NCBI GenBank assembly: GCA_015272325.1
Contig: JACYLU010000008.1
Span: forward strand, 62,001-126,000
Reading direction: 5' to 3'
From: Synechococcales cyanobacterium C42_A2020_086
Lineage (GTDB): Bacteria; Cyanobacteriota; Cyanobacteriia; Elainellales; Elainellaceae
Length of the DNA: 64,000 nucleotides
Positions 1 to 64,000 of the stretch are shown here, piece after piece; within the stretch, counting starts at the first letter, position 1, and every line of letters starts with the position of its first letter. The position numbers and the translations under genes are program-made. The notes below the pieces were generated by a model. The model worked only from the letters and a program-made list of their open reading frames with translations, was not told the origin of the DNA and did no database searches.

Positions 1-18
1 AAGCTAGGAAAAATCAAC

Positions 19-654
19 TTGCTGCACCGCACAGAACTCTGGATGCCCACGCTGCAAGGCTGGGTAGCTCTGATGATCTGCCTGGGATTCCTCGGTTTTC
101 TGACGACGGTTAATCTCTACCCATTTCTAGCCATGAATGCTCCCGTCAACGCCAAAATCCTGGTGGTAGAAGGCTGGCTCCCCGACTATGCCCTCAAGCA
201 GGCCGTGACCGAGTTTCGCCAGGGAGCCTATCAAACAATCGTGACGGTGGGTCCGCCCGTTGCTGTCGGCAGCTATCTCACTGGCTACAAAACCTACGCC
301 GACGTTGCGGCCGCAACACTGGAATTGCTGGGCGTGCCGCCTGAGCAGATTGTAGCAGTACCGGCTCCCTATGCAGACGTGAATCGCACCCTAACAGCGG
401 CCGTTACCTTCAAAAACTGGCTGACCCGCAATTACCCAACGGTGAAGGCGGTGAATCTGTTCAGCCTTGGGCCCCATGCGCGGCGGAGCTGGCTGCTGCT
501 GCGTCAGGCGTTGGACCCGACGGTGAAAGCGGGGGTAATTGCCGTACCGTCGATGGATTACGACCCCGAACGCTGGTGGCGCTATAGTGCCGGAGCGCGC
601 GCCGTGATCTCGGAAGTGATTGGCTACTGCTATGCCCGCTTGACGACGCTGTGA
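19..654 (+). CDS. YdcF/ElyC/SanA-like (DUF218-type) membrane protein
   Basis: The protein has one N-terminal membrane segment (about residues 14-36) followed by a soluble domain. The soluble part begins with an AKILVVEGWLPD strand and continues with a helix and an IVTVGPP strand, then a GVPPEQIVAVPAP segment. This order matches the DUF218 fold of YdcF/SanA/ElyC proteins, which act at the envelope; the reaction is not known. The reading frame is open to the left edge of the window. TTG at 19 has AGGAAAA nine bases upstream and is a reasonable start, but a start outside the window is possible. dprA follows on the same strand after 130 bp. The family is fairly sure and the role unknown. Confidence 0.6.
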   Translation: MLHRTELWMPTLQGWVALMICLGFLGFLTTVNLYPFLAMNAPVNAKILVVEGWLPDYALKQAVTEFRQGAYQTIVTVGPPVAVGSYLTGYKTYADVAAATLELLGVPPEQIVAVPAPYADVNRTLTAAVTFKNWLTRNYPTVKAVNLFSLGPHARRSWLLLRQALDPTVKAGVIAVPSMDYDPERWWRYSAGARAVISEVIGYCYARLTTL

Positions 655-784
655 TTTAGCCCTGGTCTAGCCCAGTTCAAAGTTGCAACAACGCTGGGTG
701 GCTTTTGGGAATACTGAGCCTGGAATCGGTGAGTGACTTGTGCACAGGCGGCTGGGTTAGCAGTTTCAGGCAGAGGAGGATCCG

Positions 785-1939
785 TTGGCAGAAGAACGCG
801 CATTCTGGTTGGCCTGGTCTCAGGTAAGCGGCATCGGAGCTGTCCTAATTCGGCGGCTACATCAGCATTTTGGCAGTTTGGCTCTTGCTTGGGAAGCCAG
901 TCCTGCTGACCTAGAGGCAGTGGAAGGATTCGGTCCTCAAGTTGCGGCTTTGGCAGTGCAAGGGCGACGCAGCATTGACCCTGAGCTGCTGTTGGACCAA
1001 CATCAACAGGACAACCCCGAGTTCTGGACACCAGCCGATGCTGCCTATCCTCGACTGCTGTGGGAAATCCCCGATCCGCCGCCGGTGCTCTACTATCGCG
1101 GGCAGATGGATCAGCTGGATCATCTAGACCATCACCGCATGCCGCCCGCTGTTGCGATTGTTGGCACTCGCGGCCCGACGGATTACGGCAAACGCTGGAC
1201 GCGTCGCCTCAGTATGGCTCTGGCGCAAGCCGGCTTCACGATTGTCTCAGGACTGGCCGAAGGCATTGACACCGAAGCGCATCAGAGCTGCCTATCGGTT
1301 GGAGGACGCACCCTAGCCGTCATGGGCACCGGCGTTGACGTGATCTATCCACCGTTCAATCGCAGATTGGCCGAGCAGATTACCCACAACGGACTGCTGC
1401 TGAGCGAGTATCCCGCCGGAACGCAGCCAGACCGAGTAAATTTTCCCCGCCGCAATCGCATTATTGCCGGACTCTGCCAAGCCACGCTGGTGATCGAAGC
1501 ACCTCAAAAATCTGGCGCTCTGATTACCGCTCGCCTAGCCAACGACTACGGCCGCGAGGTGTATGCGCTGCCTGGCAGTCTAGACAACCCCCGCGCTAGA
1601 GGCTGTCTGGAACTGTTGAGTCAGGGAGCGCAGCTCATCTTAGGTGAGGCGGCTCTGCTGCAAATGCTGGATACTCTACCGCCGCTCAGTGCTGCTCCGG
1701 TTCCTGCTGCCCAACTGTCTCTGTTCGCGGTCGCTCCGCCCCTGCCCCCTGAGCCGACGCCGCCCCTAGACCCCGAGCTAGAGCAGGTCTTGCAAGCCGT
1801 TGCCTCGGAACCCATTGCTGTGGATCGGATTGTGCAGCAGGCAGAGCTAGCCACGGGAACAGTGCTGAGTGCCCTCGCGCAGTTAGAGCTAATGGGACTC
1901 GTCTCCCAACTCCCAGGAATGCGCTACCAGCGAGCCTGA
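785..1939 (+). CDS. dprA: DNA-processing protein DprA (Smf)
   Basis: DprA binds incoming single-stranded DNA in the cytoplasm during natural transformation and loads RecA. The Rossmann-like core is visible: VGTRGPTDYG (about 125-134), SGLAEGIDTEAH (about 154-165), GTGVDVIYPPFN (about 180-191) and a PRRNRIIAGL segment. Helix-hairpin-helix-like sequence precedes it (residues 10-60) and a small winged-helix DML1-type domain ends it (about 320-384). The length of 384 aa is normal for the family. The start is TTG, chosen because AGGAGGA lies a few bases upstream. The stop is one base from the convergent lipoprotein gene. A proline-rich linker (about 310-325) joins core and tail. Confidence 0.93.
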   Translation: MAEERAFWLAWSQVSGIGAVLIRRLHQHFGSLALAWEASPADLEAVEGFGPQVAALAVQGRRSIDPELLLDQHQQDNPEFWTPADAAYPRLLWEIPDPPPVLYYRGQMDQLDHLDHHRMPPAVAIVGTRGPTDYGKRWTRRLSMALAQAGFTIVSGLAEGIDTEAHQSCLSVGGRTLAVMGTGVDVIYPPFNRRLAEQITHNGLLLSEYPAGTQPDRVNFPRRNRIIAGLCQATLVIEAPQKSGALITARLANDYGREVYALPGSLDNPRARGCLELLSQGAQLILGEAALLQMLDTLPPLSAAPVPAAQLSLFAVAPPLPPEPTPPLDPELEQVLQAVASEPIAVDRIVQQAELATGTVLSALAQLELMGLVSQLPGMRYQRA

Positions 1940-1940
1940 G

Positions 1941-2627
1941 TTAGTTCTGAGAATCTTGCGAATTTTGAGAAGCCGGCGACTGAAGCGACGACTGAGGGGA
2001 AGCAGGTGAGGCATTCGGCGCTGGGCTGGCAGGGCTGCCGGGCTGAATCCGGTAACTGTTGACGATGGCTTCTGCGTCTTGGTTGTAGTTCTGGTAGGGT
2101 TGGTTAACCCCCAGCAGATTCAGCACATAGATTGTATTGCCGCGCTGCTCAACAATACTAACGGCATCCAGCGTGTTGTTGTTATTGTCCTTGCCTACCC
2201 AGTCGATGCGGACGCTGCCGTCCGGCTGCACTTTGGTGGCTTGCCAGGTGACCTCCTGCAACCGAGTTTGATATTCCGTTTTGAGGGCGGTTTCCAGTTG
2301 CTCGCTCGTCAACTGACTGCCCTCGGCAGAGCCATAGTCCACCGCGCCCGCAAAGCCTTGATCCGCCGAGACAAAGGCAACGCCCGTACCTGTGCCCTTG
2401 TGGGTATAACCTCGGGGAAAGGAAATCTCGAATTGCCCCTTGGGATCACGATAGGTCTGGGATACCGGGCTGGCCGGAGAAGGGGAGGCCAGTGGGGTGG
2501 GAGGTGGCGGCAGCGACGGCAATGGTGTCGGCGAAGCAGGCGAGGGAGTCGATTGGCTAACCGATTCTCCTGGAGAGCAGGCCGACACAGCTATTCCAGC
2601 TAGTAGCAGCAAAAACAGACGCTTCAT
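1941..2627 (-). CDS. Putative lipoprotein with PsbP/DcrB-like central domain
   Basis: A signal peptide ends in a lipobox (AVSAC, Cys17), so the protein is probably lipid-anchored. A Ser/Pro/Thr-rich linker (about 20-58) follows. The folded part (about 59-195) starts with YRDPKGQFEISFPRGY, a pattern seen in PsbP/DcrB-like (DUF1795-like) domains of cyanobacterial lipoproteins; this assignment is inference. The C-terminus is another Ser/Pro/Gln-rich tail. It lies 39 bp downstream of lysS on the same strand and may be cotranscribed with it, which says little about function. Confidence 0.65.
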   Translation of the reverse strand: MKRLFLLLLAGIAVSACSPGESVSQSTPSPASPTPLPSLPPPPTPLASPSPASPVSQTYRDPKGQFEISFPRGYTHKGTGTGVAFVSADQGFAGAVDYGSAEGSQLTSEQLETALKTEYQTRLQEVTWQATKVQPDGSVRIDWVGKDNNNNTLDAVSIVEQRGNTIYVLNLLGVNQPYQNYNQDAEAIVNSYRIQPGSPASPAPNASPASPQSSLQSPASQNSQDSQN

Positions 2628-2666
2628 AGTCTCCAGAATAGCAAGCCGGTTGATGATCAGGGGTGG

Positions 2667-4181
2667 TCAGGAGCCAGGATCGCCGCCCTCGGGCTTCAGC
2701 AGCGGAAAGGCAATCGCGTCGCGAATACTGGCGCAATCGCAGAGCAGCATCACCAGTCGGTCAATGCCCATGCCCATACCCACCGTTGGCGGCATCCCGT
2801 ATTCGAGGGCCGTCAAAAAGTCTTCATCGACACCGTGGGCTTCTTCATCGCCCGCTGCCTTGCGAGCGGCCTGCGCCTCAAACCGCTGTCGTTGGTCGAT
2901 GGGATCCGTCAACTCCGAGAAGCCGTTGGCGGTTTCCCGTCCCACGATAAATAGCTCAAAGCGCTCGACCAAACCAGGCTTGCTGCGGTGCGGCTTTGCT
3001 AGCGGCGAGATTTCTATCGGGTAATCGAGGATAAAGGTGGGTTGAATCAGGGTCGCTTCCACCTGCTGCTCGAAGGCTTCATTCAGCAGTCTGCCGATCG
3101 AATCGCAGTCGTCGATGTCACGAATTCCGGCGGCTTTGGCAGCGGCCTTCGCCTCTTCCAGAGACTCGTACTGCGTCAGGTCTAGCCCGGTCTGCTGCTG
3201 CACCGCATCATGCATCGTGATGCGACGCCACGGCGGAGTTAGGTCAACGGCCTGCCCTTGATAAGTGATTTGCAGCGTCCCCAGTACCTCCTGAGCGGCA
3301 GTGGTGATCAGCGCCTCGGTGAGACCCATCATGTCCTGGTAGTCACCGTAGGCTTGATAGACCTCGATCGAGGTAAATTCAGGATTGTGGCGGGTGGACA
3401 CTCCTTCATTACGGAAGATCCGCCCCAGCTCATAGACCCGCTCGAAGCCGCCCACAACGAGGCGCTTCAGGTGCAGTTCAGTGGCAATTCGCAAGTAAAG
3501 GTTGATCTCCAGCGTATTGTGATAGGTAACAAACGGACGCGCCTCCGCTCCACCTGCCTCGGCTTGCAGCACCGGCGTCTCGATCTCGATAAAGTTCCGC
3601 TCGTTCAGGTAGCGCCGAATCGCCGCCACGATCAGCGCCCGTTTACGGAAGGTGTCCCGCACCTCGGGATTCACAATCAAATCCACATAGCGCTGACGAT
3701 AGCGCTTCTCAACATCGGTCAACCCATGCCACTTGTCGGGGAGGGGCAGTAGCGACTTGGTGAGAATGCGGTACTGGCTGACGGCAACCGACAGTTCTCC
3801 TTTCTCGGTGCGGCGGATCGTGCCTATAGCGCCAAACCAGTCGCCAACGTCGGTGAGCTGCTTTAGGTGCTCAAAGGCTTCCGGATCTACTGCCGCCATG
3901 CCCTCGCTGACTTTTTTCTTGTCGAGATAGAGCTGGATGCTCCCTGTTTCATCAGTGAGGGTAAAAAAAGCCAGCTTGCCAAACACCCGCTTGGCCATGA
4001 TCCGCCCAGCCACCGAGACTTCGAGATCAACCTCTTCTCCGGCAGGCAGATCGGCGTATTTGGTCTGCAAATCGGCGGCGTGATGGCTAACATCCCAACG
4101 GTAAGCATAGGGGGTAAAGCCCAAGGCTTGCAGTTGATGAGCTTTTTCCAAGCGGGTGGCGCGCAGATCGTCAGAGGACAT
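2667..4181 (-). CDS. lysS: Lysyl-tRNA synthetase, class II
   Basis: The enzyme charges tRNA-Lys with lysine. The N-terminal OB-fold anticodon-binding domain is seen at about 50-150 ([19 protein letters not shown]). The class II catalytic core follows, with motif 1 around [21 protein letters not shown], motif 2 [21 protein letters not shown] and motif 3 near [13 protein letters not shown] at the C-terminus. The length, about 504 aa, is typical. The longer frame begins at a TTG at 4205, but ATG at 4181 (MSSDDLRA) fits the family better and is used here. Downstream on the same strand is a lipoprotein gene. Confidence 0.95.
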
Positions 4182-4286
4182 GGTGAGTAACTGAGTGGAA
4201 AACAATCAAGACTGCGAAGACAAAACTGAGAAGAGGACTCATTCTAGCGGTTCTTGCGATCAGGATTGGCCGCGGTGGCTAGCGCG

Positions 4287-5105
4287 CTAGTCCTGCTGGT
4301 GGGCAAATTGGTAGGCTCCGATCGCGGACAGGATGATGGCGATCACCAGCAAAATCGGGATGCTATACCAGGGAAATTCCGACAAAGGCAAAAACGCCGC
4401 CGCTCGTAGGCCAATGCTTGCATAGGTCAGGGGCAGCAGGTAAACAATCCCCTTCAACAGCAGCGGCAGTGTCCGGGGGTCAAAAAACGTGGCGCCCAAA
4501 AACGACATAGGCACAATCAGAAAATTATTCAGCAGCCCCACGCCTTCCAGAGATTTTACGTTCAGCCCAACGATGACTCCCAGCCCAGCAAACACCGAGC
4601 AGTTGAGCACCAGCAGCAGCAGAAACAGGGGATGCAGAAAATTCCAGTTGCCGGTGAAGAGAATGGCAATCACCAGTACCGACGCCGAGGTCATCAGCCC
4701 CCGCACCACACCTGCCAGCATCTTGCCCAGAAACAGCGCCAGCGGATGAACTGGCAGCAGCAGAATTTCCTCGAAGGTTTTGGAGTAGAGCCGCTCGCCG
4801 CAAATTGAAAAGGTCGTGCCGCCAAAGCTAATGGTCATCGAAGACAGCGCCACCATGCCCGGCAAGATAAACTGAAGATAAGTGTCTCCAATCGGCGGGC
4901 TGATCGTCAGAGACCTGCCCAACCCCAGCCCAAAAGCCAGAATGTAAATCAGCGGCGACACCAAACCCGATGCTACAACTTGCGGCAGGCGCACACGCAA
5001 ATCGAGCCAGTCGCCCCAGAATACGGTCAAGCTGTCAGCAATGACACTGCGAATAAAGGAGCCTTTGAAGGCTTGACGCACCGAAAGCGACGAATGAGAA
5101 GTCAC
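4287..5105 (-). CDS. ABC-2 type transporter permease
   Basis: The 272-aa protein has about six hydrophobic membrane segments. It has the ABC-2 permease signature layout, with an EEILLLPVHPLALFLGKMLAG stretch after the second segment and a final YAFAHQQ-like tail (IGAYQFAHQQD). Such permeases export polysaccharides, drugs or unknown substrates together with an ATPase. No ATPase gene is adjacent, so the partner must be encoded elsewhere. The start is GTG at 5105 without a clear Shine-Dalgarno sequence. lysS follows on the same strand after about 105 bp. The family is sure and the substrate unknown. Confidence 0.82.
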   Translation of the reverse strand: MTSHSSLSVRQAFKGSFIRSVIADSLTVFWGDWLDLRVRLPQVVASGLVSPLIYILAFGLGLGRSLTISPPIGDTYLQFILPGMVALSSMTISFGGTTFSICGERLYSKTFEEILLLPVHPLALFLGKMLAGVVRGLMTSASVLVIAILFTGNWNFLHPLFLLLLVLNCSVFAGLGVIVGLNVKSLEGVGLLNNFLIVPMSFLGATFFDPRTLPLLLKGIVYLLPLTYASIGLRAAAFLPLSEFPWYSIPILLVIAIILSAIGAYQFAHQQD

Positions 5106-5192
5106 GCAGGTTACACCGTTGAGAATCGATAAGAATTCTATCTTTTCCTTATTGTGTCATCTCTTGCCAATCTGCCGATCAAATCCTAGTAA

Positions 5193-5225
5193 TTCAATTC
5201 TTCTTCAATTCTTCTTCAATTCTTC
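5193..5225. repeat. Three perfect 11-bp tandem repeats
   Basis: The unit TTCAATTCTTC occurs three times head to tail with no mismatch, in the 213-bp divergent region between the ABC permease and the DUF3172 gene. The 11-bp period puts each copy close to one helical turn apart. It could be a regulatory array or a slippage product. The same period recurs elsewhere in the window with different sequences. Confidence 0.9.
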
Positions 5226-5318
5226 CGCCCGACTGTTCCGAAACTCCCTCCATTGGCAAAGAGGCGTGCTAGAGTGGGCAGTAGCAGAGGACGCTCATCC
5301 GCCCGATTCTGAATTTCT

Positions 5319-5930
5319 ATGAGACGTAAACCGAAAGCACCACCAAGACCGCCTTCCCGGTATATGGACGACTTTTCCGACCGAGCTGACCGTCCCACCG
5401 ATCGCCCCATTGCTGACCGTCCTGCCAAGTCGCCGTTCGCGTCTGCCCTGAGTATCGGCACTATGGCCATTTTGGCGGCGGTGTTCATTATCGGCATTGG
5501 CATCGGGATTGCCTTTAGCTCGTCTACGACGTCGGATGTGGGCAACGTGGCTACCCGCTACGATATTGACCGCAGCGCTCCCAACCCGGAGATCTGTGTC
5601 CAGTTTGGTGCCAGCGCCATCACGATGGATCTGCGAGCCTTTGTGACCCTTAACCCCTTCAGCGTGTTTATTTCTCAGCCGCGGATGCAGCCGGGGTGTG
5701 TGTTGCGTAGCAGTAACTGGGAAGTGCTGCAAAGCCGTAACTTGGTGTCATCTGAAGAGGTGAATCAATGCCGGCGGCGGATGAACACTTTCGGTTTCAC
5801 CGGAGATCTAAACTCGAAAGACAACAAACCTCGCATTGACTGCATCTACCAAAATGATGCGGCTGGTAACCTGTTCCTACCGCAAACTGGCAACACTGCC
5901 GCTCCGCCCGAGGTAAACCGCTTTAACTAG
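5319..5930 (+). CDS. DUF3172 family protein, membrane-anchored
   Basis: The N-terminus (1-45) is basic and proline-rich. One membrane segment follows (about 50-70, ALSIGTMAILAAVFIIGIGI), and then a soluble domain of about 130 residues. The soluble part has NPEICVQFGASAITMDLRAFVTLNPF and several cysteines (CVQF, GCVL, QCRRR, DCIY), the pattern of DUF3172, found in cyanobacteria and plastid-bearing organisms. The function is unknown. The ATG at 5319 has no strong Shine-Dalgarno sequence. It is transcribed away from the ABC permease and faces the SDR gene convergently. Confidence 0.8.
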   Translation: MRRKPKAPPRPPSRYMDDFSDRADRPTDRPIADRPAKSPFASALSIGTMAILAAVFIIGIGIGIAFSSSTTSDVGNVATRYDIDRSAPNPEICVQFGASAITMDLRAFVTLNPFSVFISQPRMQPGCVLRSSNWEVLQSRNLVSSEEVNQCRRRMNTFGFTGDLNSKDNKPRIDCIYQNDAAGNLFLPQTGNTAAPPEVNRFN

Positions 5931-6157
5931 TTCTGACACGTAAGCGATGAGGGTCATGTCCAATCTTGAAGAGGCCGCTTTAAAGGTGCCCTAACGTCAA
6001 GTTCTAAAGATTTAATCTGTGCATCTGCAGTGAGTTGGGAGTCCAAGCTTCCAGCTCACTTGTTTTTTGGGGTCCTTTTTCTGGGATACTTTCTTGCGCC
6101 GGTGTTGGGAGCATCAATGAATTTGCTGCGAATTCGCTGCAGCTTGATCAGAGCGAT

Positions 6158-6961
6158 TTAGTTCACCGCCTGACCCAGCAACCACTGCACAACACCTGGC
6201 AGCAATCGATAGCTCTCAGTGGCCAACGCTGCTAGTCCCACAACGATCTCCGAACGCTGCTGCTCCACGACCGTCCAAATAGCATGGGCGATATCCTCTG
6301 GCTGACTCACCCAGTTGCTCTTGAGGGCATCCGCCATGCGTTGTCGTCCTGCCATTGCTGCTTGTTCATCATCGCCTCGAAACTGGGCGCGTTCCAAGAA
6401 ATCGCTGTTAATAACTCCTGGATGCACGGCTCCCACATGGATGCCCTTCGGCTTCAGCTCGAGTCGCAGGGTATCGGTTAACCCCGTTACCGCATACTTA
6501 CTAGCACAGTAGGCAGTCATGTTGGGCAGAGGCATTTTGCCGCCAAAGGAGCCAACATTGACAATTGTGCCGCGACCTCGCTGCAAAAACTGCGGCAGCA
6601 CCGCCTGAATGGTGTAGACATAGCCCCAGAAATTGGTATTCATGATCTGCTGCCAATCCGCGGGCGTCGTTTGCTCAAAGCTTCCCGTTAAGCAAATACC
6701 CGCATTGTTGACCAAGACATCAATCTGCCCGTAGGTTTCTAATGCCTGCTTGACCAAGGCTTGCACCTGATCCGACTGCCCAACATCCGTAGGCACTGCC
6801 AGCGCCTGACCGCCCTGGTTCTGAATTAAATTCGCGACGGCCGTCAATCGGTCGCTTTGTCGCGCCGCCAAGACAACCCGATAGCCCTGGCGAGCAAACA
6901 GTAGCGCCGTAGCCCGACCGCTGCCCTGAGACGCGCCAGTAATCAAAACGGTGTTTGCCAC
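6158..6961 (-). CDS. Short-chain dehydrogenase/reductase (SDR)
   Basis: This is a classical SDR of 267 aa. The nucleotide-binding motif TGASQGSG is at residues 7-14, NNAG at about 85-88, and the catalytic YxxxK as YCASK near residue 155 with the upstream Ser in VNVGSFGG. A C-terminal stretch (VVEQQRSEIVVG) is common in SDRs of the DltE/YqjQ kind. The protein is a cytosolic NAD(P)-dependent oxidoreductase; the substrate cannot be inferred. It starts 13 bp after the TPR gene stop on the same strand, so the two are probably one transcript. Confidence 0.88.
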   Translation of the reverse strand: MANTVLITGASQGSGRATALLFARQGYRVVLAARQSDRLTAVANLIQNQGGQALAVPTDVGQSDQVQALVKQALETYGQIDVLVNNAGICLTGSFEQTTPADWQQIMNTNFWGYVYTIQAVLPQFLQRGRGTIVNVGSFGGKMPLPNMTAYCASKYAVTGLTDTLRLELKPKGIHVGAVHPGVINSDFLERAQFRGDDEQAAMAGRQRMADALKSNWVSQPEDIAHAIWTVVEQQRSEIVVGLAALATESYRLLPGVVQWLLGQAVN

Positions 6962-6974
6962 AGTGGGTTCCCCT

Positions 6975-7445
6975 CTAGCTGAGTTTGGCTGTACATTCCA
7001 GAATCATTCGCTGATTGGCAATGGCGTGGGGTTGGATGGCGAGGGCTTTGCGAAACGCTTGAATCGCAGTGGCGTATTCTCCAAGAGCGGCGTAGCACAG
7101 TCCCATACCGTGCAGTGCTCCAAAATGGATAGCATTCAGCGCTATCACCTGCTGGCAGTCTGCCAAGGATTTGCGGTACTGCCCCTGCAGATAGTACAAA
7201 ACAGCGCGGCGATTCCAGGCTTCGGCAAAATCTGGCTGATCCTGAATCAGTTCGGTGAGCACCGCTTCGGCTTCATCGAGCTTGCCCGCTTCTAGCAGTT
7301 CCTGGCTTTGTTCGAGAATAGCCAACCCATACACGCCTTTCTGGTGGAACCAAATTCGCCAAAGCTCTCGCGTTGCCTGTTCCCGAACCGCTGCATCCGA
7401 ATTTTTTAAATCCTCTAGCAGCCGCGCAATTGCCGTTTCGTCCAT
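6975..7445 (-). CDS. Tetratricopeptide repeat protein
   Basis: At least three TPR units are visible in the C-terminal two thirds (AWNRRAVLYYLQGQYRKSLA, ALHGMGLCYAALGEYATAIQ and the preceding GKLDEAEAVLTELIQ). The N-terminal helix carries sequence like AVREQATRELWRIWFHQKG, typical of small TPR proteins in cyanobacteria. TPRs mediate protein contacts; the partner is unknown. The open frame extends to 7493, but ATG at 7445 has GAGGAAG at a good distance and is preferred. The SDR gene follows after 29 nt or less, so they are likely cotranscribed. Confidence 0.8.
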   Translation of the reverse strand: MDETAIARLLEDLKNSDAAVREQATRELWRIWFHQKGVYGLAILEQSQELLEAGKLDEAEAVLTELIQDQPDFAEAWNRRAVLYYLQGQYRKSLADCQQVIALNAIHFGALHGMGLCYAALGEYATAIQAFRKALAIQPHAIANQRMILECTAKLS

Positions 7446-7713
7446 AGAAACCCGCTTCCTCTCATCCCTCAACTCCAACGGATCTGCCCCCATGACGACT
7501 CTATCTGTGCTGGATTCGTACTGGACCCAGTCGTTTTGGGGGACTGCTTAGAGGCAGTTTACCGCGAAACGAATTGCTGATTTTAATATTTTTTAACATT
7601 TTCAGCGAAATGTCTCGGGCCGCAATTCGGTGATTGTTCGGAAAATGACCCGGCAAGCCAGCGGGCACTCTAAAGCCAAATGTCTCACTTTCCAGTCAGA
7701 GAGAATCTTAGCG

Positions 7714-8853
7714 ATGGAGAGCACGCGCTTGGCACTGAGTTCATCCCTATCGGCCCGGAACAATCAACCCTTCGTTCAGCCCGTTCAGCCCCAGTCGCAG
7801 CTGCTGAAGACCGATCCGGAGCCACACCCGGTTAAAGTCGCCCTGCTGGGGGTAGGGCGCTGGGGAACCCATTGGCTGCGCAACCTATTGGCTCATCCTC
7901 AAGCGGAGCTGATGGCAGTGGTTGACCCGGCTGAGGAACGGCTACACAGCTTGGCACGGCAACACTCGTGGAGCCAGTCGCTCCTGCTCACCCCGGATTG
8001 GGCTACCGCGCTCCAATTGTCCGGACTAGAAGCGGTAGTAGTCGCCACGCCAGCCGCCACCCACTATAGTTTGATTCGAGCCGCCTTAGAACGGGGGTTG
8101 CATGTGCTTGCAGAAAAACCCTTAACTCTGCGGGTAGCGGAGTCCCAGGAGTTGTGTCAGCTTGCAGCGCAGCAGCAGCGCCAGCTTGTGATTGATCATA
8201 CCTATTTGTTTCATCCAGCCGTGCAGCGCGGTAAAGCCGTGATGCAGCAGGGCAGCCTAGGAGACTTGCGCTACGGCTATGCCACCCGCACCCATCTCGG
8301 GCCGGTGCGCCACGATGTAGATGCCCTTTGGGATCTCGCCATTCACGACATTGCAATTTTCAATCACTGGTTAGCGGCGACTCCCGTCACTGTGCAGGCT
8401 CAGGGCAGCGTATGGTTGCAGCAGAATCACCGCGACTCCGATCTATTTCAACAGGGGCTATCGGATCTGGTGTGGGTCAAGCTGACCTATGCCAGCGGCT
8501 TTCAGGCGGTGATCCACCTCTGCTGGGCTAACCCGGATAAACAGCGCCGGCTCTGCCTAGTGGGCAGCCAAGGTACCCTGATCTTTGACGAACTGGCTGC
8601 GCAACCGTTGACGTTGTGGCACGGCAGACTAGAGCCGATAAACCAGCAGTTTGTGCCCTTGGACCAATGCCAGCGCGTCCTAGACCTGGAAAATCTGGAA
8701 CCCTTGCAACGGGTATGCACCCATTTCCTGGACTGTGCTCGGCACAACCGCCCTTCCGATGTTTCACCGGGATCGCTAGGGGCGGAACTGGTCAAGATTT
8801 TGACGGCCCTCAGCCAGTCGCTGAACCAAGGTGGTCAACCTGTGCTGATCTAA
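7714..8853 (+). CDS. Gfo/Idh/MocA family oxidoreductase
   Basis: An N-terminal Rossmann domain is visible (VALLGVGRWGTHWLRNLLAHPQ, with GVGRWG as the dinucleotide loop). It is followed by VVATPAATHY and LAEKPLTL, the EKP motif of Gfo/Idh/MocA dehydrogenases. The C-terminal substrate domain has WDLAIHDIAIFNHW with the usual His-Asp pair. The family oxidises or epimerises sugars and polyols with NAD(P). The frame can start at GTG 7630, but ATG 7714 with AGAGAG upstream removes an unlikely leader and is preferred. The substrate is unknown. Confidence 0.86.
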   Translation: MESTRLALSSSLSARNNQPFVQPVQPQSQLLKTDPEPHPVKVALLGVGRWGTHWLRNLLAHPQAELMAVVDPAEERLHSLARQHSWSQSLLLTPDWATALQLSGLEAVVVATPAATHYSLIRAALERGLHVLAEKPLTLRVAESQELCQLAAQQQRQLVIDHTYLFHPAVQRGKAVMQQGSLGDLRYGYATRTHLGPVRHDVDALWDLAIHDIAIFNHWLAATPVTVQAQGSVWLQQNHRDSDLFQQGLSDLVWVKLTYASGFQAVIHLCWANPDKQRRLCLVGSQGTLIFDELAAQPLTLWHGRLEPINQQFVPLDQCQRVLDLENLEPLQRVCTHFLDCARHNRPSDVSPGSLGAELVKILTALSQSLNQGGQPVLI

Positions 8854-8939
8854 GCGTGGCTAGTTCGCTGTGCTGCAGCGTCGCTGGTGGGTGACTGCTG
8901 CGAAAAGAAACACCACCAATTTACTCAGCCCAAATTTGC

Positions 8940-10970
8940 TCAGCCAATCGGAGAAGACTCAATCACCGGCTGGATGGTCTCAGTGCGGGTTTCGGGAGGA
9001 GCGGCAGATTCAGGCTCCACGACGGGGAGAGCAATACTAACAGTGGTTCCCTGCCCCAACCCCGCACTCTGCAGCGCGATCTGGCCGCCCATCATTTCGA
9101 CTAGGTTGCGCGAAATCGCAAGCCCTAGGCCGGTTCCTTCATGTTTGCGAGTGGTGGTGCCATCCACCATGACGAAGGGGCGAAACAGCTTGTGCTGCTG
9201 CGCTGGGTCAATGCCGATCCCGGTATCTTTTACAGAAACGACCACCCAGGGGTCAGACTCCGCACCCTCGTCTAGGTCGAGCCGGTAGCCATTTTGCCCA
9301 ACAGGGGTGAACACTTCCTTAGCGGGCTGCACGCGCGTCTCGACGGTAATGCTTCCCTGATCGGTGAACTTAATGGCGTTGTAGATGATATTGATCAATA
9401 CCTGCTTGAGGCGGGCCGGATCGGCTTGCACCAGAATCGGCTCCGTCACATTGGTAACGTTGAGCTGCAAGCCTTTCTGCTGAATTTGCACGACCTCTAA
9501 ATCCACGACCTCTTTCAAGATTTGTCGCAGATCCACGGTTTGAATCGACAGCGGCAGCTTCTCCTCTTCGATGCGCTGGATATCCAGCAAGTCATTAATG
9601 ATTTGCAGCAGATGAATCGCCGCCTTGTCGGCCTGCTCGAGAAACTCTTCCTCTTCTTCGCGGCTGTCGCAGCAACCGTCCTTCACCAGGCGAATACAGC
9701 CAATGATCGCATTCAGGGGCGTCCGCAGCTCGTGGGACGTATTGGCCAGAAACTCGCTTTTAAGCTGGTTAGCAGCCTTCGCCTCTTGCCAAGCCGACTC
9801 TAGCTCTCTGGCGCGTTCTTCTAGCCGCCCTACCATGTTATCCAGCACCTCTGCCAGATGATTCAGCTCGCGCACTCGGAAATTTTTAGGGGCCCGCTCT
9901 TGAGGATTGCGTTTGTGAATTCGCTGGGCATATTTACCCAGTTGTTCGAGCGGTAGGGCCAGATCCCGCGCCATGTAGAGCATTGCCAGCAGGTGCGCCG
10001 CCAGCAGCCCCACTGTAGAAATCAGCAGGATACGGGTAATCTCTTGTAGCCCTTGCAGCGCATTATCGGTACGGGTTGCGGCTAATACAGCCCAGGTTTG
10101 GGTTTCTGTAGCCGTCACTGGCACCACCAGCGACGTAAACCCAGCGAGCCACTCTGTGGCATCGTCGTCAGTCAGATTAAACAGGTGACGAAAGCCTTCC
10201 CCGCCCGGTTCGCCTTTCCCTAGGACGTTATTCAAGATATTTTGATAGCGATCCCGAGCGGGTTCTTGGTTAATATTCTTGCCAACCCGTTCTGGGACAG
10301 GATGAGCCAAAAAGGTACCGTCCTGCCCAACCACAATGGTCTCGCCCTGGAGCAGCCACGGCTTGGAGCTACCTGATTGATCGATTGTCGTCTGAGCGGT
10401 GAGGCTGTATTCCAGTTGCCCGGTGGTGTTGTAAACCGGCGTGCTGATCAGCAGATTCAGCTGACTGTCCATCGGCTCTTGGGGCGGTGGATTAATTTGG
10501 TTGAGGGTCAGCGTATGGACTCTGAGCCGGTTGGGATCCGTCAGCGTTCGTTGCCTTGGCCAACTGCTGGTGGAAACGGGATCGAAACGCTGGTCGCCGC
10601 AGGTGCTCGCAATCAGCTCGCCAGTGTCCAGATTCCGCAACTGAAGGCAGTGGATCTGGGTCCGAATCTGATTCTCAAACTGCTGCTGCAACTGTTCCAA
10701 GAACAGCTTGGAGACAACAGGTGAGCCGAACTGCAATGCAGCGGTTTCGCTAGCCACAGATAACCCAACCTGCAGGGCGTGAATCGAGCTTTGGATCGAC
10801 TCTGCTTTTTGAACAGCACTCTGGCTGAGATTGACTCGCGCCGTATCCAGCAGGCTGCTGCGAGCTTTTCGAAAAGTGACCGCCATGCCCAGAAACAGGA
10901 TGGGGATGCTCAACAGCAGAATCCGCAGGAGTAAAATCCGACGAAAGGAGGACTGCCCAATCATAGCCAT
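8940..10970 (-). CDS. Sensor histidine kinase with Cache-like sensor and HAMP
   Basis: The 676-aa membrane protein has a first TM (about 13-31), a large periplasmic sensor region (about 32-305) of Cache type, a second TM (about 312-332), a HAMP segment (335-385) and a coiled coil. HisKA carries SHELRTPLN with phospho-acceptor His413, and HATPase_c carries the N box (NIIYNAIKF), DTGIGID and GTGLGLAISRN. It senses an extracytoplasmic signal and phosphorylates an unidentified regulator. The ATG at 10970 is used. No response regulator is adjacent. It is divergent from the RibD-like gene and convergent with the Gfo/Idh gene. Confidence 0.9.
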   Translation of the reverse strand: MAMIGQSSFRRILLLRILLLSIPILFLGMAVTFRKARSSLLDTARVNLSQSAVQKAESIQSSIHALQVGLSVASETAALQFGSPVVSKLFLEQLQQQFENQIRTQIHCLQLRNLDTGELIASTCGDQRFDPVSTSSWPRQRTLTDPNRLRVHTLTLNQINPPPQEPMDSQLNLLISTPVYNTTGQLEYSLTAQTTIDQSGSSKPWLLQGETIVVGQDGTFLAHPVPERVGKNINQEPARDRYQNILNNVLGKGEPGGEGFRHLFNLTDDDATEWLAGFTSLVVPVTATETQTWAVLAATRTDNALQGLQEITRILLISTVGLLAAHLLAMLYMARDLALPLEQLGKYAQRIHKRNPQERAPKNFRVRELNHLAEVLDNMVGRLEERARELESAWQEAKAANQLKSEFLANTSHELRTPLNAIIGCIRLVKDGCCDSREEEEEFLEQADKAAIHLLQIINDLLDIQRIEEEKLPLSIQTVDLRQILKEVVDLEVVQIQQKGLQLNVTNVTEPILVQADPARLKQVLINIIYNAIKFTDQGSITVETRVQPAKEVFTPVGQNGYRLDLDEGAESDPWVVVSVKDTGIGIDPAQQHKLFRPFVMVDGTTTRKHEGTGLGLAISRNLVEMMGGQIALQSAGLGQGTTVSIALPVVEPESAAPPETRTETIQPVIESSPIG

Positions 10971-11153
10971 AGTTACTTTCCGACTTGGGATCCAAATTCC
11001 AGATCTCGATGCGACCCCCTTCTAAGTTAATACTCAATCACCGAGAGGTGTTTAGGCATCCGTAGGTAAAGGTGGTTTCTTCAACGACTCTTTACTGACT
11101 TGAAGATGCCTAGAGAGGCAGTACGCTTACAATTCCTAGAAACAGAAATACCA

Positions 11154-11873
11154 ATGACTCCACTTCCGGCACAACGACCCCAGACCACTGTGGTTCTAGC
11201 GATGAGTGCCGACGGCAAAATCGCCGATGCCCATCATTCAGCCGCCCGTTTTGGCTCCGCCATTGACAAAGCCCATTTAGAAGAGCGACTAGCCGAGGCA
11301 GACGCGACTCTATTTGGAGCAGGCACCCTGCGAGCCTACGGATCAACTCTGAGAATTTTATCGCCCTCTTGGTTGCAATGGCGACATGAGCAGAAAAAAG
11401 CCGCTCAGCCGACCCATATTGTTTGCTCTGCCTCTGCCCAGCTCGATCCCCAATTGCCCTTCTTTCGGCAGCCGTTGCCGCGCTGGCTGCTCACCAGTCC
11501 AACGGGTGCTGCAACTTGGCAGAATCGACCCGAGTTCGAGCGAGTGCTGATTTTCTCCACCTTTGACGGCACCCCTGACGGCATTATTGACTGGCAAACC
11601 ACCTTAAAGCAGCTATCCGAGTGGGGGATCGAGCGGCTGCTAGTGATGGGGGGCGGCACGCTGGTGGCGGCTCTGCTAGAAGCTAACCTAATCGATGAGC
11701 TGTGGCTAACCATCTGTCCGCTGTTGCTGGGGGGATCTCAGGCTCCCACGCCGGTTGAAGGCACTGGGTTTTTAGAAGCAGTGGCCCCCCGACTGGAACT
11801 GCTGTCAGTCAAAACAGTAGGGCAGGAAGTTTTTTTGCACTATCGTCTGCCGCGAACGAGCAACTTCATTTAA
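11154..11873 (+). CDS. RibD C-terminal-type reductase (riboflavin pathway-like)
   Basis: The protein is a single RibD_C domain without the deaminase half. Visible landmarks are VVLAMSADGKIAD, FGAGTLRAYG and MGGGTLVAALLEANLIDEL, followed by ICPLLLGG. These match the 5-amino-6-(5-phosphoribosylamino)uracil reductase fold, which uses NADPH. Many cyanobacteria carry such stand-alone paralogues, so the true substrate may differ. The frame extends to a TTG at 11100, but ATG 11154 is just before the first beta strand and is preferred. The FemAB-like gene follows after 61 bp. Confidence 0.8.
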   Translation: MTPLPAQRPQTTVVLAMSADGKIADAHHSAARFGSAIDKAHLEERLAEADATLFGAGTLRAYGSTLRILSPSWLQWRHEQKKAAQPTHIVCSASAQLDPQLPFFRQPLPRWLLTSPTGAATWQNRPEFERVLIFSTFDGTPDGIIDWQTTLKQLSEWGIERLLVMGGGTLVAALLEANLIDELWLTICPLLLGGSQAPTPVEGTGFLEAVAPRLELLSVKTVGQEVFLHYRLPRTSNFI

Positions 11874-11934
11874 CTTAATAGCAGGAGCAGGCAGCAGTAA
11901 ACGATTGTGCTCACCCCCAAATCCCACTTTATTT

Positions 11935-13113
11935 ATGAGTGAACAACCGAAACTCCACTACTCCCTAGCGTGGATCGACAAAATCGCTGAAGTTCCCCAA
12001 GCCGCCTGGGATGCGCTGGCCCTGCCTCTGAAGACGCCGTTTTTAGAATGGGACTGGCTGCACATCATGGAAACCTCTGGCAGCACTACGGCTAAATCGG
12101 GTTGGCTGCCGAACCACCTCACCGTTTGGCGAGACCGGACGCTAGTTGCCGCTGCGCCGCTGTATCTTAAGGGGCACAGCTACGGCGAGTTTGTGTTTGA
12201 CCACCAGTGGGCGGAACTGGCGCACCGCTTGGGAGTACAGTACTACCCAAAGCTGCTGGGCATGTCGCCGTTTACTCCGGCTGAAGGCTATCGCTTTTTG
12301 ATCGCGCCTGGAGAAGATGAGGACGAACTCACCGACTTGATGGTAAGCGCCATTGATCATTTTTGCGTCCGCCATCGCATCTCGGGCTGCAATTTTCTCT
12401 ACGTTGATCCAGACTGGCGACCCGTGATGGAGCGACACGGCTTCACCTCCTGGCTGCACCACAGCTACATCTGGAGCAATCGCGGCTACCAAACCTTTGA
12501 TGATTATTTAGCTGCCTTCAATGCCAATCAGCGCCGCAATATCAAGCGCGAGCGCAAGGCCGTCGAGCAGGCAGGCTTACGCATTCGGCCGCTGACCGGC
12601 GAAGAACTCTCGAAATCCCTGCTGTCGCGAATGTACGACTTCTACAGCGATACCTGCGACAAATTTGGCTGGTGGGGCAGCAAATACCTGACGCGCCGCT
12701 TCTTCGAGCAGTTATGTCCCACCTACAGCCATCGAGTGGTGCTGTTTGGCGTTTATGCAGAGCACAGCCCGCAGCATCCAATTGGCATGTCCTTCTGCCT
12801 CACCAAAGGCGATCAGCTCTACGGGCGCTACTGGGGTGCCACACAAGAGTTCGACAATCTGCATTTCGACACCTGCTACTACACGCCGATTGAATGGGCA
12901 ATTGCCCACAACATTCAAACCTTCGATCCGGGAGCCGGTGGCCGCCACAAAAAGCGGCGCGGTTTTCCCGCCACTCCTAATCACTCGCTGCATCGCTTCT
13001 ACGATGCTCGGCTAACCCAAATTCTGCGGTCCTACATCGGCGAGGTCAACGAGATGGAGCAGCAAGAAATCGACGCCATCAATCAAGATTTGCCGTTTAA
13101 GCAAGCGCCCTGA
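11935..13113 (+). CDS. FemAB/GNAT-like protein (PF04339, peptidogalycan type)
   Basis: The family is recognised from WDALALPLKTPFLEWDWL at the N-terminus, the middle WSNRGYQTFDDYLAAFNANQ and NIKRERKAV, and the C-terminal DPGAGGRHKKRRGF. These are typical of PF04339 proteins, which have the double GNAT fold of FemAB aminoacyl transferases. The substrate in cyanobacteria is unknown, though a role in acyl or aminoacyl transfer to envelope molecules is likely. The start is ATG at 11935 (MSEQPKL) rather than the longer frame at 11905. It lies 61 bp after the RibD-like gene and converges on the transglutaminase gene. Confidence 0.8.
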   Translation: MSEQPKLHYSLAWIDKIAEVPQAAWDALALPLKTPFLEWDWLHIMETSGSTTAKSGWLPNHLTVWRDRTLVAAAPLYLKGHSYGEFVFDHQWAELAHRLGVQYYPKLLGMSPFTPAEGYRFLIAPGEDEDELTDLMVSAIDHFCVRHRISGCNFLYVDPDWRPVMERHGFTSWLHHSYIWSNRGYQTFDDYLAAFNANQRRNIKRERKAVEQAGLRIRPLTGEELSKSLLSRMYDFYSDTCDKFGWWGSKYLTRRFFEQLCPTYSHRVVLFGVYAEHSPQHPIGMSFCLTKGDQLYGRYWGATQEFDNLHFDTCYYTPIEWAIAHNIQTFDPGAGGRHKKRRGFPATPNHSLHRFYDARLTQILRSYIGEVNEMEQQEIDAINQDLPFKQAP

Positions 13114-13118
13114 GGATT

Positions 13119-14810
13119 CTAAGCAGTTGGCGGTGGCAGTTCCTCCAGAATGGTGAACCGGATATGGTTGATGGCTAGATCGCCGATGGAAATTTCTTCT
13201 GGTAGATCCGATGCTGTGATCCGCTCGAAGGGGATGCCTTTAGCAATTTCGGCGTGAAACCAGGGCAAGCCCATAAAGAAGCGCGTTGGGTAGGGGCCGC
13301 CTTCCTGGATATCGTCTACATTGGACTCCATGGGGAACCAGCCGAAGCCGGGAATGTAGAACTCAATCCAGACATGGTTAAAGTCCGGCTGCAGCGGCAC
13401 GCCTTTTTGGTCCGGGTCGGGCGGGCACTTATAGCGACCAACCGTGCGGCAGGCAATGCCATTCAGTCGAGCTAGCGCTAGCAGAATCCCAACATATTCG
13501 CCACAGGAGCCGGTGCCTCGTTCGAGGGCAACATCGGGTGTGTCGATATGGGGCTTAATACTATAGGACAAGCGATCGTAGACGTAGTTGCGGATCTTGA
13601 GAATCTGGCGCAGGATGTTGGTTTCGGTGCCGATGGCCGCCCGCGCCGCCGCCCGAATGGTAGGAGTATCCATCGCCAGATCGTCGTTATCGGTGAGGTA
13701 GCGCTCCTCGAAGCCTGGGGGCAGTGCCGGAATCCGCTCTACATCCGAAGGCTTGAGCTGATATTTAATACCGCGCACCTCTAGGACTGCTTTCCAGCCA
13801 AAAATCTTCCCCTCGCAGGCTTCCAGGCGATCAAAGCGGAAGACGGCAACTCGCTGCCCATCCTGCTCTTCTTCAGTAAATGGCAGCCCCACCGACTCCA
13901 CCGACAACACCTTCTGCCGGTCGGTACTGGCAGGCAGAGCAATCCGCCATTCTAGATTGGTCAGAGGCACCTCTTCCAACGGCGAAATTTCTTCCACATA
14001 GGCCATTTCAATGCGGTACCCATTGGAAAGGGCATAATGCCGAGAGCGGTCGTAATAATAGTGCAGCGGATGGATGAAGGTGCGGTCGCGGGTCGTCAGC
14101 TCTTTAGGATTCTCTTCGTCGTTGGGGTCGTCGCGAATGTAGAATTCCTCTTCGGCATAGGCAACATAGAGCAACTCTTCGCCAGTCTGCGGATGTCGAT
14201 GAAAGGCTAGCCCTGAGGGAGAACCGTAAGGCGTCAAGACACTAAACAGCACTTCGCCCGTTGCCCGATCCATACAGTAAACAGACCGCTCGATGTCATC
14301 GCAGATCCATAGCTCCTCGTCGCGGACGGTCAGCCGCTCAATGCCAACCCCCGGCAACGGAAACCGAGTAATCTCCCGCCCGGTTTTATCAAACACGACA
14401 ATGTAGCCCAGCTTTTGCGAGCTGACGTATAGGGTGGATTGCCAAACTGCGACACCATCGATCGGGTAGGGCAGCGACGTGAAATAATGCAGCTCAAAAT
14501 CCGTCAGATTACACCAATACACCTCGTTGTCACGGGCAAACCAGAGTTGATCCTGCCACAGAGCCAGTCCGGTGCCGTCCTGAAACTCCTGCACCTTCAG
14601 AGAATTAAGAATGGTGGTGTTGTCGTTAGTGCAGTCTACCTGGACAACGTAGCCGCGTACCGCATCCAGCGCAAGCAGCCGCGTTCCATCCGATGCTAAC
14701 CCATGCAGCATATAGACCCCGAACGGCCGCACTGTGCGGCGCTGCAGATCAAGCTGGGAAGACTGGCTCACAGGAGTCTGAGGAGCGGAAGGGCTGGTAT
14801 TGAGCAACAT
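13119..14810 (-). CDS. Beta-propeller plus transglutaminase-like protein
   Basis: Residues 30-260 form repeated short beta blades (LWQDQLWFARDN, VWQSTLYVSSQK, VRDEELWICDD, LAFHRHP), pointing to a six- or seven-blade propeller. Residues 385-510 are a transglutaminase-like (TGc) domain with a plausible triad: Cys436 in TGSCGEYVG, His479 in FNHVWIEF and Asp499 or Glu495 in PMESNVDD. There is no signal peptide, so it is probably cytosolic. Related cyanobacterial proteins have unknown substrates. It is convergent with the FemAB-like gene, with five bases between stops. Confidence 0.72.
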   Translation of the reverse strand: MLLNTSPSAPQTPVSQSSQLDLQRRTVRPFGVYMLHGLASDGTRLLALDAVRGYVVQVDCTNDNTTILNSLKVQEFQDGTGLALWQDQLWFARDNEVYWCNLTDFELHYFTSLPYPIDGVAVWQSTLYVSSQKLGYIVVFDKTGREITRFPLPGVGIERLTVRDEELWICDDIERSVYCMDRATGEVLFSVLTPYGSPSGLAFHRHPQTGEELLYVAYAEEEFYIRDDPNDEENPKELTTRDRTFIHPLHYYYDRSRHYALSNGYRIEMAYVEEISPLEEVPLTNLEWRIALPASTDRQKVLSVESVGLPFTEEEQDGQRVAVFRFDRLEACEGKIFGWKAVLEVRGIKYQLKPSDVERIPALPPGFEERYLTDNDDLAMDTPTIRAAARAAIGTETNILRQILKIRNYVYDRLSYSIKPHIDTPDVALERGTGSCGEYVGILLALARLNGIACRTVGRYKCPPDPDQKGVPLQPDFNHVWIEFYIPGFGWFPMESNVDDIQEGGPYPTRFFMGLPWFHAEIAKGIPFERITASDLPEEISIGDLAINHIRFTILEELPPPTA

Positions 14811-14965
14811 AAGGCAACCAGAGTCGGATCGATTCCCCCAATCATAAACAAAACTTCTCGGCTCTTACATGTACCAAGAGAACAGTTTTGAGGAGGCGTA
14901 ATCCCGGCACAGCTGATTTTAAGACGCCTGACTTGAAGAGGCTTGTCATAAAGAATCAAGCAGGA

Positions 14966-15613
14966 TCAAGCCTGCCGCTGAGCGATGACTGCGTAGAACG
15001 GATCGCCTCCCGGAATACCTAGCATTTGCAGAAAGCTGGGGATGCTGCTGGCACGGGCAATCACTTCCGGTTCACTAAATCCGGGGACCGCTGCAAAATA
15101 GCGTTTCACTAGCTCTACCCGCTCGCTCTCGGAACTGTCGCGCCAAGCCTGAATCGCCTTTTCGTAAAACATGCGATTCGAGAAGCTAACAATGCAAATG
15201 CCGCCTGGCTTGAGGATGCGGTAGATCTCCGCAAATACTGCTTCGGCAAACTGCAAATACTGCACCGAGACCGCGTTCAGTACCGCATCAAAGGATTGGT
15301 CGGGCAGGGGCAACAACTGCTGCTGATTCAGGTTTTGCACAAAATAATGATCAAGACGCGGGTTGCGAGCTAGCTCTTCTGCATTCATGCCGTGCCCTTC
15401 CACATGCTCGAAGGTGATTTCTTCAGGCAGATGAGACACCCAGCTACTCATCATATCGAAGATGCGCGTGCTGGGCTTCAGCCGTTCCCGGTAGAGATCG
15501 GTGAGCTGCTGAATAAAGAACTCATCCACATGGGTAACAAAGCGAGGAAAGCTGTAGAACAATCCATCGTCGGATTCGTCGAGTTTGGTGCGTTGGGTCG
15601 GTTGCAGCCACAT
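14966..15613 (-). CDS. Class I SAM-dependent methyltransferase
   Basis: The core has STRIFDMMSSWVSHLP in place of the usual glycine-rich motif I, the strand FDAVLNAVSVQYL, and RILKPGGICIVSFSNRMFY, which is typical of UbiE-like methyltransferases. Motif I is weak: the expected DxGxGxG is replaced by D-M-M-S-S-W, so SAM binding might be impaired or use another loop. The substrate is unknown. It is 155 bp downstream of the transglutaminase gene on the same strand, and its 5' end faces hsp20. Confidence 0.72.
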   Translation of the reverse strand: MWLQPTQRTKLDESDDGLFYSFPRFVTHVDEFFIQQLTDLYRERLKPSTRIFDMMSSWVSHLPEEITFEHVEGHGMNAEELARNPRLDHYFVQNLNQQQLLPLPDQSFDAVLNAVSVQYLQFAEAVFAEIYRILKPGGICIVSFSNRMFYEKAIQAWRDSSESERVELVKRYFAAVPGFSEPEVIARASSIPSFLQMLGIPGGDPFYAVIAQRQA

Positions 15614-15695
15614 AGCAAAAATATGTCAATTAATAACGTTAATAAAACACAGAAGGACGTGAAGGACATCGAACTGAACCGCAATGGGCATCAGC

Positions 15696-15731
15696 CTGAT
15701 TTCAGTTCTGATTTCAGTTTAAATTCAGTTT
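15696..15731. repeat. 12-bp tandem repeat, about 2.8 copies
   Basis: Two perfect copies of CTGATTTCAGTT are followed by a degenerate third (TAAATTCAGTTT). It lies in the divergent region upstream of hsp20 and the methyltransferase. Confidence 0.85.
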
Positions 15732-15922
15732 GAATAAAGTTGCGAAATGTTACGAGAACAAGCTGCCATCCAGCAACTGCCGTCTCCGCCCGATCCGGAT
15801 GCTGCCTTGAGCCGATGTTGCTTTTGTTGCTTTACTTTGCCCTGATATCTCAATGGTTCGACCGCGTTAGCAGGTTCGGATTGCCCTAAGCGGCAGTACG
15901 GGAGGAAACTACGCCTGCTCAG

Positions 15923-15941
15923 TACAGTTCCCCCCACTGTA
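15923..15941. promoter_or_regulatory. Inverted repeat upstream of hsp20
   Basis: TACAGT and ACTGTA are separated by seven bases (T then six C), about 75 bp before the hsp20 start. It could be an operator, but no regulator is known for it here and the arms are only 6 bp. Confidence 0.3.
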
Positions 15942-16014
15942 AACTACGAAGCACTCGCGGCACTATAAAAACATGAAGATGCAGTTGAAACGCAATTACC
16001 AAGGAAAGCGACCC

Positions 16015-16461
16015 ATGCTAGTTCGTTATTGGCAACCCTGGAAAGACATGGAGCTAATGCGTCGTCAGTTGGACCGGCTCTTTGATGAGTTAGGACACAC
16101 CCAACCCGTTGCTACACTTTGGCGTCCAGCAATTGAACTGAAGGAAGACGATGACCAAATTGTGCTGCGGGTTGAACTGCCCGGTATGGCTGCTAAAGAC
16201 CTAGACGTGCAGGTGACTCGGGAAGCTGTTGTGATCTCGGGTGAGCACCGCCACGAGCAGCAAACCGAAGAAAAGGGCGTAATGAAGTCCGAGTTCCGCT
16301 ACGGTCAGTTTCGCCGCGTAGTGCCGCTGCCGGCTGCTGTGCAGAACGACAAAGTGGCAGCTGAGTACAAAGATGGCATTTTGAGCTTGACTCTGCCCAA
16401 AGTGGAAGAGGCAAAAAACAAAGTTGTCAAAATCAATCTGGCTGAGCCATCTGCCGCATAG
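16015..16461 (+). CDS. Hsp20/alpha-crystallin small heat shock protein
   Basis: A short N-terminal arm (LVRYWQPWKDMELMRRQLD) precedes an alpha-crystallin domain (about 45-135). It contains IVLRVELPGMAAKDLDVQV, EYRYGQF-like FRYGQFRRVVPLP and the signature YKDGILSLTLPKVEE. The protein is an ATP-independent holdase forming oligomers that bind unfolding proteins and membranes. ATG 16015 with AAGGAAAG upstream is preferred to the earlier ATG at 15973. A strong terminator lies about 70 bp after the stop. Confidence 0.93.
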   Translation: MLVRYWQPWKDMELMRRQLDRLFDELGHTQPVATLWRPAIELKEDDDQIVLRVELPGMAAKDLDVQVTREAVVISGEHRHEQQTEEKGVMKSEFRYGQFRRVVPLPAAVQNDKVAAEYKDGILSLTLPKVEEAKNKVVKINLAEPSAA

Positions 16462-16494
16462 AAGCTTGAGCAGCTGGTGAGCTTGAGTTGAAGT

Positions 16495-16515
16495 GAGTGC
16501 TAACAGAGTGCTAAC
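16495..16515. repeat. Two GAGTGCTAAC copies 11 bp apart
   Basis: GAGTGCTAAC occurs at 16495 and again at 16506. GAGTGCTAA is the right arm of the CIRCE operator bound by HrcA, but no TTAGCACTC arm is nearby and the site is downstream of hsp20, so a role as an operator is doubtful. Confidence 0.7.
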
Positions 16516-16531
16516 AGAGTGAGTAGTTTTT

Positions 16532-16567
16532 GGGGCAGGTCTGGACATCTGCTCCTTTTTTTATTTT
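16532..16567 (+). terminator. Rho-independent terminator of hsp20
   Basis: Stem GGGGCAG/CTGCTCC (one G-T pair) with a 10-nt loop is followed directly by seven T and a further T-rich stretch. It lies about 70 bp past the hsp20 stop. Confidence 0.8.
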
Positions 16568-16572
16568 TATAC

Positions 16573-16604
16573 TTTTATACTCTTCACTTTTTATACTCTT
16601 CACT
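16573..16604. repeat. 16-bp tandem repeat, two perfect copies
   Basis: TTTTATACTCTTCACT occurs twice head to tail, immediately after the T-run of the hsp20 terminator, with a partial third copy upstream. Confidence 0.85.
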
Positions 16605-16761
16605 TTAGGCGTTGCTGAGCGGTATGCATGGCAAAATTCCCTGTCTTTTCAATGTCTCCCTAGGGACGGGAAAACTCCTCGTTCACGCCAGGGCAAGCTT
16701 ACATAGCAAAAACGGCGCAGTGTGCAAACTACGCCTAGCAATCCTAAATGTTGGCTGAATA

Positions 16762-16783
16762 GAATCTGACTGGAATCTGAACG
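16762..16783. repeat. 11-bp tandem pair downstream of rlpA
   Basis: GAATCTGACTG is followed by GAATCTGAACG (two mismatches). This is one of the recurrent 11-bp duplications in the window. Confidence 0.7.
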
Positions 16784-16820
16784 GAACGCCTGCCGCTATA
16801 CCGAAATAGCCGATTCGTTG

Positions 16821-18083
16821 CTATTGAACGGTTCCCAGCACTTCCAGGCTCACAGGGGCAACGCCGGAATGCACTAGCCCGATAATCCGAGCAGCACCGG
16901 CCGAAAGGTCGATGACGCGTCCGTGGCTAAAGGGACCGCGATCGTTGATGCGCACAATCACCGACCGACCATTATCTAGGTTTGTTACCCGCACTTGAGT
17001 TCCAAACGGCAACGAACGGTGGGCAGCAGTCATGGCTTCTTGGTTGAAAATTTCGCCGCTAGCGCTGTAGTTGCCATGCAGCCCCGGACCATACCACGAT
17101 GCCATTCCTGAGAACCGCAGCTCTACTGGTCCAATACTCACCGTCGTTTGCTGAGGCTGCCCTTCGATGCGTGATAGCGGCGAGGCATTGCCCATTTGAC
17201 GGCGTATCCGGTTTGTCGCTTGCAGGGCATCTTGGGCAGGGTTGCGGGTGGTATCCGGTAGGATCACATTCTCATCGAGTACGATCAGCTCCTCGTCCCC
17301 TACCTTAATCACATGGCGCTGGTGCTCAGCATCCCACTCTACCGTAATGGTGCTGGCATCTACATTATCGCGATAGAGCTGATTAATCCGGGCGGCCAGA
17401 GTGGTTGCTCGCCACACTGGATCGGTCGATTCCGCCGCAGGATCAGAGGCAGCAGGAGTTGTAGCGGCAGCAGAGCCTGTACCCGACGCAGGACTCGCTT
17501 GCACACTGGCAACTTTGACCTCAGCACTGCTTGGGGCAGCCTCCGCCGGGGTGGAAGCAGAAGATGAGTGAGATGGCTCTCCCAAGAATGTCAAGACAGG
17601 GATATCGCGTACATACAAGGTGGCAGCCTGACGACCGGAAAGCTCATGATTCTGAATCTCAGCAATCGCTTCTACTGGCGACTGTTCCTGAGTTTGGTAC
17701 TCTCCGACCTTCACCACCTCCTGAGGTGGACTCTCGGGCTGTGAAGCAGCAGATGGTGTAGGGGAAGCTGTCGGCTCAGGGGATAGGTCTGCCGGAGGTG
17801 TGACCTCACTGGCTGGTGCTGAAGCCTCGGGGGAGGCATGAGTGACTGAATTTGAGTCTGGACTTGAGTTTAGTTCTGCATCAGCAGTCCCGGTGTTAGG
17901 GGCGGGTTGCGGTGCAGTGGAGACACCCTGATTCGAGAGAGAGGTCTCTTCAGGAACAATTGCCTCTGAAGGCTCATCTGTTGATCCAACGGATCCAACC
18001 GGGTCGGCATAGCCAGAGGGCGCTACCCCAATCGTTGTGACCAACAGTGCTGCGGTTAGACCGCTCCATAGTTTTTGATTCAT
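16821..18083 (-). CDS. rlpA: Septal ring lytic transglycosylase RlpA-like protein
   Basis: The N-terminal signal peptide (about 1-26, ending PSGYA) sends the protein to the periplasm. A long Ser/Pro/Ala-rich region (30-230) with low complexity follows. The C-terminal 95 residues are a double-psi beta barrel: GMASWYGPGLHGNYSASGE, AAHRSLPFGTQVRVTNL and RINDRGPFSHGRVIDLS. RlpA cleaves denuded glycan strands during cell division or has lost that activity in some lineages. No SPOR domain is present. The region between the linker and the barrel (about 240-320) is cyanobacterial-specific. Confidence 0.88.
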   Translation of the reverse strand: MNQKLWSGLTAALLVTTIGVAPSGYADPVGSVGSTDEPSEAIVPEETSLSNQGVSTAPQPAPNTGTADAELNSSPDSNSVTHASPEASAPASEVTPPADLSPEPTASPTPSAASQPESPPQEVVKVGEYQTQEQSPVEAIAEIQNHELSGRQAATLYVRDIPVLTFLGEPSHSSSASTPAEAAPSSAEVKVASVQASPASGTGSAAATTPAASDPAAESTDPVWRATTLAARINQLYRDNVDASTITVEWDAEHQRHVIKVGDEELIVLDENVILPDTTRNPAQDALQATNRIRRQMGNASPLSRIEGQPQQTTVSIGPVELRFSGMASWYGPGLHGNYSASGEIFNQEAMTAAHRSLPFGTQVRVTNLDNGRSVIVRINDRGPFSHGRVIDLSAGAARIIGLVHSGVAPVSLEVLGTVQ

Positions 18084-18535
18084 ACATCCATCGTGAATAG
18101 TACTTGGAGATAGACCTCGGGTATGGGTCGGTTCTGAGACCAGAACGCGAGCCTTGCGACTGTCACTTGCGACTATCAGTCGAGTCAGACAGGGAGAGAT
18201 CTATGGAGTCAGGGGGAATAGATGCCCTCGATTGCGAATCGAATCATCTATCCTTACCAACTCGTACTCATTACGTGTTCACTTCGGGTTACGGAACTGC
18301 AACAGACTAACATGAAGTTTTTGGATTGGGGATCAGGGACACCTGAAAAACTTGCACAACTTTACACAAGCTTCATATTCGTATTGAGGCTCAAACCCTT
18401 TTGTGCTCTGGATTTGATTAAATTTTCGTCAAAACCAGCTTCATGAAAACTTCATAATAAATTCTTCCCATTGTCGCAGGGGATCACTAAGGCGCAGACC
18501 CATCAGCGACAGGGGCAGTTAAAGGTAACGCTTTA
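18084..18535. other. 450-bp intergenic region upstream of rlpA
   Basis: This must contain the rlpA promoter and any terminator of the SbcD-like gene. Several short frames occur but none has coding features. No clear hairpin or repeat stands out. Confidence 0.4.
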
Positions 18536-19846
18536 TTACAGCAGCCGTAGTTGGGACGCCTGATCAGGCTCGGGATCCCCAAGCTCTAGCGGTCGTTCGA
18601 TGGGCCGTTCGGTTCCAAACTGCCACTCGCCCATGTCGTCCGCTAGCAAGGCTTCGGCCGTTTGCACCATGTCCTCGGCAATGTCTGCTAACTGCGGTTG
18701 GTTCGCTAGATAAGTTCGCAGAGCCTGGAGTGGATCGATTTTGTAACCTGTACCCAACTCAGGCAGTCGCGGGCGAGATTGCTGGCTCACCAGCTCGGCA
18801 TGAATACTGTAGGTATGCGCTGCTGCCAACGCCTGATGCAAAACGCTATTCTCGATCTGCTCCAGCTGATCCGAGCGCACTTGATAGATTAGCCGCACAA
18901 CAGCATCTGCAATCCCTTCGGCTTGAATGGCTTGCAGCAGCACGGGCAGCGGTTCCTCGACCTTCGACAAATCGATGCGAATCGTGCAGAAGCGACGCAC
19001 CGGCAGCGGGCAAAACACCATCTCGGCCCGACCCCGCTCCACCTCGACCAGCACAAATCCCTTGGTTTCGTCTTCTTCGCTGAAATCCACCCGCTCGATG
19101 CTGCCTGGATACACCACTAAGGGCTGTTCCGAGAGCACTTGATGTCGATGCACATGCCCTAGGGCTACATAGTCAAAACAGGGTCGAGTCAGCAGCGCCA
19201 TTGGCACTGTAAAGCCTTTGCCCACTGCTAAAAACCGCTCAGCCCCAAAGGTAGCGGTATCCGTCATCAGATGAGCTAACAGCACTGTGGGCAGCGTTGG
19301 GTCGAGGCGGCGAATCTCACCTTCCATCGCCACCCGCAGCCGGTCAATCAGCAACTGGTTCACCTCAGCCAGCGACAGCCCTTCGGTGTCCGGGCGAGTG
19401 AGCAACGTCGAGCGTGTCAGCCAGGGCAGGGTCATGATCTGGATTGCACCGCTGCGAGTCTGGATGCAATGGGTTGCTAGCCGGTCACCTACCACAAATC
19501 CGGGCACCCCCAGCGTGCGATAAATACACAAACTTGCACCGCCGGCCCCTTGCGAATGCTGATCGTGGTTGCCCACCAACAGCACCGTGGGTATTTCGGC
19601 ATCTACTAGCCGCCGAAACTGAGCCGCAAAGGCTTCCTGAACAATCGGTGGCGGTGTGGCGTCGGGGAAGGCATCACCCCCAAACAGCACTAAATCCACC
19701 GGTTCAGCGATAGCACAATCGATGCAGCGCCCCAAAGTGGTCACAAAATCCTCAAACCGACTGTTCAATCCTGTTTCGGGATTAATGCGTCCGTGAGAGA
19801 ATCCACTGCCCAGGTGAATGTCAGAAAGGTGAAGAATTTTAACCAT
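18536..19846 (-). CDS. SbcD/Mre11-like metallophosphoesterase (DNA repair nuclease)
   Basis: Metallophosphatase motifs appear in order from the new N-terminus: SDIHLG, FGGDAFPD, GNHDQH, LLAHLM and LGHVHRHQ. These five motifs coordinate two metal ions in SbcD/Mre11 nucleases, which process DNA ends with SbcC/Rad50. The C-terminal capping domain (about 270-436) is present. sbcC is not adjacent. The open frame reaches 19918, but ATG 19846 (MVKILHLSDIHLG) puts the first strand at the N-terminus as in the family and is preferred. Confidence 0.85.
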   Translation of the reverse strand: MVKILHLSDIHLGSGFSHGRINPETGLNSRFEDFVTTLGRCIDCAIAEPVDLVLFGGDAFPDATPPPIVQEAFAAQFRRLVDAEIPTVLLVGNHDQHSQGAGGASLCIYRTLGVPGFVVGDRLATHCIQTRSGAIQIMTLPWLTRSTLLTRPDTEGLSLAEVNQLLIDRLRVAMEGEIRRLDPTLPTVLLAHLMTDTATFGAERFLAVGKGFTVPMALLTRPCFDYVALGHVHRHQVLSEQPLVVYPGSIERVDFSEEDETKGFVLVEVERGRAEMVFCPLPVRRFCTIRIDLSKVEEPLPVLLQAIQAEGIADAVVRLIYQVRSDQLEQIENSVLHQALAAAHTYSIHAELVSQQSRPRLPELGTGYKIDPLQALRTYLANQPQLADIAEDMVQTAEALLADDMGEWQFGTERPIERPLELGDPEPDQASQLRLL

Positions 19847-20245
19847 TACCGTGAGGGAGCTAAGGGGGTAGTCAGCAGAGTCTAGAGAGCATGAGAAAGC
19901 GTCAACCGGCAAACTCATTACTTAATTCTGCCACTAGAACCACTTTTAATTTTGATTAGAATTTAATGTTGTGTTTCAAACGGTCATCTGCCTGCAACGT
20001 CGTCGAACTCCATGCCCTGCGACCCAAGTGATAGGTAAGGCGAACCACAGACGCCTCAACTGGTGATACTTGGACTAATGACGTTCAGGTTCTAATAACA
20101 GTTGAATGGATATAGACGGACGGCATTTAAACGAAGGACATCAGATCAACATCAGATCAACATCAATTCAATATCGATCAATTGCACGACAGGTCTAATT
20201 CTTGCTATCACAGAGCAATATCCTAAACGTCACAACTATCAATGC
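19847..20245. other. Intergenic region with 11-bp repeats
   Basis: This lies between the SbcD-like gene start and the 3' end of the membrane protein gene. It holds the 11-bp repeat array at 20138-20170. No gene is supported. Confidence 0.5.
20138..20170. repeat. Three 11-bp tandem repeats
   Basis: Two perfect copies of ACATCAGATCA are followed by ACATCAATTCA, then a decayed fourth (ATATCGATCA). Confidence 0.85.
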
Positions 20246-20929
20246 CTAGGTCATATCTACTTCCTGAGCAGTCAGGGGCGGTTGGGAAGAAGTTGCACTA
20301 GCCGGTAGGGGTGGGCGTAGAGCGACATAAACGGCTGGTCCAAGGAGTGGTAGCAGCGATACAGCCCAGAACAGACGCCGGTCAGTCAATCCGCGCCGTG
20401 TCATATCGTCTTCTAGTAAGCTGGGAAACAGCAGGCAGAGCAGGCAGAAATCCAAACTCATCACATGAATAAATCGATCGGTGCGCCACTGATTCACAAA
20501 ATCATTCCAGTCGCCAGCAATGAGTCCATAGGCTAGTAGGACCAGTACACCCGCCAGGATCAATAGACCTACCCAACGTGAGTCAACCCATTTCAGTAGC
20601 CCGGTTTTCTGCCCTTCAAAGGCAGGATAGGGCTGTCGCAGCGCTAGGTAAGGCAGCACCGCAAACGCACCAACACCAAAGGAGAATATCACAAAGGGCC
20701 AGGCAGGCAACCTCTGCCCCCGCCCGTCAATGAGCAGCAAGCAGGCGTAGAGCACTGGCCAGACCCCCATCAGGTTGAACAACGCTACCACGAGGGGATT
20801 AATCCCCTGCCACTGCCCGGTTGAGAGATCTTTGATCAGCGAGAACGTATCTGGCTGATTGGGCGGAGCCAGCAAGAAGGCATAGAGAACAAATCCCAGC
20901 CACAGCAAACCAAAGCCAACTCTAACCAT
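20246..20929 (-). CDS. Conserved cyanobacterial membrane protein
   Basis: This is a hydrophobic protein with about six membrane segments: FGLLWLGFVLYAFLLAPP, PLVVALFNLMGVWPVLYACLL, PFVIFSFGVGAFAVLPYLAL, VGLLILAGVLVLLAYGLIAG, FCLLCLLFPSLL and FWAVSLLPLLGPAVYVALRP. The form is like uncharacterised integral membrane proteins shared by cyanobacteria and plastids; I do not recognise a function. The frame can extend to a GTG at 21022. ATG 20929 (MVRVGFG) is a better start because it places the first segment near the N-terminus. Confidence 0.6.
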   Translation of the reverse strand: MVRVGFGLLWLGFVLYAFLLAPPNQPDTFSLIKDLSTGQWQGINPLVVALFNLMGVWPVLYACLLLIDGRGQRLPAWPFVIFSFGVGAFAVLPYLALRQPYPAFEGQKTGLLKWVDSRWVGLLILAGVLVLLAYGLIAGDWNDFVNQWRTDRFIHVMSLDFCLLCLLFPSLLEDDMTRRGLTDRRLFWAVSLLPLLGPAVYVALRPPLPASATSSQPPLTAQEVDMT

Positions 20930-21235
20930 GCGCTTATCAATCAGTGAATAACGAGGGATAGCAGAGGGTTTCCTTTTGTATTGTGCCAGGGGGGGGTGGG
21001 TAAACCAAGCTCCAAAAGGCACAGTCTGCTACAGCGCATCGAAGCAGGGCACTATTACACCTGCTGAAAACCTACTCCATGCCTACCTTGCCTACCTATT
21101 GACGTGAGCGCGCTACAGGTGATCTGTCGAGCTTGCTGCATCCACACCGGTTTCAAGACAATGCTGGAGCCATGCCTAGAGCTAGAGTCGTGGGCAGGAG
21201 CAGTGTTCAAGTCATTGCGCGGCATTACTGAATCC

Positions 21236-23272
21236 TTAGTGGGATTCGACAGCTGCCAGTTCCGACGTCACCGATGGCGGTAAAGCAATTGGGTCATCGT
21301 CGAGCGATAGCAAGAAGTTGACGAGATCCGTTTGGTCCTGGGGTTGGAATCCGGCTTTTTGATCAACCCAGTATTCGTGTCCCTCACCGCTGACATGGGA
21401 GCGCTGCAAATCAGAGTTAGCTTTGTTAGCAGCGATCATGGGCTGGCGCAGATCGCGATCGACCAGCAGCCGTAAACTCGCTGCCGCGTCGGGTTTAATG
21501 CCCCGCATCAGGGTTCCCACCATGCCGATCTGGTCCGGATCCGCAATACGATACCAGCCAGTTTCGTCGGGTTGCAATGCAGCCTCGCTAGCAGCAACGC
21601 CACCATCATGCAGGTAGGGGGCATGCAGATACGTACCAATGAGCTTGATCACTTTGTAGCCACCTGCCGGATCGCTGAGGGCATAGGCGAGTTGAATGTC
21701 CTCTTCGGGGGTAATATCGGTGGGCACCGCTAACACAGGCGGATCAGGAGGTAAAGGCACGGGCACATTTGGGGCATAGGTGTCGGGTGGCACAAATGCC
21801 TCGGCAAACTCCTTGGAGGCGGGGGCCCGAGCCGGTTGAGTTTTGATCTCGCGCTGGGCAATTACCCGATGGTTGGTGAAATAGCGACCGCTGTGGCAGC
21901 TTGCGCAGTTCGCCTCGTCGAAAATTTGAGCGCCCCGCTGCACCGAAGCAACGTCGGTCACGGCTTCATTGGGCGGCGGAGCCAAAGTGTTTTGCCAGGC
22001 AGACATGCCGTTCAGTTCAGCAGCGACGGTATGACCGGGTGTAGCCGCCATCAAGCCATTTTGCATGAACAGCGTGCCCTTGGGATATTCCGGCATTTTG
22101 ATTGTCCAGTTCATTCCAGGAGTGCCCGGTGTCGGATCCACCTGCTCGAAAAATTCCGAGGGCTGTGCTCCTTCCGGCAGCCGATAGCGGGAATGGGGGG
22201 CATTTTGAAACATCGTGCCTAGGTAGAGATCCTTGTCGATGCCCAACACCTCGGGAGCTGCATCAGCAGTGGTCGTCGGGTCGGCATTCAGCCCAAACAC
22301 GGCATTGTTGAGGGTCGTCAAGCCATGGAACCAGCCAATCGACGCTACGCCACTCCAGGCAAAGGGAAAGGCATCGTGCGTATAGGAGGAAGGCACTTTC
22401 GCCGAGTTATTGGTGAGATCGCCATTAGAGACAAAATTTCCCGGCGGCCAAGACAGCAGGGCCTCGTCCACCGCGTCTTCCATGAGCTGCGGATCGGGCA
22501 ATTGCGCCGTTTCACCCTCACTGGTGCGGTAAGTTTGTCCGCCTGCCGGAATCTGAGTCGGATTTACATCGGTTTGGCGGAACAGGGCTGCGGAATTAGG
22601 TGCCATTGCCAGCAGCATGCCGAGATTAATGTCCGTGTTGGTGGCTCCCTCAATGATCCGCCCCGTCTGTTCATTCACTGTGGCATGGCAAAGCGCACAG
22701 GTAATGCCGACGCGCAGTTGTCCGTGATCGAGGTGGTTCACCAGTCCCAAGGGCACAAGAGAGCCTTTGGCGACATCTAGCCCGGTATTAATCACAGTCC
22801 CTGCCGGAAAGGTGCGATTGCCTAACTTCACATCCTGATCCAGCGTTACCTGAAGATTAGAAGTTGGCTGACCTTTGAGAGCCAAGATCGATTGTGCCAG
22901 CTTGCCCAATCCTAGCGGTCCATCTACAATCCCCACTACATCGGTAAACAGGACATCGTTCCCGAATGACTCTTGATAGAAAGTTTTCCGCCCCAGATCG
23001 AGCAGATCCTCAGTGATTTCAACTGCGCCCTGTTCAGGCGAGAGGCGTTCCCGTCCCGACTCCGTTTGCAGGAGTTGCTCAGCCTCGGCTCGACTAACCA
23101 CCTGACCCAACACATCGTAGGAGCCGATGCCTCTTGGTGCCGATTGAGTCAGGGGGGTGTAGGTAGCATTCAAATCAGGAGGACTGCCCGGCAAGACAAG
23201 TTCCATCTGGTAGCCTAGGAAACCAGCTAGCCCTAGAAGGGCAACCAGAATGATGACAATCCGGAGTCGCAT
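21236..23272 (-). CDS. Di-heme cytochrome c, RoxA/MauG-like
   Basis: There is one N-terminal signal anchor (residues 4-24). Two c-type heme sites follow: CALCH with Cys192, Cys195 and His196, and CASCH with Cys456, Cys459 and His460. The length of 678 aa and the CxxCH spacing of about 264 residues match RoxA-type rubber-oxygenase/MauG-like di-heme peroxidase relatives rather than small CcpA enzymes. It would act in the periplasm or thylakoid lumen. The substrate is unknown; peroxide reduction or oxidation of an organic compound are both possible. The start ATG is preceded by GAGGAAAA. Three 11-bp repeats lie 18-50 bp upstream. Confidence 0.8.
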   Translation of the reverse strand: MRLRIVIILVALLGLAGFLGYQMELVLPGSPPDLNATYTPLTQSAPRGIGSYDVLGQVVSRAEAEQLLQTESGRERLSPEQGAVEITEDLLDLGRKTFYQESFGNDVLFTDVVGIVDGPLGLGKLAQSILALKGQPTSNLQVTLDQDVKLGNRTFPAGTVINTGLDVAKGSLVPLGLVNHLDHGQLRVGITCALCHATVNEQTGRIIEGATNTDINLGMLLAMAPNSAALFRQTDVNPTQIPAGGQTYRTSEGETAQLPDPQLMEDAVDEALLSWPPGNFVSNGDLTNNSAKVPSSYTHDAFPFAWSGVASIGWFHGLTTLNNAVFGLNADPTTTADAAPEVLGIDKDLYLGTMFQNAPHSRYRLPEGAQPSEFFEQVDPTPGTPGMNWTIKMPEYPKGTLFMQNGLMAATPGHTVAAELNGMSAWQNTLAPPPNEAVTDVASVQRGAQIFDEANCASCHSGRYFTNHRVIAQREIKTQPARAPASKEFAEAFVPPDTYAPNVPVPLPPDPPVLAVPTDITPEEDIQLAYALSDPAGGYKVIKLIGTYLHAPYLHDGGVAASEAALQPDETGWYRIADPDQIGMVGTLMRGIKPDAAASLRLLVDRDLRQPMIAANKANSDLQRSHVSGEGHEYWVDQKAGFQPQDQTDLVNFLLSLDDDPIALPPSVTSELAAVESH

Positions 23273-23289
23273 GGAATTTTCCTCAAAGA

Positions 23290-23322
23290 TTACAGATTCA
23301 TTACAGGTTCATTACAGGTTCA
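23290..23322. promoter_or_regulatory. Three 11-bp direct repeats upstream of the di-heme cytochrome
   Basis: The plus strand reads TTACAGATTCA, TTACAGGTTCA, TTACAGGTTCA. On the gene strand it reads ATGAACCT three times with 3-bp spacers, which resembles the cyanobacterial Pho box (PyTTAAPyPy with 3-bp spacers). The plus strand also contains TTACA three times, like the RpaB HLR1 element but with an 11-bp rather than 10-bp period. Either reading is a hypothesis. Confidence 0.5.
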
Positions 23323-23418
23323 TCTCTGCTACTCGATCAATCGAGTTGGTAGATTAATTCATCATTTGCGTTAGGCTTCTGCAAATGGTTGTGACTGTAC
23401 TGATCAGCCCAATGTTTG

Positions 23419-25080
23419 TCAGTCTGATTTTGCCTCCACTCGAAACCAGCGATATCCGTATGGCTCCAGCGAGATTGGCTGTGAACCAGACAGGGGACGA
23501 TAATAACGTTCGCCCTGGCATTCAGTGGGTGTAGGTGAAGCACAATTGCCAAACAAATCAACCAGCTGGTTCAGAGGATTAGATTTCAGCGTCACTGTAC
23601 AAGCTCGATTGGCTAAATTGTGTACTGCGATCAGGGCTTTGCCTCGCCACTGGCAACGGTGGGCGAACACACAGGGTTCATCCGTCTCAATGATGTCCCA
23701 GTCACCCCAGCCAAATTCAGGGCATTGTCTGCGCATCCGAATCACTTGGCTCATCCAGTTCAGTAACGAGTTTGGATCCGGCTGTTGGGCAGCAACATTG
23801 ACTCGCTTGTAGCTATAGTCACCTTCGGAGATTACAGGCTTGGCTAGGCGATCGTGGGCAGCCGATGAGAAACCGCCATTGGGTTCGTCGCTCCACTGCA
23901 TCGGGGTCCGCACGCTGTCTCGATCTGGTAAGGACAGATCATCCCCCATGCCAATTTCATCGCCATAGCGCAGCAACGGAATTCCCGGCAGCGTGAATAG
24001 CAAGCTGTAGACCAGCTCGATGTGCCGCCGATTACTATTTAGCATCGGAGGCAAACGCCGCCGGATACCACGACCATAAATTTGCATGTTTGCCTCTGGA
24101 GCAAAGGCGTGAAACACTTCGTCTCGTTCGGCATCACCGAGCTGATCTAGGGTCAATTCATCGTGATGACGCACAAAGTTGAGCCACTGACCCGAACGAG
24201 GCAAATGCGGCAGCTGTCTGAGACCTTCAATCAGGGGAGTGGCATCTTGGCGGGCAAGCGCCAGAAACTTTTTCTGATTGGCGAAGAAGCTAAACAGCAT
24301 GTGCATGCGGTTGCCGTCCCCGAAGTACATCGAGAACGACTCCGATTCAACGTTGGCTTCTGCTAGCAATACCGCTTCAGCACTCCACGAGGACACATAG
24401 CAGCGCAGATCTTCCAAAAAACTTTCTAGCTCGTATTGCTCTACCAGCCCTTCTACATTCTTGACAAAGTAGGGAACAGCATCGACCCGAAAGCCCGATA
24501 CGCCCAACTGCAACCAAAAGTGAATGATTTTGCGAATTTCATCCCGCACCACCGGATTCGAAATATTCAGATCCGGCTGCTCTTTGTAGAAGTGGTGCAA
24601 ATAGTAGGCACCTGCCTGTTCGTCATATTCCCAAATGCTGTCCTCGACATCGGGAAACACTAGCTCGGCTGGATCGGTAGGGGGAGGATCGTCAGACCAG
24701 ATATAGTAGTCCCGATACTTCGAATGTCGGTCCGAACGCGCTGCCTGAAACCAGGGATGCTGAATAGAGGTGTGATTTACGACTAAATCGATCAGAACTC
24801 GGATGCCGCGCTCTTTGCAGGCATGCATGAATTCTACAAAATCACCCAATGTGCCTAAACAGGGATCGACGCCGTAGTAGTCCATCACATCGTAGCCATC
24901 ATCTCGATTGGGAGAAGGATAAAACGGATGTAGCCAGAGGCAGGTAATCCCCAATCCAGATAGATAATCTAACCGCTGCGTCAGTCCTGGAAAATCACCA
25001 ATTCCGTCTCCGTTGGAATCCATGAATGTTTCCACATCCAGCACATAGACAATCGCATTTTTATACCAGAGAGATTCCAT
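23419..25080 (-). CDS. GH13 alpha-amylase family protein, TreS-like
   Basis: The (beta/alpha)8 barrel shows the GH13 conserved regions: VLIDLVVNHT, GFRVDAVPYF with nucleophile Asp200, LLAEANV with acid/base Glu241 and VRHHDE with Asp307. The N-terminal WYKNAIVYVLDVETFMDSNG and the sequence FPGLTQRLDYL are typical of trehalose synthase/maltosyltransferase relatives. A short C-terminal beta domain (about 455-553) is present. The likely action is interconversion or hydrolysis of alpha-glucosides such as maltose, trehalose or sucrose, in the cytosol. The exact specificity is open. Confidence 0.85.
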   Translation of the reverse strand: MESLWYKNAIVYVLDVETFMDSNGDGIGDFPGLTQRLDYLSGLGITCLWLHPFYPSPNRDDGYDVMDYYGVDPCLGTLGDFVEFMHACKERGIRVLIDLVVNHTSIQHPWFQAARSDRHSKYRDYYIWSDDPPPTDPAELVFPDVEDSIWEYDEQAGAYYLHHFYKEQPDLNISNPVVRDEIRKIIHFWLQLGVSGFRVDAVPYFVKNVEGLVEQYELESFLEDLRCYVSSWSAEAVLLAEANVESESFSMYFGDGNRMHMLFSFFANQKKFLALARQDATPLIEGLRQLPHLPRSGQWLNFVRHHDELTLDQLGDAERDEVFHAFAPEANMQIYGRGIRRRLPPMLNSNRRHIELVYSLLFTLPGIPLLRYGDEIGMGDDLSLPDRDSVRTPMQWSDEPNGGFSSAAHDRLAKPVISEGDYSYKRVNVAAQQPDPNSLLNWMSQVIRMRRQCPEFGWGDWDIIETDEPCVFAHRCQWRGKALIAVHNLANRACTVTLKSNPLNQLVDLFGNCASPTPTECQGERYYRPLSGSQPISLEPYGYRWFRVEAKSD

Positions 25081-25279
25081 ACTTAATTTTTCTAGTGGTC
25101 TACTATCTACTGCCGACCATCACTAATCAACTTAATTTCTGAAGAAGCTGATATATCCTCACTCCAGCGTCCCAGCAACTCGGGCTAGTTGGTCCACAGC
25201 TATGTTTTCGCAGGTTTGCCTAATTTGTAGGATCAGCAGTAAAAGTGATAGAAAAGTGACGTCCGATGAAGCACGCTGA

Positions 25280-25498
25280 TCATTCAGGGAGACCCGTACG
25301 CTGAGGATTGGCCAGTCTCTCGGCTGACTTTGACAACCGCTCTAGGGCATCAGTCTGCTTTTCAATTTGCTTTGTCTGCTTCTGCAGCTCTTCTAATTGT
25401 TTGGTTTGTGATAAAGCGTCGCTAGTGTGCGGAATGATGTACTCACAGCCCGACAAAAAGACGCAGACGAGTAAGATCACCATGATGAGATAGCGCAT
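25280..25498 (-). CDS. Small lipoprotein with coiled coil
   Basis: The 72-aa protein has a signal segment with lipobox LSGC (Cys18), followed by a Lys/Gln/Glu-rich helix (TKQLEELQKQTKQIEKQTDAL), an almost certain coiled coil. It looks like the small lipoproteins near envelope or stress genes; the function is unknown. ATG at 25498 is preceded by GGAGAAG. It lies 200 bp upstream of the GH13 gene on the same strand. Confidence 0.6.
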   Translation of the reverse strand: MRYLIMVILLVCVFLSGCEYIIPHTSDALSQTKQLEELQKQTKQIEKQTDALERLSKSAERLANPQRTGLPE

Positions 25499-25898
25499 TT
25501 CTCTTCTCCTGAATATTTCTTGAATAGTTCTCCTGAGTCCTTTCCCTGAATACTGTTCTGGTTCCTACTTGCCGGATAAGGCACAATGACAGCTTCTACC
25601 CAACTTGACCTACTCGAACGAGTTTGACTTCTACCCTAGGTTCAGTTCACTGCAGGTTACAGCACCAGTTGTGTCTTTGATCACCTTTACTCGTTAGGTT
25701 GAGGCATAAACGGGGTATCGGGCTAGCTCTACACAGACGACAGGATCTGTCTGATCACCCTAATCATCGCCTCCTGTCACTTTCTGGTCACATTGGCAGC
25801 CGACCCTGAAAGGTAAATCTGGATAAATCTATAAATCTGGAACCTCTGCTGGTCTGAACTCTCTCATCCCTTGAAAGAGTTTTATTTGGGTTCGTTTC
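25499..25898. other. 400-bp divergent intergenic region
   Basis: This separates the small lipoprotein and the AI-2E-type gene. A TAAATCT repeat at 25814-25841 occurs as TAAATCTGGA, TAAATCTA and TAAATCTGGA. It has no gene. Confidence 0.5.
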
Positions 25899-25906
25899 AT
25901 GAAACG
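25893..25906. repeat. 14-bp palindrome across a start codon
   Basis: CGTTTCATGAAACG is a perfect palindrome that includes the ATG of the AI-2E-type gene. The five-base arms with a CATG centre could form a small hairpin on the start codon, so it may affect initiation, or be chance. Confidence 0.5.
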
Positions 25907-26951
25907 GCGTAATTATGTGATCTATCTGCACCGGGTGCTGATAGCCGTCGGCGTAGTCGGGCTATTTGTTGTGGCAGCATTGCTCTCTTGGGCAGTGATG
26001 GATGTGTTGCTCCTGACGTTTCTGGGGGTGCTGGTCGCTATCGTGCTGCGGACTTTAGCAAAACCGATCGCTCGCAAAACGCCGCTGTCAAGTCGCTGGG
26101 CACTGGGTGTGGTTGTGGTGATGCTGGGGGTGCTGCTCGTCGGGATAGGCTGGTTGCTGGCACCGGAAATTATTGCCCAAACCGATCAGTTAGCAGAAGG
26201 GGTTGAAGAAGCAATCGAGCAAGTCGAGGCAAGCCTTCCCGGCGATATTGACCCCAATGGAGGGGGGCTAGGTGGCATTGTGGGCGGTGACAACGGGCAG
26301 TGGCTTAATCCTACGAATATCCTGTCCCAACTAATGGACACATTCACCTTGACGTTGGGAGTTTTAGCCAACGTTCTGTTTGTGTTGTTTATCGGTCTGT
26401 TTGTGGCTTTCGATCCGCAGCTATACCGTAATGGCATTGTCAGTTTGGTTCCCCCAAGAGGGCGCCAGCGAGCCAATGAGGTGATTGACAAAGTCGTGAA
26501 GGGACTTCAGGCATGGTTGTTGGGGCGGATTATCTCTATGATTGTCGTTGGGATTGTGGTCAGCCTTGGACTGTGGATATTGAACGTTCCATTGGCGTTA
26601 GTGCTTGGAATTATTGCCGCGTTGCTAGAGTTTATTCCGGTGGTGGGGCCAGTGTTGGCGGCAGTTCCAGGCATTTTGATTGCCTTTACACTGGGGCTGA
26701 TGCCGGCAATTTATGTGGCGCTGTTTTACCTAGTCGTGCAGCAGCTTGAAGGCAATGTACTGACTCCAATCGTGCAGCAGCAGGTCGTATCCTTGCCGCC
26801 GGTTTTGGGCTTATCTACGGTTTTGGCGATGGGGATTCTATTCGGAGTGCTAGGGATTCTCGTGGCTACTCCCCTCACTGTGGTGATATTTATCTTAGTC
26901 CGAATGCTTTATTTACGAGATATGTTGGAACCCACTCGTGAGGATCTTTAA
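25899..26951 (+). CDS. AI-2E family transporter (PerM/YdiK type)
   Basis: The protein is 350 aa with about seven membrane segments. The N-terminal block has two close segments, then a soluble loop (about 105-145) with QWLNPTNILSQLMDTFT. The C-terminal core shows PPRGRQRANEVIDKVVKGLQAWLLGR, PLALVLGIIAALLEFIPVVGPVLAAVP and VQQLEGNVLTPIVQQQVVSLPP, the hallmark of this family. The role in cyanobacteria is unknown; members export small molecules or act as Na+/H+ antiporters. The ATG is within a palindrome. Confidence 0.9.
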   Translation: MKRRNYVIYLHRVLIAVGVVGLFVVAALLSWAVMDVLLLTFLGVLVAIVLRTLAKPIARKTPLSSRWALGVVVVMLGVLLVGIGWLLAPEIIAQTDQLAEGVEEAIEQVEASLPGDIDPNGGGLGGIVGGDNGQWLNPTNILSQLMDTFTLTLGVLANVLFVLFIGLFVAFDPQLYRNGIVSLVPPRGRQRANEVIDKVVKGLQAWLLGRIISMIVVGIVVSLGLWILNVPLALVLGIIAALLEFIPVVGPVLAAVPGILIAFTLGLMPAIYVALFYLVVQQLEGNVLTPIVQQQVVSLPPVLGLSTVLAMGILFGVLGILVATPLTVVIFILVRMLYLRDMLEPTREDL

Positions 26952-26956
26952 TTCTG

Positions 26957-26984
26957 CCTTAACTAATCTGCCTTAACTAAACTT
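26957..26984. repeat. 14-bp tandem pair
   Basis: TCTGCCTTAACTAA is repeated head to tail just after the AI-2E-type gene stop and before the convergent hybrid kinase gene. A third fragment (CTTGACTAAA) follows. Confidence 0.65.
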
Positions 26985-27023
26985 GACTAAATTCGGCCAA
27001 CTGGAGGCGGCTCAACAAGCCAA

Positions 27024-29522
27024 TCAGGGTGCTTCTCGGAGGAGTTCTAGAATCGTCGTGACCAAATGAGCTGGCTCAACAGGTTTAGCTAGGTGTCGTT
27101 GAAATCCAGCCAGCAAGGCCCGCGAGCTGTCTTCATCTCGGGCGTAGGCGGTAAGGGCAATGGCAGGTACCCTGCTGCCTTGGGCGTCCGAGCGAGAGCG
27201 AATTTGTTGTAGCAGCATCAAGCCATCGGCTTCCGGCATTCCGATATCGCTCAGCAGCACGTCTGGCTGGCTCTGCTCTAGTTCCTCTAGGGCCGCCTGA
27301 GCCGAACTGACGGCCGTAACGACAGCGCCACACTGCTCTAGCCAAAATTGGGTCCAGTCCAGTGCATCCGGTTCATCATCGACAATGAGAATGCGCAGTC
27401 CGGTTAGCGGTTGGGCGGACGTCGAGGTACTGAGCGGCGGCTCCGTCTGGTCTGGCGAGGTGGAGTTTGTCAGCAGAGGAAGTCGCACTGTGAAGGTTGC
27501 GCCTTGCCCTTCGCCAGCACTAGCAGCCTGAATCGTACCGCCATGGAGTTCGACTAGATGGCGCACAATGGCTAACCCCAAGCCCAAGCCGCCAAAGGAT
27601 CGAGTGGTGCTGCCATCCGCCTGCCGGAAATAGTCAAACACATGAGGCAGAAAATCAGGGCTAATGCCTTTGCCAGTATCGCTGACGGTAATTTGCGCCA
27701 CAGTCCGGTGGTCTCGGGGTTCCCCGTTCTGCACCCGTTCTAGCTGCACTTCTATCTGTCCACCTGCTGGGGTGAACTTCACGGCGTTTGAAAGCAGGTT
27801 CCAGATCACTTGCTGGAGCCGACTGGCATCGCCGAGAACGGTGAAGCCAGAGTTGGAATGGGGATGATCAGCGCTATCAGCAGCTGGGTCAAGAATATGG
27901 AGCTGCACGGCGACTCCCTTGGCTTCGGCTGCAAGATGGATGGTATCCAGGGCTGCTTCAACTGTGGCGATTAAATCAACGGGGGTCACGGTCAAACTGA
28001 GCTTGCCACGCAGAATCCGGGAGACATCCAGCAAATCCTCAATCAGCTGAGTCTGAATTTTGGCATTGCGTTCGATGGTTTCTAGAGCACGGGCGGTGGT
28101 GGCAGGGTCATATTGCCGCGATTGCAGCAGCCTAGCCCAGCCCAAAATGGGATTTAGCGGCGTGCGCAGCTCGTGGGAGAGCACAGCCAAAAACTCGTCC
28201 TTAATGTGGTTGGCTTGGCGGAGGCGTTCGGTTTGTTGCTGTAGCGATGCGAGTAAACTAGCGCGTTCTATCGCAACCGCCATTTGATCGGCAATGGCCC
28301 GCATCAAGTCTAGCTCTTCTGGGGTAAAGTGAGAGCGCGTCAGGCTTGCAAAGGACAGCGTGCCCAACAGCCGTCCCTGTAGCGCCATGGGCAGCCCAGC
28401 ATAGGCAGTGATACCCAATCGTCGCAGTAGATTGGCATGAGCATGATTGGCAAGGGTGGCTTGATCCAGCACAATCGGCTGACGCCCAACGGCGACCTGC
28501 CCACACACAGCCTGCCCCAGGTCGAGCTGACGAATGGTTGCAGCTACCATAGGCGATATACCACTGTAAGCCGCCAGCCGCAGCACGCAGCGTCCCTCTA
28601 CCTCCTCGGCCAAAAAATTAAAGTAGAAGTGCAGGTCGATTTGCTTTGCCAACTTTTGAAAGACTTCATCGAGTAGGGCAATCGGCTGCTGAGTAGAGAG
28701 CAGATCGCTGGTGGTCTCATATAGTAGCTTTAACCGTTCATTGTGTTCTCGCAGGGTCTGTTCGGCTTGCTTGCGCTCGGTAATGTCTTGAAAAATCGTG
28801 TGCACATAGTCTTTCTCGTCCATGGTGAGACGCTGTGCAGTCACCAGCACATCTCGCAGCTCGCCAGTTTTAGTGCGATGCTTGGTTTCAAACTGTTCGG
28901 AGTTGCAGGTTGGGGAATCGACCCGGTTTACTGGCGAAGGATCAAAGGCTTCCAAATCGCCGAGTGTGAGTTGCGCAAACTCGTCGCGGGTGTAGCCCAA
29001 CTGCTGATGAGCCTGGGTGTTGAATTCAATAAACGCCTGATCTGGCAAGCGAATGAGCAGCACCCCCAATGGCGACTGCTCGAACAGCAGCCGGTAGCGG
29101 TCTTCCGTGGATTGCAAGGCTGCCTCCATGCGGACGCGATTCTGCCGCTCTTGCGATTCCCGCAGTGCTCGCTGCACCGCTGGCACCAGCCGCCCTAGCC
29201 GCTGTTTCAGCACATAATCGGTCGCTCCACTTTTGAGCGTTTCAATCGCTAACTCTTCCCCGAGGGTGGCAGAGACAAAAATAAACGGCACCTGCGGGCA
29301 GTACTGCTGAGCCAATGCAAGTGCCGCAATGCCATCAAAGTCGGGTAGGGAATAGTCAGACAGAATCAGGTCGATGGATTGATCCGTCAGTGCCGCAGTG
29401 AAATCGGCGCGGGTGCTCACCTGAGTCAGATTGAACTCCATGCCGCTTTCCCTCAGGGTGGCTTGGATGAGTTCTACATCGAGGGGGCTGTCTTCCACCA
29501 AGAGGAAATGAAGTTCAGTCAT
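27024..29522 (-). CDS. Hybrid sensor kinase: REC-PAS-GAF-HisKA-HATPase-REC
   Basis: The domains in order are: a receiver (1-120, Asp56 in ILSDYSLPD), PAS (140-255), GAF (275-425), HisKA with His450 in LSHELRTPLN, HATPase (560-695, with DTGKGIS and GLGLGLAIV) and a C-terminal receiver (about 709-830, LSDIGMPEADG). There is no membrane segment. Such proteins act as phosphorelay integrators in cyanobacteria. ATG at 29522 has AAGGAAGGA upstream. It is 18 bp after an Rcp1-type regulator gene, in the same direction, so they probably share a transcript. Confidence 0.92.
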   Translation of the reverse strand: MTELHFLLVEDSPLDVELIQATLRESGMEFNLTQVSTRADFTAALTDQSIDLILSDYSLPDFDGIAALALAQQYCPQVPFIFVSATLGEELAIETLKSGATDYVLKQRLGRLVPAVQRALRESQERQNRVRMEAALQSTEDRYRLLFEQSPLGVLLIRLPDQAFIEFNTQAHQQLGYTRDEFAQLTLGDLEAFDPSPVNRVDSPTCNSEQFETKHRTKTGELRDVLVTAQRLTMDEKDYVHTIFQDITERKQAEQTLREHNERLKLLYETTSDLLSTQQPIALLDEVFQKLAKQIDLHFYFNFLAEEVEGRCVLRLAAYSGISPMVAATIRQLDLGQAVCGQVAVGRQPIVLDQATLANHAHANLLRRLGITAYAGLPMALQGRLLGTLSFASLTRSHFTPEELDLMRAIADQMAVAIERASLLASLQQQTERLRQANHIKDEFLAVLSHELRTPLNPILGWARLLQSRQYDPATTARALETIERNAKIQTQLIEDLLDVSRILRGKLSLTVTPVDLIATVEAALDTIHLAAEAKGVAVQLHILDPAADSADHPHSNSGFTVLGDASRLQQVIWNLLSNAVKFTPAGGQIEVQLERVQNGEPRDHRTVAQITVSDTGKGISPDFLPHVFDYFRQADGSTTRSFGGLGLGLAIVRHLVELHGGTIQAASAGEGQGATFTVRLPLLTNSTSPDQTEPPLSTSTSAQPLTGLRILIVDDEPDALDWTQFWLEQCGAVVTAVSSAQAALEELEQSQPDVLLSDIGMPEADGLMLLQQIRSRSDAQGSRVPAIALTAYARDEDSSRALLAGFQRHLAKPVEPAHLVTTILELLREAP

Positions 29523-29540
29523 AGCCCATCCTTCCTTGTG

Positions 29541-30005
29541 TTATGAATCACGACGGGTCGCAAGGGATAGATCCGGAGGAGGTTGATTGACGATGGCCCA
29601 GAATAGACCCACCTGTTTGATCACTTCGACAAATTCCTGAAAGTTGATTGGTTTGACGACATAGGCATTGGTTCCTAGCTCGTAGCAGCGGAGCAGATCC
29701 GGTTCTTCTTGCGAGGAGGTGAGGACCACAACCGGCACTAGGCGTAGGGCGTGATCGGCCTTCAGCGTTGCCAGCACTTCCAGTCCGTCAATTTTGGGCA
29801 GTTTCAGGTCGAGCAGGACAACAATAGGATTTCCTTCCATGCGTAGGCGGAACACTCCCCGACGGTACAGATAATCCAGGGCTTCTTCACCATCGCGCAC
29901 CACAACGACCTCGTTGGCGAGGGAATTTTCCGAAAGCGCGGTCAGGATCAGTTCTACATCGTTGGCACTATCCTCAACAAGCAAAATTCGCTTCAGTTCA
30001 GTCAT
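29541..30005 (-). CDS. Rcp1-like single-domain response regulator
   Basis: This is a receiver only, 154 aa, with the acidic pair VEDSANDVEL, phospho-acceptor Asp66 in LLDLKLPKIDG, Thr/Ser in VVLTSSQ and Lys in VVKPINF. Insertions in the beta4-alpha4 region (YLYRRGVFRLRMEGNP) are typical of Rcp1/Rre-type partners of cyanobacterial phytochromes. It probably receives phosphate from the PAS kinase encoded upstream and passes it to the hybrid kinase downstream; this is inferred from gene order. Confidence 0.9.
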   Translation of the reverse strand: MTELKRILLVEDSANDVELILTALSENSLANEVVVVRDGEEALDYLYRRGVFRLRMEGNPIVVLLDLKLPKIDGLEVLATLKADHALRLVPVVVLTSSQEEPDLLRCYELGTNAYVVKPINFQEFVEVIKQVGLFWAIVNQPPPDLSLATRRDS

Positions 30006-30189
30006 TCGTTTGCAAGAGGTTAGGAGTCTAAGAGAGGAAGCAGTGAGTGGACCAAGGTACGAGGTGAGCCGAACCTAGTGAGGTCAAAACAAGAAAGCAC
30101 TGACTAGGAAACGGCTGACCCAGCAAATGCGTACGCGGCGGTGCCACTGACGGTTTACCACTGCTGACTGCCGGACTGCGATCCCTAGC

Positions 30190-33100
30190 CTAGCTGCGAG
30201 GGCTTTCGGTCCACCCAGGGGGCTGAATGGGCGGTACTGACACAGGCAATTTGGGTAACGAGAAATAAAACGTAGCCCCTGCCTCGATCTCGCCTTCTGC
30301 CCAGGTGCGGCCGCCGTGGCGGTGAACGATTCGACGCACATTGGCTAACCCGATGCCCGTCCCCTCATATTTCGGGTCGCTGTGGAGCCGCTGAAAGACG
30401 CCAAACAGCTTGTGGGCGTACTGCATATTGAAGCCAATGCCATTGTCTCGCACGTAAAATACCTCCTGTGAATTGAGTAAATCGAGTAGGCCTGAGGGTG
30501 AATTAGAATCGCAACTGGACAGACAGCCGATTTCAATGTAAGCCTCAGATCGGGAACGCGTGTACTTTAGCGCATTCTCGATCAAGTTTTGCAGAACCAG
30601 CCGCAGCATCGCAGGATCTCCTTGTACCCTGGGCAACGGATGAATGCACCACTGAATTGGGCGATCTGCCGGTTCAATGACTAGCGTTCGCTTCACTTCC
30701 TGCACAAGCTGATTCATGTCAATCTCAATCTGGCGCATCTCTGAGCGTCCCATGCGAGAGAAAGCCAGCAGATCGTCAATGAGCACGCCAGCCTGCTTTG
30801 CTGTGTCAGCAATGATCGTCATGTAGCGCTGGCTTGTGTCATCGAGGGCAGTTTGTTGTAAACGTTTTTGCAGCAGCTCAATGAATCCGGCGATGTGACG
30901 CAGCGGTGCCCGCAAATCATGGGACACCGAATAGGAAAACGACTCTAATTCTCGATTGGCGGCTTCCAGTTGGGCTGTGCGTTCCTTGACGCGCTGCTCC
31001 AGGGTGGCCTCGGCTTGTTTGCGGTCATCGATATCGACGCAGGAGCCAATGTAGCCTAGGAAATCGCCTGCTGCCGTAAAGCGGGGAACGCCGATGTCTA
31101 AAATCCAGCGATACTGCCCATCAAAGCGCCGCAAACGGTATTCCATCTCGAAGGGTTGCCGCTGATCAAAGGCGTTGCTGTAGAAGTCGAGGCAGCGCTG
31201 AAAATCATCGGGATGCACACCTTCTGCCCAGCCATGCCCCAGTTCTTGGTCCATTGTCCGCCCGGTAAACTCTAGCCAGGCCTGGTTGAAGTAGGTGCAG
31301 CGTTTGTCAGGACCCGACATCCAAACCAGCATGGGCGCAGCATCGGTCATCTGACGGAAGCGAACCTCGCTTTCTCGCAGGGCAGATTCAGCTTGCCGCC
31401 GATCGTGTGTATCGGTGAGCGTGCCAACCCACTCCCGGACTGAGCCATCCGCATTGAGGATCGGTACTGCCCGCGCCTCGAAATAGCGGTACTGCTGACT
31501 AGCTGCATGCCAGAGCCGCCCTTCTACCTTATGCAGCTGGCGAGAGGTAAGAGCTTGGGCCCAGAGGGCTTCAATGTGGTCGCGATCATCAGGGTGGAGG
31601 GCATCCCCCCAGCCATAGCCATGATAGGCGTGCCAGTCTTGCCCAGTGTAGTCTTGCCAGAGGGGCTGTGGTTCCACAAATCGACCCTCGGCGTCGGTAG
31701 TCCAGACGAGAGAGGTCGTTGCTGCCACCAGTGAGCGATAGCGTTCTTCACTTTGCTGCACGGCTGTCTCGGCCTGCTTACGCTCGCTGAGATCGAGCAC
31801 AAAGGCGATGGTGCGATCACTAGAGTTGGGTAGTAGCGCCCCTGCTAGCAGTACCGGCACCCGACTGCCATCTTTACGCAGGTATTCCTTTTCAAAGGGG
31901 CGACAAACACCCATCTGGGCTAGCTCTGCCAGGGCCTGTTGGTCTTGCTGCTCATAGCCGGGAGGAGTCATATCACTCCAGCGCACCTGACCGGCTTCTA
32001 GCTCGGCTCGCGTGTAGCCCACCATATCTAGAAAAGCATCATTGGCTTCAAAGATATGACCGTGGATATCTGGAAAAATAATGCCGATGATGTTGGAGTC
32101 AAACAGGCGACGGAACCGCGCCTCACTGGCTCGCAATTCTAGCTCTAGCTGTTTGCGCCGCGTAACGTCATGTCCAACGGCAAACAGCACCCCTTCTTCT
32201 AAAGAGGGCACGCTGACCCAGTCAATCCAGCGATAGGAGCCATCTCGGCAGCGATAGCGATTTTCGAAGTGAATCACTGGCTGTCCGGTAGTGAGTTGCT
32301 CTACCGCCGCGATCGTTGCAGCCCGATCGTCGGGATGCACAAACTCCAGAAACGGCTGCTGGCACAGCTCAGATGCACTAAATCCTAAAGTCGTCTCAAA
32401 GGCAGGATTGACTCGCTGAAAGTAGCCATCAAATCCAGCGACGCAGAATAGGTCGAGCGATAGCTGGAAAAAGCCATCATGCTGAACTTGCACCCGTCTG
32501 CATTCGGTGATATCCCTAACAATGCCGCAGAAATACTGCACCTCGCCTGGGGTGGATGAAACCGCATAGCCCCGTTCTTGTACCCAGTGCAGGCTGCCAT
32601 CGGGACGGATAATCCGATACTCTTCGCAGTATTTCCCCGATGGCTGATCCAGACTTTGCTTGATCCACTGCCGAAAGGACTGCTCAACGCGCTGCCGATC
32701 CTGCGGATGAACCGCATCGAGCCAATGGGCATTGCTGCCTAGCGCCACTTTAGACAGTCCCCACAGGCGTTCGTAGCTGGAGTTGGTATAGAGATAGTGC
32801 GCTGCGGGATCGCGAATCCAAATCCCCTCCTCAAGACATTCAGCAAGCTGGCGGTAGCGAGATTCACTGGCTTGCAAAGCAGCTTCTGCCTGCTGGCAGC
32901 TGTGTTCACTCTGTTGATGCTGCTGGTCTAGACGATTTAGGGTCTGGGCGCTTTTCCAAATCGATACGCCATGGCTGCCCGTCATCAGCACAACCAAGAG
33001 AGACATTGCCACTGGGGGGTTCGCATCGGCTGCTTGATCACTTTGAATAAAAAGCCAGCCTAGTCCAATGGGCAACAGCAGTGTTGGCAGTAGTCGCCTC

Positions 33101-33690
33101 GCCAAGACACCGCCTTGCCGGTCACTGGTCAAGGGTGCCATCCAGCCTACCTGGGGATAGAGGAACAGCAGCCCGATGCAGAGAATTCCGAGACCAACGA
33201 TTGCGACCATCAATAGAACGGTCTCTGGGGGGAACGGTTCAGCCGGCACGGTGTAGGTGAAACTCACCCAGGACTGGACCAGCATCAGACTGACGATCAG
33301 CACTAGGCTCTGGGCTAGCTGAATCCAAAACGGCTGAGGCGATCGCAGCAGCACTAGCGCCACCCCCACCCCGGCAAAGCCCAAGGCTGGAGCAAAGGGA
33401 GCGACCCCGACTTGCCAGCCCTGCACCGAAATCCATCCGCTAAGCAGCAGCAGCAGACAGGGCAACAGCAGCGTGCCGATATGAGGCTGTCGCTTGGGGA
33501 GATGCCGCCTAGTCAGCAAGCCCAACGTGAGACCACTCAGCAGCAAACCAGACGCCAGAGGAGCTACCCTCCATCCATCGAGAGCTGCGCTATTGAACTG
33601 CCAGCCCAGCAGCATGATACCGGATAGACTGACAACCATGCCGCTTGCTAGCAGGGGAATTGTCGTATTCCCATGGTTCTGCTCCGGCAT
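30190..33690 (-). CDS. Membrane multi-PAS sensor histidine kinase
   Basis: Residues about 10-245 hold around eight hydrophobic segments, forming an integral-membrane sensor of unknown ligand. A coiled coil is followed by about five PAS/PAC domains (approximately 265-910), several with GIVRDITE-like or LDLSERKQAE linkers. The kinase core is of phytochrome type: SHDLRAPLRH with His924, NLIENALKY, DNGIGF and GTGIGLANV. It lies between an XRE regulator and an Rcp1-type regulator on the same strand; the gap to XRE is six bases, the gap to the regulator 184 bp. The signal may be light or redox, but no chromophore Cys is seen. Confidence 0.9.
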   Translation of the reverse strand: MPEQNHGNTTIPLLASGMVVSLSGIMLLGWQFNSAALDGWRVAPLASGLLLSGLTLGLLTRRHLPKRQPHIGTLLLPCLLLLLSGWISVQGWQVGVAPFAPALGFAGVGVALVLLRSPQPFWIQLAQSLVLIVSLMLVQSWVSFTYTVPAEPFPPETVLLMVAIVGLGILCIGLLFLYPQVGWMAPLTSDRQGGVLARRLLPTLLLPIGLGWLFIQSDQAADANPPVAMSLLVVLMTGSHGVSIWKSAQTLNRLDQQHQQSEHSCQQAEAALQASESRYRQLAECLEEGIWIRDPAAHYLYTNSSYERLWGLSKVALGSNAHWLDAVHPQDRQRVEQSFRQWIKQSLDQPSGKYCEEYRIIRPDGSLHWVQERGYAVSSTPGEVQYFCGIVRDITECRRVQVQHDGFFQLSLDLFCVAGFDGYFQRVNPAFETTLGFSASELCQQPFLEFVHPDDRAATIAAVEQLTTGQPVIHFENRYRCRDGSYRWIDWVSVPSLEEGVLFAVGHDVTRRKQLELELRASEARFRRLFDSNIIGIIFPDIHGHIFEANDAFLDMVGYTRAELEAGQVRWSDMTPPGYEQQDQQALAELAQMGVCRPFEKEYLRKDGSRVPVLLAGALLPNSSDRTIAFVLDLSERKQAETAVQQSEERYRSLVAATTSLVWTTDAEGRFVEPQPLWQDYTGQDWHAYHGYGWGDALHPDDRDHIEALWAQALTSRQLHKVEGRLWHAASQQYRYFEARAVPILNADGSVREWVGTLTDTHDRRQAESALRESEVRFRQMTDAAPMLVWMSGPDKRCTYFNQAWLEFTGRTMDQELGHGWAEGVHPDDFQRCLDFYSNAFDQRQPFEMEYRLRRFDGQYRWILDIGVPRFTAAGDFLGYIGSCVDIDDRKQAEATLEQRVKERTAQLEAANRELESFSYSVSHDLRAPLRHIAGFIELLQKRLQQTALDDTSQRYMTIIADTAKQAGVLIDDLLAFSRMGRSEMRQIEIDMNQLVQEVKRTLVIEPADRPIQWCIHPLPRVQGDPAMLRLVLQNLIENALKYTRSRSEAYIEIGCLSSCDSNSPSGLLDLLNSQEVFYVRDNGIGFNMQYAHKLFGVFQRLHSDPKYEGTGIGLANVRRIVHRHGGRTWAEGEIEAGATFYFSLPKLPVSVPPIQPPGWTESPRS

Positions 33691-33696
33691 TGCCGC

Positions 33697-33936
33697 CTAC
33701 TCCACTTCTGGGAAATACTGGGTTAGCAAGACCTGGCCACGCTCACCGAGCTGCCAGACCATTTGATAAATTTTCTCTAGGGCTAGCGGCGAAGGAGTTG
33801 CTCGTCCGTTCTCCCAACGGTTGATGGTAGGAAAAGTAACCCCCAGTTGGGCAGCAAATTTTTCCTGGGTCAGCCGTAGTTCTTGTCGTAGCGCTCGCAC
33901 CAGCTGTCCAATTTTTGGCTGTTCTGCAACTAACAT
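33697..33936 (-). CDS. XRE-family HTH transcriptional regulator
   Basis: The 79-aa protein is a single XRE helix-turn-helix: LTQEKFAAQLGVTFPTINRWENG, where the recognition helix is TFPTINRWENGR. The rest (ATPSPLALEKIYQMVWQLGER) is a short tail. It is six bases upstream of the membrane PAS kinase gene, so they are probably cotranscribed. It may act as the output DNA-binding protein of this signalling group; there is no direct evidence. Confidence 0.82.
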   Translation of the reverse strand: MLVAEQPKIGQLVRALRQELRLTQEKFAAQLGVTFPTINRWENGRATPSPLALEKIYQMVWQLGERGQVLLTQYFPEVE

Positions 33937-34034
33937 AGCGTGCTCAGTTTAACTCATGGATTATAAAGTCTTCTATATCATCTACTGATTGATAAGGACG
34001 AGAGTCTGCCCTGAGAAGGAGATTTACCCAATCT

Positions 34035-35141
34035 CTACAGCCATTCCTGCTGAATCTGCACGCCTCGTTGTTGCAGCGTTTGCTCGAAGAGTGGCGTTGG
34101 TAGAGCCTGCTCAACGCTCCAGACGCCCGGCTGCTGCAACTGTCCTGCTAGTAACAGTTGAGCAATGCTGCCCACCCCATAACCAGCGGCAACGGCTGTA
34201 TTTTCGTGGGCAAAGGTTGCACAGTAGCGAGCTAGTTGGCCCTGTTTCTCGCCCTGCACTTCGGCCCGCATTGCCACACCAATGCCGCTAAAGCGATCGC
34301 TGACCTGAGTCATAGCATGGCTGACCTTTGAGAGAAATTCAATTGCACCCGAGTGCCGCATCAGGGCAGACGGCAACCAGTGTGCTGCCATCCAGGTGAG
34401 GTGATTGTACAAATCGGGCACCGAGCCAAACTTGGTGATCACCGTCTGCACTGGAAATGCTTCCACCAGAGTGTAGGCTTCTGGCATATCGAACCAGTAG
34501 ACTCCAGCCGTTCCGTAGGGCGGTGGAAAGGTAACGGTTTCGCGATCGGTATAGGGTTTCACTAATTGCCATTGCCCATCGATCCACGCTTCAAAGGGAT
34601 GCTGCAACCCCAAGAATGTGGTTCGCATGACGGTCACCCCGGCTCCCCCCGAACCCGACACCACATAGCTGAGATGAATGCGATCAGCACGGTCCAATTG
34701 CTCGACGCCCTGCCGCACCATGCTGTTTGATATGCCTGGAAATACACCCGAATTGACAATAGCTGTGACGCCAGCGGTCTGAGCTGCGGCTCGATGGGCT
34801 AGCGCCTTGCGCGTAAATGAGCGATCGTCACTGACATCTAGGTAATCGACGCCCTGCTGAATGCAGCTTTGCAGCACAGAGGTATCGCGATAACGAAATG
34901 GTCCAGCGCAGTGAATGACGAGACGGCACCCCTGCACCGCAGCATCTACTGCCGCCCGATCAGCCAAGTCTAGCCTGAGAAAGGTCAATCGATGAGGGTC
35001 TTGATGCTCATCCCAATCTGGCTTGGCGGCTTCCGTTCGTCCTGTTACCGTAATGGCTGCCGATGTATGGGCGAGTAGATCGGCTGTCACGCTACGCCCA
35101 ATCCGTCCTCGCCCCCCCAAAATCAGTACGCGATCGCTCAT
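34035..35141 (-). CDS. Saccharopine dehydrogenase-like NAD(P)-binding protein
   Basis: The N-terminus has a Rossmann loop (VLILGGRGRIGRSVTADLL) and later LVIHCAGPFRYRDTSVLQSC and YLDVSDD, the pattern of saccharopine dehydrogenase-like reductases. The C-terminal half (residues 150-368) is the catalytic-like domain. The substrate is unknown; in photosynthetic organisms similar proteins are of unclear function. It is 71 bp downstream of crtO on the same strand, and cotranscription with crtO is possible, so a link to carotenoid chemistry is conceivable but not shown. Confidence 0.75.
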   Translation of the reverse strand: MSDRVLILGGRGRIGRSVTADLLAHTSAAITVTGRTEAAKPDWDEHQDPHRLTFLRLDLADRAAVDAAVQGCRLVIHCAGPFRYRDTSVLQSCIQQGVDYLDVSDDRSFTRKALAHRAAAQTAGVTAIVNSGVFPGISNSMVRQGVEQLDRADRIHLSYVVSGSGGAGVTVMRTTFLGLQHPFEAWIDGQWQLVKPYTDRETVTFPPPYGTAGVYWFDMPEAYTLVEAFPVQTVITKFGSVPDLYNHLTWMAAHWLPSALMRHSGAIEFLSKVSHAMTQVSDRFSGIGVAMRAEVQGEKQGQLARYCATFAHENTAVAAGYGVGSIAQLLLAGQLQQPGVWSVEQALPTPLFEQTLQQRGVQIQQEWL

Positions 35142-35212
35142 GAGTCTGAACTAGTATGGCAACTCCACTGTCCCTGAGCTGCGAAGCAGGTAGGATCTGC
35201 CCCGCAAATCCA

Positions 35213-36907
35213 TTAGAAGCTTTTGAATACCGACTCAACCGTTGACTTGATTGAGTCTCGAGCGTCTTTAAGCTTCTGAGCAATGGGCTGTTGGGTGTGC
35301 AGGAAGACTCGAGCACAGTTACGTCCTGGCATCCCTGAGATTGAGCCGCCTGGATGTGTCCCAGCTCCGGTGAGGTAAAGCCCCTCAATCGGCGTTTTGT
35401 AATTGGCGAGTTCCGGCAGCGGACGGAAGAAAATCATCTGATCGAGCGTCATATCGACGTGATAGTAGTTGCCCTTGAGTGCCCCTAGCCGCTCGCCCAA
35501 CTCCGCCGGACTTTCCACCCGCCGGGCAATGATCGAGCGCTTCAGGTTGGGTGCATATTCCGCCAGCTTGTCTAGCACGCGGTCAGCCACTTTGTTCTTC
35601 AGCTCATCGGTCCAGCCGGTACCGTGCAAGCCTGTGCCCTCAGCTCCTTCAACCAAGTAAGGGGCAAAGAACTCGATCCACAGCGTATGTTTGCCAGCCG
35701 GTGCCATCGAGGGATCGAGCATTGTTGGCTGAACGACATACATCGAGGGGTCCGAATCGGGGATGCGACCAATGCTCGGTTCACTGTGGGCCAGTTCTAC
35801 CTGCTTCACTGAGTCTGCAATCAGCACCGAGCCAATCAGGTACTCATCCCGATGCTGATGATGCTCAAAGCGCAGTGGCTCCGACAGCGCACAGTCAATC
35901 TTCAAAATCGTTTCGTTGTTATTGACAATGCGGCGTTCCAGGCGCTCCCGTAGAGCCGGATCTGCATCGTCCAACTCAGCGCTATCCATCATGTGCAGGA
36001 ACAGGCGCTTGGCGTCGATGTTGGAAATGACGCCTTTTGTGGCTCGATACTCTTGACCGCCTCTAACACGGACACCCACAGCACGCCCACTATCGATCAG
36101 CAGCTTCTCGACCGGCTGATCCGTCAATACCTGACCGCCCAGACTCTTAACCAAATTCAACAGCGCTTGAGTCAGTGCCCCGGTGCCGCCCCGCGGCCGA
36201 GCCATCCCAGGATTGTGGCGCATTGCCATCATGATTGCTCCAATTGACAGCGTTTTCTGGCTGGGTGGGGCCCCCAGTTCCGACGCCAGCCGAGCCAGCG
36301 GTGCCTTCAAAAACTCAGAATCAAAATATTCATTGAGAATATCTTCGGCGCTAGTCAGCATCGTCCGAATCAGATCCAGCGTGCCGTCAGGGGAACCCAT
36401 CACCGAGAACAGGTCCCGTATTTTCTGGATGTCGTAGTTACCGACAATGTCTACTACCGATTTGGGCGGTGCATTAAAAATCGGAATAATCCCCTTCAGC
36501 AGCCGTTGCCAGAAGTCGGTAAACTCGGCATACTTTTGAGCATCGCGCTGATTGAACTGAGCAATTTCCGCGCAGGTTTTTTCAATCGAACGGTGTCCCA
36601 AAAAATAGGTGCCATCTGGGTGCGGACAGAACACAACCGGGTCGCAGTAGAGGTAGTCCAATCCATATTTCGTGAGTTCTAGCTCCTCCACAACTGGACC
36701 GAGATGAATAAACTCATGGTCGATGGCGCAAAGATTGAACTTAAAGCCAGGTGCCTCCTCAGGCAGACTTTCCTCGGTAGTAGCTCCCCCACCCGGAACC
36801 GGACGCTTTTCGAGCAGGGTTACACTGTAGCCCGCCTTCAACAAATAAGCCGCGCAAACCAGCCCATTGTGGCCTGCCCCAATAATCACTACATCAGATA
36901 CTTGCAT
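35213..36907 (-). CDS. crtO: CrtO-type beta-carotene ketolase
   Basis: The N-terminal FAD-binding motif is VVIIGAGHNGLVCAAYLLKAG. Further signatures match the CrtO family as known from Synechocystis: LCAIDHEFIHLGPVVEEL, ARPRGGTGALTQALL, GVISNIDAKRLFLHMM and the C-terminal YLTGAGTHPGGSISGMPGRN. CrtO introduces keto groups into beta-carotene to give echinenone and canthaxanthin, pigments that protect photosystems and can bind OCP. The length of 564 aa is normal. ATG 36907 is used. A 13-bp tandem pair (TTTGACTCTTTGA, 36940-36965) lies about 35 bp upstream. Confidence 0.9.
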   Translation of the reverse strand: MQVSDVVIIGAGHNGLVCAAYLLKAGYSVTLLEKRPVPGGGATTEESLPEEAPGFKFNLCAIDHEFIHLGPVVEELELTKYGLDYLYCDPVVFCPHPDGTYFLGHRSIEKTCAEIAQFNQRDAQKYAEFTDFWQRLLKGIIPIFNAPPKSVVDIVGNYDIQKIRDLFSVMGSPDGTLDLIRTMLTSAEDILNEYFDSEFLKAPLARLASELGAPPSQKTLSIGAIMMAMRHNPGMARPRGGTGALTQALLNLVKSLGGQVLTDQPVEKLLIDSGRAVGVRVRGGQEYRATKGVISNIDAKRLFLHMMDSAELDDADPALRERLERRIVNNNETILKIDCALSEPLRFEHHQHRDEYLIGSVLIADSVKQVELAHSEPSIGRIPDSDPSMYVVQPTMLDPSMAPAGKHTLWIEFFAPYLVEGAEGTGLHGTGWTDELKNKVADRVLDKLAEYAPNLKRSIIARRVESPAELGERLGALKGNYYHVDMTLDQMIFFRPLPELANYKTPIEGLYLTGAGTHPGGSISGMPGRNCARVFLHTQQPIAQKLKDARDSIKSTVESVFKSF

Positions 36908-37345
36908 CCAGCTGCTCCACTTTGTTCAGAAAGAAACTATTTGACTCTTTGATTTGACTCTTTGATAAGGAACTGTTGTCACGATTACCAGTCGTTTTTT
37001 AATCTAAAGAGTCCCTCTCTCCAAAGTCCTCATCCGAAAGGATTAAAGTCAGCCGGTTCTCGCTGATCTAGCGGATATTCCCCCGAGGGCTGATGAGTGA
37101 AAGTACTTACCTAGTAATTCGATCAAGAAAAACTCCACATCCTTTGAGCGGTCTTCCCAAGGATCTGCCGCTGTATTCTGGGTTTTAAGGCCGTCAGTAG
37201 CACATCCATAACGATGGAGGCAACCTAGCTAGAGTAGGGCAATTGAGTGTCTATCTCTTTCTACAACTGGTCACTAAATTATTTCAAACTCATTAGCAAA
37301 ACAGCTCAATACTGAGTTCCCTAGATATCTATCAACCCTCAGCAA
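36908..37345. other. Intergenic region upstream of crtO
   Basis: The crtO promoter should lie here. The region holds the 13-bp perfect tandem pair at 36940-36965. No gene is supported. Confidence 0.5.
36940..36965. repeat. 13-bp tandem pair upstream of crtO
   Basis: TTTGACTCTTTGA occurs twice, head to tail and perfectly, 33-58 bp before the crtO start. It may duplicate a promoter element or be a slippage product. Confidence 0.85.
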
Positions 37346-38056
37346 CTACTCGCGGTTTAACTCTCCTTTTGTACACCAATAAGTGCCTATCACCCCATCC
37401 ACTAGAGTTTTACGACTAATGACAAACCCTGCCCGCATCAGCAGCTCGTCCATTATCCAGTCGCAAGTGGAATATTCTTCGCGAAAGTGTCCTTCTGCAT
37501 CCTCTCGCAGAAAATCGCCGCCTGCCCTCTCTTGATTGCAAATAAAGGTATGAATATGACTCAGAGGATTTGTACTCTCCATAACTACATCACGGATATA
37601 GAGTTGTCCACTTGGTTTTAACATGCTATAGAGCCGTGCGAGTGCAATACTTTTCCAGAAATCAGGAAGGTGATGTAACGCAAATATACTCACAATCGCA
37701 TCAGCTTGATCATCAGAGTGCTCATAGGTTAGAAATCCGGCATGGTGAAACTCAATGTTGGTTAGGGCAGCTTGGGCAGCTTTATAGCGAGCTAAATGCA
37801 GCATCGCTTGCGACACATCCACCGCATGAACCCTACGACAACGCCGTGCCGCCTCCAGCACAAAGGTTCCCGTACCCGAGCCAAAATCAATCAGCGTGTC
37901 TGCCTTACCAACGGCTAACTCCTCGAGAACCTGTTGGCTCTCCGCAACGATGTCGCGAAAGTCTGCGTGGCTAGCATCATAAATCTTTACTTCAGACGGG
38001 TTGCTGTAATCTCGCCCAACAGATTTGAACTCGTCATATTGCCAGGAATACTGCAT
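37346..38056 (-). CDS. Class I SAM-dependent methyltransferase
   Basis: Motif I is intact (LIDFGSGTGTFVLEAARRC), followed by VHAVDVSQAMLHLARYKA and the strand IVSIFALHHLPDFWKS, with MLKPSGQLYIRDVVM. These are UbiE/COQ5-like features. The N-terminus (WQYDEFKSVGRDYSNPSEV) is of a type seen in cyanobacterial methyltransferases of unknown substrate. ATG at 38056 is used. The tRNA-Cys gene lies 190 bp upstream on the opposite strand. Confidence 0.85.
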   Translation of the reverse strand: MQYSWQYDEFKSVGRDYSNPSEVKIYDASHADFRDIVAESQQVLEELAVGKADTLIDFGSGTGTFVLEAARRCRRVHAVDVSQAMLHLARYKAAQAALTNIEFHHAGFLTYEHSDDQADAIVSIFALHHLPDFWKSIALARLYSMLKPSGQLYIRDVVMESTNPLSHIHTFICNQERAGGDFLREDAEGHFREEYSTCDWIMDELLMRAGFVISRKTLVDGVIGTYWCTKGELNRE

Positions 38057-38216
38057 CGTTAATACCCTCGATCTCCCGTCCTGTGAGCCGCCATTGTACT
38101 GGCAGACCTCCTGGAAAGCAAGGATGGGTCCAAACCCAGTTATATCTCTGCCCTAGGGCAACTCGACTTCTTCCACATTTTGCAAGCACGCCGCCTCAAT
38201 CTCCAGAAAAGTTTGC

Positions 38217-38222
38217 TATACT
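38217..38222 (+). promoter_or_regulatory. Extended -10 element of tRNA-Cys
   Basis: TGCTATACT is an extended -10 (TG-N-TATACT) 27 bases before the mature tRNA. No good -35 box is seen, consistent with an extended -10 promoter. Confidence 0.5.
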
Positions 38223-38249
38223 GAGACACTGTGGATTCAAGCAGCTTGC

Positions 38250-38321
<72 letters not shown>

Positions 38322-38805
38322 TTAGGTTCTATTTTTGTAGAGCGTTTTGTAGATGTACGTTCTGGCTTTGAACCATGCCAATCATCCAGCAAGGCGTTTT
38401 GAGGTGACGAGCATCCTGCCATACGATGTCACATTGACGCAGAAAATCATTCAACGCATTATAAAGTCGGGAAGTGGAAGCCATTGTTTTTGCTGTTAGG
38501 TGTGGTAACTTCCCAGCTTAAGCTAAGCTCTCCTTCCCTCCTAGCCCGCCTTTCATCCCCAAACAGTTTTGTCAGTCAATCAGGTGCAGAACCTGTTTTG
38601 TCAGTCAAGCAGGCAAGCTTCCTCGAACCATTTTTTAGTCTTGTTTGCTATCTGCGGAGAAACATCCGAGCTTTTCTGACATTTGATCTGCCTATTTCTG
38701 CCTATTTCCGACTGATGAAATTAACCACATTTCTTACGCTGAATGAGTAGGAATAAGTCACGAGCGGTTTTCCCACAACGTTCAACTCAAGCCAGGAGTT
38801 CTTTT
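38322..38805. other. Intergenic region after tRNA-Cys
   Basis: A direct repeat GTTTTGTCAGTCAA occurs at 38566 and 38594 (28-bp period). No real gene is seen. The ATG-led frame at 38743 is not the likely start of the decayed regulator that follows. Confidence 0.5.
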
Positions 38806-39165
38806 ATGGCTGAAATCGAAATTTATAGTGCAGTTCTCTGTCTCTTCGCTCACCGTTTGCGCTTAACCTTAAGCGAAAAATATGATTACATCAACACTCA
38901 TTTGAAACGCGAGGTGAGTTTAACTGAACTAGCAGCGATCGCCCAACTGAGTCAATATCACTTCTGCCGCGCCTTCAAAGAATCTACAGAGCTAAGTCCT
39001 CATCAGTACTTAATTCAACACTTAATTCAACAGCGAGTTGAACGCGCAAAGTAGTTGTTGCAGCAGGGCAATATGACGATCTTGCTTATCCAAACTCGAG
39101 GTGTTTCACAACCCAACCACATCATCAGAATCAATAATCAGGATCTACCCGTGCGGACCTTCCAG
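38806..39165 (+). pseudogene. Decayed AraC-family regulator
   Basis: Only the AraC DNA-binding domain is recognisable. It begins MAEIEIYSAVLCLF with AGGAG upstream, and shows YINTHLKREVSLTELAAIAQ, LSQYHFCRAFKESTELSPHQ and QQRVERAK, then a TAG stop (39052-39054) exactly where a Gln codon of the usual AKQLLQQG is expected. Reading through the stop gives LLQQGNMTI, followed by sequence that still resembles the second HTH (QTRGVSQPNHIIR) but is short and out of pattern. The N-terminal sensor of about 150-170 residues is missing. A 12-bp duplication (39009-39032) adds LIQH. It is a broken remnant. Confidence 0.75.
39009..39032. repeat. 12-bp tandem duplication in the AraC remnant
   Basis: CTTAATTCAACA occurs twice head to tail, adding four in-frame residues (LIQH-LIQQ) relative to the family consensus HQYLIQ(Q)RVERAK. 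Confidence 0.85.
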
Positions 39166-39458
39166 AGGCTCCTGGACAATCCCAGTCCTAGTTGCTGTGG
39201 ATGAAACACATTGGTCCCAATGTCCTCAGGTCGGGAACGAACACAATTACGATTACACGAGTAGGAAACGACAACTTCACAGTTGGCGGTATAGCTGTTC
39301 AGACATCCTCTCAATCGATTCAGAATTTCGGGGACTGCTCCCACTGCAGTTCAGGTTTCAATGTAGATTAAAAGCAGAGGAACTTCTGCGTATTCGTTCT
39401 GGAAGGCAACGCTGACGATAAGCCCTGGGAACTCACTTTAGAAAAGCTGCCTGTCATA

Positions 39459-39476
39459 ATAGTCCGTACGGACTAT
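39459..39476. promoter_or_regulatory. 18-bp perfect palindrome, putative operator
   Basis: ATAGTCCGTACGGACTAT is a perfect palindrome 18 bp before the HMA_2 gene start (39494). A CATAAT (39455-39460) like a -10 box overlaps its left edge, and a further ACGGACTAT copy follows at 39477. The position and symmetry suit a dimeric repressor such as TetR or MerR type; the regulator is not known. Confidence 0.6.
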
Positions 39477-39493
39477 ACGGACTATCAAGTAAG

Positions 39494-40282
39494 ATGGACT
39501 ATCAAATTGTTCATGCCATCCCTGAGCGCCTGCGAATTCGGATTCCGTTGCTCGCAACGAGTCCTGAGTACGCCAATAAACTTCAGCACCGGGTTGAATC
39601 TCTGCAGGGCGTAACGAGCGTCCGCATTAACTTGGCAGCGGTATCGATGATCGTTACCTATAAAGCCAAGAAGACGAGTCAGGACACTCTGCTAGCAGCA
39701 CTGCATACTGCCATTGAGGAACTGGCTCCGCCGCCGGATTCGCCTGAGACTGCTTCTATCGACAATCGGTCAGTAGACAATGCGCCAATAGACAATGCGC
39801 CAACAGACATTCAGCTAGACAATCAGCCCGCGGCACCATCGCTTGCTGAGCCTACGCCACCGCCCGCTGAGCCGGCGTCCCTCTGCCTCGATCCGCCTGC
39901 CGATCCATGGGACGATGCACCGCCGCTGTCGCCTGAAATGGAGTCTGAGCTGCTGCCCCAAATGCCGCTAGAAGCAGAAGCCGAGCTGCCAACTGAGGTG
40001 CTGCCTGCTCAAGAGGCTGAACCGTTTGTGCCGCTTACTGAACCTGCTACCCATAGGGACCCTTCTGTCTCGTCTCAGGCGGATGCCATGTTAGCTGAAG
40101 AGTCGAGTGTGTCAGAGCCGTTGGATTCGCTAGCAGCCGATTCTTCCATGGATGATGCCGCAGATGCCTCACTAACCGAGCAAAAACCGCGGTCTAGAAA
40201 GACCAAATCTGGTAAAACAGCAGCTGCTCAGCGACGTTCGCCCCGCTCGACGTCGTCAAAACCGTCGCGGAAGCAGAAGTAA
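39494..40282 (+). CDS. HMA_2/CoBaHMA-like domain protein with disordered tail
   Basis: Residues 1-75 form an HMA-like ferredoxin fold without the CxxC metal site: YQIVHAIPERLRIRIPLLAT, then SVRINLAAVSMIVTY. This is the HMA_2/CoBaHMA pattern, with conserved basic residues in the first strand (R-L-R-I-R). It is clearly related to the N-termini of the two P-type ATPases at 48.4 and 54.4 kb. Residues 76-235 are a long Pro/Glu/Asp-rich low-complexity tail, ending in a basic stretch (PRSRKTKSGKTAAAQRR to the end). A 15-bp in-frame duplication encodes DNAPI/DNAPT. The role may be in membrane or metal contact with the ATPases; this is inferred. Confidence 0.72.
   Translation: MDYQIVHAIPERLRIRIPLLATSPEYANKLQHRVESLQGVTSVRINLAAVSMIVTYKAKKTSQDTLLAALHTAIEELAPPPDSPETASIDNRSVDNAPIDNAPTDIQLDNQPAAPSLAEPTPPPAEPASLCLDPPADPWDDAPPLSPEMESELLPQMPLEAEAELPTEVLPAQEAEPFVPLTEPATHRDPSVSSQADAMLAEESSVSEPLDSLAADSSMDDAADASLTEQKPRSRKTKSGKTAAAQRRSPRSTSSKPSRKQK
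39776..39805. repeat. 15-bp in-frame duplication in the HMA_2 gene
   Basis: GACAATGCGCCAATA is followed by GACAATGCGCCAACA, encoding DNAPI and DNAPT in the acidic tail. The period is a multiple of three, as in other coding duplications in this window. Confidence 0.85.
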
Positions 40283-40501
40283 CGTATTGCTTCTAGACAG
40301 AGTTGATAGGATTTCATAATGAATTGCATTAGTGAAATGGTTTGATGTCTAGAACTAGCCATTGCAGGAAAATTCAGGGCAATAGACCCCAGCAATCGCC
40401 AATGGTGATCTGCCATAAACTAAAAAAAAATTGATGAACGCGATGATTGGAGGAAACTCCAGATATAGTAAGGAAGAGTTGTTTTTGCAATAGTCAGAAT
40501 A

Positions 40502-40891
40502 ATGGCAAAGGAATTTGAGCTGGGCAGCGTGTTGGGCTTGCCCGAATTCCGCACGGTGCTGGATACGACCTGCTTTCCGCCGCGAGTTGTGGTGGAAACC
40601 CGTACCACCCTGCTGAAAGGATTTTTGGTTGTCGAGCGCGACGAGATGATCGATGAGGCGCTCTGGAAAGCCATAGGCGAGTGCCTTCTGGCAGCTGGGG
40701 CCGGGGCTGCTGTTGCAGGTGTTGTGCCGGGCGGTATGGTGATGATGCCCACGTTTATGCAGCTCTTTGGAGCACACGCCACCTCGAAAGGGTTGGATTT
40801 GGCACTGAACCAGCTGCGGCTCCGTACGGAAACCTGCTACGGCGAATGGCAGCCCTGGATACTTGGTTCCAACCCGGCTTCGGGAGTCTGA
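40502..40891 (+). CDS. Glycine-rich hypothetical protein
   Basis: I do not recognise this 129-aa protein. Residues 1-58 are mixed (FPPRVVVETRTTLLKGFLVVERDEM). Residues 59-94 form a glycine- and alanine-rich hydrophobic stretch (GECLLAAGAGAAVAGVVPGG and MVMMPTFMQLFG), possibly a glycine-zipper-like membrane hairpin. The end is charged. It lies 219 bp downstream of the HMA_2 gene on the same strand, before the convergent ATPase-like gene. It may belong to the same system, based on position only. Confidence 0.55.
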   Translation: MAKEFELGSVLGLPEFRTVLDTTCFPPRVVVETRTTLLKGFLVVERDEMIDEALWKAIGECLLAAGAGAAVAGVVPGGMVMMPTFMQLFGAHATSKGLDLALNQLRLRTETCYGEWQPWILGSNPASGV

Positions 40892-40901
40892 AAATCTAAA
40901 T

Positions 40902-42080
40902 TCAAGCTAGCCGGTGCTTCAGCCAAAAGGCTAGGAACGGCAGAGCAATGCGGTAGCCATGTTCCGGTCCGTAGAGCAGCCCTTTCTGTTCGAGTCCGGC
41001 AAGAGCGCCCTGCAGCCCGCCACCCCGCGAGAGCTGGTGTTTCTGGATGTAGTCGCGGGCATGGGGGCTATCAGTAGGGTCAAGCGCCAAGCTTTCCAGA
41101 ACGCGCACCTGAGCCGGAGGCAGCAGCAAAATCAACGATTCAAAGGTTACGGACAGGTCTTCCACGAGTGCTAGCGTGCTGCGATGAACGTGATGGGGTT
41201 GGATCGGTTCGGGCAGTGCGCCGTCGGCAGCAAAGTTGGCAACAGAGTCGGTAACAGGACCAACCATCGAGTCCCCTGGTTCTGCTAAGGGACCCCCGAG
41301 CGATGCGGGGAAACGGCTATCGTGCCACAGGCGGCGAGCCAGAGCTATCGCACCGCCAAGATGCCCCTGCACATAGTGATGAAACAGAGCTTGCCCGTCG
41401 GGGGTGATCGTCAAGCCATAGGCAGCAAGATGTTGAGTGACCCAAGGCTGGAGTTCGGCGGCGGTCAGCGGTCCGAGGGCGATCACATGCAGCGGAATTT
41501 CGGCGATCCAATCTTCAGGAACGGTGGTAATCAGGGCATAGCTGACGCGGGTCTGGCGCTGAATTTCTTGCTGTAGGTAGGTTTCCCACTGTCGCGACCG
41601 ATCCCATGACCGCAGATGGGGAAAATTTTGGAACACTAGAATCACCCGGCAGTCTAACCATTCCGCCATCACTTGGGGCAGACTCAGCAACAGTTGAAAT
41701 AGCGACCATTCTTGCCTAGACGCGGTATGCCAGACGAGCTGCGGGCGTCGCGCCAGCGCCTGCTCGAAAATCAGCGGCTTATCAATACTCCAGCGTTGGA
41801 TCAGAGCAAGTTCGTCGGGGGCAGCAAACACATCGAGCAAGCCTTCGACGAGCAATTCCAGAAAGCGAGTGGCGTTTGTGGCTCGCAAACAGTCAATTTC
41901 CAGGACGCGAGCTCCGATCTGCTGTGCCGCCGTGCGAATCAGCGTGTGCCGCCCGCTACCAGGAACGCCGGCAATCAACAGATCGCCATCCTGCAACAGC
42001 ACGTGGCAGACTTGCTGCAACTCAGCCTCTCTGCCGACCAACGTCTGGGGAACAAACAGATTTGCCACCATGAACACCAT
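40902..42080 (-). CDS. P-loop NTPase-like protein with altered Walker motifs
   Basis: The layout is of AAA/STAND-type ATPases: LVGREAELQQV (residues 14-24) and a P-loop region GVPGSGRHT (38-46), in which the usual Walker A lysine is arginine. The Walker B strand reads VILVFQNFPHL, with Gln where Asp is expected. A winged-helix-like C-terminal region (about 310-392) ends HGYRIALPFLAFWLKHR. It may therefore be a weak or inactive ATPase, perhaps a regulator. The gene converges on the orphan glycine-rich gene with ten bases between, and diverges from the PacL-type ATPase. Confidence 0.6.
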   Translation of the reverse strand: MVFMVANLFVPQTLVGREAELQQVCHVLLQDGDLLIAGVPGSGRHTLIRTAAQQIGARVLEIDCLRATNATRFLELLVEGLLDVFAAPDELALIQRWSIDKPLIFEQALARRPQLVWHTASRQEWSLFQLLLSLPQVMAEWLDCRVILVFQNFPHLRSWDRSRQWETYLQQEIQRQTRVSYALITTVPEDWIAEIPLHVIALGPLTAAELQPWVTQHLAAYGLTITPDGQALFHHYVQGHLGGAIALARRLWHDSRFPASLGGPLAEPGDSMVGPVTDSVANFAADGALPEPIQPHHVHRSTLALVEDLSVTFESLILLLPPAQVRVLESLALDPTDSPHARDYIQKHQLSRGGGLQGALAGLEQKGLLYGPEHGYRIALPFLAFWLKHRLA

Positions 42081-42289
42081 GCAATGAAAGGGCTGCTCAA
42101 TATTACATTTTATGGTACTTGAGCTGCACTATAAAGTAGTGCTATAGTCTCTTCTTAAGTACTATTATTCAGTGCTAGCCTGGGAAGACTTTTTCCGATT
42201 TCCCGGCTCGGTGAAGTTTGTCATTAGAACGTCACCGCTGAGTTCTTCGTCTGCTTCATTCTTTTCTGCAAAGCAATAAGGCTATTCCC

Positions 42290-45127
42290 ATGACTGTTAG
42301 CCCTCCTTCAGACGCTTCGTCTGCCCAACCTGCTGCGATGCCGCCTTGGCATACGCTGGAGGCGGAGAAAGCCCTCAAGCTGCTTGAGAGCGACCGCACC
42401 TCTGGCTTATCGACGCTGCAAGTCGAAGACCATTTGCGCCGCTACGGTCCCAACGAGCTGGTTGAAACCGGGAGGCGCACCCCGCTGGAAATTCTCTGGG
42501 ATCAGTTCAAAAACATTATGCTGCTGATGCTGATTGCGGTAGCAGTCATCTCGGCCATTCTGGATATTCGCGAATCCGTGACCCAGGGACACTTTGTGTT
42601 TCCTAAAGATGCCGTTGCTATTTTTGTGGTGGTGCTGCTGAATGGCATTCTCGGTTACATCCAGGAAAGTGGTGCCGAGAAGGCACTGGCTGCACTCAAG
42701 GATTTGGCGTCCTCGAAGGTGCGGGTGGTGCGCGACGGCATGATGCAGGAGGTCGAGTCGAAGGAGCTAGTGCCCGGCGATCTGATGCTGCTTGAGGCGG
42801 GGGTGAAGGTAGCAGCCGATGGGCGACTTCTCGATGCCATGAATCTACAGGTACGTGAAGCCGCCCTCACCGGAGAAGCCCATGCGGTGAACAAGCAGGC
42901 AGAGGTAGAGCTGCCGGCCGACGCCCCCCTCGGCGATCGCGTTAATCTCGTCTTCTCGGGAACGGAAGTCGTGCAGGGACGGGGCAGTGTTCTGGTCACC
43001 CATACGGGCATGAACACCGAACTCGGCAAAATTGCTGCTGCGCTGCAATCCGTCGAAACTGAGCCGACGCCGCTGCAAAAGCGGATGAACCAGTTGGGCA
43101 ATACGCTGGTAACCGGGGCGCTGATCCTGGTAGCGATCGTGATCATCAGCGGTACGATCTTTAACCCCGGACTGTTCGAGGAGCTAGTGAAGGTGTCGCT
43201 GAGTATGGCAGTGGCAGTCGTTCCCGAGGGCTTGCCGGCGGTGATTACCGTGACCTTGGCGCTGGGGACGCAGCGGATGGTGAAGCGCAACGCCCTGATC
43301 CGCAAATTGCCGGCTGTAGAAACCCTAGGCTCGGTGACGACGATTTGCTCCGACAAAACCGGCACCCTGACTCAAAACAAAATGGTCGTGCAGGTCGTCT
43401 GCACCGAGGGCGGCAGCGCACTGGTGACCGGCGACGGCTATTCGCCCATAGGTGAATTTCAGTGGCATAAGCAAACGAACCTCTCCCATGCCCATCCCGA
43501 GCTGCAGGCCCTGCTGCTAGCCTGCGTACTCTGCAACGATGCCGTGCTGCAAAAGGAAAACGGCGACTGGGCCATTCTGGGCGATCCCACCGAAGGAGCG
43601 CTGCTATCGCTGGCGGGCAAAGGCGGCTTCCGCAAAGATGAACAGGATAACCGCTTTCCCCGCGTCGCAGAGTTTCCCTTCTCCTCGGAGCGGAAGCGAA
43701 TGAGCGTCATGGTGGAAATGGAAGGCAGCGGCGCTGGCATTTCGGCCTATCATCTCCACCCAACACCCTACCTGATGGTCACCAAAGGCTCGCCAGAGCT
43801 GACCCTGGAACGCTGTACCCATATTCAGGTGGGTAATGAGCTACAGCCGCTCACTGCCGAGCAGCGAGCCAGCATCCTCGAGCAGAATAATCGCCTTGCC
43901 AGCCGCGGGTTGCGAGTATTGGGATTTGCCAACAAACTGCTGACTGAACTACCACCAGAAGGTTCAGAGGACCGCTCCGAGACAGGGCTGACGTGGCTGG
44001 GGCTGGTGGGGATGCTGGATGCGCCGCGTCCGGAAGTGCGAGACGCCGTAGCCCGCTGTCGAGCCGCTGGGATTCGTCCAGTGATGATTACGGGCGATCA
44101 CCAGCTCACCGCCAAAGCGATTGCCGAAGATCTGGGCATCGCCAAACCCGAAGATCAGGTGCTGACGGGACAAGCGCTAGAAACTTTGAGCATGGCGGAT
44201 CTGGAGCGCCATGTCGAGCAGGTTAGCGTTTATGCCCGGGTGTCTCCAGAGCACAAGCTCAAGATTGTGCAGGCGTTGCAGCGTAAAGGGCATGTCGTCG
44301 CTATGACTGGCGATGGCGTCAACGATGCGCCCGCCCTGAAGCAGGCAGATATTGGTGTGGCTATGGGCATCACCGGCACCGATGTCAGCAAAGAAGCCAG
44401 CGATATGGTGCTGCTCGATGACAACTTTGCCACAATCGTCTCGGCCGTAGAAGAAGGGCGGGTGGTGTACATCAACATTCGCCGCTTTATTCGCTATATC
44501 CTGGGCAGCAACATTGGCGAGGTATTGACAATCGCCGCGGCTCCGCTGCTGGGATTGGGTGGCGTCCCCCTATCACCGCTGCAAATTCTCTGGATGAACT
44601 TGGTGACGGACGGCGTGCCAGCCCTAGCCTTGGCAGTCGAACCCGGCAGACCGATTGTGATGCAGCAGCCCCCAAAAAACCCGCAAGAGAACATTTTTGC
44701 TCGCGGGCTAGGGGCATACATGATCCGCATTGGCATCATTCTGGCGATTGTTAGTATTGCCTTGATGTCTTGGGCCTACGGCTACACCCAAGCTAACACG
44801 GCTGGCGGCACCCTCAGCCCAGAGCGCTGGAAAACGATGGTGTTCACAACGCTGTGTTTGGCGCAGATGGGACATGCCCTAGCAATTCGCTCGAATACAC
44901 GCTTGTTTGCCCAAATCAATCCTTTCTCAAATCCCTATATTTTGATCTCGGTAGTGTTAACGAGCGTGCTGCAATTGCTGTTGATCTACGTGGAGCCGCT
45001 GCGGAACTTCTTCAGCACCCACTACATCACCCTCACAGAACTGATGGTGTGTATCGGTTTTAGTGCTTTGATCTTCGTTTGGATCGAGCTGGAGAAGCTG
45101 ATAATTCGCTGGTTTAAGCGCCGGTAG
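42290..45127 (+). CDS. P-type cation ATPase, PacL/type IIA
   Basis: The 945-aa pump has about ten membrane segments. Diagnostic motifs are TGEA (194-197, where TGES is usual), PEGLP (312-316) in TM4, [10 protein letters not shown] with catalytic Asp355, [17 protein letters not shown] and [13 protein letters not shown] in TM6. PEGLP together with NIGEV and NLVTDG points to a SERCA/PacL-type Ca2+ pump that exports or stores Ca2+. Substrate choice (Ca2+ or Mn2+) is not settled by sequence. ATG at 42290 is used. The Cax-type exchanger lies close downstream, convergent. Confidence 0.93.
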
Positions 45128-45160
45128 AGGAGACGTAGGGGAGGGAAAAGCAACGAAGAA

Positions 45161-45181
45161 GTGAGGAGTGAGGAGTGAGGA
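45161..45181. repeat. Three 7-bp tandem repeats
   Basis: GTGAGGA occurs three times, of the heptanucleotide STRR type known in cyanobacteria. It lies between the PacL-type ATPase stop and the small membrane protein gene, and related GAGTGAGG sequence continues after it. Confidence 0.8.
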
Positions 45182-45232
45182 TGAGTGAGGGGTGAAGAGT
45201 CAGGTGATCGAGGAGGAGAAGCGTAGAGAGTT

Positions 45233-45457
45233 ATGTGGGTAGATGGGAAGATGAATAAGCAACTCATTTCCCCGTCTACCCTTCTCTCATATATTCGCGA
45301 TTTGTCAATGATTCTTCTAGCTGTCAGTGAGATAGGAGCGATGGAATTTGATCCGTCTACGACTGTGAGTTGGGCGATTATGCTTGGTCTGCTAGGGTTT
45401 GCGCTCTGGCGGTTTCGGCAATCACGGCGGCGGCTGCCACGACGGCGGCTCAAGTAA
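45233..45457 (+). CDS. Small membrane protein with polybasic tail
   Basis: The last 40 residues hold one membrane segment (TVSWAIMLGLLGFALWRF) followed by a run of arginines (RQSRRRLPRRRLK). The protein may thus be anchored with its C-terminus inside. The start is uncertain: 45233, 45308 (MILLAVSEIG) or 45341 (MEFDP, with AGGAG just two bases away) are all possible. It lies between a Ca2+ ATPase and a cation exchanger, so a role as a small regulatory subunit is imaginable, but the gene may be spurious. Confidence 0.4.
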   Translation: MWVDGKMNKQLISPSTLLSYIRDLSMILLAVSEIGAMEFDPSTTVSWAIMLGLLGFALWRFRQSRRRLPRRRLK

Positions 45458-45468
45458 AAAACAGGAAA

Positions 45469-45496
45469 GGGGTGTAAAGGAACGTTCCTACACCCC
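45469..45496 (-). terminator. Strong hairpin, probable Cax terminator
   Basis: GGGGTGTA pairs with TACACCCC around AGGAACGTTCC, with one unpaired A. Read on the minus strand, the stem is followed by TTTCCTGTTTTTTAC, so it can terminate the Cax-type gene that ends 110 bp away. On the plus strand it follows the small membrane protein gene and could be bidirectional. Confidence 0.7.
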
Positions 45497-45609
45497 TGAG
45501 CAGCCATCTGTTGTCCTCAGGGCAGTCTGTAGAGCAATCTGTAAACTCGTTTACGTTTACCAGCCGCCTCCAAGGTGGTCAGCAATACCGATCTGCTCTT
45601 ATTCTGCTC

Positions 45610-46779
45610 CTATCCGCCCAGGGCCGGATGCAGGAAGAAGGCAGTTGCCAGCATGGCATAGGTCATAAGCAGCAGAATGCCCTCTAACCAGTTGCAGCGG
45701 CTGTCGGTGCGGACGGAGTTAGTCATCAAGATGGCGATGCCTAGCCCGAGAACAGTGAAATTATCAAAGTCGAGGTTCATTGGTTCTCCCATGAAGAGAC
45801 CCGCAAACACCAGAATCGGCGTCACAAACATGGCAATTTGCAGGCTCGATCCAATGGCGACCGACGATGCTAGATTCACTTTCTGCTTGGCACCGCATAT
45901 GCCGCAGGTGATGATTTCAACAGCCGCAGCAAAAATCGGGATCAGAATTACACCCGTAAATAGCTGGGTCAAGCCGGCTGTGGCAATTGCTTCACTCAAG
46001 CTACTGACCAGCACTTCCGAGACAAAGACCAGCACAATCGTTGCGCCGAGCAGCAGCCCGATATGCAGCTTTAAGCTATACATGCCGCGAGCTTCGCTGC
46101 CATAGCTTTCTGGTTCTGCATCTTCGTCTAAACCATAGAGGTGGCTATGGGTCCGCATCGAGAAAAACAGCATCAAAAGATAGCTGACCAAGAGCAGCGC
46201 CGAGGCGATATAGGAAAACTCGTTCGTAGTTTCCAGGTGCAGCACCACCGAGGTCACTTCAATGGCGGTGGGTGCCAGCAGAAACACCACGACCAGATTC
46301 AGCAAGGAGGCGTTAATGCGGGCAACGGTGCTCATATTTTCGGTCGTCGAGTGGTCGGGATGGGGACGGATGCTCAGCCCACCCAGAAACAGCGCCACGC
46401 CCAACCCCAGCAGCAGGTTGGCAATCATCGACCCCATCAAGCTGGCCTTGACGACGTCAATCAGACCGGCTTGCAGCGCCACAATCGAGACAATCATTTC
46501 GGTGGCGTTGCCGAAGGTGGCATTGAGCAACCCGCCAAAGGTGGGACCGATATGGGTGGAGATGGCTTCAGTGAAATTGGCGATCCAGGCAGCCAGAGGC
46601 ACAATGGCCATCCCGGCCATCATGAATACCAACACCGGATGGGCATTGAGGTGATGCAGAATCAGACATATGGGAACAAATACCAGCAGCCGTAAGAGAA
46701 TGGCGTCCTTGCGGGACATAAATCGGGGGGACGACGTGGCATTGCCTTTAGCATCGAGGCGAGACTTAGTGAGTGACAT
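45610..46779 (-). CDS. Ca2+/H+ exchanger of the Cax type
   Basis: The 389-aa protein has about eleven membrane segments in the CaCA architecture. The first repeat motif is present: FGNATEMIVSIVAL. The second repeat reads FAAAVEIITCGICGAK, where the usual GNAAEH is reduced to AAAVEI, with the Glu kept but Asn and His lost. IAVGSSLQIA-like VAIGSSLQIAMFVTPILV follows. An acidic loop (GLDEDAEPESYGSEARG) sits in the middle. It probably exchanges Ca2+ for H+ across the plasma membrane; the altered motif might change ion choice. Neighbours are a Ca2+ ATPase and stress proteins. Confidence 0.85.
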   Translation of the reverse strand: MSLTKSRLDAKGNATSSPRFMSRKDAILLRLLVFVPICLILHHLNAHPVLVFMMAGMAIVPLAAWIANFTEAISTHIGPTFGGLLNATFGNATEMIVSIVALQAGLIDVVKASLMGSMIANLLLGLGVALFLGGLSIRPHPDHSTTENMSTVARINASLLNLVVVFLLAPTAIEVTSVVLHLETTNEFSYIASALLLVSYLLMLFFSMRTHSHLYGLDEDAEPESYGSEARGMYSLKLHIGLLLGATIVLVFVSEVLVSSLSEAIATAGLTQLFTGVILIPIFAAAVEIITCGICGAKQKVNLASSVAIGSSLQIAMFVTPILVFAGLFMGEPMNLDFDNFTVLGLGIAILMTNSVRTDSRCNWLEGILLLMTYAMLATAFFLHPALGG

Positions 46780-47193
46780 TGAGACGACTCCATAGGCTGG
46801 GCTTGAGGGTTCTTGGAATGGGGGGGAAGCTTGTTACCTGTGCAAATGTGGTTAGAGTGGTTAGATCGGTTCCCTCATCCCCAAGCCTCCTCTCCTACAG
46901 GGGAAGAAGCAGAGCTAGATTGCAATCTCTCTTTCTGTTCTGGTTCTGTTCTGGGAGAGTGCTTGAAGGTGAGGGCGACACACGTGACATGCTCCCTGGA
47001 ATAGGAATTGAATTCACGCCTGAAGCTTTCCTAACAGCGAACGCACCGTCGTCTAGGGTTGGCGTATCGCGGTGATGGGTCTTGTGAAGTGGGCTGCTCT
47101 TGAAAACACTGCACAAGTGGACGCAGGTGCAGGCGCGGCTGTGGAGCGAAACAACCCTGCACGGTGTAGGCAGTTTGTGTGAACGGCGTGAAA
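46780..47193. other. Intergenic region upstream of the Cax-type gene
   Basis: This holds an 11-bp tandem pair (TTCTGTTCTGG, 46933-46954). No gene is supported; the short frames here lack coding features. Confidence 0.5.
46933..46954. repeat. 11-bp perfect tandem pair
   Basis: TTCTGTTCTGG occurs twice head to tail, about 155 bp upstream of the Cax-type gene start (its 5' end faces here). Confidence 0.85.
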
Positions 47194-47697
47194 TTAGGCT
47201 GGGGAAGAGGCAACCTGAGGTTTTTGCTGTGTCTTGGGCTGCGAGTGGACGGGTCCCTGCACCACCATCACAGAACAGGGGGCATAGTGCGACACATAAT
47301 TGCTGACGCTGCCCATCAGCAGTTCGCTCATGCCTGACAATCCCCGTCGTCCCATCATAATCAGGTCAGCTCCCCAGACACGGGCTATGTCGCAAATGAC
47401 GTGGCTAGGTCGGCCGAGGGTTTGGGTATAGTCCGTAGGTACCCCTGCTTGAATGGCATCTGCTGAGAGCGAGCGCAACAGCTCTAAGCCAGGGCGCTCA
47501 AATTCCTCCCAGCGTTTGCGGTTCTCAGGGGTGTTGAGCAAATTGAAGAAAGTAGGGCTGTCTTCTTCGTCGACGGCCAGCACATGCAGCAGTTTCAGGC
47601 TAGCGCCAGTGGCTTTGGCGAGATCGACGGCTTCTAAGAAAACATGCCGCCCAATGGCATCTCCGCGATGAATGGGAACGAGAATTTTCTGAATCAT
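47194..47697 (-). CDS. Universal stress protein (UspA family)
   Basis: A typical Usp of 167 aa: MIQKILVPIHRGDAIGR at the N-terminus, ASLKLLHVLAVDEED, and the nucleotide-binding pattern GRRGLSGMSELLMGSVS before a final strand CSVMVVQG. ATP-binding Usps buffer stress responses. The longer frame starts at 47808, but ATG 47697 with GGAGAC upstream is the correct family start. A second Usp gene lies upstream on the same strand after about 120 bp, so they are probably one transcript. Confidence 0.85.
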   Translation of the reverse strand: MIQKILVPIHRGDAIGRHVFLEAVDLAKATGASLKLLHVLAVDEEDSPTFFNLLNTPENRKRWEEFERPGLELLRSLSADAIQAGVPTDYTQTLGRPSHVICDIARVWGADLIMMGRRGLSGMSELLMGSVSNYVSHYAPCSVMVVQGPVHSQPKTQQKPQVASSPA

Positions 47698-47817
47698 AGT
47701 TGTCTCCAAGATAAGAAGAAATAAGGGATACAAATGGGTGGTGAATTTTAATGAATCGGGGTTGCTAGTCTTAGGTTGTGAGAGTGGGCGTTCTACACCC
47801 TTACCCATAGCAAACGT

Positions 47818-48252
47818 CTAACTGTGAACCGTTAAAACCGAACAGGGAGCATAATGCATCACATAGTTGCTGACACTGCCGCGAATGAACTTCTGGATAC
47901 CCGATAACTCGCGCTGACCGATCACAATCAAATCGGCACCCCAAGTCTGAGCAAGTCTGCAAATAGTAGCAGGAGCGGCACCTGGAGTTTGCACATATTC
48001 TGCAATGACGCCTGCCTGACTTGCTGCTGCCTGTCGAACCTGTAATCGAGTCATGCCAGTGCTCTGATAGGTTTGCCATTGCTCTAGGTGTGTGTCTAGC
48101 GTGTGAGGCTGGGGGTAGCCAATTTCCGCGTCGGACAGAACATGCAGCAGCATCAAGCAAGCTTGGGTGGCTTGAGCGAGGGAAAGGGCTTCCCCAAATA
48201 CGGTTTCGCTCAAGTCCGAATTGTCTAACGCGACCAAGATGCGATGGAACAT
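47818..48252 (-). CDS. Universal stress protein (UspA family)
   Basis: The second Usp starts at ATG 48252 (MFHRILVALDNSDLSETVFG). The ATP-binding loop reads GQRELSGIQKFIRGSVSNYV and the last strand CSVLTVHS. It shares the VSNYVxHYAPCSV core with its neighbour, so the pair are paralogues. The longer frame to 48357 has an unlikely leader. It is downstream of the P-type ATPase with the HTH tail, on the same strand, 140 bp apart. Confidence 0.85.
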   Translation of the reverse strand: MFHRILVALDNSDLSETVFGEALSLAQATQACLMLLHVLSDAEIGYPQPHTLDTHLEQWQTYQSTGMTRLQVRQAAASQAGVIAEYVQTPGAAPATICRLAQTWGADLIVIGQRELSGIQKFIRGSVSNYVMHYAPCSVLTVHS

Positions 48253-48391
48253 AGAACGAGTTTGAAGGGTGAATGGTCTGAACCGATAGCACCGGAGCAA
48301 CGGGATCCGCAGGAACTGTAGGGCAGTGTCGTCAACCTTATGCAGATCTGAGTCCACCTGCCCTACAGAGAGCTGGGAACTAGATCGCCCG

Positions 48392-51271
48392 CTAGCGCAG
48401 GCTCATTGCCCGTGTTGCCTCTGTTGCTACCTCTGCGTCTGTAGCCACGGGGTCTGTCGTTACGGGCAGAGCATAGAAGTATTTCTCGTCTGGATCAAAC
48501 GACCAAGCTACACCCTCGGGGTCTCGACCCATGCTCCACTCGGTAAATGTGGGTTTCGAGCGATAGCGAGTTAGCAGCTGGCTCGACAGTCCTAGCCGTT
48601 TAGCTAGCTCGCGCTGAGTCAAGGGCTTGGTATCAGTCGAGAATTGCCCCAGCCGTCCGGAGGGCAGATGCAGATCAACGTCCGACTCGTCAGTGCTGTG
48701 GCAGTGTTCAAGGTTAGGAACAGCGTTGTGATCCGGAGCATTATCTTGACTGATCACTCCATTGACTGTTCCATTAACTGTTCCATTGACCGCTGCGTTT
48801 GCTGATTTCTGCATCAATCCATTTGCTGCTCCGTTGGCAGAGCCGTTATGCGAGCTAGTCCTGCTATCGTCGTTCAAAAGAACTGCTTCTTGAACTTCGG
48901 CTTGCAACTCTGGGGAAACAACGATGGTTTCAGCGACGACGTCAATGGACGTAGTAGCCGGCTGAATATGGCTCTGGGTATGACCCTGGATGTGACCTTG
49001 AGCATGCTCCTGCAAGCGCTTCTCTTCTTCTGCGAGTTCGGCAGCAGTGAGGCGGTGTCCCAAGGGAGCGACATCACCGGGGCCCATCAGCGGCCGCAAT
49101 CCGTTGAGTTCTGCTAGGATGGCTGTACCGTTGTTGATTACGACTGCCAGAATTGGGTCGAGGGCGAAGAAAATACCCGACAGCAGCGCGCCTAAGTTGG
49201 GAACTGCCACAATCGCCGTATTCTGCCAGATGATGTCCATGGCTTGCCGAGCGCACTTGATGGCCATAATCAGCCCGCGCAAATCGTCTTCCATTAGCAC
49301 CACGTCGGCGGTTTCTCGGGCGATGTCGGTTGCTCCGGCAAAGGAGATCGAGACATCGGCATAGGCAAGGGCAGCAGAGTCGTTGATGCCGTCTCCGCAG
49401 AAGGCAACGGTGCGGCCGCTATCGTGCAGGGACTTCACCACCTCGACTTTCCTCTCGGGAAACGCTTCAGCGGTGACATGATTTGGGGAAATGCCGAGGT
49501 TATTGGCAATCGAGTGGGCAACGCGGGTGACGTCTCCGGTGAGCATGTGGACCGTGATACCCATGCGCTTCAGTTCGCGGATCACGTCTTTGCTTTCGGG
49601 ACGCGGCGGATCGCTGTAGCGGATGACGCCGAGCAGGGTGCCGTTGGCGGCCACAAACACCAGCGATTGCCCACCAGACTTGGCATCAGGATAGCGCAGG
49701 TCGTAGGCGTCGAGGTCCACGTTTTCCTGTTTCATGAAGCGGGGGCTGCCGACGATGATCTGCATGCCGTCGATCGTAGCGGCTGCGCCGAGACCGACTT
49801 TGTACTCCCACTCGTCGCACTCCTTGAGCGCCACGTTTTGATCTTTGGCATGGTGAACAATCGCTTCGGCAATCGGATGGGTTAGCCCCTTCTCGGCACT
49901 TGCTGCATAGCAGAGAATCTCTTCTTTGCTGAAGCGGTCATCCATAACATCAATGTCATTGACACCCGCATGACCGATGGTAAGCGTGCCGGTTTTGTCA
50001 CACACCACTGTATCAATTTTGGCGAGAATCTCAATTGCTCGACCGCTGCGGATCAAGACACCATTGCGAGCAGCATAGGTGAGAACCGAGAGAATCGTCG
50101 TGGGAACGGAAACGCGAATGCCCGTGCCAAAGTCAAGGGTCAGTAGAGCGATAGCACGGCTAAGGTTGCCCGAGACGATGCCGACGCCCGTACCAATCAG
50201 CAGCGTGGGAACAACCATCTGGTTTGCGACCATCGCCGCATAGTTTTCCACCCGCGTATCGTGCACCGGAGCTGCCTGCATCAAATTCACGATTACCCCA
50301 GCTCGGGTGTTATTACCCACGCGCTCTGCCAAAATTGTCAGGGTGCCATCCACTAGCAGCGTTGAAGCAAAGACCTCATCGCCCTTGCTGCGCGTCACCG
50401 GAACCGATTCGCCGGTGAGTTTGCACTGGTCAATGATGCCGGTGCCGTCTAGAACCACGCCGTCTACGGGAATCTGGTCACCGGGATACACCACCACATG
50501 ATCGCCAACAATTACATCTTGGGTAGGAATCTCAACGATTTGCCCGTCGCGAATTACAAAGGCGGTTTTGCTGAGGCAGTCGAGCAGATCGAGCGATGCT
50601 CGTTCGCTGCCGCGTGCCGTCATATCGCGGATAGCTTCTCCACCTTCCACCAAGCCCAACATAAAGGACGGCGCGAAGAAATGCCCGGTGACCGTGTGTA
50701 GGGAAATCGCCAAACCATCGAGGAAGTCAATGGTGAGTTGTCGGTCTTTCTGAATCGCCTCCCAAGCGCGTTTAAATACGGGAATTGCGCCAATAAACAC
50801 GACGCCGCCAATGAGAACCGGCGGAATAGGCAGACCTGCCAGCGACCCCAGGCTCAGGACTAATCCTGCCACCGGGAAGCCGAGCCGCTCTACAAAATCG
50901 ACTTCGTTGTTTGCTTTCTCAGCTTCTCCAGTCCAGCCGGCGGGAACTTCGATCGATGCGGCTTGTTGAATCGCTGTGAACAACTTTTCTTGCACCATGG
51001 CAATGGCGGTAGCCGTTGGTTGATGCACATAGTTGACAATTAGCGAACTGGCGGCAGGATTTAGCTGCACTTCAGTGACAAAATCGAGTGTTCCGACTAA
51101 GTATTTGAGTTGCAGCGCGTAGTCTTCATCCCGGGCAAGCTGAGGAATGCGAATCCGGAAGCGTCCCGGAACCCAATGAACCACCTGGTAATGAATATGC
51201 TCAGTGTGGCTGATAGAATGGGTTTCAACAACTTTGGTGATGAGGGGGACAACAGCACTGGTAACAGACAT
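48392..51271 (-). CDS. CPx-less P-type ATPase with HMA_2 N-terminus, His-rich linker and HTH-like tail
   Basis: The N-terminus (26-100) is an HMA_2/CoBaHMA-like domain: YQVVHWVPGRFRIRIPQLAR and EVQLNPAASSLIVNY. The P1B-type core follows, with TGES (286-289), DKTGTLT with Asp425, HP (465-466) and GDGIND (626-631). TM4 reads LDFGTGIRVSVPTT, where copper/zinc pumps have CPC or SPC, so the metal is not predictable. Residues 745-770 hold a His-rich helix with His at 756, 760, 764 and 768. A low-complexity Asn/Gly linker is followed by a helix-turn-helix-like module (883-930, LTQRELAKRLGLSSQLLTRY). ATG at 51271 is used. Confidence 0.88.
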   Translation of the reverse strand: MSVTSAVVPLITKVVETHSISHTEHIHYQVVHWVPGRFRIRIPQLARDEDYALQLKYLVGTLDFVTEVQLNPAASSLIVNYVHQPTATAIAMVQEKLFTAIQQAASIEVPAGWTGEAEKANNEVDFVERLGFPVAGLVLSLGSLAGLPIPPVLIGGVVFIGAIPVFKRAWEAIQKDRQLTIDFLDGLAISLHTVTGHFFAPSFMLGLVEGGEAIRDMTARGSERASLDLLDCLSKTAFVIRDGQIVEIPTQDVIVGDHVVVYPGDQIPVDGVVLDGTGIIDQCKLTGESVPVTRSKGDEVFASTLLVDGTLTILAERVGNNTRAGVIVNLMQAAPVHDTRVENYAAMVANQMVVPTLLIGTGVGIVSGNLSRAIALLTLDFGTGIRVSVPTTILSVLTYAARNGVLIRSGRAIEILAKIDTVVCDKTGTLTIGHAGVNDIDVMDDRFSKEEILCYAASAEKGLTHPIAEAIVHHAKDQNVALKECDEWEYKVGLGAAATIDGMQIIVGSPRFMKQENVDLDAYDLRYPDAKSGGQSLVFVAANGTLLGVIRYSDPPRPESKDVIRELKRMGITVHMLTGDVTRVAHSIANNLGISPNHVTAEAFPERKVEVVKSLHDSGRTVAFCGDGINDSAALAYADVSISFAGATDIARETADVVLMEDDLRGLIMAIKCARQAMDIIWQNTAIVAVPNLGALLSGIFFALDPILAVVINNGTAILAELNGLRPLMGPGDVAPLGHRLTAAELAEEEKRLQEHAQGHIQGHTQSHIQPATTSIDVVAETIVVSPELQAEVQEAVLLNDDSRTSSHNGSANGAANGLMQKSANAAVNGTVNGTVNGVISQDNAPDHNAVPNLEHCHSTDESDVDLHLPSGRLGQFSTDTKPLTQRELAKRLGLSSQLLTRYRSKPTFTEWSMGRDPEGVAWSFDPDEKYFYALPVTTDPVATDAEVATEATRAMSLR

Positions 51272-52323
51272 AGAGCTTGCCTCACGTGGAATGAATAATA
51301 AACGATGGATGAGTGAAAGATGAGTGACTTGCTGTACTGAATCAAAAATGATTTCAAACTAGCAAGATGCAGCCTTATGAACACCAAAACTGGTGCACAA
51401 CAGCGGTAAACTTCGTTTCACAAACAAGAAAACCGAACTCTTTAAAGCCTGACGGCTTGGCGTAGGAAACCAGCAGAACATGACCCGCTTGCAAAATGCA
51501 ACGCTTAAAATCTATGACCGAAGGGTCAGAAAAGGATAAGAATCAGAACAAGAGGGTGGGTAAATAACGAAACGAAGAATCTTCTGAGAGGATGGATGTA
51601 AGCTCACTCTGTAGCTCCACTATCTGCCTTGAGTCTAACTGAAAAATCGAATCAGAAAAATATAAGTAATATAAAGGTCAATCGCAGAAAATTTTGCGGG
51701 TTGACAAGGAAGATTAATCTAAGTTGTGAAAAATGTCCGTTTTGATAAGATTACGGGTGGCTGTGCGCAGACGATTGAGTGGCAATTCGGTGGCTGAGCG
51801 TTGCAGAGATGCCAATGGCTTAAGGTGCTAACTGGCGCTCTGTAAGGCATCTGTAAGGCATTACAGAGAATTATCTTGCCTGCTTAGCGATGAATCACTT
51901 AGGTCATACCATGAGGAATGACCCGTTTATTCACTCAATGATGATTAAGAACGCTTAATGTTTCCGAGCTGGGAATAACCCAACGTTTTTCTAATGCTGA
52001 TCTTAGATATAACATGAGTTAATCCTAAAGGAAACATTAAAAATTAAAAAAATATTAAGAACTCAGAAAAAGCAATCTTCCTCGTTGGCAGCATAGGAAT
52101 TTATCTGTCCTACTAGAGTCTTGCCAAATCAAGCCCGTTGGAGAGGCAAAGGCGTGGTTGTACCAATTCCCAAGGTCGGCGGGCAGGCACACTGAGCTTT
52201 ACCTATCCTACAAAGCAGCTACGAAGAAGCAAAGTTTCAAGGAAAGGCTCAAAATCCTCTATCAGAGGAGGTGGGGCGGGAACACTAGTTCTTTTGGAAT
52301 TCAAAAGGCACTTGCTTAACGTG
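51272..52323. other. 1-kb intergenic region upstream of the HTH-tailed ATPase
   Basis: No gene is supported. It contains an 11-bp pair (GATGAGTGA at 51308 and 51319), an 11-bp perfect pair (CTGTAAGGCAT, 51840-51861), an overlapping hairpin TCTGTAA-GGCA-TTACAGA (51850-51867), and small hairpins CACCA/TGGTG (51380s) and AAGCC/GGCTT (51440s). The region is unusually long for this genome and may hold regulatory RNA. Confidence 0.5.
51840..51861. repeat. 11-bp perfect tandem pair
   Basis: CTGTAAGGCAT twice. The second copy with the following TACAGA makes the inverted repeat TCTGTAA/TTACAGA around GGCA at 51850-51867. Confidence 0.85.
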
Positions 52324-52527
52324 CTAGGAGAATTGTCGCATCAGCGTCAAAAAGTTTAAGTTGATATAGTCTTCGACTTCCCCGGCTGTGAAGTGATAGC
52401 CATACTCGGCTCCGACCTGTACCGCCAAAGCAACAAACGTGGCGCGATCGGAAGCTTGACGAAATCGTTCCTGCAACGATGGATTTTCGATCACAAGCTG
52501 GTGAAACTTTCTGACTTGCTTTGACAC
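52324..52527 (-). CDS. Nif11-family small protein
   Basis: The 67-aa protein (from the second GTG at 52527) has the Nif11 pattern: VRKFHQLVIENPSLQERFR, then DRATFVALAVQVGAEYGYHFTAGEVEDYI. Nif11 domains are known in N-fixation gene clusters and as leaders of ribosomal peptide natural products. No core peptide with a GG cleavage site is seen, so it is probably the non-leader type. The start is GTG at 52527, chosen because GAGGA is five bases upstream; the frame can start at 52539. Confidence 0.7.
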   Translation of the reverse strand: MSKQVRKFHQLVIENPSLQERFRQASDRATFVALAVQVGAEYGYHFTAGEVEDYINLNFLTLMRQFS

Positions 52528-52867
52528 AGTAGTCCTCACTTGCTGCTAGAGACGATACAGCTCCTACCCAGTTTTTCTATCCAAATCGCTACCCAGGATT
52601 CTGAAATTACCACTGTGAATGGTTGCTCCTGTGAGTGGTTGCTCCAAGTCAATTTCTCATCAATTTCTCAGATGATAACGGGAACAACGCTGCTTCATCA
52701 AAGTACGAATCGTGGAGCATGTTGCAACCTTTCGCCTCCTAAATTCCCTAGAATTAGGGAACGTTGAGAGGCTTGATTGTTCCAGAACGGGGGATAGAAG
52801 GCACTCTATGCTGCCATTGAGCGATCAAGAACAGTCGGGAAGGCGTTAAGACTAAACTTATCACACC
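52528..52867. other. Intergenic region with several tandem repeats
   Basis: A 16-bp repeat (TGTGAATGGTTGCTCC, then TGTGAGTGGTTGCTCC, 52614-52645) and an 11-bp pair (CAATTTCTCAT, CAATTTCTCAG, 52650-52671) occur upstream of the Nif11 gene. No further gene. Confidence 0.6.
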
Positions 52868-54382
52868 TTAAAACACATCGGTACAAACCACTCGGAAACT
52901 AATGCCGCTGCCACTGTGGTCCATCTGCTCCCAATGGCGCTGCGCGGAGCGGCAAAGGCTAGGCAGGCAGTACCAGGATCCGCCCCGCAACACCCGGCGA
53001 TTGTCGCTGTTTTCGGCGGTCCAAATGCTGCCATCGCTAGGAGCTTGATCGTAATCGTCGTGCCAAGGGTCGGCGCACCATTCCCAGACATTGCCGTGGA
53101 TATCGTAGAGACCAAAGGCGTTCGCTACCTGGAAGCTGCCGATCGGCGTGGTGTGCTGACGGTAGAGTCCTTCAGGGCCTTCGCCGTAAATGTCATTGGC
53201 ATCGTAGTTCGCCAGTTCAGCGGTGAGGGTATCGCCAAAATGAAACGGAGTCGAGGTGCCGCCGCGAGCTGCATATTCCCATTCTGCTTCGCTGGGCAGC
53301 CGATAGATGCGATTGGTCGCGCGGGTCAGTCGGGCGCAAAATTCTACTGCGTCTAGCCAGGAAACGCGCTCAACCGGGCAATCGGCTCCCTTGAATTGCG
53401 ACGGGTCAGGATTGAGCAGCCGCTCGATCGGCTCTAGCTGCGCCACGGCCTGCCAGAAGGCTTGGGTAATCGGACCTTGGCTGATGGCAAAACTGGGCAC
53501 AGTCACGAGATGGCGTGGGTCTTCGTGGGTTTCGCGTCCGGCTTCGGTGGCAGGTGAACCCATCCAGAATTGTCCATCTGGTATCTGAATCAGGGTCAAA
53601 ACGGCTCCATTTATCCGTTCCTGAATGCCATACGCCTGTTTTTCCACTGTGCTTTGTGGCTGCCCGTAGCGATCGACAGTGACAACGCGAAAGCTCAGCA
53701 ACACTGATGCGGTATTCAGGGGAGCAGCCGGAGAGGCAGGCGGCTTGAGTTCAGATGGCTTGAGTTCAGATGGCTTGAGTTCAGAGCGGTTTACTTCAAA
53801 CGACTCAGGTTCTCGCGGCATCGCAGCGGAGACAGCCGCAGCCGAGACAGGCACTATGTCTGAATTATCTGCACCTGCGAGCGGTGGAGCAGCAGTGGCA
53901 GCGGAGATGAGGTCATTCACCCGAGCTTGCAGTTGGGCGATCGCCGCTTCTTGCGCCTGCAGCATCTGGGCAAGCTGCTCGCGGTCCTGATTGGACTGAT
54001 CGAGCCGGCCTCGCCAGTAAAGAATTTCCTGCTGGGCCTGCTGCAACTGTTCCTGTTCGCGGGTGCGAGTAGCGTTCTGTGCCTGCAATGCGGCATCGAG
54101 TCGGTTTTGCTCCTGCTGCGCCTGTTCAAGCTGCATCTGGAGCTGTCGCACTTGCTCGTCATATTCTTTGAGCTGCATCTGGAGCTGCCGAATGTGATCC
54201 TGCTGCGGTTTCAGCTTCAGCCACAGCGACTTAGCCCATTGCAGACGGTTCTTCTCTTTCTCCGCCACCTCGGGAATCAGCCCAATCATCAGCGAATAGG
54301 ACTCCACATCCCAGCCGCAAACTGGGCAATACCGAGTGTTACCGCCGCTGTAGCGAGTTTGGCAAACCGGACATCGCGCCAT
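52868..54382 (-). CDS. Formylglycine-generating-enzyme-like protein with zinc ribbon and coiled coil
   Basis: The N-terminus is a zinc ribbon (Cys4, Cys7, Cys19, Cys22). A coiled coil rich in Gln and Glu follows (about 60-155), then a low-complexity linker with a triple SELKP repeat (200-214), then an FGE-sulfatase domain (about 258-500). In that domain, GGSWYCLPSLCRSAQR keeps Cys472 and Cys477 in a CX4C spacing, as in the catalytic pair of formylglycine-generating enzymes. It may modify a cysteine in a partner or act as a scaffold. It lies 36 bp downstream of the CPx-less P-type ATPase on the same strand, so one transcript is likely. Confidence 0.82.
   Translation of the reverse strand: MARCPVCQTRYSGGNTRYCPVCGWDVESYSLMIGLIPEVAEKEKNRLQWAKSLWLKLKPQQDHIRQLQMQLKEYDEQVRQLQMQLEQAQQEQNRLDAALQAQNATRTREQEQLQQAQQEILYWRGRLDQSNQDREQLAQMLQAQEAAIAQLQARVNDLISAATAAPPLAGADNSDIVPVSAAAVSAAMPREPESFEVNRSELKPSELKPSELKPPASPAAPLNTASVLLSFRVVTVDRYGQPQSTVEKQAYGIQERINGAVLTLIQIPDGQFWMGSPATEAGRETHEDPRHLVTVPSFAISQGPITQAFWQAVAQLEPIERLLNPDPSQFKGADCPVERVSWLDAVEFCARLTRATNRIYRLPSEAEWEYAARGGTSTPFHFGDTLTAELANYDANDIYGEGPEGLYRQHTTPIGSFQVANAFGLYDIHGNVWEWCADPWHDDYDQAPSDGSIWTAENSDNRRVLRGGSWYCLPSLCRSAQRHWEQMDHSGSGISFRVVCTDVF
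53742..53785. repeat. 15-bp in-frame triple repeat in the FGE-like gene
   Basis: GGCTTGAGTTCAGAT occurs twice, followed by a 14-base third copy. On the gene strand it encodes SELKP three times. Confidence 0.9.
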
Positions 54383-54405
54383 AGGAATCTCCTTAGGAAT
54401 CTCCT
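54382..54405. repeat. 12-bp tandem pair covering the FGE-like gene Shine-Dalgarno
   Basis: TAGGAATCTCCT occurs twice perfectly. On the gene strand it gives AGGAGATTCCTA twice, so the AGGAG of the ribosome site, six bases before the ATG at 54382, is duplicated. Confidence 0.85.
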
Positions 54406-54418
54406 GGAAGTGGGAGCT

Positions 54419-56668
54419 TTAAGCCGGACTGAATACAGGTGTCGCAGCAGAGGCAGCTTCAGGTGGGGTGAGGGCAGCGTCCATCTGTTCGATCCACTGG
54501 GCGATCGGGTCGCTATCCGGATCAAGAAACGGACGGAGACTGTTGAGTTCGGCGATCAGGGCAGCTCCGTTGCTGATAATCACACTCAGCACTGGGTCAA
54601 GGGCAAACAAAATGCCGGCAGCTACCACGCCAATGTTGGGAATGGCAATGATCGCAGTATTTTGATAAACGATACTCATCGCTCGTTTGGCAATCGCAAT
54701 CGCATGCACAATACCGCGCAGATCATCATCGAGCAAGACAACTTCTGCGGTTTCCCGCGCCATGTCGATGCCGCTAGCAAAGGAGAGCGACACATCGGCA
54801 TGGGCCAGGGCTACCGCGTCGTTAATGCCTTCGCCAATAAAGGCCACCGTTCGCCCCTGGTCCCGCAGCGCTTTAACCATCTCCACTTTGCGGTCGGGAA
54901 AGGCTTCAGCATAGACATGGTCTCGCTCGATGCCGAGCTGCCCGGCTACCCGTTCTGCCACGCGCTGGTTGTCTCCGGTCAGCATATAGGTCTCAATCGA
55001 TTGCGCATGCAGCTTGGCGATGAGTTCTCGGCTTTCGGGTCGCGGCGGGTCTGTGTAGAGAATGACGCCCAGCAGTTTGCCGTCCCGGGCCACATAGACC
55101 ACTGATTGCGAGTCGGTTTTCAGATCGGGATAGCGGACATGGATTGGGCTGGTATCAATGTTTTCTTGTTGCAGCAGCCGCTCGCTGCCGACTAGCACCC
55201 GCTGCCCGTCGATCTGAGCAATAACGCCAAAGCCGATCCGGTAGTCCCAGGTGTCGCAGGGATAGGGTGTCAGTCGCCGAGCCTCGGCCGCCCGCAGAAT
55301 TGCTGCCGCCACCGGATGGGTGTTGTTCAGCTCGGTAGAGGCCGCTACCCGCAGCACCTCTGCTTGGGAAATCCGCCGACTCACAGTCTTGACGCCCACA
55401 ACTTCGGCATTGCCCTGGGTAAGGGTGCCAGTTTTATCAAACACGACTGTATCGACCTGCGACAGCATTTCTAGCGCTCGGCCACTGCGGATATAAATGC
55501 CGTGCCGTGCGGCATAGGTCAACGCTGCCAGCACCGTCGAAGGCACCGCAATTCGCATGCCGTAGCCAAAATCGAGGTGTAGCGGCGCAATTGCTCGCGA
55601 GAAGTCGCGGGTCAGCACTAGCAGCAAGCCACTCAGCAGCAGGGTCGGCAGAATCGCAGCGTTGGCAATGTGCGAGGCGTAGTCCTGCACGCGGGTATCG
55701 TAGACCGGGGCCGAACGTAGCAGCTCCACCGTCAAGCCGACGCGGGTATCTTTGCCAATGCGTTTCGTGAGAATGCAGAGCTTGCCTTCCAGCACCTGCG
55801 TTGAGGCATGGACCACCTGCCCCTCCGAGCGGGAGACCAAGCTGGATTCGCCGGTGAGCTTATGTTCGTCGATCAGCGCTGTGCCCCGCAATACCCGCCC
55901 ACTGACCGGGATAATTTCTCCGGCAGAAACCACAACCCGATCACCGCGCTGCACCTCCTTCAGGGGAATCCGCACCTCTTGCCCGTCGCGCTCGACCCAA
56001 GCATAGCGATCGATGCCGCTCAGCAGATCAAACACTTGCCGTTCGTTGGAGCGAGCCGTTGTGTCGCGCAGGGCTTCTCCGGTTTCGATCAAGCTCACCA
56101 TCAGTGCCGGAGCCACAAAGTCGCCCTTCACGGTGTATAGCCCTAGCCAGAGCACATCCAGAAGGTCGGTATCAAACTGCTGCCTCTTTGCCATCTCGAA
56201 GACACGGCTGACAAACGGCCAGGCAGCAGCAGCCACGACACCCCCTACCAACAGCGGCGGAATCGGCAGCAACCGGCTAGCAACCCAGGCCAGCCCAAGG
56301 CTAAATACCGGCAGCCCGAGCCGCTCGATCCAGTTGATCATCGGGCGCAGTTCGGTTTTCGTCAGCACTCCCACTGGCAGCTCCGGTTCTTCGGCTTGTT
56401 GCATCACCTGCTGCAGCTGCTCAGCGAGAGTGAGGATTGGCACCTCGGGGTGGTGATAGATGATCAGGCAGCTTGCTACTGGGTTGATTCGGACGCTGGT
56501 AACGAAATCGAACGACTCTAGCAACCAGTTGAGGCGATTGGCATACGCTGCGTCAGCGGCAATCCGGGGCACTCGGATCCGCAGTCGCCCGACCGTTACA
56601 TGCACAATCTGGCACTCGACTCCCAATTCGGCTGGACGGCTATCCCTAGACACTGCTTTGGTTTCCAT
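54419..56668 (-). CDS. CPx-less P-type ATPase with HMA_2 N-terminus
   Basis: The N-terminal HMA_2/CoBaHMA-like domain (18-80) reads CQIVHVTVGRLRIRVPRIAA and SVRINPVASCLIIYH. The P1B-type core has TGES (272-275), DKTGTLT with Asp411, HP (451-452) and, in place of GDGxND, GEGIND (612-617): the first acid is Glu, confirmed by the codon GAA. TM4 reads LDFGYGMRIAVPST, so again no CPC. The length, 749 aa, is shorter than its paralogue, with no HTH tail. The metal is not predictable. ATG at 56668 is used. The FGE-like gene follows after 36 bp. Confidence 0.88.
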   Translation of the reverse strand: METKAVSRDSRPAELGVECQIVHVTVGRLRIRVPRIAADAAYANRLNWLLESFDFVTSVRINPVASCLIIYHHPEVPILTLAEQLQQVMQQAEEPELPVGVLTKTELRPMINWIERLGLPVFSLGLAWVASRLLPIPPLLVGGVVAAAAWPFVSRVFEMAKRQQFDTDLLDVLWLGLYTVKGDFVAPALMVSLIETGEALRDTTARSNERQVFDLLSGIDRYAWVERDGQEVRIPLKEVQRGDRVVVSAGEIIPVSGRVLRGTALIDEHKLTGESSLVSRSEGQVVHASTQVLEGKLCILTKRIGKDTRVGLTVELLRSAPVYDTRVQDYASHIANAAILPTLLLSGLLLVLTRDFSRAIAPLHLDFGYGMRIAVPSTVLAALTYAARHGIYIRSGRALEMLSQVDTVVFDKTGTLTQGNAEVVGVKTVSRRISQAEVLRVAASTELNNTHPVAAAILRAAEARRLTPYPCDTWDYRIGFGVIAQIDGQRVLVGSERLLQQENIDTSPIHVRYPDLKTDSQSVVYVARDGKLLGVILYTDPPRPESRELIAKLHAQSIETYMLTGDNQRVAERVAGQLGIERDHVYAEAFPDRKVEMVKALRDQGRTVAFIGEGINDAVALAHADVSLSFASGIDMARETAEVVLLDDDLRGIVHAIAIAKRAMSIVYQNTAIIAIPNIGVVAAGILFALDPVLSVIISNGAALIAELNSLRPFLDPDSDPIAQWIEQMDAALTPPEAASAATPVFSPA

Positions 56669-57339
56669 AAATCTGCTTTGTGCTCCCTCAACCCGGGGCT
56701 AAAAAAAATCTAAAAAAATAAATTAAAAGAATTAAAAGAATTAACTGAATTGTGATGGATGGCTCATACAGATCACATCGATCAAAAGACGGAAGAACAA
56801 AGACGAACCGACGTCAGCAGTAGCTGAGATGGGGCTAGAATGGTGATCTTGTTAGCAGCGTCAGCTAATTGCGAAACTTCTATCGTACCTATCGAAAATA
56901 GCAAAGGGCTTGGTGTCCTCAGTGTATCTGGAAAACTGCTTTAGCGCAAAGCCAAGCAGTTGTTGAGTAGACCAAGAAGCGACGACTCACTGTTGCTACA
57001 GCACACCTCCTCGAAAAAAACCTCAGAATTTCTTAAGGATTTCCCTACCTGTTTGAGCACTCGCATGGCTCGCGACCTCAAGCCCAAATTCAACGCCACC
57101 ACTACGAAACAAGTGCCACGTTCCAGTTAGAAAAACAAGTTCAGAACCAAGCCTCGACGAGGCTCAGCGTGGCTGCCTTCTGCGCTTCTTCCTGCAGTAT
57201 ACGACTTGCCATCTTGAGGCAAAAGATGCTAGAAATCATGGTTTATTATGATGGCTATTAGAGAAGTAGCTGCGTTAACCATGATTCCTGCGCTCCTGAA
57301 ATCCGTTTCTTTCGTGTACTCCCTCGATACTAAGCTGGT
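56669..57339. other. Intergenic region between ATPase and ParB-methylase genes
   Basis: A 9-bp AT-rich repeat (ATTAAAAGA twice, then ATTAACTGA) lies about 55 bp upstream of the ATPase start. The region is AT-rich near the ATPase. No gene is supported. Confidence 0.5.
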
Positions 57340-58680
57340 ATGCCTCTTGTTGCCATTAATCAGGTTAAAATCCACACCAATCGCCGCCCACTGAAAGACC
57401 AAAAGGTGGCGGAATTGATGGAGTCCATCAAGACGAGTGGGCTGCTCAATCCGATTACGCTGGACCAAAATTTTAATCTCATTGCTGGGCTGCACCGGCT
57501 AACCGCCTGCAAACTGCTTGGGTTTGACCAGATTGAGTGCAACATTGTCACCTGCGACAACCAAGACTACGCTCGCCTGGCTGAAATCGACGAGAACCTA
57601 ATCCGCAACGAGCTAGAAGCCCTAGAGCGAGCTGAGCTGTGGCTAGAACGCGATCAGATTCTTGAGCGCATGGGGCTACGAGCCAAAGCGGGAGATAATC
57701 AGTACACGCAGCGCGGTGGCGAAATGAATTCACCACCTCTGAAGACGACTCTGGAACTCGCCAAGGAAATTGGCTACACCGAGCGCACGTTTCAGCAGGG
57801 CAAGCAGATTGCCAGCCAGATTGCTCCAAAGGTGAAAGAGGCGATTCGCGGTACCCCGGTTGCCAAAAGCCCGTCGGCGCTGCTAAGGGTGGCGCGTGCG
57901 GGCAGTAAAGAGCGTAAACAGGCGGAGATTGCCGAGCAGATCGCTGCTGAAGCCAAGCGGCAACGCAAGCAAGCTGAGCTGCAGGCCCAAGCCGAACTTG
58001 CCGCCGCAGCCCGTGCCAAGCAGCAGGAACTTCAGCTCGTGGCGCTGCAAAGCGTTGCTGCTGAAAAAGCCGCCAAACAAGCTACCAAAACTCGCCGCTC
58101 GAAATCCACTTCCAACCGCACTACGACTGACCTGCCGCTGCCCAACGCCCAACTCGGTGATGAGTGGGTGCTTGACCGCCACCTCGTCTACTGCGGCGAC
58201 ACATCCGAGGCATCCTTTATTGACCTGCTGCCGTCGGATGCCGCCCTAGCCATTGTTAATCTTGCAGCACCCTGGAACCATGATTACCTAATCAACGAGG
58301 CGCGGGTTGTAGTGGTGATCTGCACTGAAGGACAGGTTCATCGCTACTGCCGCAGCCACGCGCTGCCGTTTCAATTTGAATGGATTCTAGATCCATTCTA
58401 TGTTGCGGTCTGCTCGCATCAATCACTGCTGCCGCCCGAGAAGCCGGTGGGTCTGGAAGGCATTGAAGGCTTAGTGGCTTATCTGATTAGCCTCTACAGC
58501 AAACCCGGCAACTTTGTGATCGCACCGTTCCTTGGGCATGGAGAGGTGCTGATTGCCTGCGAGCGTCTAGGACGCCTCTGCTTTGCAGGTGATCCTGACC
58601 CTGAACGCCTCAACCGAGCTATTGGACGCTGGCAAAAGTTGACTAGCAAACGCGCTGAGCGTAGCACCTCCTCAGAGTGA
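57340..58680 (+). CDS. ParB-like domain fused to a degenerate DNA methylase
   Basis: The N-terminal half is a ParB/sulfiredoxin-like domain with PLKDQKVAELMESIKTSG, IAGLHRLTACK (GxHR-type motif) and a DNA-binding helix region (about 100-170). A coiled coil (180-250) and a basic linker follow. The C-terminal part aligns with phage-type ParB-methylase proteins: DRHLVYCGD (279-287), then NLAAPW (307-312) where DPPW/DPPY is expected, and FLGHGE (397-402) as the FxGxG SAM site, followed by GRLCFAGDPDPE. The catalytic Asp of DPPY is Ala, so methyl transfer is unlikely. It may have become a DNA-binding regulator. Confidence 0.72.
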   Translation: MPLVAINQVKIHTNRRPLKDQKVAELMESIKTSGLLNPITLDQNFNLIAGLHRLTACKLLGFDQIECNIVTCDNQDYARLAEIDENLIRNELEALERAELWLERDQILERMGLRAKAGDNQYTQRGGEMNSPPLKTTLELAKEIGYTERTFQQGKQIASQIAPKVKEAIRGTPVAKSPSALLRVARAGSKERKQAEIAEQIAAEAKRQRKQAELQAQAELAAAARAKQQELQLVALQSVAAEKAAKQATKTRRSKSTSNRTTTDLPLPNAQLGDEWVLDRHLVYCGDTSEASFIDLLPSDAALAIVNLAAPWNHDYLINEARVVVVICTEGQVHRYCRSHALPFQFEWILDPFYVAVCSHQSLLPPEKPVGLEGIEGLVAYLISLYSKPGNFVIAPFLGHGEVLIACERLGRLCFAGDPDPERLNRAIGRWQKLTSKRAERSTSSE

Positions 58681-59216
58681 GTTTCCTGGCTGCGGCTGAT
58701 CACCCTGGACATTCTAATCTCATCAGTTTTTGCTACTGAAGTGTTAGAGAGAACAAAAGTAGCGATTCCTTCAATCAGAATCGCTCACGTTTATAATCAA
58801 TTAAAATTGTTAATTGCGTGGGTGAGGACGCTAAACAACTACGGTTCATACTAATCCATACTAGTCCATATCAATCCTTTATCAATGCAATAACAGCCAG
58901 TCACAGCTAGCGAACGTCAACAGCCATTGACAAGCAGGGGACAAGCCTGTGCTCGAGCAAACGCCCAATGAACCCCAGACCAACGTCTAAAATCCCGGTG
59001 CTTCTTAGATGCATCTTCTATGGCTGCTAAGGCATTAATTGGCCTCGCGCCATTCGCTCTGAACGCATTTGAGGCATGGCTGAACGGCTGACTGAATCTA
59101 AGTTGAACTCTAGGCAGCGATACCTAAACTGATTTGCACTACCTCTTGATCCGCACTCTATCCAACAGCGATTGTGACTTAGCGTTTTGTTTCCTCCACC
59201 TGAAAGCTCTAAACCT
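58681..59216. other. Intergenic region
   Basis: A 10-bp tandem repeat (CATACTAATC, CATACTAGTC, CATATCAATC, 58847-58876) lies in it. No gene is seen. Confidence 0.5.
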
Positions 59217-59519
59217 ATGGCATTTATTAAAGTTGAGAATGTAGTTATTAATACGAGCTATATTGCAGCGGTCAGATTGGAAGGGCATAACTCTGCAGGA
59301 GAAGAAACCGTCTCGCTGTTGATTGCCATCCCCATGTTTCCGCTGTTTAGTCAAGAACTTACGACGACGAATCTGTACCATTACGAGTGGCTAGAGTTTG
59401 CTGGAGATTCAGCGACGGCTCTCAAAGACTATTTCAGCAGCTTCAACCATGTCACGGATCTGTTGCCTTCGCAGTCTTCTTCGCTACCTCATCCAAATTC
59501 CCATCCTCGACGAGATTGA
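59217..59519 (+). CDS. Conserved hypothetical protein
   Basis: The protein starts MAFIKVENVVINTSYIAAVRLEG, then a beta-rich core with EEWVSLLIAIP-like EETVSLLIAIPMFP and YEWLEFAGDSATALKDYFSSF. This looks like a small beta-sheet protein of a cyanobacterial family that I recall only vaguely. The frame can start at 59187, but ATG 59217 is preferred. No function can be given. Confidence 0.5.
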   Translation: MAFIKVENVVINTSYIAAVRLEGHNSAGEETVSLLIAIPMFPLFSQELTTTNLYHYEWLEFAGDSATALKDYFSSFNHVTDLLPSQSSSLPHPNSHPRRD

Positions 59520-59533
59520 CTTCTGCTAAGGTG

Positions 59534-60259
59534 CTAGGGTTTGAAATACTCGTAGAGACCAGTAAAGAGAATCAATAGACTCGAGAGTAGCCCAGCCCAC
59601 TGACCAGAGAGCTTGATCCGGGACTGTCTGCCAAGCCGGTATCCCAACGTTATCGCTAGGACGCTGAGCACAAAGGTGAGCAGTGTTGTCAGGTTGGCAG
59701 GAAATCCGGCAATGCCAGCTCCGACGCCGACGGTCAGATTGTTGAGGGTCAAACCAAAGGCCAGTGCAATCGACTCGCGCACATCAATCGCTCCCGAGTA
59801 ATCGCGGTCAGCTTTCTCAGGATTGTCCAAAAAGCGTTCGTAGGAGAACTCGTGGAGAAACTCTGGAGGCGGCGACGCTTCGGTGGCAGCTTGGCGTTGC
59901 CGAGGAGAGGGCTGAAGGCTAGCGACCACTCCGGATGCAGCAGACACTGATGGGGACCGCTTGACGTTTAAGCGGCGCCTTCGCTGCCGGCTTAGGGCTT
60001 GCCAAATTCCCCAACTGCCCCCTGCAATCAGCACGAGGCTACCGACATCACGAGCGATGATAGCCGATAAGGCCTGAGCGAACTCCGCCCCAACTGAGAG
60101 CGAAAGAAAGGTTCCGATTGCTGACACCAAAGCGATGAAAAGATTTGTAGACAATCCAATCCGCAGCCGCTTGATGCCGTAGGCAATGGCGATGGCAAAG
60201 CTATCTATATTGACAGAAAGCGCCAGCAAAACTGGAGTGATGAGAAGCGATAGGGGCAT
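59534..60259 (-). CDS. MntP/YtaF-like exporter
   Basis: Six hydrophobic segments are arranged as two halves with conserved acidic residues: NIDSFAIAIAYGIKRL in the first segment, and NNLTVGVGAGIAG in the fourth. This matches the MntP (manganese exporter, DUF204) and YtaF family. The loop (about 100-165) is long and charged (DYSGAIDVRESIALAFG). The substrate may be Mn2+. ATG at 60259 is chosen because the longer frame (to 60427) overlaps the upstream DUF1345 gene. The gap to that gene is 106 bp. Confidence 0.7.
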   Translation of the reverse strand: MPLSLLITPVLLALSVNIDSFAIAIAYGIKRLRIGLSTNLFIALVSAIGTFLSLSVGAEFAQALSAIIARDVGSLVLIAGGSWGIWQALSRQRRRRLNVKRSPSVSAASGVVASLQPSPRQRQAATEASPPPEFLHEFSYERFLDNPEKADRDYSGAIDVRESIALAFGLTLNNLTVGVGAGIAGFPANLTTLLTFVLSVLAITLGYRLGRQSRIKLSGQWAGLLSSLLILFTGLYEYFKP

Positions 60260-60365
60260 AGTGAACCTGCGGAAGGTAGGTCGAACGGAGAGGGAGTTGG
60301 CAACAACACTAGGCAACAGGTTCAGCCATTTCAGAGATTCCTGAGCTGGAAATTCAGACCAAGAC

Positions 60366-61076
60366 TCAGATGATGCTGACCGCAAGCGCCAAAATAACGC
60401 TGTAAAAGTAAAACGAGACGACGGCATGCCCTAGGGCGAGTCGGCGCATGGCAGAGTTGACGATCCTCACATCCGACGTTTGGGAGGTCATTGCCATCGT
60501 GAATGTGAAGTAGACGAAGTCGAGATAGCTGGGTGGCTCATCATCACTAAATTCCAAGCCACCGAGATAGGGAATTTTGGTTGCTAGGACAGACACATCA
60601 CTCAATTCGGTGTCGGGCGCATCGCGATTGATTTCGCTGAATTCGGCGGCGGTCGGTTCACGGTAGTAGAACGCTGCGTAGTGCAAGGTGAACATCGTGT
60701 GCAGCAGCAGCCAAGATCCAAAAATCGCGACAATAGCAAGCCCGACTTCTGGCGAGAACAAGTCTTTGTTGCGTGCTAGCACTCCTGCAATCACAAATAG
60801 ACTCGCGAAGGCGACAAAGATCACCAGCAGAAAAATTGCCTGATGATTCATCTCCTGCCGCCGAGCCAGAACATAGGTTTGCTCAGCATTCGCATTCAGC
60901 ATCATTAGCCAGATTAGCAGCAGTAGCACCAGCACGCCGACATCCCAGGCAGACAGCAGCCGCAGTTCCCAGCTTGAGAGCGGCAGAAACAGCAAAATGG
61001 TCCCGGCGGCTCCAATAGCTAGCATCCAGCGAGGAGCAGGTTCTTCGAGCGGTTGCAACCAGTGCAGCGGATTCAT
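60366..61076 (-). CDS. DUF1345 membrane protein
   Basis: The protein has six to seven membrane segments. The pattern LHYAAFYYREP in the middle and the end YLDFVYFTFTMAMTSQTSDVRI, RRLALGHAVVSFYFYSVILAL, define DUF1345 (UPF0114-like in shape). The function is unknown; genes are often near stress or transport genes. ATG at 61076 has GAGGAA upstream. A paralogue lies about 220 bp upstream on the same strand. Confidence 0.85.
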   Translation of the reverse strand: MNPLHWLQPLEEPAPRWMLAIGAAGTILLFLPLSSWELRLLSAWDVGVLVLLLLIWLMMLNANAEQTYVLARRQEMNHQAIFLLVIFVAFASLFVIAGVLARNKDLFSPEVGLAIVAIFGSWLLLHTMFTLHYAAFYYREPTAAEFSEINRDAPDTELSDVSVLATKIPYLGGLEFSDDEPPSYLDFVYFTFTMAMTSQTSDVRIVNSAMRRLALGHAVVSFYFYSVILALAVSII

Positions 61077-61236
61077 GCTTCAGTTCCTCGAGGAGCAACG
61101 GGTAGAGGACGAATAGAGAGAGCTACCTATCAGTGATTCTTGCACGAGTAATTCATCTAGCTCATCTATTAGCAATTCATTTCTGTGCAATTGATCTTGG
61201 TCATTGATTTGCAGTGATTCATCGAATGAGTCAATA

Positions 61237-61264
61237 AATAAGTCAATAGTAATAAGTCAATAGA
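61237..61264. repeat. 14-bp tandem pair
   Basis: AATAAGTCAATAGT, then AATAAGTCAATAGA, with a further GTCAATA at 61230. It lies between the two DUF1345 genes. Confidence 0.75.
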
Positions 61265-61294
61265 AAGGACGAAATTATAGACCGCCAAGCATAA

Positions 61295-62083
61295 CTAAAT
61301 CAATTCAGAAGCAACGCCGACGCCAGAGGCGATAATCACTATGTAGAAAAAAAACGAGACAATCCCGTGGGCAATGGCGAGGCGTCGCAGTCCTGCTCCC
61401 GGAATCGCCACATCCGAGGTTTGCGCCGTCATGCCCAATGTGAACGAGAAATAGAGAAAATCCCAGTAATCGGGCAATGGTGTGTTGGGGAAGTCTAATC
61501 CGCCAGCGAAGCCTACTTCCTGAGTGAAGTCGCGGCGGTAAAAGCAGGTGGCATAGTGGAGAGCGAACAGGGTATGAGTCAAAAACCAGGAGCCGATGAC
61601 AGCAACCAGAGAAAGCACCATTTCTAAGAAGACCACTTCGGCAGACAGTCCTTGATTATTGGCTTGCATCAGCGCAATGGCGAAGATACTTGTGCAGGAT
61701 GTCAGGACCGTCAGCAAAAACACAACACTATGCTGAGCTTCCTGTCGCTGGGCGCGATAGCAAGTTTTTTGAGGGGTGATGCGGCTCAGCATCAAGATCA
61801 CCAGCATCAGAAAACAGAGCACTCCAGTAATCCAGCCGGCTAGGATGCGGATATCTAGATGGAGCGGGTCGGGCAAGAGCAAAAAACAGGTCATTCCGGC
61901 CATCAGCGATAGGCCTAACCGGGTTTTAGAGTCCAGGTGACTCAACAAACTATGCCCGAGTGCTAACCCGCCCGAGACCACGGTCCACCAAGACGAGCGA
62001 TGCCGAGCAAGGGGATGACTCGATTCAGCACTCGATTCGGTATCAGTTGAGTTGCCTGTAGAGCGATGAGGTAAGGATTTCAC
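61295..62083 (-). CDS. DUF1345 membrane protein, paralogue
   Basis: This shares the family signature with the gene downstream: LHYATCFYRRDF, YWDFLYFSFTLGMTAQTSDVAI and RRLAIAHGIVSFFFYIVIIA. It has an extra 30-residue charged N-terminus. The start is GTG at 62083 with no obvious Shine-Dalgarno. Two 11-bp repeats (62146-62167) lie 60 bp upstream. Function unknown. Confidence 0.82.
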   Translation of the reverse strand: MKSLPHRSTGNSTDTESSAESSHPLARHRSSWWTVVSGGLALGHSLLSHLDSKTRLGLSLMAGMTCFLLLPDPLHLDIRILAGWITGVLCFLMLVILMLSRITPQKTCYRAQRQEAQHSVVFLLTVLTSCTSIFAIALMQANNQGLSAEVVFLEMVLSLVAVIGSWFLTHTLFALHYATCFYRRDFTQEVGFAGGLDFPNTPLPDYWDFLYFSFTLGMTAQTSDVAIPGAGLRRLAIAHGIVSFFFYIVIIASGVGVASELI

Positions 62084-62145
62084 AGCAGTTGGCGGGTTGA
62101 GGAGTAGACGGCAGCAGAGGAATTGACATCACGCTCACAAGTCGT

Positions 62146-62167
62146 TGACATTAGGTTGACATTAGGT
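62146..62167. repeat. 11-bp perfect tandem pair
   Basis: TTGACATTAGG occurs twice, followed by a weak third (TTGTACTAGC). On the minus strand it is CCTAATGTCAA twice, upstream of the DUF1345 gene. Confidence 0.85.
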
Positions 62168-62502
62168 TGTACTAGCTCGATGAGCGTGTTGATTAGGTTT
62201 CTGGATAGGTTCAATGATTGCTTGATCGGTTGATTCGGTTACAGCGAGATATACCCTCGACGTGAATCCTTGTTCTACGCGAGTGGCTACTCATTCTGCT
62301 TTGCCAAGAAATTGAAGGTAAACGTGAATTCTTCACGCCCGTTGCTCAGAACAAGTCTCTGCTGGGTGGAGTCATCAGCCGAGCTGAGCCAAACGACATG
62401 AGATGGATAGCCAATCGGCAACTCTTGGCAGAGGACTTGGCAGATAAAAGGAATTATAGGGTAACTCCCTGAGAACATCTACAAATGAATTACTCATTAA
62501 GC

Positions 62503-62763
62503 CTAAAGTTTTGTAAAAGAAATAGGAATTGGTTTTACAGACATATTAGGCAAAACGCAATTGATTTTAATAGATACATCTGCGCTCACTGCATCGCCGC
62601 TGATGTTTCCGTTTGGGTGCAAACTAATGGCTGCAACCCCGCTTCTATCCAAGGAAACAGCGGTTTCAACTGCTGCAAAACCCTCCCTAAACCCAGATAG
62701 CAGTTTGCTGAATCGGTTGCGCATCTGCAGCAATTCATCAAGATCACTCAATCCTAGGAGCAC
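62503..62763 (-). CDS. Possible small hypothetical protein
   Basis: The 86-residue frame has the mixed sequence LLQMRNRFSKLLSGFREG and DRSGVAAISLHPNGNI, with no recognised motif and no clear ribosome site. It could be a real small protein or chance. It is listed only because it covers otherwise empty sequence. Confidence 0.2.
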   Translation of the reverse strand: MLLGLSDLDELLQMRNRFSKLLSGFREGFAAVETAVSLDRSGVAAISLHPNGNISGDAVSADVSIKINCVLPNMSVKPIPISFTKL

Positions 62764-62991
62764 TGTGAATTGATATTTAACTGTGTTAACAAAGTCTTAA
62801 ACCACTTCACCTCTTCCACAAGTGCTGATATGATTGGAGGACATTCGTAGGCGTAAAGATGTAGATAAAATTCTCCGATTTGTCTATTTCTTGCACTTGC
62901 GCCCCTTTATCCCTGCTATTCTGAATTGCGTTTCTCCTGCATGGGGCAGGCAATAAGTTGTTCTTCGTTATGAAGTTGATGATGCTGATTA

Positions 62992-63011
62992 GGCACCTTC
63001 GGCAAGGTGCC
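62992..63011. other. Perfect 8-bp hairpin in the leader of the DUF5132 gene
   Basis: GGCACCTT, loop CGGC, AAGGTGCC. It lies 95 bp before the DUF5132 start and lacks a T-run, so it is not a terminator. It may be a leader structure or part of a small RNA. Confidence 0.6.
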
Positions 63012-63105
63012 CAATGAGCTGTCAGACTCCGTATTGCTCGCTGCTGCGGAAGGGGTTGCGCGATCTCTGATTAGCACCACACCATTTTCTGGAGGCTAAT
63101 AACCC

Positions 63106-63417
63106 ATGTTTGAACTTGAAGCGTTGTTGTTAGGGCTAGAACCGATGACGGCAGCGGCTGTCGGCGTTGGTGCGTTGCTCCTAGCTCCGGTGATTGGGGC
63201 AGTTGATTCTGCTACTAACAATTCTTTGTCGGAAGGAGCAAAATCTGTTGCCAAAACTGGGTTAATCTGGGGCTTTCAAGCCTTTGAGAAAGCTCAGTCT
63301 GCGGTGGCCGAAGCCAGCGAATCCTTCCAGGATTTGGTTGCCGAAGCAAAAGCAGATATGGCGTCGTCTAAGAACGGCACCCATGAAGCTCCACCCCGCG
63401 AAGTAACGATTGGCTAG
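63106..63417 (+). CDS. DUF5132-like protein
   Basis: This 103-aa protein starts with a short hydrophilic lead, then a Gly/Ala-rich membrane segment (TAAAVGVGALLLAPVIGAV), and ends with an amphipathic helix (EKAQSAVAEASESFQDLVAEAKADM). The layout matches DUF5132 proteins, which in other bacteria are often found near HMA_2 proteins and P-type ATPases. The ATG has GGAGG eleven bases upstream. A strong terminator follows about 55 bp after the stop. Confidence 0.7.
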   Translation: MFELEALLLGLEPMTAAAVGVGALLLAPVIGAVDSATNNSLSEGAKSVAKTGLIWGFQAFEKAQSAVAEASESFQDLVAEAKADMASSKNGTHEAPPREVTIG

Positions 63418-63474
63418 AATTCGCTTTAGCGTCAGTTTCGCCATTTCAGGTACAGAGGACATCTAAGGTTGAGC

Positions 63475-63519
63475 ATGTTTTTGTGTGTGGATTTAGGCTG
63501 CACACAAAAACATTTTTTC
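63475..63519 (+). terminator. Strong Rho-independent terminator after the DUF5132 gene
   Basis: A perfect 13-bp stem (ATGTTTTTGTGTG with CACACAAAAACAT), loop of 13 nt, followed by TTTTTT. One of the clearest terminators in the window. Confidence 0.9.
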
Positions 63520-63607
63520 AATTCATTTCTCAATTTAGATGTAATTTGCAGCATTCTTTCTAAATGAATTTCCTAGATGAATTTCGATCATTCACTGCCC
63601 TAGTTCT

Positions 63608-63802
63608 ATGCTGAATCACCCCCATTTTCTCAATGTCCACAAGCTGGTGCTCTTGATGGCTATCGGCCCCTTAGCGCTGCTATCGCTGTTTGCGGTGCTA
63701 GATCTTTCGTTGTTTAACGCTGACAGCCAGGCGACAGAAGTTACTTCCTGTCAACAAGCCTCTACAGTTGCCGACATATCAACTCAGTCCTGTCCTCCTT
63801 AA
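63608..63802 (+). CDS. Small hypothetical membrane protein
   Basis: The 64-aa frame has one membrane segment (LVLLMAIGPLALLSLFAVLDLSLF) and a Cys-containing tail (SCQQASTVADISTQSCPP). It has no recognised family. The ATG at 63608 has no strong ribosome site. It may be real, as the hydrophobic segment is well formed. Confidence 0.35.
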   Translation: MLNHPHFLNVHKLVLLMAIGPLALLSLFAVLDLSLFNADSQATEVTSCQQASTVADISTQSCPP

Positions 63803-64000
63803 AGCTTAAAGGCACTACCCAGATTGGTGACTCGATCTCTAAAAACTGCAAACTCTTGCGTACAGGTGGCTCATCAATGGGATCCGCCTGTTTACTTTGG
63901 GATGTTTAAGACCTTAGAAGGAAAGTAGAGAGAAAGCTTTAAACGGCGAAGAACACTTTTGCAGTGGGGTCGTAGCACCAGCTTTTACCTTCGGGATCTC

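Follow-up and report, generated by a model that had tools for sequence, protein, structure and literature searches.

The locus at positions 48392..51271 of the window (the whole stretch of 64,000 nucleotides that was analysed) raises the question of why a membrane pump should end in a module that resembles a DNA-binding domain. The first-pass annotation had described a P-type ATPase joined through a His-rich stretch to an HTH-like C-terminus, and had proposed a metal-gated sensor or a tethered regulator. The coordinates and the identity of the pump both hold: the gene (48392..51271) lies on the minus strand and encodes a P1B-like P-type ATPase of 959 aa with a C-terminal winged helix-turn-helix (wHTH) module (ORF, translation and TIGR01525), and frame 1 of the plus strand over the same interval is interrupted by stops (ORF list and translation). 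The protein scores 492.7 bits against NCBIfam TIGR01525 (cut-off 346.25) and matches the CopA structure 3j08 at E 1.8e-79 in a sequence search. The ATPase core (residues 126-729; 49085..50896, minus strand) has LTGES, DKTGT, THP and GDGIND all intact in the motif table, and contains eight helices read as membrane helices, which were assigned from the secondary structure of the full-length AlphaFold2 model and not by a membrane predictor. Judged by its DKTGT, TGE and GDGxND motifs, the protein is a P-type ATPase of P1B-like character.

The core fold and the DKTGT, TGES and GDGIND motifs are common to this ATPase and the P1B heavy-metal ATPases (TIGR01525; CopA, ZntA). In contrast with those pumps, however, it has no CPx motif in TM4 and no cysteine in its HMA_2-like domain, and it adds a C-terminal extension of ~230 residues that carries the wHTH. 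The HMA_2-like N-terminal domain (residues 29-84; 51020..51187, minus strand) was recognized in the sequence by Pfam HMA_2 at E 7.3e-07 and 29.7 bits, slightly below the cut-off of 30. In TM4 the stretch DFGTGIRVSVPTT (residues 380-392; 50096..50134, minus strand; motif table), which phmmer aligned with the CPC stretch of CopA 3j08, has FGT at the CPC position, and a cysteine was found in this stretch in 0 of the 57 rows of the ATPase motif table. With no CPx in TM4, the cargo is thus not necessarily a heavy metal.

In the full-length AlphaFold2 model the last helix read as a membrane helix spans residues 706-724 and is followed by ~235 residues; a long tail had indeed been claimed, but at 'about 210' residues it was put too short. 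The four histidines to which a metal-binding role had been assigned (756, 760, 764 and 768; 48968..49006, minus strand) are present, but the helix predicted after the last membrane helix in the same model (residues 743-762; 48986..49045, minus strand) holds only the first two, and His 764 and 768 fall in a low-confidence linker. Sequence and orthologue comparison show that they belong to HAQG-HIQG-HTQS-HIQ, a short imperfect repeat that accounts for their four-residue spacing. Of the 35 tabulated ATPases, two have H-x3-H-x3-H in their C-terminal part, the 959-aa protein and L075; in L075 the pattern falls within an N/G/S/H linker repeat and not in the helix. A cytosolic His-rich metal-binding helix was therefore rejected, as the pattern is not conserved among orthologues, and together with the TM4 sequence this weakens the proposal that the sensor is 'metal-gated'. 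An LAEEEKRL-like stretch of the post-membrane helix recurs in many orthologues. The Asn/Gly/Ala-rich linker (residues 760-880; 48632..48994, minus strand), predicted to be disordered (AlphaFold2 pLDDT < 50), comprises ~120 residues in this protein and is highly variable across orthologues in both sequence and length. The topology of P-type ATPases would make the module cytosolic, with the linker as its flexible tether.

The module itself (residues 884-936; 48464..48622, minus strand; AlphaFold2 and an alignment of 85 modules) begins with LTQRELAKRLGLSSQLLTRY at residue 884. A wHTH fold, in which two helices and a turn are followed by a further helix and a hairpin wing, is predicted confidently, in the order a1 (886-893), recognition helix (897-904), a3 (909-916) and beta-hairpin (922-926/931-935). 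The pLDDT of the module is ~91-92 both alone and within the full-length model, the two models being built from overlapping sequence sets. The HTH suspected in the tail thus appears in the predicted structure, twice, and is accompanied by positions conserved across the 85 modules: L889, W912, D917, P918 and W923 are invariant in 85/85 distinct modules and R892 is present in 84/85, in an alignment drawn from best-scoring loci, which are non-random and include near-copies. The HTH helices, counted separately, are each net positive in 71 of the 85 modules; net positive charge is rare in the third helix (6/85) and the wing (11/85), which are acidic on average. Values of dN/dS for the module lie between 0.13 and 0.29 in nine pairs, which are not mutually independent, showing that it is under purifying selection.

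Searches against known families and structures returned mainly matches below threshold. On the last 102 residues, Pfam HTH_24 gave E 0.00074 and a score of 19.5 (cut-off 21.9), MarR_2 scored 16.6 (cut-off 27) and HTH_3 16 (cut-off 23), such that none of these HTH models reached its curated cut-off on the 959-aa ATPase. Neither Pfam nor NCBIfam has a dedicated model for the module, and among the module proteins scanned only L057 reached a cut-off, through the general HTH family Phage_CI_repr (24 versus 22). A search of PDB sequences with the module profile gave a best E of 0.13, and Foldseek a best E of 0.37 in the PDB and 0.077 in viral models. Structural matches from VIA had Z <= 4.1, below the level that the tool calls meaningful; its top rows are proteasome and COP9 subunits, the PCI winged helices of which bind proteins. 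The small wHTHs of MerR, excisionase, BldC and Zalpha proteins recur among the weak structural matches and have a similar size and order (HTH then hairpin), but none is a significant match to the module in structure or sequence. Identification as MerR or excisionase by structure was rejected because the matches are too weak; no MerR/excisionase Pfam family was found on the 959-aa ATPase at E <= 1, and HTH_17 matched one plasmid module protein at E 0.082. A phage origin was likewise rejected, as phage sequences contained no match to the module at E <= 1; the single match in a viral contig (L117) covers 22 residues, reads by eye as an ordinary XRE-type repressor and was set aside. The module is a widespread cyanobacterial domain that neither database covers as a family of its own.

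The fusion is not peculiar to this genome. Of the 43 related loci examined in named genomes, 15 encode a module-bearing ATPase, and both Fischerella muscicola PCC 7414 and Chlorogloeopsis fritschii PCC 6912 have the tailed gene. When other cyanobacterial ATPases were searched for the tail, it was found in 14 members of a supported clade of 20 and in distant ATPases, which rules out a local fusion, but the other six clade members lack it and retain the pump. In one of these cases 210 nt have been cleanly deleted in frame (L078 versus L100), and no remnant of the module was detected around or behind the stop in the six tailless orthologues (best E 0.36). In the small-genome family f19, for which the best two candidates at most were scored per genome, all seven genomes with an ATPase match keep the module; in the phylum sample tailed copies are present in at least 8 of the 51 genomes with such an ATPase among the matches listed, a count which combines those matches with a reading of the sequences and to which further tails may be added. 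The module appears to be conserved in two separate ATPase lineages. The trees were quick ones with SH-aLRT support and some open forks; one of them comprises 69 rows, eight long-branch or degenerate rows having been deliberately excluded.

Six stretches of its own genome matched the module at E <= 10; of these, the weakest two (E 0.06 and 0.4, in frames with stops) were discarded. A second ATPase of this genome carries it, as does a catalytically dead paralogue of 720 aa, whose 3' end lies at 63939..64000 (minus strand) and which runs beyond the window (full coordinates L007:9940-12102). This dead ATPase has neither DKTGT nor the N domain, yet in two genera the module is retained (the copy in L007 and one in G394, 58% identical), as if the job of the module were independent of pumping. 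The module is missing from two further dead-type ATPases, L135 (G423) and L080:7689-9692.

This cyanobacterial domain is present in 118 of the 386 genomes sampled. The 69 distinct module proteins that were classified, which are best-scoring loci, non-random and inclusive of near-copies, comprise 11 ATPases, 51 other proteins with a predicted TM segment (counted by a simple hydropathy rule) and seven soluble proteins; in this set it is mostly membrane proteins that end in the module. One DprA ends in the same module (Pfam DNA_processg_A, E 9.8e-67), as do a response-regulator receiver-domain protein (Pfam, 2.7e-12) and a number of soluble proteins, plasmid-borne ones among them, the N-terminus of which looks RHH-like by eye. 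In six scanned plasmid module proteins no RHH family was found at E <= 1, and RHH_5 scored 16.7 on L067 (cut-off 26). In the plasmid proteins the module stands behind a middle part that appears coiled-coil-like by eye and through weak matches; 92 of 72,556 plasmid records match the module at E <= 1, likely chance matches (for example Aminobacter) included. Two proteins combine HMA_2 and the module, with no ATPase, and have a glycine-rich zipper-like end (L035:1021-2199 and L102:2808-3815). A by-eye reading of a cold-shock-like N-terminus in L128 had no support from any tool and was set aside.

We propose, with a probability of about 0.4, that the ATPase is a transceptor, a P-type cation pump whose cytosolic, tethered wHTH binds DNA in a state-dependent manner. 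The pump would bring the wHTH to DNA, either in its own conserved gene cluster or in the nucleoid close by; its occupancy or conformational state would alter the binding or clustering of the module, and transporter and regulator would be one protein. The pump is thus a candidate transceptor or nucleoid-linked regulator acting through a membrane-tethered wHTH; we infer the DNA binding and the regulatory role of the module. The stronger idea that the pump is itself a transcription factor, reading its own transport state through the wHTH onto DNA, is rather unlikely. The earlier picture of a membrane pump with a tethered HTH survives in that the fusion is real and conserved and would, by P-type topology, be cytosolic, but it loses the metal-sensing helix. 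Points in favour of a DNA regulator are the two wHTH predictions, the basic HTH helices, the DprA and receiver-domain partners, with weak help from the RHH-like proteins, the high share of membrane proteins among the 69 classified, the dead ATPase and the dN/dS values. Points against it are that wHTH folds are also used in protein contacts, that the structural matches are weak and the RHH reading has little support, that no shared operator was found, that six of the 20 clade members and two dead-type ATPases lack the module, and that the tailed genomes number at least 8 of 51 among the matches listed.

It could be argued that the wHTH instead serves protein contacts, as an interaction or adaptor domain through which the pump docks on a partner or a membrane complex is organized, in the manner of PCI winged helices. 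The proteasome and COP9 subunits in the top VIA rows are consistent with this, as are the acidic third helix and wing and the ATPase-free proteins in which the module accompanies HMA_2 and a glycine-zipper-like end, as if it were part of a membrane assembly. The Z scores of those VIA rows are, however, below the meaningful level, the two HTH helices carry a net positive charge in most modules, and the pairing with DprA and with a receiver domain points towards nucleic acids or the control of genes; we regard an adaptor as possible, if doubtful. The same module could also bind DNA without sequence preference and anchor membrane or plasmid proteins to chromosome or plasmid. Such a non-specific nucleoid tether would suit the classified set, in which 62 of 69 proteins belong to the ATPases or contain a predicted TM segment, the plasmid proteins with their coiled-coil-like middle (by eye, weak matches) and the outcome of a weak test for a shared operator, in which neither inverted repeats nor 8-mers exceeded 30 shuffled controls in the upstream regions (500 bp) of 11 tailed genes. 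If it does not multimerize, one small wHTH attached to a pump would nevertheless anchor poorly, and this explanation is improbable. A tail that folds back on the cytosolic domains to control transport by autoinhibition would be compatible with the inferred cytosolic position and long tether, and regulatory terminal domains of P-type ATPases are described in the available part of PMC10654040, but many proteins that are not pumps carry the module and the dead ATPase retains it, making autoinhibition very unlikely. Finally, the six tailless clade members, one of them produced by the in-frame deletion, and the absence of the module from an L088 protein similar to the L102 HMA_2-glycine-zipper protein are what would be expected of a dispensable passenger, spread by domain shuffling in cyanobacteria and functionless on the pump. 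Against this stand dN/dS values well below 1 in all nine pairs and the retention of the module in 7/7 f19 genomes, and a passenger is hardly credible.

The DNA-binding domain of CadC, a membrane-integrated one-component regulator, is N-terminal, whereas the wHTH of the 959-aa ATPase is C-terminal, on a multi-span pump, and of a different, unassigned kind. In the CadC/ToxR family a membrane protein includes the DNA-binding domain, so that DNA is contacted from the membrane, and CadC has a single membrane helix (PMC6320335, with PMC7888679 for the class; parts of both sources). The fused wHTH of the pump, a predicted fold, would be comparable. According to the accessible part of PMC10654040, long termini typify eukaryotic P1B pumps, not prokaryotic ones, and it is for eukaryotic pumps that the question of P1B pumps as sensors is raised; the conserved cytosolic wHTH of this bacterial pump brings that question within reach of experiment. 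In the literature searched, which had partial coverage and consisted mostly of titles and the beginnings of abstracts, no P-type ATPase with a DNA-binding tail was found. If the pump is indeed a transcription factor, it would exemplify a so far unnamed domain of cyanobacteria by which membrane proteins are linked to DNA. The function of the module would account for an entire group of hypothetical membrane proteins.

The gene neighbourhood provides further context. Rfam returned zero matches at gathering score over 40000-64000. Upstream lies a partner paralogue of 749 aa (54419..56668, minus strand; ORF, motif table and synteny), which has no module and in which GEGIND replaces GDGIND; a similar ATPase pair recurs in other genomes. 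The protein between the two ATPases (52868..54382, minus strand), whose synteny is conserved, has NCBIfam PvdO as its best match (E 6.9e-46, below cut-off), and we take it to resemble formylglycine-generating enzymes. DUF5132-like proteins adjoin some of these ATPases, which recalls the mycobacterial PacL/CtpC metal efflux platforms, where a P-type ATPase has a small membrane partner; a likeness of DUF5132 to PacL is our guess, and the parts of PMC9374683 and PMC13043812 available on these platforms, in contrast with the present pump, mention no wHTH. Directly downstream of the 959-aa ATPase are two universal stress proteins in succession (47818..48357 and 47194..47808, both minus strand; Pfam Usp above cut-off, synteny), followed by a Cax-type calcium/proton exchanger (45610..46779, minus strand; NCBIfam TIGR00378 above cut-off), the synteny of which is conserved.

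The gene at 48392-51271 on the minus strand encodes a 959-residue protein that scores above the NCBIfam TIGR01525 cut-off and is thus a P-type ATPase; the solved structure nearest to it in sequence is that of CopA (3j08, E 1.8e-79). Its LTGES, DKTGT, THP and GDGIND motifs are all intact. The CPx motif, the hallmark of heavy-metal P1B pumps, is missing, since FGT occupies the CPC position in the alignment to CopA and none of the 57 ATPase rows of the motif table has a cysteine in this TM4 stretch. As the N-terminal HMA_2-like domain, which falls just below the Pfam cut-off, also lacks cysteine, the term 'metal pump' is an assumption for this protein.

In the full-length AlphaFold2 model (32 sequences; mean pLDDT 69.3, pTM 0.56) the helices read as membrane helices extend to residue 724, and are followed by a helix at 743-762, a stretch with pLDDT below 50 (760-880) and a compact domain (884-936, pLDDT about 92). 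Modelled alone with 14 sequences, the latter has three helices (886-893, 897-903, 909-916) followed by a beta-hairpin of strands 922-926 and 931-935. In both models residues 884-936 are a small winged HTH (wHTH), which bears out the HTH-like C-terminal module proposed in the first-pass annotation; structural searches with the module returned weak matches only. The tail, comprising linker and module, should be cytosolic because the cytosolic P domain is followed by two membrane helices. The same annotation described a His-rich metal-binding helix. The histidines (756, 760, 764 and 768) are real and lie within an imperfect four-residue repeat, but the series is not conserved: among the 35 ATPases listed only two, the tailed ATPase and that of locus L075, have H-x3-H-x3-H downstream of NGLRPL, and in L075 it sits in an N/G/S/H linker repeat. 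Helix 743-762 is partly common to orthologues, the histidine series is not, and a conserved metal-binding helix was rejected.

Scanning the contigs of one genome per species with the ATPase alignment yielded 43 loci. The same tail was sought on these ATPases and found in 15 loci (L068-L072, L076, L080, L081, L088, L089, L093, L096, L099, L100 and L102, the last with the gene split into two ORFs); in a sixteenth, L075, the sequence ends inside the module. In a quick tree of 57 ATPases, with SH-aLRT support only, 20 rows including the tailed ATPase form one clade (support 97). The question of whether close homologues lack the tail thus has a divided answer, as 14 clade members, counting L075, carry the module and six (L073, L074, L077, L078, L079 and L087) do not. 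If the module is ancestral there, about five losses would be needed within the clade. Around the stops of the six tailless ATPases no module remnants were found; relative to L100, L078 shows a 210-nt in-frame deletion with the last residues kept. In a wider tree of 69 ATPase rows the seven tailed ATPases of f19, a small-genome family (L118-L124), fall into a clade of their own (support 100), and rows without the tail separate it from the first, indicating either two fusions or one old fusion and many losses. Such an ATPase occurs at E <= 1e-120 in 51 of 386 sampled cyanobacterial genomes, at least eight of which, our own genome and all seven f19 genomes with a match, hold tailed copies. The L078 contig, labelled Candidatus Gracilibacteria, clusters inside the cyanobacteria next to Hydrococcus in both trees and is probably mis-binned.

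The module extends beyond these pumps. Our genome holds four copies at E <= 1e-9: on the tailed ATPase itself, on a second intact ATPase (L008:5811-8540), on a dead ATPase (L007:9940-12102, of which 63939-64000 lies at the window's right-hand end) in which DKTGT, GDGIND and the N domain are missing and the module and HMA_2 domain are kept, and on a 289-aa protein with a hydrophobic stretch (L009:5137-6006). At E <= 0.001 it was detected in 118 genomes of the 386-genome sample and in 45 of 60 relatives, our genome being in both sets. The 69 distinct module proteins classified comprise 11 ATPases, 51 proteins for which one or two TM segments are predicted, and seven soluble proteins. Partner domains include a receiver domain (L050) and DprA (L130), and in L035 and L102 the module is combined with HMA_2 and a glycine-rich zipper-like part. 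Plasmid records matched in 92 of 72,556 cases (tblastn E <= 1), some likely by chance; at this threshold phage sequences gave no module match. By eye, some soluble module proteins, among them plasmid-encoded ones, have an RHH-like N-terminus; no RHH family was found at E <= 1 in six plasmid module proteins scanned, and RHH_5 on L067 fell below cut-off. Among the module proteins scanned, one family alone matched the module at or above its cut-off: Phage_CI_repr, on L057 (24 versus 22 bits). Cyanobacteria frequently encode membrane proteins of about 250 aa that end in the module (L011-L034 and others); these have TM segments at the N-terminus and a middle part that by eye resembles another winged helix, and no family reached cut-off on them (Pfam, two members; NCBIfam, one).

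Across nine mutually dependent pairs, dN/dS of the module was 0.13-0.29, compared with 0.03-0.10 for the core and 0.12-0.72 for the linker, each computable in seven; in the pair L069/L070 the linker (0.12) was below the module (0.29). These values, based on small counts in the module, show that it is under constraint, looser than that on the core. All 85 distinct modules share L889, W912, D917, P918 and W923, and 84 of them have R892. The first HTH helix and the turn-recognition helix each carry a net positive charge in 71 of these modules, the third helix in six and the wing in 11, a pattern that fits, without proving, DNA binding via the HTH face.

We favour, at a probability of about 0.42, the reading that a membrane-tethered nucleic-acid-binding module would make the pump a regulator or bring it to the nucleoid. 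Since a dead tailed paralogue exists, and is also present in genome G394 (58% identical to L007:9940-12102), the module appears to work without pumping. Autoinhibition of the pump by its tail is improbable, and carriage of the module as a mere passenger more so still. Counted against the nucleic-acid reading are dead-type ATPases that lack the module (L080:7689-9692 and the more distant L135 in genome G423), the repeated module loss and the acidic wing, as is the fact that an operator search upstream of 11 tailed genes found none. A tether that is non-specific is unlikely. Proteasome and COP9 subunits top the structural matches, which is also held against nucleic-acid binding, and that the module serves as an adaptor is a tentative but real possibility. 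A search of the literature turned up no paper describing a DNA-binding tail on a P-type ATPase. PMC10654040 poses the question of a transceptor role for eukaryotic P1B pumps and describes the termini of prokaryotic P1B pumps as shorter; against this picture the tailed ATPase is a bacterial counter-case. The pump type and the general idea of a membrane-bound wHTH are already known; their combination is judged new, and the domain is unnamed.

Upstream of the matched ATPase, tailed or not, an FGE-like gene and a second ATPase are found in 16 of the 43 loci; behind this matched ATPase lie a Usp in 12 loci and a Cax exchanger in 14, some being hidden by contig ends. The upstream paralogue in the window (54419-56668) reads GEGIND instead of GDGIND, as does the second ATPase in all ten of these loci with the motif tabulated (L069, L070, L072-L074, L076, L087, L093, L096 and L099); the like gene L080:107-2398 has GDGIND. 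In the window a 71-aa Nif11-domain ORF (52324-52539, minus strand; Pfam E 8.4e-08) separates the tailed ATPase from the FGE-like gene. A nearby P2-type ATPase has its best NCBIfam match to the PMR1-type model, below the cut-off of that model, and together with the Cax exchanger suggests a theme of calcium or another divalent cation. Small DUF5132 proteins, called by Pfam in the window (63106-63417), by eye in L008 (8738-9133) and by phmmer in the other loci (L085, L086, L088, L089, L092, L098 and L101), adjoin HMA_2-type ATPases and are possibly, as a guess, PacL-like partners.

In further ATPase paralogues, at L008:3309-5552, L086:1688-3913 and L089:6630-8873, the phosphorylation site is changed (ARTGNLT, AKTGTLT); judged by this site, they are likely a second kind of inactive pump. 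In Anaerolineae, L095 and L097 contain three tandem HMA_2-type P-type ATPases in the same direction, the middle one with DKTATLT for DKTGTLT. An HMA_2-like domain, below the Pfam cut-off, is fused to an EamA transporter at L008:2103-3332, and like fusions were seen by eye at L088:5052-6257 and L102:3749-4972.
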